Of a DNA stretch of 43,559 nt, positions 1 to 43,559 are shown one piece after another. The notes under the pieces were generated by a model, which ran no database searches, had not been told where the DNA came from, and was given only the letters and a program-made list of their open reading frames with translations. The position numbers were made by a program, and so were the translations under genes. Source of the stretch: a virus; IMG/VR virus record IMGVR_UViG_3300005288_000007, positions 1-43,559 of that record. The stretch is one strand, 5' to 3'. The stretch's first letter is position 1; each line of letters begins with the position of its first letter.

Positions 1-50
1 GACGAGACATGCTAGGCTCATCAGTCTCAGACAGCACTCTGATCTTCACA
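1..50. repeat. Window-end direct repeat, left copy
   Basis: Bases 1-50 are identical to 43510-43559. The repeat lies inside the RNA polymerase reading frame and keeps that frame when the ends are joined. This is best read as the overlap of a circularised or circularly permuted assembly, and not as the phage's physical terminal repeat, because it falls in the middle of an essential gene. Confidence 0.95.
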
Positions 51-2146
51 GGGCCATGCAGCCTAGTGTTGATGCGGTGCACCTGCTCTTCAAAGTAGGC
101 TTGGCAGGCAGGGAAGCCAGAAGGAGTGTCCCACCTGATGATCGGATCAAGCTCAGGATTGAAGTTGTTGACGATAGTGCGAGCACCCTTCTTCAACCAG
201 TCCATAGCCTCGCGGCCCTTGACTACCACGTCTCCGATGGCAGGCCATACAGCTTTCATGAGGATACGGGCCGCAGCCTTCCGGCCCTTAGCTTCCTTCC
301 CGAACGGATGATCTACATCAGAGTCATCGAGGTAGTCTTTGACGACATACTCCGTAGCTGTCATGAGAGTCACACCGTAAGGAGTGGTCATCACGCTACG
401 CTTGACTACCGCCCGGCTGATGCCATGCTCTAGCCAAAGGTCCCGGAGCTTAGCGTCCTCACCATCAAGCGCCATGGCTCTGAGCCGGACAGTAGCGGCC
501 TCGGCGACTCGCCGATAGATATCCTCCATAACCGCGTTGGCGGTGAGGTTCGTTGCCTTACCACCAATCTCGTCCCGTAGGAGGGCGCTGAGGTTTTGGA
601 GTCCGTTGCACGATCCGTCCATACTGATGGGCAAATGGCTAACGAATGAATCATCAGTGTCCAGCACGTAGTCTCGATACTCGAAGCACCACGCGAGAAA
701 CTGCAAGGGCTTTGAAGCATCAGCCCATCCCCGGTTAGCCACAGGGTCTGCCGCGTAAGAGAGGAAAAGGTCTTGCCGTTCCACCACCCAAGCGTGCCGA
801 TCGGCGAGTGTCGCTTTATCGAAGCCCCACTTGTTAGCGCCTTGGACATGGAACCAACGAACGGCATCGGGTGTGTTAACAGGCAGCCCCTCGGCGAAGT
901 GAAGTAGGGACTTTCCCAAATCACTTCCTTGTGGGTTGAGTCCATAGGTCATGGGGTACAGCCGACCACGGGAGTCAGCGAAGTACACAAAGTAAATAGC
1001 GGGATAGTCCCGGAACATTTCCGCTTGCCGTGTGGCAGCGTAGAAGCGCCCTGCTCGGGTCGCCAGTAGCTTACGCTCTGTGTGCCAGTCGGCAACACTG
1101 CGCTTCCAGTACTTGAACATCATGGCCTGATGCTCAGTCATGTCCTCAACCTTCATGCCCTTGTCCAGCCACACAGGAGGCGGCGGCTTGGGCTTGTCGG
1201 CGAGGCTAACGATTTCCTTCATCGAGAAGTTTTTAGCTACCTCGTAGACGGTATCCAGCATACGGGTGTTGACTGCCCACTTGGTTCGCTGCAAAGCGTT
1301 AACCGCTTGGAGAACGATGGGCATGTCGGCGTGCCGTGCAACTTCCAATACTGATGCGGTGCCATGCACAAGATTCCGATTAGCCCGTCTAAGAGCGTTC
1401 GTGTGGAAGCCTCCGTCCATTGGTGTAGTCCAATCGATTGGAGGTTCGACGCAAGGTCCGAATACCGGCATGCTGATGGCGAGGTAGTCTTTGATTCCAT
1501 TGATTCTTTCCATGATCGCAGGAGCAATCATCACCTCACGGGCAACCCGCTTGTACCCATCACGCACCTCGTTCCCGAGGATGATGAGGCCAGAGGTTTC
1601 CAGTAGCTCAAGCAGGAAGAAGCCCACCTGCTCACGGGCACCAAGCGGCCACTCCGTAAACACGATGCCTGCCTTCTGTGCCTGCAACCGCATGACCGTA
1701 GTGCGATACGTCGCCGACTTAGACAGCCGCCGGCCCATGTCACGCACCAGCGTATGGTAAAGCTCGGGGCTGAAGTCCTCCACCTGTGCCAGCAAAAGCT
1801 CTTGATGGATCGTGCGGCCCATCGAGTAACCAAGCTGACGATGGTTCTCCGGGTCCGTGCTAAGCTGCGTGCTCAGCGCGGTACGCACAGCGAGGAAGGC
1901 CACCGCCTCGTAGTCCAGACCACGCAGCAGCAGCGCATGTGCCTGCCGCTTGCCTGCCTTGTCTGACTCAACGGTAGCTTTGATTGCCTCGGCTACGGGC
2001 AGCACGAACTCTCGGAAGACCTCCTTAGCATAGGGCAAGTCGCTTGCGCGACCATTGGCCTCTGCCTTGTCCATCATACCATCGGCACGCTTGATGCCGC
2101 CGTAGTACATTTGTTCTTCAATCTCGCGCTGAGTCAGCAGGGTCAT
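1..2146 (-). CDS. T7-like DNA-dependent RNA polymerase, N-terminal part (gene continues across the window edge)
   Basis: Single-subunit phage RNA polymerase that transcribes middle and late phage genes. Translation from ATG at 2146 stays open to the window edge. Because bases 1-50 equal 43510-43559, it continues in frame at 43509 and ends at 43208, giving about 815 residues (T7 RNAP has 883). Visible here: the DxRGRxYP stretch in the middle domain, motif A as DGSCNGLQ near residue 508 with the first catalytic Asp, and motif B as KRSVMTTPYG near residue 580 with the catalytic Lys. The start follows the upstream gene's stop at 2148 by one base. Its position after ligase and just before the virion genes is the phiKMV-like order. 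Family assignment is very secure; promoter specificity cannot be read from sequence alone. Confidence 0.97.
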   Translation of the reverse strand, partial: MTLLTQREIEEQMYYGGIKRADGMMDKAEANGRASDLPYAKEVFREFVLPVAEAIKATVESDKAGKRQAHALLLRGLDYEAVAFLAVRTALSTQLSTDPENHRQLGYSMGRTIHQELLLAQVEDFSPELYHTLVRDMGRRLSKSATYRTTVMRLQAQKAGIVFTEWPLGAREQVGFFLLELLETSGLIILGNEVRDGYKRVAREVMIAPAIMERINGIKDYLAISMPVFGPCVEPPIDWTTPMDGGFHTNALRRANRNLVHGTASVLEVARHADMPIVLQAVNALQRTKWAVNTRMLDTVYEVAKNFSMKEIVSLADKPKPPPPVWLDKGMKVEDMTEHQAMMFKYWKRSVADWHTERKLLATRAGRFYAATRQAEMFRDYPAIYFVYFADSRGRLYPMTYGLNPQGSDLGKSLLHFAEGLPVNTPDAVRWFHVQGANKWGFDKATLADRHAWVVERQDLFLSYAADPVANRGWADASKPLQFLAWCFEYRDYVLDTDDSFVSHLPISMDGSCNGLQNLSALLRDEIGGKATNLTANAVMEDIYRRVAEAATVRLRAMALDGEDAKLRDLWLEHGISRAVVKRSVMTTPYGVTLMTATEYVVKDYLDDSDVDHPFGKEAKGRKAAARILMKAVWPAIGDVVVKGREAMDWLKKGARTIVNNFNPELDPIIRWDTPSGFPACQAYFEEQVHRINTRLHGPVKIRVLSETDEPSMSR

Positions 2147-2147
2147 G

Positions 2148-2429
2148 TTACTTTCTGGTAAAGGTTACTGTGTCTTGTGTGAACTGCATGTGCTCAAGGC
2201 CCAGCTTCTCCGCCATGCCTTGCATCATGTAGCGGAGGTTGCGGTGCGCCGGCTCAGAGCCGTGATGATCCTTGATGTAGACCTTGACATGCGGCGTCTC
2301 GATGGCCTTAGCCAGCAGCCGCAGGGCTTGCGCCGTGCTGCGGCCAGTGCGCCTCGTTGGGTCGGGGTATGTGCCGGTGCCCTTGATAGAGTCAGTCAGC
2401 CATTCGATTGTGTGCAGAGGATGAAGCAT
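2148..2429 (-). CDS. Small hypothetical protein between ligase and RNA polymerase
   Basis: A 93-residue protein whose ATG overlaps the ligase stop codon and whose stop is one base from the RNA polymerase start, so the three genes are translationally coupled. It has no signal peptide or membrane segment. The C-terminal half (around residues 48-90) is mixed alpha/beta in character, with a KVYIKDHH stretch. It is charged and soluble. I do not recognise the family. Tight packing with essential replication genes and the absence of a gap support it being real. Confidence 0.8.
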   Translation of the reverse strand: MLHPLHTIEWLTDSIKGTGTYPDPTRRTGRSTAQALRLLAKAIETPHVKVYIKDHHGSEPAHRNLRYMMQGMAEKLGLEHMQFTQDTVTFTRK

Positions 2430-3334
2430 CAGTAGTCCGCCTGTGTTACGTCATCACGAACGCCGACAAAGCGGGGCTCGCGCATCTTGCCGAACTCGCC
2501 GGGATACACCGACATGCATTGCACTTCGATGATCTTGCCGATGAACTGTTCGAGGTTAGCCTGTTGCTCTTCGCTCAGGCCGGTAGCTACCTTGCTGCCC
2601 TTGGTGTTCTTGAAGCGAACGACCAGCGCACCGGTAGGCCTGCCCGTCTTCTCGCCAACGTCGGTCACGATGCCGGTAACCATAAGGCTGAACGACAGCA
2701 GCGGCTTGATCTTTAAGAACTCGCCGGCCGATCCGTTGCTCACCAGATACACAGCATCCGGGTCGCTGATGATGGCGCCGTCATAGCTGCCGTGTGCCTT
2801 AAGGTGGCGGGCATAACGCTCCGCATGCTCTGCGCCTTCGCACACTACCGGCGTCGGGGTGTGGATAAGGAACGGGCCGGGGTGTGCATACTCGTGGCCG
2901 AGCATACGCAGCCGATCACGGTAGGGCATGGGGCTATACAGCTTGGGCGCAAGGGCAGTGCCTTCCCACAGCACAGCGTCGAACGGCGCAAAGCCTAGGT
3001 CGTGCTGTGTGCTATGCCTGCGGAACGCGCCGCTGTTCTCCGCGAAGTCCTTGGACGGGGACCACGCCTCGCCGAGAATCGCCACCTTGCCGAAGCCTTG
3101 GCTACCGATCCACGGGTAGCGCCGCAACAGGTCACAGTGAATGTGCTCCATGCTGCGCACCAGCTTACCGTCTCGGGACAGCACGGCCAACGGCACGCCG
3201 TCTTCATAGACGAAGATGCAGAAGCACCCGTCATACTTGGGCAGCATCATCCGGCCGGCGAGGTTGATCTTGGCTTTCGCCTTGGCCGACAGCTTGTCGA
3301 ATTCAACGGGCTTGAGGTTCAGGTACTGGCTCAT
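2429..3334 (-). CDS. ATP-dependent DNA ligase
   Basis: Seals nicks in phage DNA during replication and recombination, using ATP. At 301 residues it is a short phage-type ligase (T7 gp1.3 is 359). The nucleotidyltransferase motifs are in order: motif I KYDG near residues 34-37 with the adenylated lysine, motif III-like GEAW near 88, motif IV YDGAIIS near 185, and motif V FLKIKP near 209, followed by an OB-fold region carrying TGALVVRF. The ATG at 3334 overlaps the stop of the small membrane gene upstream (ATGA), so translation is coupled. Assignment is secure. Confidence 0.94.
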   Translation of the reverse strand: MSQYLNLKPVEFDKLSAKAKAKINLAGRMMLPKYDGCFCIFVYEDGVPLAVLSRDGKLVRSMEHIHCDLLRRYPWIGSQGFGKVAILGEAWSPSKDFAENSGAFRRHSTQHDLGFAPFDAVLWEGTALAPKLYSPMPYRDRLRMLGHEYAHPGPFLIHTPTPVVCEGAEHAERYARHLKAHGSYDGAIISDPDAVYLVSNGSAGEFLKIKPLLSFSLMVTGIVTDVGEKTGRPTGALVVRFKNTKGSKVATGLSEEQQANLEQFIGKIIEVQCMSVYPGEFGKMREPRFVGVRDDVTQADY

Positions 3335-3450
3335 AGGTCTAGGTCCTTGTAGCCCATGCTCTCACGGCCAAGCTCGTAACCCATGCGGTACAGCACGAAG
3401 CCGATCATGCCGAAGCACAACAGGCCAAACAAAATATCTGCAACATTCAT
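3331..3450 (-). CDS. Small single-pass membrane protein (39 aa)
   Basis: A 39-codon gene. Its ATG overlaps the upstream stop (TAATG at 3448-3452) and its TGA overlaps the ligase start. Residues 5-21 form one hydrophobic segment (DILFGLLCFGMIGFVLY) followed by a charged tail (RMGYELGRESMGYKDLDL). It fills what would otherwise be a 115 bp gap, and both junctions are stop/start overlaps, which makes a real gene likely. The function is unknown; small membrane proteins like this are common in phage replication blocks. Confidence 0.78.
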   Translation of the reverse strand: MNVADILFGLLCFGMIGFVLYRMGYELGRESMGYKDLDL

Positions 3451-3719
3451 TAGCGAAACGCCTTATCGTTTGCCCACAGGCTGCGGCTCAACATGCTCAC
3501 AGCTTGCGGTCGGGTGATTGTGTGGATGGGCTTGGCGTCGAAGCTGTCTTCGATCCGGGCGTAGAGGTCCGCCGCCTTCTCGTCGTAGTAACCTTCCAGC
3601 TTGCGCCACAGTTCCAGACCCTCATAGGAGTCCGGCCCTTCCATCAGGGTAGCGCACAGGCTCTCGGCCTTGGGGTGCATCGTCTCGTTATCGAATGAAG
3701 CCTTGACGTAATGGGTCAC
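3450..3719 (-). CDS. Small hypothetical protein with GTG start
   Basis: An 89-residue acidic soluble protein. The start chosen is GTG at 3719, which overlaps the TGA of the DUF5664 gene (GTGA); the longer reading from 3782 would run deep into that gene. The content is helical with no recognised domain. It overlaps the following 39-codon membrane gene by one base. The family is unknown. Confidence 0.75.
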   Translation of the reverse strand: MTHYVKASFDNETMHPKAESLCATLMEGPDSYEGLELWRKLEGYYDEKAADLYARIEDSFDAKPIHTITRPQAVSMLSRSLWANDKAFR

Positions 3720-4147
3720 AGAGTAGCCTTGTGTTCGGGGTTGGCTTGAAGGAAGAGTTGCAGTTTGGCGAGGGCGTTCCATGCCTCGTGTGCAAGGTGC
3801 AAGGACTGGCTGTCGCTGTCGAGAGGCTGCCCTGCGTAACGCTTGAGCATGTGCCGCAGGTCCGCGTCGTCGTAACGCTCATCGGCGTTGGGCACTTCGA
3901 GCCAGCCGCCCGGTGTGTACTTGATGGCACCGTCCGATGCGATCTTGACAACCAGCGTAAGGGCGTCGGCCATGTCGCGGAAGATCAGCGTAGGGCGCAG
4001 CTTGCCGGCATCCGCCTTGGCGCCCTTCTCGTTCAGGCTCTTGCCGTGGGGGTCACGCTCTGCGTTGACGATTTGCGCAATGTCGGGGCGCTGGTATTCG
4101 GCGGGAGGGTAGGCAAGTGCTTGACTCACCCAGTTGTCATGGCTCAT
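3716..4147 (-). CDS. DUF5664 protein, putative dATP/dGTP diphosphohydrolase-like
   Basis: A 143-residue protein. The core from about residue 40 to 133 carries the DUF5664 signature: GAKADAGKLRP, a DGAIKYTPGGW segment, ERYDDADLRHMLKRYAGQ with acidic residues suited to metal binding, and HLAHEAWNALAKLQL at the end. DUF5664 proteins are related to MazG-type nucleotide pyrophosphohydrolases, so a role in trimming the dNTP pool is inferred. The start has a good ribosome binding site (GGAG, six bases before ATG). A perfect hairpin at 4164-4187 separates it from the exonuclease gene upstream. Confidence 0.82.
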   Translation of the reverse strand: MSHDNWVSQALAYPPAEYQRPDIAQIVNAERDPHGKSLNEKGAKADAGKLRPTLIFRDMADALTLVVKIASDGAIKYTPGGWLEVPNADERYDDADLRHMLKRYAGQPLDSDSQSLHLAHEAWNALAKLQLFLQANPEHKATL

Positions 4148-4163
4148 GGTATCTCCAAGAAGC

Positions 4164-4187
4164 GCACAGATGCGTTAACATCTGTGC
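4164..4187 (-). terminator. Hairpin between exonuclease and DUF5664 genes (terminator-like or RNA-processing site)
   Basis: A perfect 9 bp stem (GCACAGATG / CATCTGTGC) with a six-base loop TTAACG lies in the 47 bp gap between two genes. No T tract follows it, so an intrinsic terminator is doubtful; an mRNA-stabilising or RNase III-type site fits equally well. Confidence 0.6.
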
Positions 4188-4194
4188 TGGTTGA

Positions 4195-4983
4195 TTACTG
4201 ACTCATCAGCAGCGAGCGTCGCTTTGCCTTTGAGTTGAGGGTGTAACGGTCACGGCAGAAGCCGCCGCATCCGCCGCATCGATACTGCTTGTACTCGCTC
4301 ACGTTGGTGAACTTGCTGCCAGCATGCACGAGGTCGGTTGACAAGCAGCGTGTGCACTGCATGTCTTCGCTCGCCGTGTAAGCAGCGAGGTTGGGGTGGA
4401 ACGGATAGTGAGGCCGGAGGGCTAGGTACATTTCTTCGCAGCCCGCCACGTCGCGGATGTTGTACTTCCGCATGCAACGCCATGCCTTGGGGTTACCCTT
4501 CAAGCATTCGTTCCATAGCTCCATGCCGGGGAACTCGTCGTGGTGTTCCTTCGATAGAGCCGTCAGCTTCTGGCTAAGCCAGTCCTGCTTATTGCTCGTG
4601 AAGGCGGCGCTAGCCTTAGCCATTTCCAGAGTGTCGATGATGATGTAAGGGGAGGGCGGCGGCAGGCCGTACTCGATCCAGCGAGCGGCCATCTTCTTCG
4701 CATCGAATCGACGGAAGTTCTGCCCGATCATCACATCAGCTTCATCGCACATTTGCCACAGCAGCATGACCATGGCGGCGTCGTCGCGCAGATCGTCCTG
4801 CCCGCTAACGTCGTTGTAGTACACCTTAGATGCGCCGAGATACTTGAACGCGATGGACATGATGGACCAGTCTTGTTCGATCTGGTTTAGACCAACGTTC
4901 TGTTTGAACAGACCCCACACCTTTGCGATGATGGGAGACGTTTCGATATCCCCGGTGATTATGGTGAGGGGTGCAGTGCTCAT
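4195..4983 (-). CDS. DEDD-type 3'-5' exonuclease with C-terminal zinc ribbon
   Basis: A 262-residue protein with an RNase H-like (DnaQ/DEDD) exonuclease fold. The first acidic motif is GDIETSP near residues 11-17, the second is GQNFRRFDAKK near 88-98, and the last is YNIRDVAGCEEMY near 174-186, where the Asp is the conserved metal ligand. The C-terminus adds a zinc ribbon with CTRC and CGGC knuckles (about residues 210-243), which could hold nucleic acid. It probably acts in DNA degradation or recombination. The start at 4983 overlaps the endonuclease VII stop (ATGA). Confidence 0.85.
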   Translation of the reverse strand: MSTAPLTIITGDIETSPIIAKVWGLFKQNVGLNQIEQDWSIMSIAFKYLGASKVYYNDVSGQDDLRDDAAMVMLLWQMCDEADVMIGQNFRRFDAKKMAARWIEYGLPPPSPYIIIDTLEMAKASAAFTSNKQDWLSQKLTALSKEHHDEFPGMELWNECLKGNPKAWRCMRKYNIRDVAGCEEMYLALRPHYPFHPNLAAYTASEDMQCTRCLSTDLVHAGSKFTNVSEYKQYRCGGCGGFCRDRYTLNSKAKRRSLLMSQ

Positions 4984-5354
4984 GTAGCTTTCTGTGCGCG
5001 GGTCTTACGAGCCTTCGCGTTTCGAGCTAGACGTTTCTCGTCGGGGCTCTTGTGCGTAGGATGTAGTAACCCGGTAACGTTGATGGAGTGTCGCGTCATG
5101 TAGGCAGCGACACCGTTAGAGAAGGCATGGACGCTTGGGACGCCATACCGTTTATGATTGTTCTCGATCTTCCCGAGCAAGGCATTGCAGCCACGATGCA
5201 AGACCGAACGCATAGCGCCGGTAGCATGGTCGTGGTCTGCAACCGCTTGAGATTCCGAGCATGGTAGTTTGCACACAGCGCAACGACCGCCCTGCGTTTG
5301 CAGAGTAGTGTTGCGCCATGCCGCTACCTCAGACTGTTTCAGCCGCGAGTGCAT
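4980..5354 (-). CDS. Recombination endonuclease VII (HNH family)
   Basis: Holliday-junction and branch resolvase of the T4 gp49 type. In 124 residues it shows CAVCKLP with the first zinc Cys pair, then the ADHDHATGAMRSVLHRGCN block, which contains the catalytic His-Asp-His and the second zinc Cys, then NALLGKIENN. I start it at ATG 5354, not at the longer candidates at 5414 or 5402, because AGGAG lies five bases upstream. This start is inside the 3' end of the 5'-3' exonuclease gene, a 26-base overlap. The basic C-terminal tail would aid DNA binding. Confidence 0.92.
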   Translation of the reverse strand: MHSRLKQSEVAAWRNTTLQTQGGRCAVCKLPCSESQAVADHDHATGAMRSVLHRGCNALLGKIENNHKRYGVPSVHAFSNGVAAYMTRHSINVTGLLHPTHKSPDEKRLARNAKARKTRAQKAT

Positions 5355-6270
5355 TAAGCTCCTGTGCTTGGGTGATACGATGCTCGATGGTGGTGTACGC
5401 ATCGAACCAGTCAACGGGTTGGCCTAGGTGAAGAGGCCCGCCCGGTGCAAGGCAGTCAGCCCAGTGGGCGTCAGCGCCCCGGCGCATCCAGAGAAGCACG
5501 GCTTGTTCCAGAAGGTTGACCTTCCAGTCTTCCGCCCAGTGCGAGATATACGCAGCCGACACAACAGCGAAGGCTTCTTCGTTGCAGGTCGTAGCGGCTA
5601 GCATCTTCTCGGCAGTGGCCGGACCGCACAGCTTTCCGTATGCCTTGGGCAAGCCGGGGATGAAGTCCGCCGTATCGCCGTGAAGCATCTGCATCCAGAA
5701 CCACTTAAGGCCATACTGCAAATCGTTGAACGTTGCGTCGTACACGCCGGGTGCAAGGTAGAACATGCGGTGCGTCTTCCAGTCCAGATGGTAGCCGGGG
5801 ACCATCCGCATGTCCTTGTCTTGCGTAGCATGCACGCTGTTCTCCGGGTCCGCATGGCCTGCCTCGCCGAAGCGATCATCAGCCTCACGGTCCGCGTCGA
5901 TCACGACCTTACCGAACTCGCCGCGTTCCAGCATGTCACGAAGGGCATACCAGTTGGCGGGCTTCTTGCTAGCAGTGCGGTTGCCTTGGTACGGCTTGAC
6001 GGATGCTACAGCGTAGCGCCCGCCCTTGTCTGAGCCGCTGGCCGTAAGCAGAATGATCTGTTGCCCTGCGCCTGAGGCACGGAGGAACGCGTCAATCTTC
6101 TCACGGGTACGGCTACGTGCTTCGGCAATCGAAGTGTCTTCGTTGCCTGCGCAGTAGTATGCGATACCGTCTCCGTCGATGCGGAGGATTCGTGCGGTAT
6201 TATAGGGACCAGCAACGGTAGCCTGAGGGCTACTCGCTGCCGCCTTTGCCGCGATCAGAGAGTAGTCCAT
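5329..6270 (-). CDS. 5'-3' exonuclease (T7 gp6 / FEN-like)
   Basis: Removes primers and degrades host DNA. In 313 residues it shows the FEN/5'-nuclease metal ligands: RIDGDGIAYY near residues 29-38, IDADREADD near 124-132, TQDKDMRMV near 147-155, and GDTADFIPGLPKAYG with the helix-hairpin-helix-like region near 198-212. The start at 6270 lies three bases after the upstream stop, with a weak ribosome binding site. Its N-terminus (MDYSLIAAKAA) strongly resembles that of the upstream protein (MIDYAAIAAKAA). A phage promoter-like element at 6197-6211 is embedded in codons 20-25. Confidence 0.88.
   Translation of the reverse strand: MDYSLIAAKAAASSPQATVAGPYNTARILRIDGDGIAYYCAGNEDTSIAEARSRTREKIDAFLRASGAGQQIILLTASGSDKGGRYAVASVKPYQGNRTASKKPANWYALRDMLERGEFGKVVIDADREADDRFGEAGHADPENSVHATQDKDMRMVPGYHLDWKTHRMFYLAPGVYDATFNDLQYGLKWFWMQMLHGDTADFIPGLPKAYGKLCGPATAEKMLAATTCNEEAFAVVSAAYISHWAEDWKVNLLEQAVLLWMRRGADAHWADCLAPGGPLHLGQPVDWFDAYTTIEHRITQAQELNALAAETV
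6197..6211 (-). promoter_or_regulatory. Phage promoter-like element inside the exonuclease gene
   Basis: On the minus strand this reads TGGTCCCTATAATAC, one of seven near-identical 15-mers in the window. It would serve endonuclease VII and the genes downstream. It is within coding sequence (Ala-Gly-Pro-Tyr-Asn-Thr), so it is constrained by protein as well. Direction is inferred from the set as a whole. Confidence 0.55.
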
Positions 6271-6273
6271 GGC

Positions 6274-7224
6274 TTACATCACCACGCCGTTAAGCACGTC
6301 ATCGGGTGCCGTCTCGATGGCCTTGGCAATCGCTGCCTTGGCTTCTGCCTCGGCCGGGTCCGCACCGGTAGCGGGGTTGTCGTCTCCGCCCTCGGCCGCA
6401 TCGTCCATGTCAACGTCGCCGACCAGCTTGGAGAAGTCGAAGCCCGCACCAGCCAACGCCACATGGGCAGGAGAGCCGGCGAAGTTCGCAGCGTTCTTGA
6501 TGGTAAGCTGCAACACGTTCTTGCTCTTGGCCGGCGCCGTAACCTTACCGTCCTTGTCCTTGCGTTCCGGGTACTCGCCTTCGATGAACAGCGCATCCCA
6601 CATGGCTTTGTCGGCGTAGTCCCAAAAGAAAGCCTTGATCGGCGTGATCGCTTCGGGCACCTTGAGTGCAACCATGTTGCCGGTCGGGTTGCCTTCTTCG
6701 TCCAGTTCCTCACGACGCGGCGGCTCGATGGTGTACTGGCCCTTCACCTTGTCGTACAGTTCGACGGCAAGGCCGGTCCACTTGTCAACGTTGTCCTTCG
6801 GCTCGCCGCGCTTCGGGTACTTGCGGTGAATGAGCGTCGCCTTCCAACCACGGCCAAGCAGTTGGCCCATGTGGGTTGCATCGCCAGCGAAGTTGAGACG
6901 TTGGAACAGCTTGAAGAAGCCGGCCTTCTCGTTCAGGCTGAACGGCAGTTCAATCGTCACGCGGTACGGAATCTTCTCACCACTCTCCGTGACGGTCGGT
7001 GCATGCTTCGGGCCGGACAACTCGAACGTGAGTTGCACCATGTCCTTAAGCGTCGGCTTGCCAAGGTACGTACCCTTCTGCTTACCGATTTCGTAGTAGC
7101 CGACGAGTCGGACGTAGCAGAAGCCAGCCGGTGGCGGCGTGTAGTCACCGCCCCCCGCCGTTGCCTTCGTCATGTCCTTGCCCTCGGTCGCCGCCTTAGC
7201 GGCAATGGCTGCGTAGTCGATCAT
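6274..7224 (-). CDS. Probable single-stranded-DNA-binding protein
   Basis: A 316-residue protein placed between DNA polymerase and the 5'-3' exonuclease, where T7-like and phiKMV-like phages keep a DNA-binding protein. The middle (about residues 35-240) is beta-rich with an OB-like look (FCYVRLVGYYEIG, YRVTIELPF, KNVLQLTIKN). The C-terminus after residue 270 is rich in Asp and Glu (DVDMDDAAEGGDD), as in T7 gp2.5-type proteins, where an acidic tail contacts the polymerase; here about 30 residues follow the acidic stretch. It has a good ribosome binding site (AAAGGAAACATC before ATG). The function is inferred from position and composition. Confidence 0.65.
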   Translation of the reverse strand: MIDYAAIAAKAATEGKDMTKATAGGGDYTPPPAGFCYVRLVGYYEIGKQKGTYLGKPTLKDMVQLTFELSGPKHAPTVTESGEKIPYRVTIELPFSLNEKAGFFKLFQRLNFAGDATHMGQLLGRGWKATLIHRKYPKRGEPKDNVDKWTGLAVELYDKVKGQYTIEPPRREELDEEGNPTGNMVALKVPEAITPIKAFFWDYADKAMWDALFIEGEYPERKDKDGKVTAPAKSKNVLQLTIKNAANFAGSPAHVALAGAGFDFSKLVGDVDMDDAAEGGDDNPATGADPAEAEAKAAIAKAIETAPDDVLNGVVM

Positions 7225-7242
7225 GATGTTTCCTTTGATTGC

Positions 7243-9720
7243 TTAGTTGAGGTAAGACGGGGTGAACCCGTCCATGTACTCCGATTGGAGTTCTTTGCGC
7301 AGCACTGCTGCTCGTTCCTTGAGCCCTTCGATAGGCTCTTCGTCCATCATGGAGTAACCCCACGACGTATCCGATGGGACACGCAGCGGAATGTTCCACT
7401 TAAATTTCCACGCCATGTAATCCGAGGCAGCTTCCATCGCTGCATGAAGCAGAGCGGATACCTCGAAAGCCACGGAGTTATGAGCATCTGCATAGGTTGC
7501 ATCGTGCACTTGGTTCACCAACAGGCCAAGCCCGTTGAAGTTCTTCCTCTTGTAGAATGCACGCAGTGCTATGTACATCGCAGCCTTGGCCCACTCGCCG
7601 CCCGTACCTTGAACTACGTAGTTCTTAATCTCGGTCGGCATGAAGGTAGCCGTGATGCCCTTCTTCACTGCGTACTCGGGAGCCGGTGTCTGCATGTAGG
7701 TGTACATCTTCCCGTCCGGTGTACGGAAGTGGCTCTTGCCCAAGTGGGCCTTGACACCTCGCACGTCCGGATGGTCAACCACCTTGTACGGCACACGGTT
7801 CTCATTGATGACGAGCGTTATCCGTTTGTAGTACGCCGGGATTTCCGGGTAGCGTTCTTCGTCAGCAGCACGTAGGCGTGCAACGTCCTCGACGTCCATG
7901 CCGGTCTTCTCAGCAATAGCCTTGTCGCCAGCGCCGAACGCGGACTGGAAGGAGTACTCCTTAGCCCCAGTCCGTTTGTAATCCCACTCCTTGATGGGGG
8001 CATGGAACGTACCGCTTTCATCCTTGTACCCCTTCGCCAGTTTAAGAACCTCGGCGTACTCCATCTTCTCCTTGGCAGCGAGGCGAACACAGTGCATGTC
8101 CAAGCCTGCGGCAAGGTCGGCAATGAGTTGCTTGCACCCAGTGAGGATGGCTTGCACGAAGACTTCCAGCGAACTGAAGTCCGACTGAATGATCTTGCCG
8201 TCGCTGTACCATACGCTGTTGCCGAAGTCGTCCGTAACCCAGTGGCCGAAGCGAGACTTGAACAGCAGCTTAACGTCAGACTTATTGCCCTTCGGAATGT
8301 TCTGCAAGTTCGGGTTGCTTGATGACAGCCGTGCCGTAATGGTTGACACCATGTTCAGCATGTGATGGACCAAACCATCCGGACCAACCAGCGTCATGAG
8401 GCCGGAAGGATTGCCCTGCTTATCCTGCCCGATGAAGTACGTACCCAAGTCCTTGGACATAGCTTGAAGCTGGCCCATGATCTTGAGGAACGGCACGTTA
8501 CGGGAGGCAAGCTCTTCGATCACCTCGCTCGCTGTGCTGTACACGCCGGGCTCTGCGCCCTCCCACTTCTTAAGCGGAGCGGTGTAGCCCTTGAAGGTGT
8601 ACGGCGCCTTGACTTGACGGCCCTTCGGCTTCGTCTCATCAGGCACAGTGACTTGCTTGGTCTTCCGCTCGCCGGCATTCTTGCCGGTCTTCATCACCAC
8701 GATATCAGGTTGCGTGCCGAACGGCATAGCATCCCACTCGTCGGCCGGCATCAGGCTACCGTCAGTCAGGTAGTAGGCAGTGACCTTCTTCTGTGCATAC
8801 ACACGGGCCGGTGCTTCGCCCATCTGCTCAAGCAACTCGTAGTCACGCTTAAGCATGGTCGTGCCATCGGCCAGATCATACTCGTAGTGGTCGTAACCCA
8901 CGGTGCCGCCGAAGATCAGCGCCGACTTCTGCGGCGGGCTGTTCCAGTTGAAGGAGAACGGCAGGTCGGCGGGCATGAACGCCTTAAGCGCCTCGCCCAA
9001 CTTAAGCACCTCGACACGCAGCACGTCAGCGATACGCATACCCTGCGCAGTGTCAACGAACATGCCATTGCGTTCCGCCTCGACGGTGTACAGCAGGGCG
9101 CCCATGTTGAGCATGATGCTCGGCAGTTGCCCACGTTCACGGGCCATGGAGATTTGTTGTAGCGCAACGTGCTCGGTATTCTCTACGTCGCCCTTGCTCC
9201 AATCGCCATTCTCATCCGGCCCGCCGCACAGGTAGCGGGTCAGTAGCTCGGGCTCTATGTCCTCCGTCATCACGCCGGCATCCCACAGAAGTTTAACCTC
9301 GTCTACCTTCTGGTCGCCGCCGTAGCGGGCAGAGATTTCATTGAGGCTCAGCATCTGTGAGTCTTGGGCCTGCCCGTTAAGCAGGTACTCTGCTAGCTGG
9401 ATATCCCATACGATACCGCCACGCGATACGTACTCCATCCAGAGCAAGAGGTTGTCCGTGTCCTGCAACGCATGCTGCAAGTCGAACTTGATGTTCATGC
9501 CGATGAGCAACTTGATAAAGCTGCCGTCAGCATTCATGAGCACCGGCTTAAGCCAGCCCTCGCAGGGACGGTCACGACCAAAGCGATACTCGGTCACTGA
9601 CTTGTCGCCTGCCTTCTTGACGCCATGCGTTACGCACCAGTTCTCTGGTATGTACGCATTCGCCTTCCGCTTGAAGCGGGTATGGACAGTGGTTTCAATG
9701 TCCCAAGTAGCGTAGCTCAT
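7243..9720 (-). CDS. Family A DNA polymerase (T7 gp5-like)
   Basis: Replicative polymerase with a proofreading domain, 825 residues (T7 gp5 has 704). The exonuclease domain shows DIET near residues 7-10, NIKFD near 95 and a GDVENTEH block near 175. The polymerase domain shows motif A SDFSSLE near 512-518, motif B KEYSFQSAFGAG near 585, and motif C QVHDATYAD near 736. In motif C the usual HDE is HDA. A large insert lies between the two domains (around residues 270-380, containing GKNAGERKTKQV). The ribosome binding site is strong (AAAGGAGAGCC before ATG). Confidence 0.96.
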   Translation of the reverse strand: MSYATWDIETTVHTRFKRKANAYIPENWCVTHGVKKAGDKSVTEYRFGRDRPCEGWLKPVLMNADGSFIKLLIGMNIKFDLQHALQDTDNLLLWMEYVSRGGIVWDIQLAEYLLNGQAQDSQMLSLNEISARYGGDQKVDEVKLLWDAGVMTEDIEPELLTRYLCGGPDENGDWSKGDVENTEHVALQQISMARERGQLPSIMLNMGALLYTVEAERNGMFVDTAQGMRIADVLRVEVLKLGEALKAFMPADLPFSFNWNSPPQKSALIFGGTVGYDHYEYDLADGTTMLKRDYELLEQMGEAPARVYAQKKVTAYYLTDGSLMPADEWDAMPFGTQPDIVVMKTGKNAGERKTKQVTVPDETKPKGRQVKAPYTFKGYTAPLKKWEGAEPGVYSTASEVIEELASRNVPFLKIMGQLQAMSKDLGTYFIGQDKQGNPSGLMTLVGPDGLVHHMLNMVSTITARLSSSNPNLQNIPKGNKSDVKLLFKSRFGHWVTDDFGNSVWYSDGKIIQSDFSSLEVFVQAILTGCKQLIADLAAGLDMHCVRLAAKEKMEYAEVLKLAKGYKDESGTFHAPIKEWDYKRTGAKEYSFQSAFGAGDKAIAEKTGMDVEDVARLRAADEERYPEIPAYYKRITLVINENRVPYKVVDHPDVRGVKAHLGKSHFRTPDGKMYTYMQTPAPEYAVKKGITATFMPTEIKNYVVQGTGGEWAKAAMYIALRAFYKRKNFNGLGLLVNQVHDATYADAHNSVAFEVSALLHAAMEAASDYMAWKFKWNIPLRVPSDTSWGYSMMDEEPIEGLKERAAVLRKELQSEYMDGFTPSYLN

Positions 9721-9729
9721 GGCTCTCCT

Positions 9730-9951
9730 TTATGATAGGGTCTGCACCATGCCCAAAAATTCCGGCAAGGTTTGATGAAGCGTGTTCTCGCCGGTAGCCA
9801 GTACACCATCGGGCACCCGTTGCACACGGTACTCTGAGTACAGGTGCTTAGGGATAGAGCGGGCCACCATCGCAGCAAGCTCGTGCTTGGCAGTGCACGC
9901 ACCGTACACCGTGCCGTACTGCGTGAGGATGTAGACGTAGTTACTGCCCAT
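9730..9951 (-). CDS. Small hypothetical protein upstream of DNA polymerase
   Basis: A 73-residue protein. Its ATG at 9951 lies inside the last codons of the HD-domain gene (AATGGGCAGTAA), so translation is coupled. The N-terminal half looks like a small beta hairpin (NYVYILTQYGTVYGA) followed by a helix and a second strand pair (LYSEYRVQRV). It has no membrane segment and no cysteine motif. The family is not recognised. An upstream extension from 10086 would overlap the HD gene in another frame and is not used. Confidence 0.72.
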   Translation of the reverse strand: MGSNYVYILTQYGTVYGACTAKHELAAMVARSIPKHLYSEYRVQRVPDGVLATGENTLHQTLPEFLGMVQTLS

Positions 9952-10492
9952 TGCTAATGTGTCCTTCAAGGTAGCGATGATACATATCCAAGAAGAGCAT
10001 CTTGGAAGTCGTCGGCCCGAGCGGTTGAACCTTGACGCCACGATGGGCCATCGACTCGGGGCGCGGCCACCAGTCATCGTGCCCAAGTGGCATGAGGTCG
10101 CGCTTCTCGTTCACCAGCATGGCGAGGTCAGCCGTCTTCACGGTCGGCGACAGCGGGAAGGGCAAGCCATACTGCTTGGCAATCGCCTTCTCCACTGCCG
10201 CCTCAATGGCCTTGTACTCAGGCAGCAGCGCCTTGAGTGGGCTCGACACGTCACCAAGGAACGCCTCGCTTGCGTCATGCAGCAGGGCCTCTAGCTTGTA
10301 CTCATCGGGCACGAGGCCCGACACGTAGACGCTGTGCTGTGCCACGCTGTAGAACTGGCGAGTGTGTCCGGTGTATCGGCAGATGCGGGAGAGAGCGTGA
10401 GCAATCTCTTCAATGTCGAACTCGAACGTGTGAGGTTGCAGCAACGGGAACAGGCGCCCCGTGCTGGTCATGATTGACGGTTGACGAATCAT
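9941..10492 (-). CDS. HD-domain nucleotide phosphohydrolase (YfbR-like)
   Basis: A 183-residue protein of the YfbR/5'-deoxynucleotidase class of HD hydrolases. Metal ligands are visible as AQHS near residue 52, LLHDASEAFLGD near 71-82 (the HD pair), and a later KTAD near 119. The EYKAIEAAVEKAI helix between them is typical of this family. Such enzymes dephosphorylate dNMPs or, in some phages (DatZ), dATP. Its ATG overlaps the helicase stop (ATGA), and it lies just upstream of DNA polymerase, so nucleotide pool control for replication is the likely role. The exact substrate is unknown. Confidence 0.85.
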   Translation of the reverse strand: MIRQPSIMTSTGRLFPLLQPHTFEFDIEEIAHALSRICRYTGHTRQFYSVAQHSVYVSGLVPDEYKLEALLHDASEAFLGDVSSPLKALLPEYKAIEAAVEKAIAKQYGLPFPLSPTVKTADLAMLVNEKRDLMPLGHDDWWPRPESMAHRGVKVQPLGPTTSKMLFLDMYHRYLEGHISNGQ

Positions 10493-11784
10493 CGGGGAGC
10501 TTCGTTGTATCGCCCACGGTCCACGTCAAGCAGCATTTCCACGGCCAGCGGCTTGGCCCGTGTCGGTAGCTTCTTGTTCTTCGTGGTACCCATGTAGCGG
10601 GAGTTGCCAAGCATCGGATCATTCACTGCGCCGCCTGTGATAATCACATCCGCTGCGCCTTGCTTACCGGTCTTGCTGTCCTTGAGTTGAGGGAGGGTAG
10701 GGAACTGCACGCCATCAGCATCCGCCGATAGCTGAGAGTTGGCAATGGTAGCGAAGCCGTACTTCACGCCCATCATGCGCTGCCATTGGTACATGCCTTC
10801 CAGCAATTGGTCGGTACGTTGTCCGTTGTTAAGCACTTCACCGCCAAAGCGGATGTTGTCGATCATGTCGGCGATCACGAGGCAGGGGTTATACTTCTTG
10901 TACAACTCTTCAATCTCGTGGTGCCACCAGCCGTGCACGTCCATGATGCGGAGCACACCCATACGCCCGCCGACTGCGGCTGCATACTTCTCTCGCACCA
11001 TGCTACCGTGCGTCTTGCTCGGCGTGTTGGCAAGGGCGATGAGTTCTTCTGTCGTGCAACCCAAGGCGGATTGGAACGTTCGCATCACGATGCGAGTGCC
11101 CGGCCCTTCGTTGTTCAGCCAGAGGATGCACCGCTTCTCGCCGGGATACAGCTTGTCTACCTGCGGGGCCATGAAGGTGACTTGATCGGAACACCAAGTC
11201 GTCTTGCCCTTGTCGGGGCGCATCGCCAACAGCACGAGGTCGCCGTCTACAAGCGGCTTGATGGCCGCGTTGATAGCGTCTTGCCGGAACTTGAGGCCGA
11301 AGGATTCTTCCTCCTTCTTAAGCATGTCCTCGATGGGGTCGAGCACTTGCGGGTTCTTAAGCTCTCGCTTAACCCGCTCGTCGTACTTGTCCATGATCGT
11401 GGTGACGGACAGCAGGTCAACCTCTTGCCCCTCGTAGTAAGCCTCCAAAATTTTGGTAACTTCTGCGGCAGTGGCAGCACCTATCCAACGCTTGCGGATG
11501 CCAAGCTCAAGCCCCGGCTCGACGTCGATCTGTACCTTGGTGAACAGCGATTGATATACCGCATGCTGCTCGGCCTTGACGTTCGGGTGCACGGTCTTGA
11601 ACCAGTGGGGGAAGGTACCGAAGTCGATGGCCTTTACGTCCGGATGCTCGCGGAACCAGCGGCCGAAGTCATTCAGGATGACCTTAGTTGCCGGCTCAAG
11701 CGCACTCTCGGGCACAGCCCCGACGAGTTCTTCATACTTCTCCCGCGTCTTAAGCAGGCGAAGAGTCGTTATGTCGAGAGACAT
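10489..11784 (-). CDS. Replicative DNA helicase (DnaB-like, T7 gp4 C-terminal domain)
   Basis: Hexameric 5'-3' helicase, 431 residues from ATG 11784, which has AAAGGA eight bases upstream. The earlier candidate start at 11919 lacks a site and adds low-quality sequence. The Walker A region reads AMRPDKGKTTW near residues 198-208, Walker B reads CLVIADMIDNI near 300, and a later motif reads IANSQLSAD near 352. The primase domain is absent: it is a separate gene at 13257-14084, so the T7 gp4 fusion is split here, with six small genes in between. Confidence 0.93.
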   Translation of the reverse strand: MSLDITTLRLLKTREKYEELVGAVPESALEPATKVILNDFGRWFREHPDVKAIDFGTFPHWFKTVHPNVKAEQHAVYQSLFTKVQIDVEPGLELGIRKRWIGAATAAEVTKILEAYYEGQEVDLLSVTTIMDKYDERVKRELKNPQVLDPIEDMLKKEEESFGLKFRQDAINAAIKPLVDGDLVLLAMRPDKGKTTWCSDQVTFMAPQVDKLYPGEKRCILWLNNEGPGTRIVMRTFQSALGCTTEELIALANTPSKTHGSMVREKYAAAVGGRMGVLRIMDVHGWWHHEIEELYKKYNPCLVIADMIDNIRFGGEVLNNGQRTDQLLEGMYQWQRMMGVKYGFATIANSQLSADADGVQFPTLPQLKDSKTGKQGAADVIITGGAVNDPMLGNSRYMGTTKNKKLPTRAKPLAVEMLLDVDRGRYNEAPR

Positions 11785-11969
11785 TGAATCCTTTCTTGGG
11801 TGAGGTCGGCAGGGAACTTGCGCCGATGCAGGGATACCGCAGCATCTGCATGCACAGCAGCGGTTAGCTCTGCGTTCTTCTTGCCTGCCTTGTAATGCTT
11901 TGCAAACACCATGTTCCAAAGCTGCGAGCGATGAGCGGATACCGCTCGGTTGTATTCATCGCGGTTCAT
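11769..11969 (-). CDS. Small basic hypothetical protein
   Basis: A 66-residue protein from ATG 11969, overlapping the zinc-ribbon gene upstream by 14 bases and the helicase gene downstream by 16. It is rich in Arg, Lys, His and Ala, with a predicted helical middle (NRAVSAHRSQLWNMVFAKHYKAG). A start at GTG 11981 is also possible. It could bind nucleic acid, but no family is recognised. Confidence 0.65.
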   Translation of the reverse strand: MNRDEYNRAVSAHRSQLWNMVFAKHYKAGKKNAELTAAVHADAAVSLHRRKFPADLTQERIQCLST

Positions 11970-12138
11970 GCACTGTTCCACAATAGGCGCAGACAGGGGC
12001 GGCCTTAGGTGCGCAGACAGGGGCGGCCTTAGGTGCGCCGCAGTTGGGGCAGTTGAACGGCGCCGGTGCGGGCTCGGCCTTCAGGGCCTTCTCTTTAGCC
12101 TCCGCCATCAGCGCATACATAAAGGCATGCGCACCCAT
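11956..12138 (-). CDS. Small zinc-ribbon protein with internal tandem repeat
   Basis: A 60-residue protein: a helical N-terminus (about residues 1-22, MAEAKEKALKAE), then CPNCG near residue 30 and CAYCG near residue 51, which together make one four-Cys zinc ribbon. Between the two knuckles an eight-residue unit (APKAAPVC) occurs twice because of a 24 bp tandem duplication in the DNA, which adds a fifth cysteine. It ends within the start of the next gene. The function is unknown; zinc ribbons of this kind bind nucleic acid or partner proteins. Confidence 0.75.
   Translation of the reverse strand: MGAHAFMYALMAEAKEKALKAEPAPAPFNCPNCGAPKAAPVCAPKAAPVCAYCGTVHEPR
11987..12034. repeat. Two tandem copies of a 24 bp unit
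   Basis: Copies at 11987-12010 and 12011-12034 are identical. The length is a multiple of three, so the reading frame of the zinc-ribbon gene is kept and eight residues are duplicated. This points to a recent slippage event. Confidence 0.95.
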
Positions 12139-12140
12139 GG

Positions 12141-12299
12141 TTAGGCCGTTACGGAGGGCACGAGTTGCCAGCCCGCATCGGTGCCGTCATCGTGAATGAA
12201 TCGTTGGTGCAGCTTGCCGTTAACGAACCGCAGTTCGTTCGTTGCGTGTACTACGGCGGGCTGCGATTGAACGCAAGAGGGCTGAGTGTTCGTGCTCAT
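12141..12299 (-). CDS. Small hypothetical protein (52 aa)
   Basis: ATG at 12299 gives 52 residues. The C-terminal half (NELRFVNGKLHQRF, then GTDAGWQLVP) reads like a compact beta-strand protein. The stop lies two bases before the next gene's start. The ribosome binding site is poor. It overlaps the putative 51-residue reading at 12220-12375 in another frame; both may be used, but this one has the more protein-like composition. Confidence 0.6.
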   Translation of the reverse strand: MSTNTQPSCVQSQPAVVHATNELRFVNGKLHQRFIHDDGTDAGWQLVPSVTA

Positions 12300-12375
12300 C
12301 TGGCAGGTTGCTTTCAGTGATGCTGATGTTTCTTTGATCGGTGGGCCGGACACCCAGTAGGCGAGACTTGCTCAC
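12220..12375 (-). CDS. Possible small basic protein with GTG start, overlapping the next gene
   Basis: A 51-codon reading frame from GTG 12375, with GGAGG eleven bases upstream. It covers the otherwise empty 12300-12403 interval and then overlaps the 52-residue gene by 80 bases in a different frame. Composition is basic (Arg-rich C-terminus: RSIAARRSTRNER). The ribosome binding site favours it; the overlap and lack of a family count against it. Confidence 0.4.
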   Translation of the reverse strand: MSKSRLLGVRPTDQRNISITESNLPDEHEHSALLRSIAARRSTRNERTAVR

Positions 12376-12403
12376 CGTGTGGGTATCCTCCCGAGGGATT
12401 GGC

Positions 12404-13096
12404 TTAGAGCGGAGCCGCGCCGTATGCATAGACCGACTTCCCGCGCACCCCGCTCGCCACATGGGCAAGGCCGAGGGCTTTGAGCTTGGCGAATCGTGGG
12501 CTGATGCTGTTCAGCGGGACGCCAAGGCGCTTGCTCAGGTCTTCGGCAGTGGCAGGGCCGGCGCTGCGCAGCGACACGACAATCAGATCGTTGAGCTTGC
12601 CGGCCTTGCGTTCGATGACGGGTGCCGTCTCCGTGCTGGCCTTGTACTGTGCGCCGGCCAGTCGGGTACGCTCGGCGGTAACGCCAGCATCAAAGCCGGC
12701 ATCGAAGCCCGCTTCAAAGCCCTTGCCTCGTGCCATGTTGGGCAGGATGGCGGCAGCAATCAGCCCGTTCTTGTAGCCGTGCTCGAAGTAGCGAGCCTTC
12801 GCGTCGATGCCGGCGCTGTGTTTGATGGCGGCTGTACGATCCGCCTCTGCGAAGCGGCCAGTGGTTGTGCCCTGTGTGATGGGGGCTTCGATGGTTGCAG
12901 ACATGGTGGGTTGCTCCTTAGGTTGAGGTTTAACAATGAAAATCACACCGTCGCAGTCGCCGAGCTTGCGGCATAGCGAGGTAACTTCCCAGTTACCGGC
13001 GTGGGCAGCGCAACCGTTGCAAGTTGCGGGTGTGCCCTGCGGTCGGGACACGTAGTCCATACCATCATGCGTTTGCTCGTGCTTGATGTTGTTCAT
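12404..13096 (-). CDS. Winged-helix protein with N-terminal cysteine module and likely internal start
   Basis: A 230-residue protein. Residues 1-60 hold a small four-Cys module (CNGC near 27-30, then LCRKLGDC near 41-48). From about residue 165 to the end is a winged helix-turn-helix (LNDLIVVSLRSAGPATAEDL, then KRLGVPLNSISPRFAKLKALG as recognition helix region, and a wing with GKSVYAYG). An internal in-frame ATG at 12904 has AAGGAG eight bases upstream, so a 166-residue form lacking the Cys module is probably made too. It may regulate transcription or bind DNA during replication; the target is unknown. Its ATG overlaps the lipoprotein stop. Confidence 0.78.
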   Translation of the reverse strand: MNNIKHEQTHDGMDYVSRPQGTPATCNGCAAHAGNWEVTSLCRKLGDCDGVIFIVKPQPKEQPTMSATIEAPITQGTTTGRFAEADRTAAIKHSAGIDAKARYFEHGYKNGLIAAAILPNMARGKGFEAGFDAGFDAGVTAERTRLAGAQYKASTETAPVIERKAGKLNDLIVVSLRSAGPATAEDLSKRLGVPLNSISPRFAKLKALGLAHVASGVRGKSVYAYGAAPL

Positions 13097-13290
13097 ACGT
13101 GATGCTCCTTGATACAGGTGTCGCGGAACTGGCAGCTAATGGCGGGGTTAACCGTCTCGCTGGATTCGCGGAAGAGAGGCGCCGTGGCCGGCGCTGGATG
13201 GGAGCACGATGCAAGCACCGCGCCGATGACGAAGAGGGTTGCGGTTGCTCCTACTTTCAGGAGCCAGAAGCGAGAGACACGATCGGGCAT
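13093..13290 (-). CDS. Small predicted lipoprotein
   Basis: A 65-residue protein that begins inside the 3' end of the primase gene (34-base overlap) with AAAGGA upstream of its ATG. It has a basic start (MPDRVSRFWLLK), a hydrophobic segment (ATATLFVIGAVL) and a lipobox LASC with Cys at about residue 29, so it should be lipidated and anchored to the envelope. The remaining 36 residues are short and contain two more cysteines. The role is unknown; superinfection exclusion is one possibility for small phage lipoproteins. Confidence 0.78.
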   Translation of the reverse strand: MPDRVSRFWLLKVGATATLFVIGAVLASCSHPAPATAPLFRESSETVNPAISCQFRDTCIKEHHV

Positions 13291-14084
13291 AGGATTCCTT
13301 TGATCTGTGCGTAGTGCAATAGCTTCGGGTCCACATCGGTGACGATGTTGCGAACCTCAACGCCAGCGCCACGGAGTTGCTTGATAATCTTTCGGGCAGC
13401 TACTTGCCCACGGTTGATGGTATGAGTAGGCGGAAGGTCGTTATCCAACCACACATTCACGGGACACCCTCGCTTAATAATTTCAGCAAAGAGTGCAGAA
13501 GGTAGCGACGTGCCGAGCATGCACCATGCTTCGCCATGCCGACCCACCTTGTACGCTGACAGTATGTCCTCCACTAAGGTGACTGCATCAGCCGAGCCCC
13601 AACGTGGGTACACCTTGGGTGCATCGGGCGCTATGTACTTGGGTTGATGGCCGGGAGTTACAGCCCTCGCTTGCCAGAAGCCGGGTCCACAGGGCAGTAC
13701 GACACGTTGACTAGATGGCACGAATCGTGCACCCAAACGCCCAACGTCCCCTGCATGTAGTCCTGCCCTTGCGAACCAGAGACGCGCCGGTGTAGGCCAC
13801 TGAGATATGTCACGTATGCCTTCCGGTGTCCCTTGCGTTTGTACACGCAGGGAATCATCGGCGGTTGCCCGATCAGCCAGCCGTTTAAGGCGAACGCCGG
13901 GTGGTTCTTCGATCCGGTGCGAATCACCGTCGTTGCATCGCCAGCAATGCGCCTTGAGAGTCGGGCCATTGCACGATAGGGAGAGCGTACGCCCGCCGCC
14001 GCAGTTATGGTTGACACGTCTGTGTTCTCCGTCTTTGAGGCTTAACCGCAGAGCTAGCGGAAGCCAGCTTTCGCGGTCGAGCAT
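13257..14084 (-). CDS. DNA primase (zinc-binding plus TOPRIM domains)
   Basis: Makes RNA primers for the lagging strand. In 275 residues it has an N-terminal zinc-binding domain with Cys at 28, 38, 47 and 50 (the last pair as HCWRC), then a linker, then a TOPRIM domain with LVEDILSAYKVG near residue 170 (catalytic Glu) and WLDNDLPPT near 216 (the DxD-like pair). In T7 this domain is fused to the helicase; here the helicase is a separate gene 1.5 kb downstream. The start at 14084 is three bases after the preceding stop. Confidence 0.9.
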   Translation of the reverse strand: MLDRESWLPLALRLSLKDGEHRRVNHNCGGGRTLSLSCNGPTLKAHCWRCNDGDSHRIEEPPGVRLKRLADRATADDSLRVQTQGTPEGIRDISQWPTPARLWFARAGLHAGDVGRLGARFVPSSQRVVLPCGPGFWQARAVTPGHQPKYIAPDAPKVYPRWGSADAVTLVEDILSAYKVGRHGEAWCMLGTSLPSALFAEIIKRGCPVNVWLDNDLPPTHTINRGQVAARKIIKQLRGAGVEVRNIVTDVDPKLLHYAQIKGILCPIVSLASGS

Positions 14085-14087
14085 AGG

Positions 14088-14264
14088 TTAGAGGGTAGCG
14101 CCGTCAGTGCGGGCCGCGTTGTAGCCGCCACGATGCAGCAGACCAGCGAGCAACCAATGACCACCGGCATTCCAGCCTTTCTCGATGTTGATTTGTTGAA
14201 CGAACTTCTTCGGGTTGCGACGTTGTTGACGGTTCAGGTACGGGAATTGAGATTTGCGCAGCAC
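14088..14264 (-). CDS. Small basic protein with GTG start (58 aa)
   Basis: A 58-codon gene starting at GTG 14264, with AAGGA seven bases upstream that overlaps the previous stop (TAAGGA). It is rich in Arg, Lys and Gln at the N-terminus (LNRQQRRNPKKFVQQI) and ends three bases before the primase start. The tight spacing on both sides and the ribosome binding site support it. It could bind nucleic acid; no family is recognised. Confidence 0.72.
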   Translation of the reverse strand: MLRKSQFPYLNRQQRRNPKKFVQQINIEKGWNAGGHWLLAGLLHRGGYNAARTDGATL

Positions 14265-14273
14265 GGCTTGTCC

Positions 14274-14531
14274 TTAAGCGAAGGAAGGGTGTGCGTCTTT
14301 GATGCTCACGGTTTCCACGTTGTAGGCGTGTCGTGCCATGGCGAGTTGCGTACCGGCTCGGTCAGCGGCCTTGCGGGCTGCGGTTGCGGCATCGGTAGCT
14401 GCGATGAGGCGCTTCATGTTCGCTTCTTTGCGGACGGTGAAGGCTTTGTGCTCGGCGCGTTCGGCCAAGACTTGGAGACGGGAGACAAACGCTTGCAGGA
14501 AGCGCACGGAGGATACAAGGGCACGGTACAT
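14274..14531 (-). CDS. Small helical hypothetical protein
   Basis: An 85-residue protein from ATG 14531; a TTG at 14567 is an alternative start, but neither has a convincing ribosome binding site. It is almost entirely helix-forming, with heptad-like spacing (LQAFVSRLQVLAERAEHKAF, then Ala-rich AATDAATAARKAADRAG), so a coiled coil is likely. It lies 9 bases upstream of the 58-codon gene. The function is unknown. Confidence 0.65.
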   Translation of the reverse strand: MYRALVSSVRFLQAFVSRLQVLAERAEHKAFTVRKEANMKRLIAATDAATAARKAADRAGTQLAMARHAYNVETVSIKDAHPSFA

Positions 14532-14578
14532 CAGCACTACTTTCGTGAGGTTAAGGAAGTCCTGCAACGCAGGCCGAA

Positions 14579-14635
14579 GGGCACTCTTAGAATGCCCAGC
14601 GGTCTAGATTGCGCTAGCAACAGGGCCTACGGCCC
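14579..14635 (-). other. Two RNA hairpins in the gap between small middle genes
   Basis: Read on the minus strand, GGGCC-GTA-GGCCC (14635-14623) follows the stop of the 140-residue gene. A second 8 bp stem, GGGCATTC-TAA-GAGTGCCC with one G-U pair (14597-14579), follows it. Neither has a T tract. They may stabilise or delimit mRNA ends. Confidence 0.55.
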
Positions 14636-14641
14636 CGCAGT

Positions 14642-15064
14642 TTAGTTAGGCAGTTCGCCCAGTTCGCGGTCGTCGCTGATCTCATCGGGCATGGCCGCAA
14701 CGTTGGGCTTGAGTTGAGCCGGGTACACGGTGACCAGTTGCTCATCGAAGCCCTCGCCGATGCGGATACGCACTTGCGTCGGGGTCTTGTCGCCTTCGGC
14801 CGGCTGGCGGACGGCAACGACGATGGCTTCCACGACCTTGGCTTGAGTGGTGGCGGTGGTACGGCCGATGGTGGCAAGCACTGCGGCGCCGACTTCGGGG
14901 ATGTAGACGGGAGCCTTGCTCGCCTTGACTTCGCGGCCTTCAACGATGGCTTGGCGCTTCTCGTTCAGCTTGACAATGTCGGCATCGATCTTGGCAATCT
15001 TCTGCTCCTTGGTCATGTCCGAGAACTTGATCTTGGCGGCAGCAGCGTTGGTGGTATCGGTCAT
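14642..15064 (-). CDS. Hypothetical protein, N-terminal helical
   Basis: A 140-residue protein. Residues 14-50 are strongly helical and charged (SDMTKEQKIAKIDADIVKL), possibly a short coiled coil. The second half is beta-like and ends in a conspicuously acidic stretch (PDEISDDRELGELPN). It lies downstream of the kinase behind a leader with two stable hairpins (15088-15160). The acidic tail resembles DNA-mimic or binding-tail features but no family is recognised. Confidence 0.72.
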   Translation of the reverse strand: MTDTTNAAAAKIKFSDMTKEQKIAKIDADIVKLNEKRQAIVEGREVKASKAPVYIPEVGAAVLATIGRTTATTQAKVVEAIVVAVRQPAEGDKTPTQVRIRIGEGFDEQLVTVYPAQLKPNVAAMPDEISDDRELGELPN

Positions 15065-15087
15065 TCAAATTTCTTTCATCAGAGTTC

Positions 15088-15160
15088 ATCCGCCCTTGTG
15101 TAAGGTGGTGCCATAGGCGGACAGAGGAACGGCACCCGCTAACCCTCAGGCAAGGGCTAG
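15088..15160 (-). other. Structured mRNA leader with two stable hairpins
   Basis: On the minus strand, CTAGCCCT / AGGGTTAG (15160-15139, 8 bp, loop of six) is followed by GTCCGCC / GGCGGAT (15122-15088, 7 bp, loop of 21). The second ends about 23 bases before the ATG of the 140-residue gene. These could control translation or act as RNA-processing sites. Confidence 0.5.
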
Positions 15161-15169
15161 CAGTTGACG

Positions 15170-15262
15170 TTACAGGTAGGGTTGTACCCATTGGTATAGC
15201 TGGTACAAGGCAGTGAGCCCGCCCAGTACGAAGCCGAGGGCTAGAAGGTAATCCTCAGCCAT
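15170..15262 (-). CDS. Possible 30-residue hydrophobic peptide overlapping the kinase end
   Basis: ATG 15262 overlaps the last codons of the kinase gene (CATGGCTGA). The 30 residues are mostly hydrophobic (LLALGFVLGGLTALYQLY), with an acidic start and an aromatic end, as in a single membrane span. There is no clear ribosome binding site, so it would depend on coupling to the kinase. It is supported mainly by filling part of a 190 bp gap. Confidence 0.45.
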   Translation of the reverse strand: MAEDYLLALGFVLGGLTALYQLYQWVQPYL

Positions 15263-15974
15263 GGACAAGCTCGAAGTCCGGACGCGGCAAGCTCTCTCGC
15301 ATTGTGTCGGGAGTATAGGGACTGCCATCGTCATGGTCGCAGATCGACGCAATCGGGTCGGTAATGATGATCGACTGCGTTGCATCGCACCACATGATGT
15401 TCCCATGGTGCAGATCGTTTGCATCTAGGCCGGTGTCAGCCTCGAACTTGTCGACCACGTCCTTAGCATAGCCGTGACCCGCAGTAGCAAAGTCCTGCAC
15501 TGTCATGTACGTCTTCATCTGCGTTTCCATGGGCCAGCGGCAGTATTCGTTGCGGCCCTTAAACCATGCCTCGCCCGGCAGGTATTCGGAGGGCCAGCGT
15601 TGCTCATGGGGAATGAGGCCGGCGCCCTCCATGTAATCCGTGCAACCCTGCCAAGGGTCTTGGGTGACGTGCATGACAGGATGAGTGTCGCCGCTGTCGG
15701 TCGCACGCCGGTGCTGCATGCCCCTGTACCGCTTCATGACAACCATGAAGCGGCCACCGGGCAGGCCGACAAGGGTGCGAATCTGAGGAACGCCGCGCAT
15801 GTCCTGATTGAGCATGCACCACTCCAAGAAGAACTTGCAGCCGTCCGCATCGCTGCCCGTCTTCACCACAAGATCAGGGAAGGCCTTGTGTTCGTGGACT
15901 CTGCCGTAGCAGCCTCCCGCTAGGTACTCCCATCCAGCCCGATTAAGGTCTGGTTCATTTGCCAGAATCAGCAT
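15255..15974 (-). CDS. Protein kinase-like protein (T7 gp0.7-type)
   Basis: A 239-residue protein with a kinase-like fold. A Gly-rich loop (AGGCYGRVHEH near residues 19-29) is followed by LVVKTG with the ATP-binding lysine near residue 38. The catalytic loop reads DLHHGNIMW near 188-196 with the conserved Asn, and ITDP near 206 stands in for the metal-binding DFG. In T7 the gp0.7 kinase phosphorylates host transcription and translation proteins and helps shut off host transcription; the same role is inferred here. The start has AAGGAG five bases upstream, which directly abuts a long RNA helix (15986-16076). Confidence 0.82.
   Translation of the reverse strand: MLILANEPDLNRAGWEYLAGGCYGRVHEHKAFPDLVVKTGSDADGCKFFLEWCMLNQDMRGVPQIRTLVGLPGGRFMVVMKRYRGMQHRRATDSGDTHPVMHVTQDPWQGCTDYMEGAGLIPHEQRWPSEYLPGEAWFKGRNEYCRWPMETQMKTYMTVQDFATAGHGYAKDVVDKFEADTGLDANDLHHGNIMWCDATQSIIITDPIASICDHDDGSPYTPDTMRESLPRPDFELVHG
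15314..15330 (-). promoter_or_regulatory. Degenerate phage promoter-like element in the kinase gene
   Basis: The plus strand reads TATAGGGACTGCCATCG, identical over 17 bases to the element inside the internal virion protein gene (32129-32145), but lacking the full GTATTATAG half. In both places it encodes Asp-Gly-Ser-Pro-Tyr. It would lie upstream of the middle genes. The match is partial. Confidence 0.35.
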
Positions 15975-15985
15975 TTAAGCTCCTT

Positions 15986-16076
15986 TGTGAACAGAGGTAG
16001 GGCACCTAGGATGCGGTACTCTTAGTGGTGCACCACTTAAGCCCGTTGACCCTAAGTCACCCTACCTATGCTCACA
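15986..16076 (-). promoter_or_regulatory. Long RNA helix directly upstream of the kinase ribosome binding site
   Basis: On the minus strand, 16076-16060 (TGTGAGCATAGGTAGGG) pairs with 16002-15986 (CCCTACCTCTGTTCACA) over 17 positions with one mismatch and one G-U pair. Enclosed within it is a second hairpin built on the palindrome AGTGGTGCACCACT (16024-16037) and a smaller TGAC/GTCA hairpin. The helix ends one base before AAGGAG of the kinase. This would either be an RNase III target, as around early T7 genes, or a translational control element. Confidence 0.7.
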
Positions 16077-16133
16077 GATGCCAACCCTGCGGGCCGCTGT
16101 GATACGGCACGCTGGTTAGCGCATAGGTTGCAA

Positions 16134-16156
16134 CCCCGCCTACCTTATCGGCGAGG
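16134..16156 (-). terminator. Hairpin just after the 43-codon gene
   Basis: A 7 bp stem (CCTCGCC / GGCGGGG with one G-U pair) and a nine-base loop start eight bases past the stop codon. No T tract is present, so termination is uncertain. Confidence 0.45.
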
Positions 16157-16163
16157 CTTCGTT

Positions 16164-16295
16164 TTAGATTAGGACGTACTCCTCAAAAGCAGCGCGGATA
16201 GCCGCATCACTGTGCCCATTCGCACGGGCCTCGGCAACCAGCACCGCCAAGGGCCGGTTTTCCTCACGCTTGAACCACTTCGCCAACTGACTCAT
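16164..16295 (-). CDS. Small early protein (43 aa)
   Basis: A 43-codon gene with a clear ribosome binding site (AAGGAG, six bases before ATG 16295). The protein is soluble, with a basic N-terminus (LAKWFKREEN) and an Ala-rich, acidic C-terminus (GHSDAAIRAAFEEYVLI) likely to form one or two helices. It is the only gene in the stretch between HH1 and the kinase leader. The function is unknown; early proteins of this size often inhibit host enzymes. Confidence 0.75.
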   Translation of the reverse strand: MSQLAKWFKREENRPLAVLVAEARANGHSDAAIRAAFEEYVLI

Positions 16296-16321
16296 ACTAG
16301 CTCCTTAGGTTAAAGATGCGC

Positions 16322-16380
16322 CCCGCTAGCTTCCGAACGCCTCAAGCAATATATGAGCGGAGGACAGTGGCGCTAGCGGG
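16322..16380 (-). other. Stem-enclosed structured leader of the 43-codon gene
   Basis: CCCGCTAGC (16380-16372) and GCTAGCGGG (16330-16322) form a perfect 9 bp stem enclosing 41 bases that hold a further imperfect hairpin (CGCTCA / TGAGGCG). It ends about 15 bases before the AAGGAG of the small gene. Possible translational control or RNA-protecting element. Confidence 0.5.
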
Positions 16381-16866
16381 ACGACTTAAAGCAAACTCCA
16401 ATGCACGCCTTTGTGGTGCTCGCACTAGTCGAGAGGGACATGCATCAGGCTTTGCTCTGTGCTGAGATGGGGCTCTAGTACGCCACGAGAACCCGACTGC
16501 GGCCCTGAACAATGCCTAGGCAGGCCGCTTGTAATTAACGTCAGGCAAGCTCATGACGGGCCGTGTTAGACGGAGGCCAAACCCAAATTACTGTTTATCC
16601 CGACTCAAGCCCGAGACTAATACGGGAAACACTAGATGATCTAGTCCCGATGCTGGCTGTTTACGTTGTACGGTTACTGGCCCATCACACAGACGGGCGC
16701 TCAATTGACTAGCACTATGCAGCATGTGTGCGGCTAGGGCAGTACGTTGCCAGCAAATCTTGAATGGGCAGTGTCTATCGTAACTGGCGACCCGGCTCCG
16801 CCGGACCAGTAGACCCTATCGCCCTAATCTAACGCATAGACACCATCCTTTCAGACTTGTCTGTTA
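16381..16866. other. Stretch without a recognisable gene (about 490 bp)
   Basis: Between the HH1 cleavage site and the leader of the 43-codon gene I find no reading frame with a ribosome binding site, no promoter of good quality and no long hairpin. The only start-like site is an ATG near 16849 with AAAGGATGG upstream that stops within six codons. It would be transcribed as untranslated early RNA. Confidence 0.6.
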
Positions 16867-16943
16867 ATCGAATACCCTGCCGGTTCGTAGTTTCCAATCC
16901 GAACGCTAACAGGGTTTCGGGCTTCCGCCCTCATCAGTTCGAT
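16867..16943 (-). ncRNA. Type I hammerhead ribozyme HH1
   Basis: All parts of a self-cleaving hammerhead are present on the minus strand. Stem I is ATCGAA (16943-16938) with TTCGAT (16872-16867). The core CTGATGA is at 16937-16931. Stem II is GGGC-GGAA-GCCC with a GNRA loop (16930-16919). GAAA is at 16918-16915. Stem III is CCCTG (16914-16910) with CAGGG (16879-16875), extended by an inner GTTCG/CGAAC stem. The cleavage triplet GTA (16875-16873) follows, so the cut would be after 16873. Helix I is the open one, hence type I. Every core nucleotide matches the consensus. It lies 70 bases after the stop of the 99-residue early gene. Confidence 0.92.
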
Positions 16944-16976
16944 AAAAGAGCCGTAGGTTGCTTCGGGCCCTCAAAG

Positions 16977-17004
16977 GCCAGTGGTAACGACACCGACCAC
17001 CGGC
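16977..17004 (-). terminator. Hairpin after the 99-residue early gene
   Basis: A 9 bp stem (GCCGGTGGT / ACCACTGGC, one G-U pair) with a ten-base loop begins 8 bases past the stop codon, between the gene and HH1. There is no T tract. With HH1 cleavage downstream it would sit close to the new 3' end and could protect it. Confidence 0.55.
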
Positions 17005-17012
17005 TTTAAACT

Positions 17013-17312
17013 CTATCCACTCTCCCGGATTTGCCGCGCTGCCTCCTTGGCAATGCAGCCAGCACTCGCAAGGGACGTGCCTTCGCCCGTCTCTCTGAGC
17101 TTGGTTCTGCACAAGGACCAGATAGCCGGAGCTAGGTTGTCCCATCGTCGCAGTGGAATGTCGTTGAACGATGGGTCTTCCGACGCCATGATCGTTGGTT
17201 TACCGATACGCACAAGTACCAATTCAATGACGTCATCAGTCACAAACTGGGCATAGTACGTGCGGTGGTTGGCCTGTGTGCTCGGCAGAGCTACATAGTC
17301 TTTCCTTTGCAT
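17013..17312 (-). CDS. Early protein bracketed by hammerhead ribozymes (99 aa)
   Basis: A 99-residue protein. I use ATG 17312 because AAGGAG lies six bases upstream; the longer form from 17342 would start in the HH2 ribozyme. It is soluble and mixed alpha/beta: an N-terminal strand-rich part (YYAQFVTDDVIELVLVRIG) and a C-terminal helix (TSLASAGCIAKEAARQIRESG). The start is 26 bases after the HH2 3' end, and a hairpin plus HH1 follow its stop, so its mRNA could be released as a separate unit. No family is recognised. Confidence 0.78.
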   Translation of the reverse strand: MQRKDYVALPSTQANHRTYYAQFVTDDVIELVLVRIGKPTIMASEDPSFNDIPLRRWDNLAPAIWSLCRTKLRETGEGTSLASAGCIAKEAARQIRESG

Positions 17313-17337
17313 TTCATACTCCTTGGGTTCAGAATTA

Positions 17338-17396
17338 AACACCTACACCGGCCACGACAGCACGGCGTTTCGTCCTTCCGGACTCGTCAGGGTGTT
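17338..17396 (-). ncRNA. Type I hammerhead ribozyme HH2
   Basis: On the minus strand: stem I AACACC (17396-17391) with GGTGTT (17343-17338); core CTGACGA (17390-17384); stem II GTCC-GGAA-GGAC (17383-17372) with a GNRA loop; GAAA (17371-17368); stem III CGCCG (17367-17363) with CGGTG (17350-17346), one G-U pair, 12-base loop; cleavage triplet GTA (17346-17344), cut after 17344. Helix I is open, hence type I. The TGA stop codon of the upstream gene (17389-17387) lies inside CTGACGA, so terminating ribosomes would cover the core. All consensus core bases are present. Confidence 0.94.
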
Positions 17397-17641
17397 GGGT
17401 TGTCGTCAAGCGTCACAAAGGCCACTTGATTAACGCCAGAGACGGCACAAGGCCGCACAATGAGCGTATCGCCTGCCTCTTCTACTTTGACGCGACACCA
17501 GCCGTTCCAGCCAGCTAGCTCCTTTACGGCAGCAATCTGACCGCGCCGGCTCTGTGCAGAGGTCTTGCCGCGCTTTACCCAACAGTAGTTGGCTTCGCCG
17601 CCGAACGTATCGGTAACCTCGATTGCATAGACGTGCTTCAT
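17387..17641 (-). CDS. Small early protein whose stop codon lies in HH2
   Basis: An 84-residue protein starting at ATG 17641 with AAGGAG five bases upstream (an upstream start at 17719 lacks a site and would overlap the membrane gene). It is beta-rich and basic in the middle (YCWVKRGKTSAQSRRGQIAAV, then WCRVKVEEAGDTLIV), perhaps a small SH3- or OB-like fold. Its TGA is part of the hammerhead core, so the last four codons also form the stem I strand. The function is unknown. Confidence 0.78.
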   Translation of the reverse strand: MKHVYAIEVTDTFGGEANYCWVKRGKTSAQSRRGQIAAVKELAGWNGWCRVKVEEAGDTLIVRPCAVSGVNQVAFVTLDDNPTP

Positions 17642-17654
17642 GATTTCTCCTTGT

Positions 17655-17780
17655 CTAATGCTGTCCCGCCAGCTTCTTATCGACATACGAACCAATGGCG
17701 CAGAAAGCCTTAAAGGCATACCACACCAGAAAGCCGCCTATCACTAGGCTCGGCAACCATGCTACCAATACAGCAAACAT
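17655..17780 (-). CDS. Small early membrane protein (41 aa)
   Basis: A 41-codon gene with an excellent ribosome binding site (TAGGAGGTTCT before ATG 17780). Most of the protein (residues 2-30, FAVLVAWLPSLVIGGFLVWY and onward) is hydrophobic, followed by a short basic tail (YVDKKLAGQH), as in a single-span inner-membrane protein with the tail in the cytoplasm. It sits between two early genes with short gaps. The function is unknown. Confidence 0.8.
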   Translation of the reverse strand: MFAVLVAWLPSLVIGGFLVWYAFKAFCAIGSYVDKKLAGQH

Positions 17781-17846
17781 AGAACCTCCTACAGTGAACA
17801 AACACTAAGAAGGACACTAAGCCGAAGCCTAGTATCCAACTTGCTG

Positions 17847-18476
17847 TTAGCTCGCAGCCGGCATTTCAGCCGATTCGACTGGCGGCGTTTCCGGTGTCAC
17901 AACCTCGGGCTGTTTCACTTCGGGCTTGTAGTCCTCGCCGGCCATTGCAGCGATAGCCTTAAGCATATCGACTGCATGATCGCTGCCCATGGGCTTGCCA
18001 TGGAGAACGATTGTCTTGCCCTTGGCACGAACAAGCAGACCGTGCAAAGCACGCTGCAAGTCGAACACTTCATCGATTCCCTTTTCGGGAAGATGCTCGA
18101 ACCATGGGTCGGCCATCGCCGCTTCGGGATTCGTCTTCTTAGCCTTGCTGAATTTCAGCGGCTGAGTCTTCTTCGTGTCGGCGGTGGTGTTGACCTCCAA
18201 GCCGCCATGTGCCAGAAGCCACGAGCCGAGAGCTTGCTTTCGCATCCCCTTCGGCAGACCGACAAACAGCCGGTTAACCGGCCCGATATCGCCGTGAGCC
18301 TTCAAGTGCATCAAGGCTTGCACCCCGACTTCTTGAATCTTGGCTTGCATGCCTTGAGCCGACTTGCACAGAGCGTCAATCGCCTTGTTCAGATCGGCGA
18401 TCACCAGCACCTTTGGCAGGTTGGAGACTGGCGTTGTCGGTGCCTTGGCATCCGTCTTCTTCGGTTTCGTTGTCAT
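17847..18476 (-). CDS. First early gene product, hypothetical (209 aa)
   Basis: The first gene after the host promoters, with AGGAG seven bases before ATG 18476. It has a Lys/Thr/Pro-rich N-terminus, a helical middle (about residues 25-70, DLNKAIDALCKSAQGMQAKI), a loop with a KKTQPLKFSKAKK stretch near 105, a second globular part (FDLQRALHGLLVRAKGKTIVLHG), and a Pro/Glu-rich disordered tail. It is of moderate length and high charge. The position suggests host takeover, but no family is recognised. Confidence 0.82.
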   Translation of the reverse strand: MTTKPKKTDAKAPTTPVSNLPKVLVIADLNKAIDALCKSAQGMQAKIQEVGVQALMHLKAHGDIGPVNRLFVGLPKGMRKQALGSWLLAHGGLEVNTTADTKKTQPLKFSKAKKTNPEAAMADPWFEHLPEKGIDEVFDLQRALHGLLVRAKGKTIVLHGKPMGSDHAVDMLKAIAAMAGEDYKPEVKQPEVVTPETPPVESAEMPAAS

Positions 18477-19160
18477 GATAACTCCTATACAGGTTTAGTT
18501 AGCGCATCCCACTAAAGCAGGATACTCATGCACAAGATGAAATGCATGTTGAAGAAAGCAGTAAGGATTTAGCTATCCGTTTCACCGGAGTACGCAACCC
18601 CGGTTTCCCTTAGTGTAGAGTGGCGCCCATCATCTTTGCCAATGCATTTTGCGGACTACACACTTACTGCCCTTCAACATGCACCCTAGGTTAGTAGGAT
18701 GCATCTTTGAAGTCATCGCTAGGCTAGCATTGCATCAAAGGGTTTAAGCACCTAAGCACTTCAACAGATACAGCTAGCCTAGCTAACAATCATGTAATCG
18801 TGAACACCGTTTCGCGGCGCACTGTATAAGGTAGATCGTAGAAGCTAACTAGTAGCTCCGTCGTAAACCTATTCTGTACTATCCTGTCTATCTAAGTAGC
18901 TCTTACAGATCACTCTGTAAGCCCTAAGCCTGCATCCATCTTGCTCACTCCGTCAGAGCCGCTAGCTGCCTAGTAGAACCAAGCAGGCTAATCAACCCGT
19001 CAACCATCGTGAGCCATCCAGCACAGTGAGATAAACACTCTGTACAATCCAGCCAATTACTGATACCCATATAACGCTATGGGCAGCGTCAGCCTTGCGG
19101 CCGATATGTTTGTTAATGAGCATCAAGCTAACAGATGCGATGATCTATCAGCGGTAGGCT

Positions 19161-19190
19161 ATTGTAGCACACATTGCTATGTACTGTCAA
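19161..19190 (-). promoter_or_regulatory. Host sigma-70-type early promoter 1
   Basis: On the minus strand TTGACA (19190-19185), an 18-base spacer, then TACAAT (19166-19161) preceded by TGC, an extended -10. This is the best host promoter in the window and the last one before the early genes. Confidence 0.82.
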
Positions 19191-19271
19191 CACCCTTGTG
19201 TCTTGCTAGCCTAAACACTAGCTGGTAGCAACCTGCTACTGTAGGGCGGTATTGCCACCGGCTTGGCATCC

Positions 19272-19300
19272 AGTGTAGTCGTTACCGGCCACTCTGTCAA
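19272..19300 (-). promoter_or_regulatory. Host sigma-70-type early promoter 2
   Basis: TTGACA (19300-19295), 17-base spacer, TACACT (19277-19272), minus strand. The -35 is in the shared context GTTGACAG. Confidence 0.75.
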
Positions 19301-19429
19301 CCTCTACGCTCGTTAGTGCTGTCTAGCTCAGTAGTCTGTATGTCGCTACCTGCCAGTGCTGCTATTGGTCTAGGGCTCGTATCACCGATGCTCACCTAGT
19401 AGCTGCTGTGCTCTAACTCGCTAGGCTGT

Positions 19430-19460
19430 AGTGTAGCACAGAATCTGCGCTGCCTGTCAA
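19430..19460 (-). promoter_or_regulatory. Host sigma-70-type early promoter 3
   Basis: TTGACA (19460-19455), a long 19-base spacer, then TACACT (19435-19430) with an upstream TGC extended -10, minus strand. The spacing makes it weaker than the other two. Confidence 0.6.
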
Positions 19461-19507
19461 CCTGTGCCCATCGGCTCTGCACTGCGATCAATGCAAGGCT
19501 CTAATGT

Positions 19508-19531
19508 CGTAGCTTTCCGTCCGGCTGTCAA
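19508..19531 (-). promoter_or_regulatory. Possible fourth early promoter
   Basis: A perfect TTGACA (19531-19526) in the same GTTGACAG context as the other three, but the bases 17 downstream (GACATT) are a poor -10. It is listed because of its place in the cluster. Confidence 0.35.
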
Positions 19532-19681
19532 CACTGTATGCCCGATCAGTGCTTACTCGCTAGGCTGACTGGCAGTGCTATGCATCCTGTCTCCGTGTCG
19601 CAAGACACAAGGCTATGGTTGGCCGCTTCAATAGATGCATGACTGTGTAACTCCAAGCTCCAAGCGCCAAACGGTCTATTC

Positions 19682-19696
19682 GTATTATAGGGACCA
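19682..19696 (-). promoter_or_regulatory. Phage promoter-like element at the left end
   Basis: Minus strand TGGTCCCTATAATAC. It lies upstream of all four host promoters, where T7 carries its left-end phage promoter (phiOL). A function in replication start or injection-linked transcription is inferred. Confidence 0.6.
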
Positions 19697-19870
19697 GTCA
19701 CCCAAGGGCAGGCAGAAGACGGCGACGGCATAGGCTCGCAGCATGAGCACGCATAGGCCAGCAAGCCCGCCTAGCGAGCCAAAGATACAGAGCCTACAAG
19801 GCCCCAAAGATACAGATGCTGGCCTCGCTGCCGCCCTTACTCAAGCGAGACGCCTAGCGCCCGTATAGCC

Positions 19871-20104
19871 CTACGCATGGCCTACGCATAGGCACTAGAC
19901 GTCGCCGACTTACGCATAAGGCACGCAGAGGACGGCTACGCCAAGGGCTGACGCATATGGCTATGACAGGCGCCCGCGCATTACGCACGGTACGCGCAGG
20001 CAGGCGCCGGCACGGGGGGCGCACGCAGGGTGCGATGGTCGGAGGTGCCCCCTCGCATGGCTAAATCAAAATTAGAAATTAGCCCTATGCAAAGCCTTAC
20101 GCAT
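19871..20104. repeat. Iterated TACGCAT motif
   Basis: YTACGCAT occurs at 19871, 19882, 19910 and 20097, with near matches at 19951 (GACGCAT) and 19981 (TTACGCAC). They are irregularly spaced and in the same orientation. Iterated short motifs next to genome ends may bind terminase or an initiation protein; no function is shown. Confidence 0.5.
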
Positions 20105-20135
20105 TAGCCCTAGCCTTAAGCGCCGGGCCAGTGTC

Positions 20136-20324
20136 CTATGCCTTGCTCTTCAAGGCCAAGAAGCCGCCTACTGCCAAGCTGATGAGGACGCTATAGACGT
20201 TAGCATCGATCTTGTCAGTTAGCACAGCCGCTTCTACAGCAGCCATCGCCAATATCGTTACGATAAACTGCCCGTCAAGCAGCCTCTTACCTATGCTCAC
20301 GGTCACTGGTTCTGTTTCGCCCAT
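20136..20324 (-). CDS. Small two-span membrane protein, holin candidate
   Basis: A 62-residue protein from ATG 20324 (GGAAGG eight bases upstream; the longer form from 20369 has no site). It has two hydrophobic segments (FIVTILAMAAVEAAVL, residues about 19-34, and YSVLISLAVGGFLAL, about 43-57) joined by a charged turn (TDKIDAN), and a basic end KSKA. It directly follows Rz1 in the lysis cluster, so a holin or antiholin role is plausible, but a second holin candidate lies at 24613-24810. Confidence 0.7.
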   Translation of the reverse strand: MGETEPVTVSIGKRLLDGQFIVTILAMAAVEAAVLTDKIDANVYSVLISLAVGGFLALKSKA

Positions 20325-20343
20325 GCTCGTAACCCTTCCTGCG

Positions 20344-20571
20344 CTATTGCGCTTTAGCGGCCCACTCACGTAGGCCGGCTTTGTCTAAGTTGCATTGCTT
20401 AAGGGTAGCGGCCAATGCAGCCGCAGTATCCGTAAGCTCTTGATTTGTAGCAGTGCCTAGCCGCTTACCCGTAAGACATGGCTGCATAAGCTCTGTCGGG
20501 ATGCTCAGTGGCTGCACCGTAGCAAAGCAGCCGGTCAGCAGGAGCGGTAGGGCGCAGATCAGAAGCCTCAT
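20344..20571 (-). CDS. Rz1-like outer membrane spanin lipoprotein
   Basis: A 75-residue lipoprotein from ATG 20571, which overlaps the Rz stop codon (ATGA). A signal peptide (MRLLICALPLLL) runs to a lipobox LTGC with Cys at about residue 15. The mature part is short and helical (QELTDTAAALAATLKQ). Paired with the upstream Rz protein, it would bridge the periplasm and fuse the two membranes in the last step of lysis. Confidence 0.82.
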   Translation of the reverse strand: MRLLICALPLLLTGCFATVQPLSIPTELMQPCLTGKRLGTATNQELTDTAAALAATLKQCNLDKAGLREWAAKAQ

Positions 20572-20900
20572 TCCAGCCCCTCCAACGCCCCTTGCAGGGC
20601 CTCTTGTACAGCAATGGGTGTCTGTGTACCCGACCACTCCGGAGCGGCCTTGTAGGCGTCTTGAAGGGCCTTCTCGGCGATGACCGATTTGCGGGCTTCT
20701 GCGGCCTTTTGGGCTCGAACAGTACCTAGCACACGTTCGGTTGCTTTGCGGCTGTCCACGGCCCGCGCTAGGGCCTGCACGGCGGTGTCTCGCTCGGCTC
20801 GTAGGGCACCATTGGCACTCACGGAACGCCAGAGCCCGAAGCCGAGGCAGGCAGACACCACCAGCAGCGCAGCTAGTGCGTATGCAAGTAGCCTGCTCAT
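20568..20900 (-). CDS. Rz-like inner membrane spanin
   Basis: A 110-residue protein with an N-terminal membrane anchor (LLAYALAALLVVSACLGFGLW, residues about 4-24) and a periplasmic domain that is coiled-coil-like (LRAERDTAVQALARAVDSRK). This is the standard i-spanin architecture. The Rz1 gene overlaps its end. The start follows the previous stop by two bases. Confidence 0.83.
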   Translation of the reverse strand: MSRLLAYALAALLVVSACLGFGLWRSVSANGALRAERDTAVQALARAVDSRKATERVLGTVRAQKAAEARKSVIAEKALQDAYKAAPEWSGTQTPIAVQEALQGALEGLE

Positions 20901-20902
20901 GG

Positions 20903-21142
20903 TTAGGCTAGGCCGACAAGGTTAGTCGCCGTGGTGGTGGCGGTTACCTTGGATGCCCGGATAGGGAGGATCGTACCAGCGGGTACAGCAGTGAAGGTCA
21001 CGCTTACACCCGAGACGGTTGCAACCACGTTGCCTGCGCCGCCTACGTAGATCGCCTTCGTAACGCGAGGCAGTACGTTCGAGTTAGGGGAAATGGAGAA
21101 GGCATAGTTAGCCCCCGACATTTGTGCTTGATGAATAGCCAT
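20903..21142 (-). CDS. Small virion protein resembling spike base proteins
   Basis: A 79-residue beta-rich protein from ATG 21142, overlapping the GNAT gene stop (TAATG). The stretch [21 protein letters not shown] and the later [20 protein letters not shown] match the pattern of short 'spike base' proteins (RCAP_Rcc01079 type) found in many tailed phages. It is probably a virion or decoration component. The family recognition is from memory of the pattern, not from a search. Confidence 0.65.
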
Positions 21143-21573
21143 TAGAGTTTCTTTCTCCAATACAGGCCATCATTGAAGGCCCACTTGGTGTGAGGTGTAT
21201 AGAGACGGTAACCCATAGCCATGAGGCTGTTAGAGCTAGCGTGATTCTCGCGGTGCGTGTCGGTTACAATGGCGAGCATGCCAGCCTTACGGGCCGCTAG
21301 CTCACGTACACGGATAAGCCTGCGCTGAAGACCTTGACCACGAGCCATAGGCAGTACGCCAGCCCTAGCAAGGTAACCAGTGCGCCTATCGCTGCGAGTA
21401 GGAACAAGGCATGCAAACCCGACAGGTCTAGATTCGGCATCTTTAACTAACCACCACAGCCCGTAAGCTGCGGATAGAGGCGCATCGCCGGGTAGGCAAG
21501 CGCGTTGAAGGTGGGTGAGGGTGGCCGCATCAGCAGCCTTAGCCCTTACGATTTGAAAATGGACTCTTCCCAT
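21142..21573 (-). CDS. GNAT-family N-acetyltransferase (lysis region)
   Basis: A 143-residue GNAT protein. Motif A reads [15 protein letters not shown] near residues 73-87, with the acetyl-CoA-binding RGQG, and the C-terminal part has [12 protein letters not shown] near 114-125. An N-terminal [10 protein letters not shown] strand is also typical. It starts inside the 3' end of the endolysin gene (28-base overlap). The substrate is unknown: such proteins in phages may acetylate host proteins, peptides or wall precursors. Confidence 0.8.
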
Positions 21574-22034
21574 GCTCTACGCTTGGGGATGCCGGCACAC
21601 TTGCTTACCGGTAGGTCACAGTTCTTACCGTTTACCCGGTTCCACTTACGGAATTCGAGGGCGGCAAGGTCGTACTCACGCTGGTTGACCAGCTTAAGCA
21701 GGGTGGACTTGCGGAAGTTAGTCTCTCCCACGTTGTACACGAAGTCCGTTAGGGCGTTGAACTCTCCTTGCGAGAGCGGAACCTTAACGTACTTCCGGAC
21801 GATCGGGGCGTATACCTCGTTCAAGTCCTTGAGAAGCAGGGCATCGCAGCCCGCATCGGTGTAGGTTTGGCCTAGCACAGCGGTACGGGTATGGCCATAG
21901 CAGACTGTTACGATGGCGTTGCCAGCGATACGGTCTACATAGGCCTGATTTTCCTTGCCCTCAAAGTACTTGGTGCCCGAGATACCGGCCACGGTAACAA
22001 CTAACGCTGTTACAATGACTCGTACCTTGGACAT
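21546..22034 (-). CDS. SAR endolysin, GH24 lysozyme
   Basis: Cleaves peptidoglycan. The protein has 162 residues from ATG 22034 (overlapping the preceding stop as TAATG). An N-terminal weakly hydrophobic segment rich in Ala, Gly, Val and Thr (VIVTALVVTVAGISGT, residues about 7-22) is typical of a signal-arrest-release domain. The catalytic triad pattern Glu25-Asp34-Thr43 (in FEGKENQAYVDR and VTVCYGHT) matches the T4 lysozyme spacing. The later NALTDFVYNVG helix is the conserved GH24 block. It needs release from the membrane, often by a pinholin. Confidence 0.9.
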   Translation of the reverse strand: MSKVRVIVTALVVTVAGISGTKYFEGKENQAYVDRIAGNAIVTVCYGHTRTAVLGQTYTDAGCDALLLKDLNEVYAPIVRKYVKVPLSQGEFNALTDFVYNVGETNFRKSTLLKLVNQREYDLAALEFRKWNRVNGKNCDLPVSKCAGIPKRRAWEESIFKS

Positions 22035-22495
22035 TACGCGATCACGGTTGCGGTCGGCAGCGAGGTAGCCACGGTGTAGCCGTAGGCATTCGTCGCGGTA
22101 ACCTTGAGGGTGATCTTCTTGCCAACGTCGCCAGCCACAACCACGTAGGTTCCAGCCGTAGCGCCTGCGATAGCAGTGCCAGCAGCGTACCATTGACGTG
22201 CGGTAGCCGTAGCGCCGGTGAAGGTGCCGAGAGTGCCCGTCAGAGTTTGACCAACCTGCGCCGTGCCAGTGATGACAGGGAGGACGGTGTTAACCGGGGG
22301 CGGTGTGGTGCTCACTGCGTAGGCCGAGCGGGCGCAAGCAGCGAAGAAAGCGCCTAGCTGCGCCGCCTTCGGGTGCTGCTTGGACGGATAGCCCTTCGCG
22401 GCGACCTCGAAAGTGGAGATAACCGCTGCACACAGGGTGCGAAGGGAGATAGCGCGGCTGTGAGTGCCGGGCGAGGGGAGAGTTTCGATACGCAT
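22034..22495 (-). CDS. Ig-like domain protein next to terminase
   Basis: A 153-residue protein from ATG 22495, with AGGAG eight bases upstream. The N-terminal 55 residues are unknown. Residues 60-153 form a bacterial/phage Ig-like repeat (VGQTLTGTLGTFTG, then RQWYAAGTAIAGAT, then DVGKKITLKVTATNAYGYTV). Domains of this kind occur on phage capsids and tails, often to bind carbohydrate on the host surface. It lies between TerL and the endolysin, so a minor virion protein is likely. Confidence 0.75.
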   Translation of the reverse strand: MRIETLPSPGTHSRAISLRTLCAAVISTFEVAAKGYPSKQHPKAAQLGAFFAACARSAYAVSTTPPPVNTVLPVITGTAQVGQTLTGTLGTFTGATATARQWYAAGTAIAGATAGTYVVVAGDVGKKITLKVTATNAYGYTVATSLPTATVIA

Positions 22496-22496
22496 T

Positions 22497-24311
22497 TTAG
22501 CGGCTCCTGAGGTTAGCGCGACGTTGCAAGAGCCCGTGGCCCCGGCGTTGTAGCAGAGATTGTGGCTTGGCATCCTTGACGGAGCCATACCGGTTCTTTC
22601 CAAGTGGGTCCTTGATGGACTCTTCCCACTCCTTGGCCTTAAGGAGGGCGACCTTCTTGGATTGGTCTTGTGCCAGTGCTTCTACGAACAGGTTACACAC
22701 ACCGGCCACCGCGTCAAGCCTGTCGTCATGGACGAGGGCGTTACGGGCAGCAGACAAGTGCGCAAACTGGTAGAAGAAGCTGTACGTTAGGCGGACGTTC
22801 GGGCTGTACTTGGCAATGTCTGCCGCGTCCTGCTCGAATACCGCATCACAAACCGCCAGCGATCCGCGCCCCACGATGGGAGCAAGGATGTTGATGATCC
22901 GCATTTCCTTCTGCCCCGATACCATGTCGTCAGACACGGGCACGCCGGGTAACACCTTACGTGCATAAGGTTCGAACACAGCACGGAAGGCCCCGTGTCC
23001 CATGTTCTTCTCGATGCAGATGCCTGTCAGCTTGTAGCGCGAGAGGCGCTTAGCAAGCTCAGTCAGCTTCAACTCATCGTAACCGCCCGGCAAGCCGCCG
23101 ACTTCCAACAGGTAGATGTTACCGTTCAGGAAGCCAGCGATAGCGTAAGCAGTCTCGTCGGCGTTGGCGCCACCAGCAGCGGGGTCGATGTACGCCCACA
23201 CGCTCTGCATAGGCGCTGCCTCTTTGCTCCAATGCAGCGCAGTGCTAACACGGAAAGAGAAGTCCCCCACCAGCTTGTCCGTAAGATACGAACTATCAGG
23301 GCCGCGAACAAACTCTAGAGGCATCTGCGCACCATACGACGCCATCACAAGACGTTCGGTCTTGAGCGGGTGCCGCATGGCGTCAGACATGGCCGTATTC
23401 AGCATGTGCTGCAACTGGAAGTATGCAGTGTCCTGAATCAACTCGACGTGCTGTAGGGCTTCCTCGCCCCGTAGGATGGGGTCCGTAGCCTGCCCTTGAT
23501 CGCCCAACTGCCCGCCGCCCGTGCCCAGTGAAGGGTCGCGTGCGAGGCGTTGCGTGAGCAATGGGGCCAGCTTGTCCCCGTAGTGGTCGCGCTGTGCAGG
23601 CGTAGGGTAACGACCGGGCCAGATGCGGATCGTACAGCCCTTGGCCGCGAGCCCGTTGTAAATGGACTCCATAGACTGCGGCGTACCCATCCAGAGGATG
23701 CGAGCCCATGCAGCATTGGCGATAGACGGGAAGTCCTTCACCAAGTGCGAGAGCTTAGCCCGCTCTGTCGGGGTCGTAGAGTTCTTGCTAGACTCCACGT
23801 CATCGGGGATCAAGATATCCGCACGCCGACCTTGCAGGTTAGCGCCGATACCCATACACGCGATGGATGCCGACTTGTCAACGCCCTTAATGCTGTGGTG
23901 CAGGTCGAAGTTCTCCGTAGAGGTTCGGTCACCGGCCAGCTTGTCAGGGCGCATGCACTCAAGCTGCGACATATTCATGATGATCCGGATGATAAGCACG
24001 GCAATGTCATTAGCCTGTGCGCCACCAGCGGAGATAACCAGAATACGGTAGTGAGGGTTATGGATAAGCGCCCACACAGCGTAGGCCGCAACGATAGTCG
24101 TCTTGGCCTGACCACGCTGCGCCATCACCATCAAATGCTGCGGGCCGTAGGCGATGAAGCCTGCAATGTCCCGCTGAATGTCTGTAGTGCTAAAGCCCAA
24201 CAGCGTCATCACGTCTTCTAGGAAGGGGATGAAGTCTGCGTAGTGGGCCTGCACCATTTCAAGCATTTGCCAGCGGAGAAGGGCGTCTTCTACTGACTCT
24301 TGGCCTCTCAC
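22497..24311 (-). CDS. Terminase large subunit
   Basis: Packaging motor and nuclease, 604 residues (T7 gp19 has 586). Walker A reads QRGQAKTT near residues 65-72. Walker B reads ADILIPDDVE near 165. The nuclease domain has AYIDPAAGGANADETA near 366, with the metal-binding Asp. The start is GTG 24311, overlapping the small terminase stop (GTGA). Secure assignment. Confidence 0.96.
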   Translation of the reverse strand: MRGQESVEDALLRWQMLEMVQAHYADFIPFLEDVMTLLGFSTTDIQRDIAGFIAYGPQHLMVMAQRGQAKTTIVAAYAVWALIHNPHYRILVISAGGAQANDIAVLIIRIIMNMSQLECMRPDKLAGDRTSTENFDLHHSIKGVDKSASIACMGIGANLQGRRADILIPDDVESSKNSTTPTERAKLSHLVKDFPSIANAAWARILWMGTPQSMESIYNGLAAKGCTIRIWPGRYPTPAQRDHYGDKLAPLLTQRLARDPSLGTGGGQLGDQGQATDPILRGEEALQHVELIQDTAYFQLQHMLNTAMSDAMRHPLKTERLVMASYGAQMPLEFVRGPDSSYLTDKLVGDFSFRVSTALHWSKEAAPMQSVWAYIDPAAGGANADETAYAIAGFLNGNIYLLEVGGLPGGYDELKLTELAKRLSRYKLTGICIEKNMGHGAFRAVFEPYARKVLPGVPVSDDMVSGQKEMRIINILAPIVGRGSLAVCDAVFEQDAADIAKYSPNVRLTYSFFYQFAHLSAARNALVHDDRLDAVAGVCNLFVEALAQDQSKKVALLKAKEWEESIKDPLGKNRYGSVKDAKPQSLLQRRGHGLLQRRANLRSR

Positions 24312-24640
24312 TGCGTGAGCCCCATGCCGCCGTTAAGGGCTGCGGTGAACTCAGCGTTAGCTTCCGCAAATGACTTGCGGGTGAGAGTGCCGCCACGCTG
24401 CTTACTCTTAAGAGAGTCGGCGAGGTTGGCGAGCTTTTCGTTAGTCGCTGCCGAAGCAGTGATGTTGTTGTTCTTGAGGAACGCAATAGCCGCGCCGACA
24501 AGGGCGGGCGGAGCGTTACCGGTTGCAATTGCGAGGGTCAGATACTCAGCCACGGTGCCGTGAAGGTCGCCAAGGCGATCCTCCGTAGCTTTACCTTTTG
24601 TGCTGATCGGGCCTACGCCTTCGTCCGTTTCGCCTTCCAT
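24308..24640 (-). CDS. Terminase small subunit
   Basis: A 110-residue protein directly before TerL. ATG 24640 has AAGGAGG upstream, and it overlaps the holin gene end by 28 bases. The fold is helical: an acidic first 20 residues, then LGDLHGTVAEYLTLAIATG and a helix with EKLANLADSLKS. Size and position match T7 gp18, which recognises concatemer ends. Confidence 0.85.
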   Translation of the reverse strand: MEGETDEGVGPISTKGKATEDRLGDLHGTVAEYLTLAIATGNAPPALVGAAIAFLKNNNITASAATNEKLANLADSLKSKQRGGTLTRKSFAEANAEFTAALNGGMGLTQ

Positions 24641-24810
24641 GGTAGGTAGACCTCCTTGCGAAGTAGAAAGAAAATCTGTAGCGCAATCAGCGTCACCGAA
24701 CCCACGATGGCCCACTCAGAGAGTGAGACACCAAGGAACGTGAGGCCGATAATGCTAACAGGCGGTGTTGCCTTAACGGCTTCAAGTACAGGTTCGATGT
24801 TGCGAGACAT
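24613..24810 (-). CDS. Holin (T7 gp17.5-like class)
   Basis: A 65-residue membrane protein between the fibre chaperone and the small terminase, the position of the T7 gp17.5 holin (67 residues). It has a hydrophobic segment near residues 16-30 (PPVSIIGLTFLGVSL), a second near 32-50 (WAIVGSVTLIALQIFFLL), and a basic C-terminus (RKEVYLPWKAKRTKA). This is the better holin candidate of the two in the window. Confidence 0.8.
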   Translation of the reverse strand: MSRNIEPVLEAVKATPPVSIIGLTFLGVSLSEWAIVGSVTLIALQIFFLLRKEVYLPWKAKRTKA

Positions 24811-24812
24811 GA

Positions 24813-25247
24813 TTAGAGAGTCAGGGCGGGCATCATCGCGATAGCCTCAGCCAAGGTTGGGAAAGATACTTCGCCCGCTTGAACGCGAGCTAGGTAGGCG
24901 TAGGCCGTAGTCCAAACACCGGAGCGGTATTCAAACAGGGCTTCCGCTTCTGCGGCGAACTTAGGGTTAGGGTCGCCCCGGTAGGTGATGGCGGTTTTAA
25001 TGTCATCGTAACCGTAGGTGCGGGCCACGCCATCCATGTGCGCTTGTAGACCGGCGACCAGAGGGGCCACCGGGTTAGGAGCTTGCACGGTAAGGCGCGG
25101 GTACCCATCAGGCCCCGTCTCCACCGACTGCCCGGCAAGGGCCTTGTAGGTCGTGTCGCTGATAGCCACGGCATCCTCAGGCATCTTAGCTCCATGAATC
25201 TCCGTGCTGTAGAAGCCGCGCGTAGCGGCGCTGTAGTACATTTGCAT
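24813..25247 (-). CDS. Tail fibre assembly chaperone
   Basis: A 144-residue protein following the tail fibre gene. It begins MQMYYSAATRGFYSTEIHG, a start typical of tail fibre assembly proteins, which read the fibre tip sequence as they chaperone trimerisation. A middle helix follows (LVAGLQAHMDGVARTYGYD), then GDPNPKFAAEAEALFEYRS. AAGGA precedes its ATG. Confidence 0.82.
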   Translation of the reverse strand: MQMYYSAATRGFYSTEIHGAKMPEDAVAISDTTYKALAGQSVETGPDGYPRLTVQAPNPVAPLVAGLQAHMDGVARTYGYDDIKTAITYRGDPNPKFAAEAEALFEYRSGVWTTAYAYLARVQAGEVSFPTLAEAIAMMPALTL

Positions 25248-25255
25248 GATGATCC

Positions 25256-26836
25256 TTAGTTGCCGAGAACAATCCAGTTGGTCCGCACCGAGATACCGTT
25301 ACCAACGCCGCCAGAACCATTGCTCCACACAACAGTCATCGACGAACCCCCCATCCCGCCGCTGCTAATGAGAGGCGAGCCCAGTTGGGCTCCCGAGTCG
25401 CCATTGCCTACCAAAGCAGTCCACACGCCGCTAGAAAAGGCGATGGGATAGGTAATGCTAAGGGCACTTGATGCGTTCGTCGTGGCAACGGTTGTGCCCC
25501 ATTGGATAATCCAGCCGCCAAGGTAATTGGGGAACTTGAAATAACCAGTCGTACCTGCGACAAGGACGCATCCCGCCGCCGAAGCGATGTTCGACATGGC
25601 CGAGCGAACCCATGACGTATTGGCGATGCGCGTGCTATTGTCCGAAACCGCCTGCGTCGTCGCAGTAGGGTTGCCTATGAGGGCCGGCGAGCCGGTGAAG
25701 GCGATGATACCGAAGTCGGTAGAGTCAACCGTAGCTTTCAAGCCACCCGACCCGTCATAGCCTAGCTTCACGATGTTACCAGCAAGCTGGCCGATACCCG
25801 TCCCCCGCTCTACCTGTGCGATGTTAGCCACGTTGCCGAGAGCAATGTCAGCCTTGGCAAGACCCGTCCCGGTAACGTCAGCCTTTGTGAGCGTGACGGC
25901 ACCCGTGCGGGTGTTGAAGCTAGCGACAGGGCCACCAGCGATGCTAGCAGCAGAGGCCGCAGCAGCGGAGGCGCTGTTAGCAGCGTTCGTCGCAGAGGTA
26001 CTTGCGGCAGAGGCAGAGCCCGAAGCAGCAGTCGCGCTATTGCTAGCGTTAGTTGCTTGTGTGCTTGCCGTGCTTGCCGAGCCTGATGCAGCCGTAGCCG
26101 AGTTACTGGCATTGGTGGCAGAGGTAGCAGCAGCGGTCGCGGAGTTAGCCGAGTTCGTTGCGCTTGTGGCAGCGGCAGAGGCCGAGCCTGAGGCAGAGCC
26201 TGCCGAGCTACCCGCAGCGGTGGCGCTACCCGAAGCCGCGCTTGCGTAACCTTGGGCTTGTGTGGCCGAGGTAGCAGAAGCGGTAGCCGAGTTGCCGGAT
26301 GCCGTGGCGGAAGTAGCCGACTGCGAAGCCGAGGTAGCCGAAGCCGTAGCGGAGCCCGCAGCAGCCGTAGCCGAGTTGGCCGCAGCAGTCTGAGACGCTT
26401 GTGCAGCAGCAGCAGAAGCGGCCGCAACGTCAACGTAGTTAACGATGTTGGCAATCGCGTCGATGGAAACCGCCAGTTGGTCCGAAGACTCAGCGGCCAC
26501 GAAGATGGCTTGTCGTGCGTTAAGGTCAAGAGCCGCTTCGGTCAAGTTAGCCTTGTCGGCAAAGTTGACTAGCGGAATGTCCTTAGGTGTGTTGCGATAA
26601 AGTGTGACTTCATAGCCAACAGGGACGGGAGGGGTGATCGAGAGTTGATAGTCTCCGATCCACGAGCCGCCCGACAGAGGGAGGTCGGTGATAACGCCGG
26701 TGGCGATATGGAACTTCTCTGCGAATACGTGTGCCTTGTCGATATAACCACCAGAGAGAGACAAGTCCCACACGGTGGTAACGCCGTCAGCAAGGTAACT
26801 GACTTGGCTATTAAGTTGTCGAATTGGCAGCGCCAT
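25256..26836 (-). CDS. Tail fibre protein
   Basis: Host receptor recognition, 526 residues. Residues 1-130 resemble the T7 gp17 N-terminal domain that attaches the fibre to the tail (MALPIRQLNSQVSYLADG, with a later LNARQAIFVAAESSDQL). About residues 135-300 are a low-complexity Ala/Ser/Thr shaft with the short unit SATAA / SATSA repeated many times, likely a coiled or helical stalk. The C-terminal 200 residues are a globular, probably trimeric, tip. A strong ribosome binding site (AAAGGAGG) and a phage promoter-like element precede it. Confidence 0.92.
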   Translation of the reverse strand: MALPIRQLNSQVSYLADGVTTVWDLSLSGGYIDKAHVFAEKFHIATGVITDLPLSGGSWIGDYQLSITPPVPVGYEVTLYRNTPKDIPLVNFADKANLTEAALDLNARQAIFVAAESSDQLAVSIDAIANIVNYVDVAAASAAAAQASQTAAANSATAAAGSATASATSASQSATSATASGNSATASATSATQAQGYASAASGSATAAGSSAGSASGSASAAATSATNSANSATAAATSATNASNSATAASGSASTASTQATNASNSATAASGSASAASTSATNAANSASAAAASAASIAGGPVASFNTRTGAVTLTKADVTGTGLAKADIALGNVANIAQVERGTGIGQLAGNIVKLGYDGSGGLKATVDSTDFGIIAFTGSPALIGNPTATTQAVSDNSTRIANTSWVRSAMSNIASAAGCVLVAGTTGYFKFPNYLGGWIIQWGTTVATTNASSALSITYPIAFSSGVWTALVGNGDSGAQLGSPLISSGGMGGSSMTVVWSNGSGGVGNGISVRTNWIVLGN

Positions 26837-26861
26837 CCGGCCTCCTTTATTAAGTGGAACA

Positions 26862-26884
26862 CCCTAGCCCGGAAGGGCGTAGGG
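26862..26884 (-). terminator. Hairpin at the start of the tail fibre transcript
   Basis: CCCTACGCCC-TTCC-GGGCTAGGG forms nine pairs with one bulged base. It begins where the promoter-like element at 26884-26898 ends, so it could be a protective 5' hairpin of the fibre mRNA, or a terminator for upstream transcription. There is no T tract. Confidence 0.55.
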
Positions 26885-26898
26885 TATTATAGGTACTA
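26884..26898 (-). promoter_or_regulatory. Phage promoter-like element upstream of the tail fibre gene
   Basis: Minus strand TAGTACCTATAATAC in the 59 bp gap after the large internal virion gene (it overlaps the last three bases of that stop codon). It is intergenic and faces the fibre and lysis/packaging genes. Confidence 0.65.
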
Positions 26899-29800
26899 CT
26901 CTGTAAGCGCGTTGATCGCTGGCAGTAAGAACGGAAGCCGAGCAAACGGCATTTCCTTGATGAACGGCATCGGGCTTGTGCCTTCGCTCGTGTCTTGCAG
27001 TGCGCCCCACAGCTTATCCGCCTTCCCGGTTACGGGTGCGACGACGTTGCCGAAGAAGCCCTTCGTTGTCCCGCTGCGACCGCCGTTGCCGGTGCCGCCT
27101 GCGAGTGCTTCGCCAGCGTTGATGAAGTCTCCCGCCAAACCGCCAGTAGCGATGTAGTTAAGGGAGCCCTTACCAAGCTCGAAGGGGCTGATGCGCTTAG
27201 CAAGGAACTCGTCCTTGTCTGCGCGACCGATGCTAGCCGCGTAGGCGCGGGCCATCTGGATAGGGGCGGTTGCGACAACAGAAGCCATCATCACCAGCGC
27301 CATACCAATTGCGCCACGGTTGGCAAGCTGTCGGTTAAACTGCTTGTCGATTGCCGTAATGCTAAAGGTGCGGAACTGGGTCATAGCCTTGAGCCACGAG
27401 CTATGCACGTACTTCCCGGTTTCACCAATGAAGGTGCCTTGGATGATCTGTGCCGAGCCCCGGTGAATGCCTTGGATCAACTCATACGCAGCTTCCTTAT
27501 CGGTCGCCTTGGTAATGTCGAACTCCTTAACCTTCCCGTTCTCCCACTTGACGATGTTGTGCATGTCCTTGCGGAGCCGTTCAACTACGTCCTTGCTAAT
27601 GCCCATGTCAGACAGGTTAATGTCTACGCTACCCTCCCGCATTGCGCGAGCGGTCTTGAGCACGATCTGTTCCGCGACAGCACGCACCTGAGTGCTATGG
27701 ATATCGCGCCACAGGGACAGCTTACCTTGCAGATGCAGGCCGCTGCGCAGGCCCTTGTCGAACCAGTGCACGGTGTCGGCGCCCATCGAGTTGATGTAAA
27801 GGTCAGGGTTGTCCAGCGGGAACACCATTTTGTAGGCGTCTACACCGAACTCCGAACCGGCCATCGTCTCGATGCTGTTGAGCACGCCGTTGTCCACCTT
27901 GCCGCCACGCCCGAGAATCTTGGCCTCCGAACGGATGCGCCCAAGCTCGGGAATCTGCGCGAGCATGTTCTTCACGCCAACGGTAGCGGCGGCATTGATG
28001 CCTTCGCCAAGCTGGTTGAAGCCCATACCGCCGAGAGACGACAGGCTGTTGAACTGCACTGCGCGGTCTACCCACTTATTCACGGACCCGAAGGGCTCGC
28101 CCATGAACTCTGCGGACACTTGGTCGAACGCTTCGATTTCCTTCTTTACTGCCTTCTCTCCATCCGCACCGTAGCCCATGGCTCGCTTCATCAGGGCCAA
28201 GCCGGGCTTGCCGTAGATGCCATGACGAGCAAGGGCCACTTCGCCGCTAACCCGTTGGGATTGGCCGCGCAGCAAGCCGAGCATGTCGGTGTCAAAGATA
28301 TCGAGAAGGGTGAAGGTCGTACCGTCTTCCGCTGTGATGGCCTTGTTAAGGTCCAAGTCCAACCGCTTCTTGGTGTGGTTAGCAGCGCCTGCCGAGTGCC
28401 GGCGCATCAGGGCGTCAATCTCCGGGCGCGAGAGTTGCATGTCCTCCAACGCTTCCCGGATCACTTCGCTAGCGCCGGTCTGGTGCAGGCCCATCGGTGC
28501 GTCAAAGCCGCCCAGTGCACGCGCATTCACGCGGTCTAGGTACTTCGATGCAAGCTGGTCGGAGAAGCTAGGATCGAACTTGCTCACCGTAATGAACTGG
28601 TCCGTAAGCTCACCATGCAGCGCCCGCTTGTGTGCCTCGGGCAAGGCCCGGTACACTTCGCTGCGCATGCGGTGTGGCATGTAGCCAATGCTCGACTCAG
28701 GCAGGGCCAGATAGCCCGCCGTCTTGGTGTCGATCTGCATCAGCCGTGCACGCTCGAACGAGTTCTGGATAGAGTCGGCAGCATCACGCACGGCTTGCCC
28801 GTGGTCCACACGCTCACCCGTAGGGCGGCGGCGCTGCTCAATCTCGGCTGCGATCTTGCGGTTAAACTCGCCCCGCTTGCGCGAAGAGAATGCCTCGCCG
28901 ATAGCGTCACCGGCTCCGTTGCTCTGCTCCTTGAACCACAGCTTAAAGTTGTCCTCAAGCTCTACGATGCTGTTGCCGATGATGGCACGCTCGTTCATGT
29001 GCTTGGCGATAGACGCAGTGCTGCGCCGACCACCAGCCCCGCCACCATTCTCCAACAGGTCAATTGCCGCCATGCGCACAACTGGGTTCTTAGATGCAAG
29101 CATCATGTTGGACGTAGCATTGAGCGAGTCAACCTTAGACAGCAGCCAGCTAAGGCGCTTCGGATCGACTGCGTACTCTTTGCTCTCTGCCTTCTTGTAC
29201 AGAGACAGGATGGCCTTCGCTTCTGCGCGTTCAGCCGGCGAGCCCATCGGCAAGCGGTCGAGCCCGTGCCGTGCGGCTACCGGGTCGTTCAGGAAGTCGC
29301 GTACCTCCTTAGCCAGAGCCTCGGGCACTGCGTCTTCAACGAACTGAAGTTCATCGATACGCGGGCCTTTAAGCTCGGCGGGCAGGCGTGCCTCTGCAAC
29401 GGTCTTCTTGACGAAGCCGCCTTCGAGAATCTGCGAGAACAACTCATCCGCAGCCTTGCCGGGTTTGACGTAGCCACCATTCACCAGATGCTTAACGTAG
29501 TCGATGACCGCGTTAACCGCCTTGGTGATCTGGTCGATCACGCCGGTAGACAGCTTGCCGCCCAGTCCGCCCGAAATAGCCTTAGCTTGAATGTGCTTGA
29601 CGAATTGCTCCGCCATGAACTCATCTTTGCTAAGCGCGTAGCTAGAGCGAACAGGCTTGCCGCCTACGTTGGGGCTCGATGCGGCCCACCGGTCAGCCCA
29701 TGCGTTGTGCGGCTCGATATCCATGCGGGCAACGAAGCTGCGCCACTCGGCATCGATCCGGCCCATCAGTTCCGGAGGCGCGGTAGGCGCCCACTTGTGA

Positions 29801-31671
29801 TAGACCGCGTGCCCAAGCTCATGGATCGTGGTATGCAGCGTGTCGTTAGGGAAGCGGCCTTCCCGCAGGCCGATAACGTGCGTATCGCCAGCCGACATAA
29901 CCGCGCCGTTAGCGGTGGGGCTCAGCGTGTCGATGCCCGTACCGACGATCACCTTATCGCCGCCGAGGTAGCGTGCGGAGATATCGTCAATCAGTGCCTT
30001 CACAGGCTTGAGGGTGACGGAGGCTTCTGCGGCCTTGGTGTAGGTCACGCCGGCCGGCAGCGACTGGATGCTGGCTACGTCTACTTCGTCGTTCAGCACG
30101 CCCTTGACGCGGCCTTGCCATTCCGGATCGGTAGCGAACCGCTTCACGCGGGCAGCTTGGAAGTCCGGGCTTTCCCACCGTGGCTGCTCACGCACGGAGG
30201 CGGTTGCTTCCATGTCGGCAGCGGCAGCGGGGCCGGCTTCGTCCGCAAGCTCTTCTTCGGTCTTGCCGATGTTGTACTTACGGTTCTCAGCGATGGGCGA
30301 CTTGGCAGCAGCCGATTGCGCGGCAAGTTCTTCCGTCTCGATCTTGTTCATTTCAAGGCGAACTTCATCGGGCGTAGCCTTCTCGCCAAGACGGGCGGTT
30401 GCCTTCGTCATTAGCTCCTGCTCCTTAGCAGCGGCCTGCGCCACGATGCGCTGTGCGTGCATCACGTCTTGCGCCTGCGAGGCAATGCGCCCCACGGCGC
30501 GGCCACCAAGCAGCGGGTTCAACAGGCCACCGGCCACAGCCATAGCGTAGCCGTTCACACCGTTGCGTTCGCCCAGTGCCTGCACAGCAGCCTCCGTGGC
30601 TACGTTGCCGACGATGCCCTCAGCGGTAAGGGATGCGAGGGCGGCTGCATGCTTGCCTTCTGCTGCCAGTTTGAAAGCACCCAAGCCCGCGACCTTGAAG
30701 CCTGCGCTTGCGAGGCCACCTGTGATAATAGCGGCCGGAGCTTCGGCGAGAAAGGTTGCCCCGATACCAAACACAGTGCCATTACGGAAGGTGATTTCAT
30801 CTTGCTCCTTGCCATAGGCAATATCGAACTTGATCCGCTCGTATTGAGCGGGCGAGGTAGCGGAGTAGAGTTGCTTCTGCTCTGCGAGGTCGTAGCCCTT
30901 GAGCATATCGTTGTCAACCACGAAGCCGGGTTGCGCCGGCTCAGGGTCACGGAACATGCTGCGGAGCATGACGTTGATCGGCTCATGGAAAGCGGCAGCG
31001 CGTGCCGAATCCAGAAAGCTCGTCTCGTCGGCTAGCTTGGTCTTAGCCGTAGCGGCCTTGTCCGTGTCCTCGGCGGTGGTGCCGAAGATAGCCATACGGT
31101 TGGGGCGCATGTCGAGCGGTGCGGTGTTGGCAGCAAGCAGGGCAGCGGAGGCCGTCGCCTTGAGTTCCTTCGCAGGCTTAGGCCCACGGGTGAACTGCTT
31201 GAATTCCATGTCCCACATATCGCCAGCAGCGATGCGACCAATCGAGCCCGACTCCACAGCCTCGGCCGTAGAGGCGTCAGCAGTATGATCGCCAAGCACC
31301 TTGCCCGCATAGGCGGCGGTTTCTTTGTTGCCCCACTTCGCAGGGTTCCAACCACCGTTGTAGGCGCGAAGGGCGTCCGGCAGGTTCTTGAACCGTGCCA
31401 TGTTTTCGCGCATCAGGTCAGCCGCTGCGTACAGGGACTGGCCGAAGTTGTAAGGGTCGATGGTAGTGCCGAACCTACCTTCGAGTGTCTTGCGAGTCTT
31501 GGGCATGATCTGGAAGTGACCTTCCGCCCCGGCAGACGAGAGCATGTTAGCCCCACGTCCCGACTCTGTAGCCCAAAGGCCATCGAACACCGAAGGGCTT
31601 ACACCAGCGATCTTGCCTGCTTCCTTAAACTGGTCCTCACGCGGAAGGCTAGTGAATTCTCCAATGTCCAT
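26896..31671 (-). CDS. Large internal virion protein with lytic transglycosylase and metallopeptidase-like motifs (T7 gp16-like)
   Basis: 1591 residues (T7 gp16 has 1318). It is carried in the virion and ejected to extend the channel through the cell wall. Residues 20-65 are an SLT transglycosylase: WATESGRGANM with the catalytic Glu, and GAEGHFQIMP. Around residue 612-620 is HELGHAVYH, a zinc-metalloprotease HExxH motif, within an otherwise helical region. The remaining 900 residues have no assigned domain. Hydrophobic stretches near the C-terminus (MALVMMASVVATAPIQMA) could enter the membrane. The start has AAGGA upstream. Confidence 0.88.
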   Translation of the reverse strand: MDIGEFTSLPREDQFKEAGKIAGVSPSVFDGLWATESGRGANMLSSAGAEGHFQIMPKTRKTLEGRFGTTIDPYNFGQSLYAAADLMRENMARFKNLPDALRAYNGGWNPAKWGNKETAAYAGKVLGDHTADASTAEAVESGSIGRIAAGDMWDMEFKQFTRGPKPAKELKATASAALLAANTAPLDMRPNRMAIFGTTAEDTDKAATAKTKLADETSFLDSARAAAFHEPINVMLRSMFRDPEPAQPGFVVDNDMLKGYDLAEQKQLYSATSPAQYERIKFDIAYGKEQDEITFRNGTVFGIGATFLAEAPAAIITGGLASAGFKVAGLGAFKLAAEGKHAAALASLTAEGIVGNVATEAAVQALGERNGVNGYAMAVAGGLLNPLLGGRAVGRIASQAQDVMHAQRIVAQAAAKEQELMTKATARLGEKATPDEVRLEMNKIETEELAAQSAAAKSPIAENRKYNIGKTEEELADEAGPAAAADMEATASVREQPRWESPDFQAARVKRFATDPEWQGRVKGVLNDEVDVASIQSLPAGVTYTKAAEASVTLKPVKALIDDISARYLGGDKVIVGTGIDTLSPTANGAVMSAGDTHVIGLREGRFPNDTLHTTIHELGHAVYHKWAPTAPPELMGRIDAEWRSFVARMDIEPHNAWADRWAASSPNVGGKPVRSSYALSKDEFMAEQFVKHIQAKAISGGLGGKLSTGVIDQITKAVNAVIDYVKHLVNGGYVKPGKAADELFSQILEGGFVKKTVAEARLPAELKGPRIDELQFVEDAVPEALAKEVRDFLNDPVAARHGLDRLPMGSPAERAEAKAILSLYKKAESKEYAVDPKRLSWLLSKVDSLNATSNMMLASKNPVVRMAAIDLLENGGGAGGRRSTASIAKHMNERAIIGNSIVELEDNFKLWFKEQSNGAGDAIGEAFSSRKRGEFNRKIAAEIEQRRRPTGERVDHGQAVRDAADSIQNSFERARLMQIDTKTAGYLALPESSIGYMPHRMRSEVYRALPEAHKRALHGELTDQFITVSKFDPSFSDQLASKYLDRVNARALGGFDAPMGLHQTGASEVIREALEDMQLSRPEIDALMRRHSAGAANHTKKRLDLDLNKAITAEDGTTFTLLDIFDTDMLGLLRGQSQRVSGEVALARHGIYGKPGLALMKRAMGYGADGEKAVKKEIEAFDQVSAEFMGEPFGSVNKWVDRAVQFNSLSSLGGMGFNQLGEGINAAATVGVKNMLAQIPELGRIRSEAKILGRGGKVDNGVLNSIETMAGSEFGVDAYKMVFPLDNPDLYINSMGADTVHWFDKGLRSGLHLQGKLSLWRDIHSTQVRAVAEQIVLKTARAMREGSVDINLSDMGISKDVVERLRKDMHNIVKWENGKVKEFDITKATDKEAAYELIQGIHRGSAQIIQGTFIGETGKYVHSSWLKAMTQFRTFSITAIDKQFNRQLANRGAIGMALVMMASVVATAPIQMARAYAASIGRADKDEFLAKRISPFELGKGSLNYIATGGLAGDFINAGEALAGGTGNGGRSGTTKGFFGNVVAPVTGKADKLWGALQDTSEGTSPMPFIKEMPFARLPFLLPAINALTE

Positions 31672-31679
31672 ATGGTTCC

Positions 31680-34145
31680 TTATTTGGGTTGCGTCTTCTT
31701 CAACGTCTCTGCCTTGCGGCGTGCGCGTTCAGCGGCGGTGATGTACATATTGTTCTCATCCGACACGTCAGCGGTGTAGGTAATGGCAGGGCCGTAGCTC
31801 ATGCGGATCGGTTCCCACGGCGTGGCCTCGCGGCGCTTCTTGTCCTCGTTCCATGCTGCGGTTTCCTCATCCGTGAAGGCACGAGTGCCGGTGCCACGTC
31901 CGAGACGTTCCCACTTGCCACGGTTGGCGGAGTACTCCTGCATCTGCGCTGCCGAGAACGGCTTAAGCACAGTCACGCCGTCCTTGTCCACAGCGGTGAG
32001 CACGAAGCGGGCAGTGCCGCCAGCGTCAGGCATGCGGCTGATGGTGGTAGACCCGAGGTCGGGCAGCTTAAGGGAATCACGAATGAAGCCCTTGAAGTAG
32101 TCATCCTCGGAACCGGCTGGTAGTGCATTATAGGGACTGCCATCGCTACCGCCTGCCATCAACTCACGCAGGGGCGTAGCCTTAGCCTTGCCCATCGACG
32201 TGTTACGGATAGCGAAGCCGCCGATCATTTCCACCTGCCCACCGTTGATGGCCGAGGCCACAGCGCGTTGCATAGCTTCCGAGTCTGACAGGCCAGCACG
32301 CCGCCAGTCGTCAAGGTTCTGCGTTGCAATGTCAGACAGGGTACGCAGAGCGTCGTCCCGTGCGCCATAGCCGCCGAGCCACTTGGGCAGCATACCCGAG
32401 GTCTTGTTAGCTACCTCCTTCACGAGCTTGGCCTTCTCCTTCGCGTCCAGCGGGTTAGGCTGGAACTGTCCGGATCGGTCCATGCTGGCTTGGAAGATAG
32501 CCGCAGCGTTCGGGTTGTTGAGCACATCGTTACCGAGCATGCGGGACGCACGCTCAAGGCGCGGGGCGTAGTCGCCGAAGTAGGCGTCAGCGTAGGGAGC
32601 CCCGCCGTCGCTGCCCTTCATCTGGTTGAATACCGTGATGGCACGGAACCAGCCGTCAGTCGGTGCGCCGCTGCCCTCGGCCATGCGCAAATCTTGCTTG
32701 AACTTGTTCGCAGCAAGGTCGTTCACGTAGCCCGACTTGATGAAGTTGTGCAGCAATACCTCGCCGCCGGCCTTCGGGTCCTTGGAGCTAAGCTCGTAGG
32801 CCTTCATGTCAACGGCATCCTTCGTCACACCGGGCAGCTTGAGGGCCAGCCCGATATCGCCATTGCTAATGGCCGTGGTCAGCGATGCGTCAAGCTCGGC
32901 AGCGGCTGCGGCCTTGGCGCCTTGTGTGGCGTTGCGGTCATCCAGCACCTGTTGCCGTGCGCGGGCCTTGTCCTCTTCCGCCTTGAAGGCGTTGAAGGTT
33001 CCGGCCAGCATGTCAGCCTTCTGATCGCTGGTTATGAAGTCCACCGGGGAGCCGGTCGTCCGCTTGAACTTGTCGTTCATACGGTCGATGCGGGCATTGA
33101 TATCGCTAGGCTTCGTCTTGTCCGTGGGCTTGGCCGCGTCGCTCTTAAGCTCTGCGAACTCCCGGGAGAACTTGAAGGCGTAGTTGTCACGGGCCTTGCG
33201 GGCCGCGCCTTCTACTGCCGACTCAACGCGCTTGGCTTGCTCGGGTGTGAGGATGCCCAGTGCGCCCGACTCCTTGACGGCTTCGATAGCATGGAACTGC
33301 CCGCGCTGTGCCATGGTCTGCAACGTGGTAGCGAGCGACTTCTGGTAGCTCTCTTCGTTGATGCCGTCCGGAGGCAGCACCGACATAAGGTATTGCTTCT
33401 TCTGTACATCGAAGTCAGCAACGCTGATGCGGTCGTCCGCGTACATTTCGCCCATCTGCTGCAACCCGGCAGCGCCGGACAGGATGGATGTAGACATAGC
33501 CGAAGCCGCCTTCTTCTGCCCATAGGCATAGTGCGACTTGGCCTGCGCCTTCATGAGAGCCGGCATGGACTCGGCCATCTGCTTGGCGATGATGGCGTCC
33601 GTAGGGCCGTCGCCGGTCATGCTGCCCTTGATGAGCCCGCTAAAGTGCTTGCCTGCTGCGATGGGGTCAAGCTGCTGTAGCTTGTCCATTTGCGCCGCCT
33701 GCTCCGACACAGTGCGATTCACCACGTCCTGAGCCGTATAGGCCCGTGCGCCCTCGATAACCGGCGTGTCGCCGAATACCTTGGCGTACCACGGCACGCT
33801 CGCCTTGACCTCCTGAATGGCCTCGCCGGACATTGCACGCTGCATGCCTTGCACGAACTGCTCCGAGCGGGACTCATCGAGCTTGGCCTTCAAGACCTCA
33901 TCGCCAGCCTTCATGAGAAGGGCAGCGGTCGGGTCCATCTTGGGCGTCTCTACGAACGCCGCGTTAGGGTTCTGCCGCGTGCTGCCTGCCACGTTGGAGA
34001 CGCCGCCCATGCTCGGGCCGCGCGACGTGATCGGCTTAACCTGAGGCACTTCGCCACGAGGATCGAACGCAAAGCTAACGGTTTGCCCGAAGCCTTCTGC
34101 GGGTGCATCCAAGGCGTTCGGATTTACTGGTGGCTGAGTTGCCAT
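31680..34145 (-). CDS. Internal virion protein (T7 gp15-like)
   Basis: An 821-residue protein (T7 gp15 has 747), second of the three core proteins. It is predicted mostly helical, with an acidic/Lys-rich composition and no enzymatic motif seen. The N-terminal 60 residues are low complexity and Pro-rich (TQPPVNPNALDAPAEG). Its ATG is at the stop of gp14-like. A promoter-like element at 32125-32139 lies inside it and would feed the gp16-like gene. Assignment rests on length, order and helical character. Confidence 0.82.
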   Translation of the reverse strand: MATQPPVNPNALDAPAEGFGQTVSFAFDPRGEVPQVKPITSRGPSMGGVSNVAGSTRQNPNAAFVETPKMDPTAALLMKAGDEVLKAKLDESRSEQFVQGMQRAMSGEAIQEVKASVPWYAKVFGDTPVIEGARAYTAQDVVNRTVSEQAAQMDKLQQLDPIAAGKHFSGLIKGSMTGDGPTDAIIAKQMAESMPALMKAQAKSHYAYGQKKAASAMSTSILSGAAGLQQMGEMYADDRISVADFDVQKKQYLMSVLPPDGINEESYQKSLATTLQTMAQRGQFHAIEAVKESGALGILTPEQAKRVESAVEGAARKARDNYAFKFSREFAELKSDAAKPTDKTKPSDINARIDRMNDKFKRTTGSPVDFITSDQKADMLAGTFNAFKAEEDKARARQQVLDDRNATQGAKAAAAAELDASLTTAISNGDIGLALKLPGVTKDAVDMKAYELSSKDPKAGGEVLLHNFIKSGYVNDLAANKFKQDLRMAEGSGAPTDGWFRAITVFNQMKGSDGGAPYADAYFGDYAPRLERASRMLGNDVLNNPNAAAIFQASMDRSGQFQPNPLDAKEKAKLVKEVANKTSGMLPKWLGGYGARDDALRTLSDIATQNLDDWRRAGLSDSEAMQRAVASAINGGQVEMIGGFAIRNTSMGKAKATPLRELMAGGSDGSPYNALPAGSEDDYFKGFIRDSLKLPDLGSTTISRMPDAGGTARFVLTAVDKDGVTVLKPFSAAQMQEYSANRGKWERLGRGTGTRAFTDEETAAWNEDKKRREATPWEPIRMSYGPAITYTADVSDENNMYITAAERARRKAETLKKTQPK
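32125..32139 (-). promoter_or_regulatory. Phage promoter-like element inside the internal virion protein gene
   Basis: Minus strand CAGTCCCTATAATGC, a one-base variant of the core. It encodes Ser-Pro-Tyr-Asn-Ala and lies about 450 bases upstream of the large internal protein start. Confidence 0.5.
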
Positions 34146-34847
34146 TTAATCTCCCATGGATCGGTTAGTACTGTTCAGCCCAAAGATGCTGTTGTCAGTG
34201 GGTGAGTTGAAGAAGGAGCCTAGCCCCTGCGTGATGTTCTTAAGCGCCCCGTTGTTGCCGAGGCCCGCCGTAAGAACGTTGCCGGTCTTGGCAGTGTTAA
34301 GGCCGAAGTCGGCAATCTCGGGGTTATCGAGGATCAAGCCGAAGTCGAGTTGATCCATGATCGCAAGGCGCTGATTGAACTCAGTCTCCTTGTAGTCGTA
34401 GGCAATCTGGTCCTCAGCGTCGAGCCGCGCTGTGTTCTGCATGCCGTTGCGTAGCTTGGCTGTCATGTTGACCACATCGACAACGGAGCCGGTAACGCCA
34501 GAGGCAGCGGCTGCGGCCTGCATGCGCCCGCTCTCTTCCGCCTGTCGCACGTTGGTGGCAAAGTTCTGCCGGGTGCGTGCATCCCGTGCGCGGTTGAAGT
34601 TGATAGTAAGCGCCTCTTGGTTGGCCTCCACCGACTCCATTACGCGCGAGTTGCGCACCTGTTGTGCCCATCGCTGCATCGCGGTAAGCGTTGCGTTGCG
34701 GCTGTTGTTAGCAGCCACGACCACGTTGTTACCCTTGCGAATACCGTTAGCCGCCTCGGCTTGGTACTTGGCACTCTGGTTCGCAAAGTGCTGCCCGATG
34801 GCCCCATTCAGGAAGCTAAAGCCTCCCGAAACTAGGCTCATGTCCAT
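34146..34847 (-). CDS. Internal virion protein (T7 gp14-like)
   Basis: A 233-residue protein, first of the core trio. It starts with a hydrophobic, glycine-rich segment (MDMSLVSGGFSFLNGAIGQHF), then a long helical Ala/Asn/Gln-rich middle (QAEAANGIRKGNNVVVAANNS) and another Ala-rich helix (RMQAAAAASGVTGSVVDVV). T7 gp14 forms the outer-membrane part of the ejection conduit. The ribosome binding site is AAGGAG before ATG. Confidence 0.84.
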   Translation of the reverse strand: MDMSLVSGGFSFLNGAIGQHFANQSAKYQAEAANGIRKGNNVVVAANNSRNATLTAMQRWAQQVRNSRVMESVEANQEALTINFNRARDARTRQNFATNVRQAEESGRMQAAAAASGVTGSVVDVVNMTAKLRNGMQNTARLDAEDQIAYDYKETEFNQRLAIMDQLDFGLILDNPEIADFGLNTAKTGNVLTAGLGNNGALKNITQGLGSFFNSPTDNSIFGLNSTNRSMGD

Positions 34848-34856
34848 AGGTTCTCC

Positions 34857-37304
34857 TTAAGTTCGTTGTGTACGGTTGAATGCTTGGCCCGTCCATTCGA
34901 TGCCCACCACTTGAAGTGGGTACCATTTGAGGGCCGCGATCTTGACCGCAAACTCTCGGGTTTCCCGGCCGATTGGGATAGTGTGAATACCCGTCTCGAT
35001 GGGCGTGATGCCGATGAGGTTGAGAATACTGCCGAGCACGCGTGCGTTGTAGGTGATCGTCCGCGAGAAGCTGCCTGCCGTGATGGTGGAGCTAAAGCCG
35101 CCGCTGTCCTTCATGTTCACGCTGTACTTTGTGATAACCGTGCGCCCCGTCAGATTGGCGAAGTTGTTGTTATCACGTACAAACGGATTAGTAGGAATGA
35201 AGTAGCTTTCAAACGGGATGCCCGCCCACAGCTTATCCGCCTCCGATGGGTACTCAGCCCACAGCGCCTCATAGTCAGAAAGCGCCGAGCCGATAAGGTA
35301 TCGGTCACTGTCCTTAGTGAAGGCGCAATCCCACAGCAGAGGATCAGGCAGCGAGAAAGCGCCGGTAACGGGCCGTGCACTATCGAAGTAGGGCAGGTCG
35401 CCAGCAGCCGGGGTAAGCGGCAACAGGTCGCACACGATCTGAGAGGACGTGCCTGCCAGCGTAGAGCGTCGATGCCAGAACAACAGCACACCCTCTGGCG
35501 TACTCTGCACACCCATGAGGCTGCCGTTAGATGCCGAGAACTCCCACCGGGACCACGCGTCCTGCTTGCGCCCGTCCGGTTGGTCGAGGTAGCTGAACAC
35601 GTAGACGCTGCGCGGAGCCACTAGACTACGGACAAGCATCAAGGATGGCGAGCCGGGCACAACTTCGATCTGTGCAGCAGGGGCCGGGATGTAATCGCCG
35701 ATCTGCGCGGAGGCCGGGAAGGACTCAGCACTATCGACGTAAGCACCCGGTTGAATCTGGTGCAGGCCAACGTTGCCTTCCCGATTGCGGGCGTAGTAGA
35801 TCAAGCCACCAGCCGATACCGGTACAACGTCCGCCGCGTCAGCGTAGGTCGTCATCACGGATATGTTAGGCGACAGCGGGGTTAGCGCCTGCTGCCCACT
35901 GATGATGTACTGCCGCTTATTCCCGAACAGCACGAGGTTCCGGTTGTACGCAACGCCATGTCGCATCACGTCATCTTCGCCGCCCATAGCCGACATTTCA
36001 AATGCATCCGAGGATGACACCGTAGTGACGCTAGCACGGAAGAAGTTGAAGTAATCGCCAGCGGCGGAGACGGCCAGCGCAGACCCTGAGCCTACGATCA
36101 AACGGTCTTGGAACACGCCTAGGTAAGTGATCTGCCGCGCCACCTTGAGGAAGGAGGGCGTTGGGTTAGACACGAGGTCGCCCGAGGCAGAAGGCACGAA
36201 CTGCGGTACACCCAGTGAGGGCAACGTGGCGGCGAGGTAGCTCGGCTTGTTAGCGAGGTACAGCTTACCGTCAGTGTAGATAGTGCCAATGTAGAAGTTA
36301 CCTACACCGCCGCTGACTACTTGCTGCACGCCGGGGCACTCAGTCCAGATAGCCTCTGACAAGTGCGGGTAAGGCGCGAAGCTGCCCGTAGGCGTCTTGG
36401 TCTTAGCCTGTACGTAGAAACTGGAATCCGGGCCGGTGATGACCTTGACAATCATGCCGTTCCATGCCATCAGCGGGAGCTTGTCCACACTGTCCACCGT
36501 GGCGAAGCACGAACGAAGCAGCGAGTTGTCGCCGCCGTCAGAGCACGTAATGTCCCGGTTGGAGAACTGCGTGCCGGTGTGGTTTGTCTCTACGTAAAGG
36601 TGTGCACCGTAGACAGCCGAGGCTACCGGGGGCGTCATAGCCCCCAAGGCGTTGCTCAGTTGCTGTGCGATGTTCTGCGGGCTGATAGCTTCGGCAGCAC
36701 CGGCAGCACCAGCGTTAGGCGTAGTGTACGCGGCGGAGCGGCCATCGGTCAGGGTGATCTTGTACGTGCGGGTGTAGGCCCCGCCGCGCACCCATACCAC
36801 CAGCTTGGAGTACACATCGTCTCCCCACAGGGTAGAGGTAGCCGTGCCCACCGTGCGGCCGTTCAAGGCAAACACGAAGTACTTGCCAAGAGACGTGATG
36901 GCCGAGAGGCCGAAGCGCCCGATATGGCTAACAACGTCCTGCGTGTAGGCATCAGTGCTGATGGGCACGAAGGCGCCCGCCGTCCGGTTGTACACGGAGA
37001 TAGAGGGCACGTCCGTCGCCGGGTTGTACGTGTCCTTGTAGCCGTGCTCACGGATCAGTACGCTATAGTCCACGCTGGATACAACGTGGTCGTGCACGCG
37101 GAAGCCCGCAGCGTCGTCGGTACTCAGCAAGGGGCGGGCCAAGTCGGTAGCCGCTTTCAGGACGGAGCCACGGCGGCGTGTGAGGCCGGCAATGGGGTCA
37201 GAGAGCATGTTCACTTGTTCCGCGTGCTGGCCGGGTTGCCGTACTTCTGCGGCTTGCTGCGATACGCCGCGCAGCAGGGAAGGGTATGAACCTGCAATCT
37301 TCAT
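34857..37304 (-). CDS. Tail tubular protein B (nozzle, T7 gp12-like)
   Basis: An 815-residue protein (T7 gp12 has 794). It begins with the family's typical LLRGVSQQAAEVRQPGQ near residues 10-26, then KIAGSYPS at the very start, and runs through beta-rich repeated segments (LIVGSGSALAVSAAGDYFNF). It forms the distal tail nozzle to which fibres attach. It follows protein A with only three bases between. Confidence 0.93.
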   Translation of the reverse strand: MKIAGSYPSLLRGVSQQAAEVRQPGQHAEQVNMLSDPIAGLTRRRGSVLKAATDLARPLLSTDDAAGFRVHDHVVSSVDYSVLIREHGYKDTYNPATDVPSISVYNRTAGAFVPISTDAYTQDVVSHIGRFGLSAITSLGKYFVFALNGRTVGTATSTLWGDDVYSKLVVWVRGGAYTRTYKITLTDGRSAAYTTPNAGAAGAAEAISPQNIAQQLSNALGAMTPPVASAVYGAHLYVETNHTGTQFSNRDITCSDGGDNSLLRSCFATVDSVDKLPLMAWNGMIVKVITGPDSSFYVQAKTKTPTGSFAPYPHLSEAIWTECPGVQQVVSGGVGNFYIGTIYTDGKLYLANKPSYLAATLPSLGVPQFVPSASGDLVSNPTPSFLKVARQITYLGVFQDRLIVGSGSALAVSAAGDYFNFFRASVTTVSSSDAFEMSAMGGEDDVMRHGVAYNRNLVLFGNKRQYIISGQQALTPLSPNISVMTTYADAADVVPVSAGGLIYYARNREGNVGLHQIQPGAYVDSAESFPASAQIGDYIPAPAAQIEVVPGSPSLMLVRSLVAPRSVYVFSYLDQPDGRKQDAWSRWEFSASNGSLMGVQSTPEGVLLFWHRRSTLAGTSSQIVCDLLPLTPAAGDLPYFDSARPVTGAFSLPDPLLWDCAFTKDSDRYLIGSALSDYEALWAEYPSEADKLWAGIPFESYFIPTNPFVRDNNNFANLTGRTVITKYSVNMKDSGGFSSTITAGSFSRTITYNARVLGSILNLIGITPIETGIHTIPIGRETREFAVKIAALKWYPLQVVGIEWTGQAFNRTQRT

Positions 37305-37307
37305 TGG

Positions 37308-37952
37308 TTAAGCTCCGTAATCGGTTTGCCCACTGGGCGAGAGACGCGAGCCACCGAAGCGACGAGAGACACGGGTAATCCGGGCCAGTCGTCCGCTAGT
37401 GTCGATGAGGTTAACGCGTCGGTTGCGAATGTGCTCGTTCATAGCTTCCGTGCGGAGGCCGATGATTCCGAGTTGAGGGGAACCGTTAATCTCAATCATG
37501 AGGTTGCGGGTCTTGGTCTGGTCGCCGTCGTACTGCTGCTGGAATTCCAACACAGTCTGCCGAGCGATGTACGCGGCAACAGAGTTGGGCACATCGGCAA
37601 TGGCAAGCACACGCACTAGGCGGGCTACGAAGGTATCAGTTAGCTCGAAGCGGTCAGAGCCTCGGCTAAGATCGTAGAGCACCCGGCCTCGTTGAACAAG
37701 GGTGGGCCGCTCATCGAAGGGCATGATCGTGCCTGCATCCGTAGGTAGGTAGATGCGAAGGTCTTGTGTGTTGACACGGAGAGTGTAATCCTCCATGTTG
37801 TACCACCAGCCACGAGACTGAATGGTGTTGCTGACACGCTTGAGCGTACCTAGGGCTGCCTCTTTGAAGGTATGATCTTCTGCCAAAGCATTCAGCGGGG
37901 CCTCGCCCATAACGGCAAGGCAGTCGTTCACTACGTCCAAATCGGTAGCCAT
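37308..37952 (-). CDS. Tail tubular protein A (adaptor, T7 gp11-like)
   Basis: A 214-residue protein (T7 gp11 has 196). It begins MATDLDVVNDCLAVMGEAPL, the conserved start of this family, followed by the KRVSNTIQSRGWWYNMEDYTL block. It joins the portal to the nozzle. It has a good ribosome binding site (AAGGAG) and lies directly after the capsid terminator. Confidence 0.95.
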   Translation of the reverse strand: MATDLDVVNDCLAVMGEAPLNALAEDHTFKEAALGTLKRVSNTIQSRGWWYNMEDYTLRVNTQDLRIYLPTDAGTIMPFDERPTLVQRGRVLYDLSRGSDRFELTDTFVARLVRVLAIADVPNSVAAYIARQTVLEFQQQYDGDQTKTRNLMIEINGSPQLGIIGLRTEAMNEHIRNRRVNLIDTSGRLARITRVSRRFGGSRLSPSGQTDYGA

Positions 37953-37967
37953 GAAACTCCTTAACGG

Positions 37968-38005
37968 AAAAAAACCCCGCCCTGCCGGTTAGGGCAAGAC
38001 GGGGT
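37968..38005 (-). terminator. Intrinsic terminator after the capsid gene
   Basis: On the minus strand ACCCC...GCCCT pairs with AGGGC...GGGGT (about ten pairs with a bulge), followed by seven Ts. It is 11 bases past the capsid stop, the position of Tphi in T7, where it limits read-through and boosts capsid transcripts relative to the downstream genes. Confidence 0.9.
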
Positions 38006-38016
38006 AAACTCAGACC

Positions 38017-39021
38017 TTACGGCTTGAGAATGACACCTGCGAATTCGCGGCGGTTGTGACCGGCGCTGTATGCGGTATGCGCGTCAACCATCCATTTCTT
38101 GGACAGCTTGTCGAAGAACACGTCCGGGGTGAGCGGAATGGTTTCGGCAGCCATCAAGGCGCGGGGCGACATGGCGAAGGCAACGACCTTGGTGAAGTCA
38201 CCGTCGAAGTTCTGGTTAGCCGTGGTCAGCAAGTGGCCGGTCACGGTAGAGCCCATCGGGAAGTTGTTGCTCGAAACGATCGGCACGCCGAGAGCCTTGA
38301 GGATCGTGGCGTTTTGCAGGACGTTACCTTCGCTCGACTTGTAGTCGGCGTTGATAAGCTGGTCGTTCTGGCACAGCGTCATGAAGACGTCAGGGCGCAC
38401 GCAGATCAGCACGTCATCGCCGCGAGGGTCAACGTCTTTCAGCTGCATGCCGGTGATGAGCTTGAGCACAGCCGCGTACAGCAGTGCCGGGTCTTCTGCG
38501 TCACCAGCCGCGTCGAGCGTGACTTGCGTACCGCCGAAGTGGCCCTTGGGCTTACCGTCGCCGCCGGCGCTGGAATAGGCGCTGTCGGTTGCGAGGCCGG
38601 CTTTGATCGACTGGATAGCCAGTGCTTGGTCGCGGTGCTTGGCGAACAGCTTGCCGTGCTCAAGGCCGATTTCCTTGCGGGCATCGTATTCGGTCTGGAA
38701 GACTTCGATGAGCGGGATGATGTTCCGCGCAAAGATGGTCGTCTCAACGTGCATCACGGTCTTGGAGAAGTCGTTCTTCGTACCGTCAAGGTGAACAAGC
38801 GTGTTGTCAACCTTTTGCAGGGTCGACGCGCCAACTGCGAAGTTGCTCATCATCGACGTACCCTTGAGGGTGCGGAAGGGAACGAGTTCGCTCAGTGCAG
38901 AGCGGCGGGCGATCGTGCTTTCCAGCACGCCCGTGTACTCTTCCAGATGCAGCGCATCGATAGCGCCGGCGCCATTCTTCTGGCCTGGAGAGTTAGTGAC
39001 GTAGACGTCGGTTAGTGCCAT
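38017..39021 (-). CDS. Major capsid protein (T7 gp10A-like)
   Basis: A 334-residue HK97-fold capsid protein (T7 gp10A has 345). The order portal, scaffold, capsid, terminator, tail tube is diagnostic. Regions typical of the family include LHLEEYTGVLESTIARRSAL near the N-terminus, VMHVETTIFARNIIPLIE near 87 and a C-terminal FFDKLSKKWMVDAHTAYSAG. It has a strong ribosome binding site (AAGGAG before ATG). A dedicated promoter-like element and a hairpin lie just upstream, and a strong terminator follows, as expected for the most-expressed late gene. I see no frameshift signal for a longer form. Confidence 0.95.
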   Translation of the reverse strand: MALTDVYVTNSPGQKNGAGAIDALHLEEYTGVLESTIARRSALSELVPFRTLKGTSMMSNFAVGASTLQKVDNTLVHLDGTKNDFSKTVMHVETTIFARNIIPLIEVFQTEYDARKEIGLEHGKLFAKHRDQALAIQSIKAGLATDSAYSSAGGDGKPKGHFGGTQVTLDAAGDAEDPALLYAAVLKLITGMQLKDVDPRGDDVLICVRPDVFMTLCQNDQLINADYKSSEGNVLQNATILKALGVPIVSSNNFPMGSTVTGHLLTTANQNFDGDFTKVVAFAMSPRALMAAETIPLTPDVFFDKLSKKWMVDAHTAYSAGHNRREFAGVILKP

Positions 39022-39044
39022 TACGGCTCCTTAAGTTTTGTGTT

Positions 39045-39063
39045 GAGGGGAAATGCTCCCCTC
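39045..39063 (-). other. Hairpin in the capsid mRNA leader
   Basis: GAGGGGA-GCATT-TCCCCTC, 7 perfect pairs with a five-base loop, lies between the promoter-like element and the capsid ribosome binding site. A 5' hairpin here would protect the capsid mRNA. An overlapping alternative pairing with upstream GCTCTTCCC is possible. Confidence 0.6.
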
Positions 39064-39096
39064 GAACGGGAAGAGCTTAGGGCCGGGATTGGTCCT

Positions 39097-39111
39097 GTAT
39101 TATAGGTACCA
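39097..39111 (-). promoter_or_regulatory. Phage promoter-like element upstream of capsid
   Basis: Minus strand TGGTACCTATAATAC in the 104 bp gap between scaffold and capsid, the place of the phi10 promoter in T7. It is the only intergenic gap of this size in the late block besides those at the other elements. Confidence 0.7.
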
Positions 39112-39125
39112 CTCCCGCCTAAGGC

Positions 39126-39968
39126 TTAGCCTCGCCAGCGTGCGCGGCGTTCCATCAGTTGGCGATAAGCTGCCGACTCTTCGAAGGCACCGCCACGGTG
39201 GTTGCGTCGGGCTTCTTGTACAGCAGCGCCGTACTCCTTGGGGCTCAGCGCGTTGGTCGTAGCTGCCGACTTGCCCGGCGTAGCCGAGACGTTGAGGCCG
39301 GGGCCGTCCGTCTCAAGAGCCGGGGTGGCTGTGCCGCCGTACTGGCCGGCTAGGTACTGAGCCACGATCTTGGCCTTCACGCCACCCTCGGCCAGCATGT
39401 CGTTAAACACAGCCTGCTCTTCCGGAGAAGCGTTCTCCTTGGTCCATGCGGTGACAGCTTTCCAGTTGTCCTCGCCGCCAGCAATCTCGTGAATCGCCTT
39501 GGTGTCTGCTTCGCGCTTGGCCTTGTTCTCGGCATCGAACTTAGCAAAGGCGTTCTCGGCCAGCGTCATGTACGCATCGAAACCGGGAGCGCCCTTGCCG
39601 GCAAGCTCTGCCTTCAACAGCGTGAAGTCGCCGTTGATAGCAGCAGCCATCGCCGGATGGTCCGGACCGAAGCCATGCGAGGCGACATACTTGAGGGCCA
39701 TGTTAAGGCCCGCATCGCCCGTATCTACGTACTCGATACCCTTGCCCTCTTTGCCAGCGTCACCGGCAGGGAGTTGCGTTTCCTTGCCCGTCACGGGGGC
39801 TACAGGGGGCGTAGCCGGGGTTTGGGCGGCGGGAGTGCCATCGCCTGCACCAGCAGCCGGGGCGCCGCCTGCGGGCGTTTGGGCACCAGCAGGAGGGGTC
39901 ACAGCGGGAGTGCCAGCGGCGGGGGTCGGGGTGCCCGAGGGCGTTGCTTCTACGGTCATGGTTGTCAT
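39126..39968 (-). CDS. Scaffolding (capsid assembly) protein
   Basis: A 280-residue protein, with its ATG overlapping the portal stop (ATGA); a second ATG nine bases later is also possible. The N-terminal 80 residues are Pro/Ala/Thr-rich and disordered (TPTPAAGTPAVTPPAGAQTP), then acidic helices, with a basic C-terminus (YRQLMERRARWRG) as scaffolds use to grip the coat protein. T7 gp9 has 307 residues. Confidence 0.9.
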   Translation of the reverse strand: MTTMTVEATPSGTPTPAAGTPAVTPPAGAQTPAGGAPAAGAGDGTPAAQTPATPPVAPVTGKETQLPAGDAGKEGKGIEYVDTGDAGLNMALKYVASHGFGPDHPAMAAAINGDFTLLKAELAGKGAPGFDAYMTLAENAFAKFDAENKAKREADTKAIHEIAGGEDNWKAVTAWTKENASPEEQAVFNDMLAEGGVKAKIVAQYLAGQYGGTATPALETDGPGLNVSATPGKSAATTNALSPKEYGAAVQEARRNHRGGAFEESAAYRQLMERRARWRG

Positions 39969-41488
39969 TCCTGAGTTGGTTGAGCGGCGGCTTCGGCTTG
40001 AGCCACACCGCCTGCGGTTGATACTTCTTGAGCTTGCTGTTGCACTGCGGCTTGCTGCTGCACTGCTGCCCATTCGGCATCGTTCATAATGAAGCGGGCA
40101 AGGTCTACGCCTCGGCCTTGTCCAACGTAGCTGGCAAGGTCATTCCACTTCACGCGCTGCATAAGCGGCTCGGGTGCTTGGGCGAATTGCGCCAAGTCCT
40201 GCATAGCCATACGCAGATTCTCCAAGTCGCCATTGCGGGACAGAGCATCGAGGCCCGTCACGATAACGATAGAGAGGTCGGTCCCTGCTACTGTGCGGTC
40301 GGCAGATGCCAACATCCAGATAGCGATAGGTTCCTGTAGGGACGGAGCAAGGGCAGAGTACGTGCCGCCGAACGAGCTTTGAAGCTCGGCCGTTTGCATG
40401 CGCACTTCTTCGGCTGTGACTCGCTCGGCATCCCGCGTGATAGCGGAGCCCATGAGAAAGCCACGGCTGATACGCTGAATGTAATCCTGCGCAACTGCCT
40501 GCGCCACCTTGACGCCTTCCACAACGGGAGGCACGATAGCGCCCACGTCCTTGGAACTACCGCCGATGGTGTCGCCGTTCTTGCTGTCTCGCATGTCATC
40601 GACAGAGGTAACGCCGTTGGGGTTAACCGTCCAGCGGAACTCAGTAGCGATAACTGCACCAGTGATGATGGCTTCGGAGAGCACGGACAGAGACTCAAGG
40701 TCGCCGGCATACTCTTCGCACAGGCCCGTACCATAGTCGGACTCGTCGGCGAGGTCCCAAGTCAAAGCGCGATAAGGCAGCTTCTTCTCATCGGCCCATC
40801 GGCCATCGTACTTGGCGGGCAGGCGCTGCTCGTCAATCCACTGCGTCATGTAGTAGCCGCCTTGGGGAGTACGGCAGATCAGCTTGTAATGGCTAACCTC
40901 CGTGTCCTTGCGGTACTTGGTGGCCCACAGTTCCTGAATGTCGTAGTCCAGTTCATCGAATCGCATCTTCTCGCGTATGACGAGAGTATGAATCTTGCCA
41001 TCGTGAGTGCGCTTGACGCAGTAGTAACGCAGGCCGAGGATACGGATCGCGTCCTTACCGATAATCATCAGGCAGTTGCCCGTAACCACCAGATGGCGGC
41101 ATGCTTGGTACAGCTTGGGGCGCTGACCCTTGGAGTCTAGTTGCTTTGCAGCATCACGCTCCATTGCGGCAAGGATGTTGCCAAGATCAGTCTCGCTGAT
41201 GCCAGCCTCTGCGGCAGACTTCTTCGTCGTCTTGCCCTCAGCCACTCGGAAGAACGGACGCGACGGTGCGAACATAGCTATCATGAGCTTGTTAACAACG
41301 TTGTTCACGGCCTGTGCCCCTAGGGCTTGGTAGTCGTGCGTCTCGTCCATCGTCTCGGGTGTCTGACCTTCGGGTAGGCAGACCTTAGGGATGGTCAGTT
41401 GGGCATAGCGTTCTGCACGGGTAAGCAGGTTCTGCTTGATAGCCGAGAGCCGCGCCCATGCACCGCCCCCGGTTTCGCGGTATTCCAT
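39965..41488 (-). CDS. Portal protein (head-tail connector, T7 gp8-like)
   Basis: A 507-residue protein (T7 gp8 has 536). Family hallmarks include RAERYAQLTIPKVCLPEG near residue 25, the VNNVVNKLMIAMFAPSRPFFR block near 62, and a Gln/Ala-rich C-terminus (AAVQQQAAVQQQAQEV). It forms the dodecameric ring at the packaging vertex. A good ribosome binding site (AAGGAG) precedes ATG 41488. Confidence 0.95.
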   Translation of the reverse strand: MEYRETGGGAWARLSAIKQNLLTRAERYAQLTIPKVCLPEGQTPETMDETHDYQALGAQAVNNVVNKLMIAMFAPSRPFFRVAEGKTTKKSAAEAGISETDLGNILAAMERDAAKQLDSKGQRPKLYQACRHLVVTGNCLMIIGKDAIRILGLRYYCVKRTHDGKIHTLVIREKMRFDELDYDIQELWATKYRKDTEVSHYKLICRTPQGGYYMTQWIDEQRLPAKYDGRWADEKKLPYRALTWDLADESDYGTGLCEEYAGDLESLSVLSEAIITGAVIATEFRWTVNPNGVTSVDDMRDSKNGDTIGGSSKDVGAIVPPVVEGVKVAQAVAQDYIQRISRGFLMGSAITRDAERVTAEEVRMQTAELQSSFGGTYSALAPSLQEPIAIWMLASADRTVAGTDLSIVIVTGLDALSRNGDLENLRMAMQDLAQFAQAPEPLMQRVKWNDLASYVGQGRGVDLARFIMNDAEWAAVQQQAAVQQQAQEVSTAGGVAQAEAAAQPTQE

Positions 41489-41496
41489 GAAGCTCC

Positions 41497-41961
41497 TTAG
41501 ATGGTGACGCCCGAGCTATACTCGGGACGGAATTGGGCACGGCGCTTACGGGCCTCGCCTGCGCCTTGGTCGCCCACGTCATTAGACGCAAGCTGCACTG
41601 TAGGCGTGAGGTCGGATACGCGCTGGTTCTGCGCTGACGTGGCGCTGTCGGCTGCGGTCTGCCGTGCGCTGGCTTCAAGCTGTGCCTGCCGCTCCTTGGC
41701 GCTGGCCTCGGCCTGAGCCTGTAGCTCTGCCGTATGCCGCTGCTGCGCCTGCTGCCGCTCAGTCTCGAATCGCTGATTGTCTTGCTGCTGCTTCTCGGCT
41801 TGGGCCTGTTGCTCCTGTGCACGCTGTGCCTCGGCAACTTGGTTCTGCCATGCCGTGATCTGCGCTTGCTGCGATGCGGCCTTAGTGGCCTTGGCCTGAG
41901 CCTTGCCACCAGCGTAAGCCCCAACGGCGCCGACTACGCCGACGATTGCTGCTCCTACCAT
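41497..41961 (-). CDS. Small structural/assembly protein before portal (T7 gp7.3-like position)
   Basis: A 154-residue protein. A Gly/Ala-rich hydrophobic start (MVGAAIVGVVGAVGAYAGG) is followed by a long Gln/Ala/Glu coiled coil (about residues 30-110) and a conserved-looking tail that ends RAQFRPEYSSGVTI. T7 gp7.3, a tail assembly protein in the same place, also ends in an SSGGGINI-type tail. A virion or tail assembly role is inferred from position and tail resemblance. Confidence 0.7.
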   Translation of the reverse strand: MVGAAIVGVVGAVGAYAGGKAQAKATKAASQQAQITAWQNQVAEAQRAQEQQAQAEKQQQDNQRFETERQQAQQRHTAELQAQAEASAKERQAQLEASARQTAADSATSAQNQRVSDLTPTVQLASNDVGDQGAGEARKRRAQFRPEYSSGVTI

Positions 41962-41964
41962 GGG

Positions 41965-42504
41965 TTAATCCTTGAGTGTGACGTCTACGATGATGTGCAC
42001 CCTTGGCGTATCGCCGGGATTGCCCACGCTATGAGTAAGACGGTGGTTGAAAAAGAACACGTCGCCGGGTTGGGGCTGTGTGTACTCGTCGGCAACCTTG
42101 AACCAGTTGCCTTCGGGTGAAGTGACTACGATATGGAATCGCTCGAAGTGTTCGGGGTATGCGCCCGTGTCTGCGTGAGGCAGAACCTCGCCGCCCGGTT
42201 CCAAGGCTACGCAGAGCACGTTGCCAACGGTAGCCACGTTCATGCGTGCGAGGACGCTATTGACTAGCGCCTCCGTGTGCGGGAGCATGGCCGCGAACGC
42301 GGTACGCTTGCGCTTCGCGTGCGGCTTGTAGGACGACAGAAACGACGAAGCGCCCCGCATAGGGATGGTCTTCGTGTTTCGATGCGGAGAACCGGGAAAG
42401 TTCTGTCGCACCGTGAAGGCATCCCATAGCGGGGCGTTGATTGCTAGCTCGTCGCGTACCTCTTGCGGGATGGCGACGTTAGCGATGTATTCAAAGTGGC
42501 TCAT
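41965..42504 (-). CDS. Aspartyl/asparaginyl beta-hydroxylase-like protein (2OG-Fe(II) oxygenase fold)
   Basis: A 179-residue protein with cupin/double-stranded beta-helix features: ALEPGGEVLPHADTGAY near residues 100-116 with the HxD iron ligands, GDVFFFNHRLTHSVGNPG near 146-163 with the distal His, and RVHIIVDV near 167 with an Arg placed to bind 2-oxoglutarate. This matches the Asp/Asn beta-hydroxylase pattern. Such proteins are found in many tailed phages near structural genes; the substrate is unknown. Its ATG overlaps the GNAT stop (ATGA). Confidence 0.8.
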   Translation of the reverse strand: MSHFEYIANVAIPQEVRDELAINAPLWDAFTVRQNFPGSPHRNTKTIPMRGASSFLSSYKPHAKRKRTAFAAMLPHTEALVNSVLARMNVATVGNVLCVALEPGGEVLPHADTGAYPEHFERFHIVVTSPEGNWFKVADEYTQPQPGDVFFFNHRLTHSVGNPGDTPRVHIIVDVTLKD

Positions 42505-42959
42505 AGGGGTTCGGAGTAGACATACTCGAACACCGCATGGCGCTTGGCGAGTACATCGTTAAGTGGAGAGTTGGGCTTAGCGTGCCACTGGAACGCAATA
42601 GCGCCGGCTTCCTTAGCCGCTGCGGCAATCGCCTTCATGAGCCGACCACCAGCAGAGCCGGTCCGGTATTTGGGCAGGAGGAAAATCACATCATTCCATG
42701 CGGTCTTCAATCCTTCGTAGTGGGGATGGTCGGACAGGAACACAGCGGCGTAACCTACGCACTGTGCATCGTCGTTGTAGACCAGCACCGACAACAGGTT
42801 ACCTGCGTCGTCAATGGCGCGGTACTTGTCCCATGCCGGAACAGCCGTCTCTTGAACTACAAGCTCTTTGAAGTTGCAGCTTTCAAGGTAGTGCTCATGC
42901 AGCATGGGCGTTACCGCCTCGATGCAGAACTCTAGCGGAAGGTGGGTTACGAATCTCAT
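42501..42959 (-). CDS. GNAT-family N-acetyltransferase (late operon start)
   Basis: A 152-residue protein with GNAT features: a central strand LLSVLVYNDDAQCVGYAAVFLS (shortened here), IFLLPKYRTGSAGGRLMKAIA near residues 92-112 with the acetyl-CoA loop RTGSAGGRL, and a later AIAFQWHAKPNSP near 120. It is coupled to the gene before (ATGA) and after. It sits between RNA polymerase and portal, where T7-like phages often carry such a protein. The substrate is unknown; a virion protein is one option. Confidence 0.8.
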   Translation of the reverse strand: MRFVTHLPLEFCIEAVTPMLHEHYLESCNFKELVVQETAVPAWDKYRAIDDAGNLLSVLVYNDDAQCVGYAAVFLSDHPHYEGLKTAWNDVIFLLPKYRTGSAGGRLMKAIAAAAKEAGAIAFQWHAKPNSPLNDVLAKRHAVFEYVYSEPL

Positions 42960-43144
42960 ACGCCGATGGCAAAGCCTTCTTCGCGGATGACCTTGAGCAC
43001 TTGCTGAATGCCGAGGATGTAGCCCGCTTGCATGGGCGTCGTCTCGGCGGTCACGTTGATCTGGCCGAGCTTCTTAACTAGCTGCCCGTACATTTCTGTA
43101 GACAGCGAGTGATGTTGTACCATGGGTACTTGTGGGAGGGACAA
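42956..43144 (-). CDS. Small first late gene, hypothetical (TTG start)
   Basis: A 62-residue protein from TTG 43144, chosen because AGGAG lies seven bases upstream; an ATG at 43123 would have no site. It is helical in the second half (LGIQQVLKVIREEGFAIG) with no membrane segment. It starts directly after the promoter-like pair at 43161-43203 and is coupled to the GNAT gene. The family is not recognised. Confidence 0.7.
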   Translation of the reverse strand: MSLPQVPMVQHHSLSTEMYGQLVKKLGQINVTAETTPMQAGYILGIQQVLKVIREEGFAIGV

Positions 43145-43160
43145 AGCGAATCTCCTATGC

Positions 43161-43175
43161 GTATTATAGGTACTG
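43161..43175 (-). promoter_or_regulatory. Phage promoter-like element heading the late block
   Basis: Minus strand CAGTACCTATAATAC, 16 bases before the TTG start of the first late gene. It is in the gap after RNA polymerase, where the main late transcript should begin. Confidence 0.7.
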
Positions 43176-43188
43176 GCACTTAAGCAAC

Positions 43189-43203
43189 TAGGACCTATAA
43201 TAC
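43189..43203 (+). promoter_or_regulatory. Inverted copy of the phage promoter-like element
   Basis: The plus strand reads TAGGACCTATAATAC, the same element in the opposite direction, 13 bases from the forward copy and just after the RNA polymerase stop. The two GTATTATAGGT / ACCTATAATAC arms make an 11 bp inverted repeat, so they could also form a hairpin, or support transcription back into the RNA polymerase gene. Confidence 0.6.
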
Positions 43204-43207
43204 TGGG

Positions 43208-43559
43208 CTACGAAAAGAAGAAGTCCGACTTAAGAACTTCACGGATATCGAGCGTACCTTTAGCCGGTGGCTTGGGTAGGCAGGAGTACCTAAGGCAGAG
43301 GTCTGCAATAGGATCGTTGTTGTCGTACATGGCGACGAACTGCCTACGGATAATCTCGTACAGCCGTTGGCTGTTAGCTGCATGGGTGCCGTAATCGTCA
43401 TGGATCATGGCGAGTGCATCTATTGAAACATCCGCAGCAGCCGCAGTCGTAAGATGCAAGTGTGCAGCATCCATCGAGTGAACGAAGTTAGGAGCCATGC
43501 CACCAGAGTGACGAGACATGCTAGGCTCATCAGTCTCAGACAGCACTCTGATCTTCACA
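43208..43559 (-). CDS. T7-like DNA-dependent RNA polymerase, C-terminal part
   Basis: This is the 3' end of the gene that begins at 2146. Positions 43510-43559 repeat 1-50, so the true junction is 43509 after base 1. It contains PNFVHSMDAAHL and motif C AMIHDDYGTHAA with the second catalytic Asp near residue 753 of 815, and ends in SDFFFS, matching the C-terminal 'foot' of T7 RNAP (DFAFA). Confidence 0.97.
   Translation of the reverse strand, partial: VKIRVLSETDEPSMSRHSGGMAPNFVHSMDAAHLHLTTAAAADVSIDALAMIHDDYGTHAANSQRLYEIIRRQFVAMYDNNDPIADLCLRYSCLPKPPAKGTLDIREVLKSDFFFS
43510..43559. repeat. Window-end direct repeat, right copy
   Basis: Identical to bases 1-50; see the left copy. Confidence 0.95.

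What the first reader, a model, noticed from the sequence alone, without database searches (positions are those of the whole stretch)
17338..17396. Type I hammerhead ribozyme whose catalytic core contains the stop codon of the upstream gene
The minus strand carries all conserved hammerhead parts: CTGACGA, a GNRA-capped stem II, GAAA, stem III and a GTA cleavage triplet, with a perfect 6 bp stem I. The TGA at 17389-17387 ends the 84-residue early gene and is also part of CTGACGA. A terminating ribosome would therefore cover the core and block folding, so cleavage could be tied to translation of the upstream gene. That coupling is inference; the structural match is direct.
Basis: partly seen in the sequence, partly recalled or inferred. 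Interest (0 to 1): 0.92.

Follow-up and report, generated by a model that had tools for sequence, protein, structure and literature searches.

The report
Self-cutting RNA sharing a stop codon
A T7-like bacteriophage carries two small self-cutting RNAs (hammerhead ribozymes) that bracket one early gene, and the first shares its invariant core bases with the stop codon of the preceding gene; a survey of 104 hammerheads, nearly all from viral sequences, shows that sitting on the stop codon is a widespread rule and not a quirk of this phage.

Summary
The minus strand at 17396-17338 is a complete type I hammerhead (HHR1; cut expected between 17344 and 17343), and the TGA at 17389-17387 is both a core element and the stop of the 84-residue gene. 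A covariance model built only from other viral hammerheads scores it 54.9 bits (E 6e-15); a full motif never occurred in 1,500 shuffled windows. The pair would release a 471-nt mRNA of one gene (17312-17013). Two related phage contigs carry a hammerhead at the same place, with stem I fully re-paired. In 104 surveyed hammerheads, 74% have an upstream stop codon starting at -9..+1 relative to the core, against 3.6% at shifted positions, in three preferred registers (-7, -3, +1); the window uses +1. Phage hammerheads flanking genes are known (Perreault 2011); I found no report of the stop-codon rule. Most likely these are constitutive mRNA-processing elements packed against the stop codon. Gating by terminating ribosomes is compatible but untested.

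The parts
17387..17641 (-). Upstream early gene, 84 aa (phrog_22729-type N-terminus, function unknown); its stop TGA 17389-17387 lies in the HHR1 core
17338..17396 (-). HHR1: type I hammerhead; cut expected between 17344 and 17343
17384..17390 (-). HHR1 core CUGACGA; contains the stop codon
17338..17343 (-). HHR1 stem I 3' strand GGUGUU, expected new 5'-OH end of the gene-2 mRNA, followed by UAA (the commonest triplet at this flank in the survey)
17013..17312 (-). Gene 2, 99 aa (phrog_25437, unknown all-helical protein), start codon 31 nt after the HHR1 cut, AAGGAG before the start
16867..16943 (-). HHR2: second type I hammerhead, stems 6/4/7 bp, GUA triplet; cut expected between 16873 and 16872
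16388..16845 (-). Conserved noncoding stretch after HHR2 (candidate structured RNA), with a tiny ORF ATG-CGT-TAG at 16837-16829; shared with L003 and Variovorax phage VAC_51
16389..16450 (-). Lineage-specific hairpin motif GCCTGA-[stem]-TTGGAGT..GCTT, possible alternative processing signal
19161..19300 (-). Two sigma-70-like promoter sites reading towards the hammerheads (11 and 10 of 12 matches); the count is not above shuffles

Best explanation
HHR1 and HHR2 are two constitutive type I hammerhead ribozymes that cut the early polycistronic transcript at both ends of gene 2. HHR1 cuts between 17344 and 17343. The upstream 84-aa mRNA keeps its stop codon and gains the ribozyme remnant (stems II and III) as a folded 3' end; the downstream RNA starts with a 5'-OH and a 31-nt leader that keeps its Shine-Dalgarno. 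HHR2 cuts between 16873 and 16872, giving a 471-nt single-gene mRNA capped 3' by HHR2 and freeing the noncoding stretch that follows. The stop codon lies in the core because phage hammerheads are placed flush against, or overlapping, the upstream stop, and the invariant UGA serves when the reading frame fits. Shown: the motif, its excess over chance, its recurrence before the homologous gene in two relatives, and the general stop-codon rule. Inferred: cleavage, the ends of the products, and the benefit to the phage.
For: Independent covariance model of 38 other viral hammerheads: HHR1 54.9 bits, HHR2 53.2, next best 11.7. 0 of 1,500 shuffles. Hammerhead fold is the minimum-energy structure of HHR1, HHR2, L003 and L010. 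L003 and L010 have a hammerhead directly before the gene-2 homologue, with all six stem I pairs changed on both sides (AACACC/GGTGTT against GCACAA/TTGTGC). Survey: stop at -9..+1 in 77 of 104 against 3.6% at shifted sites, and in 61 of 80 unrelated upstream-protein clusters; cut-to-start leader median 31 nt, the window's value. Annotated example: Cellulophaga phage phi19:3 gp051 ends with the base just before CTGACGA. Three tandem hammerhead sets were shown to cut in vitro and one in vivo in E. coli by Perreault 2011, PMC3088659.
Against: No activity data. Below Rfam's gathering score. Triplet GUA rather than the commoner GUC (10 against 88 of 104). HHR1 lacks the U at -7 seen in 62 of 104. 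HHR2 has no counterpart in L003 or L010, and more distant gene-2 carriers (L004, L012-L017, PP99, Aeromonas PS and others) have no hammerhead.
Confidence: 0.78

Rival explanations
1. Translation-gated ribozyme: a ribosome terminating at the embedded stop covers stem I and the core and prevents folding, so cleavage and separation of gene 2 happen only when the upstream gene is not being finished; translation of gene 1 thus controls gene 2.
For: Stops cluster at -7, -3 and +1, each of which puts core or stem I bases under a terminating ribosome; L010 uses the same TGA, L003 ends its gene directly before stem I. The 5' side is flush (median -2 nt) while the 3' side keeps about 30 nt.
Against: Simple packing predicts the same positions. 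The hammerhead may fold and cut before a ribosome arrives, above all under the fast phage polymerase (general knowledge). The upstream genes are mostly unrelated (80 clusters of 98), so no particular gene is being sensed.
Confidence: 0.2
2. The overlap is only compaction or stop supply (this concerns the overlap, and is compatible with the best explanation of the ribozymes themselves): a hammerhead offers stops in all three frames (U-7, -3, and the invariant UGA at +1), so an ORF running into it ends there; no effect on cleavage or translation is selected.
For: -7, -3 and +1 are three different frames; each has a ribozyme sequence reason: U is favoured at -7 and UGA is invariant. Gene ends in the same contigs are often contiguous (39% of gaps within 10 nt, crude gene calls).
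Against: The non-hammerhead CTGANGA control gives 2, 1 and 23 of 231 at -7, -3 and +1, against 31, 15 and 23 of 104 at hammerheads, so placement is not set by the core word alone.
Confidence: 0.55
3. Decayed or inactive hammerheads, or parts of a mobile element, kept by chance.
For: Rfam score below threshold; HHR2 is not shared by the relatives.
Against: Every core base and all stem pairs are intact in both copies; stem I differs completely but stays paired in the relatives.
Confidence: 0.06
4. The two hammerheads act together to release and circularise or ligate the RNA between them, as in retrozymes.
For: Two hammerheads in the same orientation bracket 471 nt.
Against: Perreault 2011 looked for spliced or circular products from tandem phage hammerheads and detected none; the segment is an ordinary gene with its own Shine-Dalgarno.
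Confidence: 0.03

Closest known systems
Type I hammerhead ribozyme, Rfam RF00163
   Same: Core CUGANGA, GAAA, NUH triplet, three stems, open stem I
   Different: Long stem III loops, GUA triplet, score below Rfam's gathering cut-off
Clustered (pro)phage hammerheads flanking genes, Perreault et al. 2011 (PMC3088659)
   Same: Several hammerheads bracketing single genes in phage transcripts; processing of long transcripts proposed; in vitro and in vivo cutting shown for some sets
   Different: Those were mostly prophages; here a T7/phiKMV-like phage of the P26059B/VAC_51 type. 'Stop codon' does not occur in that paper's main text
RNase III processing of T7 early mRNAs (general knowledge)
   Same: Cuts an early polycistronic phage RNA into gene-sized mRNAs with folded ends; the window also has a T7 gp0.7-like kinase gene
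   Different: Here the RNA itself is the nuclease; the relatives mix hammerheads with a hairpin motif that could be an RNase III-type site (untested)
Hammerhead in the 3' UTR of rodent Clec2 mRNAs (from memory, not tested)
   Same: Hammerhead close behind a stop codon
   Different: Discontinuous, eukaryotic, not between cistrons

Membership tests
Type I hammerhead ribozyme | Invariant core CUGANGA ... GAAA | tested here: met
   for HHR1 and HHR2
Type I hammerhead ribozyme | Three helices I, II, III around the core, strand ends in stem I | tested here: met
   6/4/5 and 6/4/7 bp; minimum-energy fold
Type I hammerhead ribozyme | NUH cleavage triplet | tested here: met
   GUA in both; GUA in 10 of 104 viral hammerheads
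Type I hammerhead ribozyme | Base pairs kept through compensatory change in relatives | tested here: met
   Window against L003/L010: all six stem I pairs and one stem II pair change on both sides. In the survey alignment 13 of 14 pairs covary, but those sequences were chosen for paired stems
Type I hammerhead ribozyme | Peripheral contact between loop II and the stem I internal loop | tested here: inconclusive
   GGAA loop II and 3' UAA present (UAA is the commonest triplet there); the U at -7 is present in HHR2, absent in HHR1; contact not modelled
Type I hammerhead ribozyme | Score above Rfam RF00163 gathering cut-off (a search criterion, not a structural feature) | tested here: not met
   18.7 of 34 bits, stem I mis-registered; model R1 of viral hammerheads gives 54.9 bits
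Type I hammerhead ribozyme | Site-specific self-cleavage in Mg2+ | not testable with these tools
   needs a bench test
Translation-coupled ribozyme switch | Cleavage depends on ribosomes on the upstream gene | not testable with these tools
   only positional evidence
Autographivirus (T7/phiKMV-like phage) | T7-type virion genes, DNA polymerase and single-subunit RNA polymerase | tested here: inconclusive
   virion, terminase and DNA polymerase genes met; the RNA polymerase gene, expected next to the portal genes as in P26059B and VAC_51, was not found and may lie in the gap at the contig ends

The most novel reading that the evidence does not exclude
Phage hammerheads as a class are translation-gated processing switches: their stop-codon overlap, in any of three frame-specific registers, lets terminating ribosomes hold the ribozyme open, so that a transcript is cut into single-gene mRNAs only between, or after, rounds of translation.
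Probability: 0.18. Interest if true: 0.82.

Novelty: new member of a known kind. Interest (0 to 1): 0.55.

Why it matters
What phage hammerheads do has been open since 2011. The rule found here (74% of 104 hammerheads begin at or overlap the upstream stop codon, with about 31 nt from cut to next start) gives a precise, testable arrangement: each ribozyme serves as stop codon, 3' end and processing site in one. It also offers a cheap filter for finding true phage hammerheads below Rfam's threshold, and adds T7-like lytic phages, where RNase III is the textbook processor of early mRNA, to the places where a ribozyme seems to do that job.

Tried and rejected
Rfam at gathering threshold: nothing in the window or in L003/L009/L010. 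Megablast of 15-19 kb against phages: no match. Scan for further hammerheads in the window, strict and by model: only two. Hammerheads in Curvibacter phage P26059B, VAC_51, L004, L012-L017, PP99, Aeromonas PS, 13AC503A, Vibrio 264E42.1: none. BLAST of consensus hammerheads against named phages: mostly chance hits in coding sequence; three real hammerheads, in Cellulophaga phi18:3 and phi19:3 and Xanthomonas RiverRider. Function of gene 2: no Pfam hit, PDB fold search without a significant match, viral matches uncharacterised. Literature search for the stop-codon rule: nothing found in the held library. MAFFT alignment of HHR1 with L003/L010 misaligned stem III, so pairs were compared by hand. 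The compaction test by gene gaps is crude and not decisive.

Full report
OBSERVATION. The minus strand at 17396-17338 reads AACACC CTGACGA GTCC-GGAA-GGAC GAAA CGCCG...CGGTG T A|GGTGTT: stem I 6 bp, stem II 4 bp with a GGAA tetraloop, stem III 5 bp, triplet GUA. The 84-aa gene 17641-17387 ends with the TGA of CTGACGA. The shuffled-window control gave no comparable motif in 1,500 shuffles. Rfam reports RF00163 only below threshold (18.7 of 34 bits, E 0.034 for 171 bases), in a register that breaks stem I; the correct register pairs all six positions. The hammerhead is the minimum-energy fold.

A SECOND HAMMERHEAD. CTGATGA at 16937-16931 belongs to ATCGAA CTGATGA GGGC-GGAA-GCCC GAAA CCCTG...CAGGG T A|TTCGAT, with stems of 6/4/7 bp. 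A covariance model (R1) built from 38 viral hammerheads that exclude the window gives HHR1 54.9 bits (E 5.7e-15) and HHR2 53.2 bits (E 1.9e-14); the next match in the window has 11.7 bits. The two expected cuts are 471 nt apart and bracket gene 2 (17312-17013, 99 aa, phrog_25437), whose start is 31 nt after the first cut with AAGGAG in front.

THE PHAGE. Terminase, portal, head, tail, T7-type internal virion protein, DNA polymerase, DnaB-like helicase and a T7 gp0.7-like kinase place the contig near the autographiviruses Curvibacter phage P26059B and Variovorax phage VAC_51. The RNA polymerase gene was not found; both named relatives carry it just before the portal-side genes, which is where the contig is broken. 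The hammerheads are on the coding strand of the early genes, downstream of two sigma-70-like sites, although the promoter count is not above shuffles.

RELATIVES. Two IMG/VR contigs with gene-2 homologues of 53-60% identity have a hammerhead directly before that gene: L003 (cut before 7592, gene at 7628) and L010 (cut before 457, gene at 479). Stem I is GCACAA/TTGTGC there against AACACC/GGTGTT here, so every pair has changed on both sides. The genes upstream of the hammerhead are different in all three. In L010 the upstream stop is again the core TGA in the same register; in L003 it is a TAA directly before stem I. More distant gene-2 carriers lack a hammerhead, and HHR2 has no counterpart in L003 or L010.

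THE STOP-CODON RULE. From pattern hits chosen only by core and loop plus the window and its relatives, 104 complete hammerheads with at least 200 nt upstream were kept, nearly all of them from viral contigs. In 77 (74%) a same-strand ORF of at least 50 codons stops at -9..+1 relative to the first core base. The shifted-position control is 3.6% (largest of 40 repeats 9.6%). Of 80 clusters of unrelated upstream proteins, 61 follow the rule. Stops pile up at -7, -3 and +1, which are three different frames. Non-hammerhead CTGANGA words in the same contigs give 2, 1 and 23 of 231 at these offsets, hammerheads 31, 15 and 23 of 104. The +1 class, to which the window belongs, is thus only mildly enriched by itself. 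T is the commonest base at -7 (62/104) and UAA the commonest triplet after stem I; the -7 register reuses that U. Leaders from cut to start have a median of 31 nt (quartiles 26-37). An annotated case is Cellulophaga phage phi19:3: gp051 ends at the base before CTGACGA and the next gene starts 34 nt after the cut. The same pattern gave 94 stretches in viral contigs and 18 in the far larger genome collection. Caveats: ORFs were defined mechanically, only GGAA-type loop II entered the search patterns, and the stems were required by the scanner, so stem covariation in the survey alignment is partly by selection; the stop position was never a criterion.

MECHANISM. In a type I hammerhead nearly the whole ribozyme stays on the 5' product. 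Placed flush against the stop, it leaves the upstream mRNA with an intact stop codon and a folded 3' end, and the downstream mRNA with a short leader and a 5'-OH. This explains the asymmetry of a flush 5' side and about 30 nt on the 3' side. Cutting is inferred from perfect conservation of the motif and from the bench results of Perreault et al. 2011 (PMC3088659) on comparable tandem phage hammerheads. Whether terminating ribosomes regulate cutting is open: in all three registers a terminating ribosome would cover stem I or core bases, but close packing predicts the same positions.

WHAT HHR2 MAY FREE. Behind HHR2 lies a conserved noncoding stretch (16845-16388) shared with L003 and VAC_51. 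Its 5' boundary is a hammerhead here and a hairpin motif in L003, and its 3' end is the hairpin motif in all three. This suggests, without proving it, that hammerheads and that hairpin are interchangeable processing sites.

VERDICT. A real, well-supported new member of the type I hammerheads, part of a two-ribozyme arrangement of a known kind, with a stop-codon overlap that proves to be a general and apparently undescribed property of phage hammerheads. The coupling idea remains a hypothesis.

Noticed in passing
window 16450-16389 (-); L003 6503-6550, 6925-6986, 8023-8081; L010 825-886; L247 (VAC_51) 8335-8407 and 12620-12665: Recurrent hairpin motif AAAGC..GCCTGA-[variable stem]-TTGGAGT..GCTT between early genes, seen only in this phage group; possible RNase III-type processing site or new RNA motif.
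   Followed up: partly
window 16845-16388 (-), L003 6570-6990, L247 8003-8407: Conserved unannotated noncoding stretch of about 430 nt; its start carries a Shine-Dalgarno-like sequence and a 2-3 codon ORF (ATG-CGT-TAG, ATG-AAA-CGT-TAG, ATG-CGT-AGG-TAA).
   Followed up: partly
L141 (IMGVR_UViG_3300032234_000167) and L181 (IMGVR_UViG_3300049597_000173): Viral contigs with 7 and 5 full hammerheads within about 10 kb, at most gene junctions, nearly all directly at a stop codon.
   Followed up: partly
L226 (Xanthomonas phage RiverRider, MG983743.2 about 17809-17859): A full, unannotated hammerhead about 350 nt upstream of a cluster of seven tRNA genes.
   Followed up: no
window 15974-15255 (-): Early gene similar to the T7 gp0.7 protein kinase family (phrog_15752), described there as a regulator of RNase III; no Pfam match.
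   Followed up: no
window ends (1 and 43559): No single-subunit RNA polymerase gene found; relatives carry it where this contig is broken, so the contig probably lacks it by assembly.
   Followed up: partly
window 20130-18515: About 1.6 kb with few plausible genes before the first early gene, including sigma-70-like promoters; probably the genome end and early promoter region.
   Followed up: no
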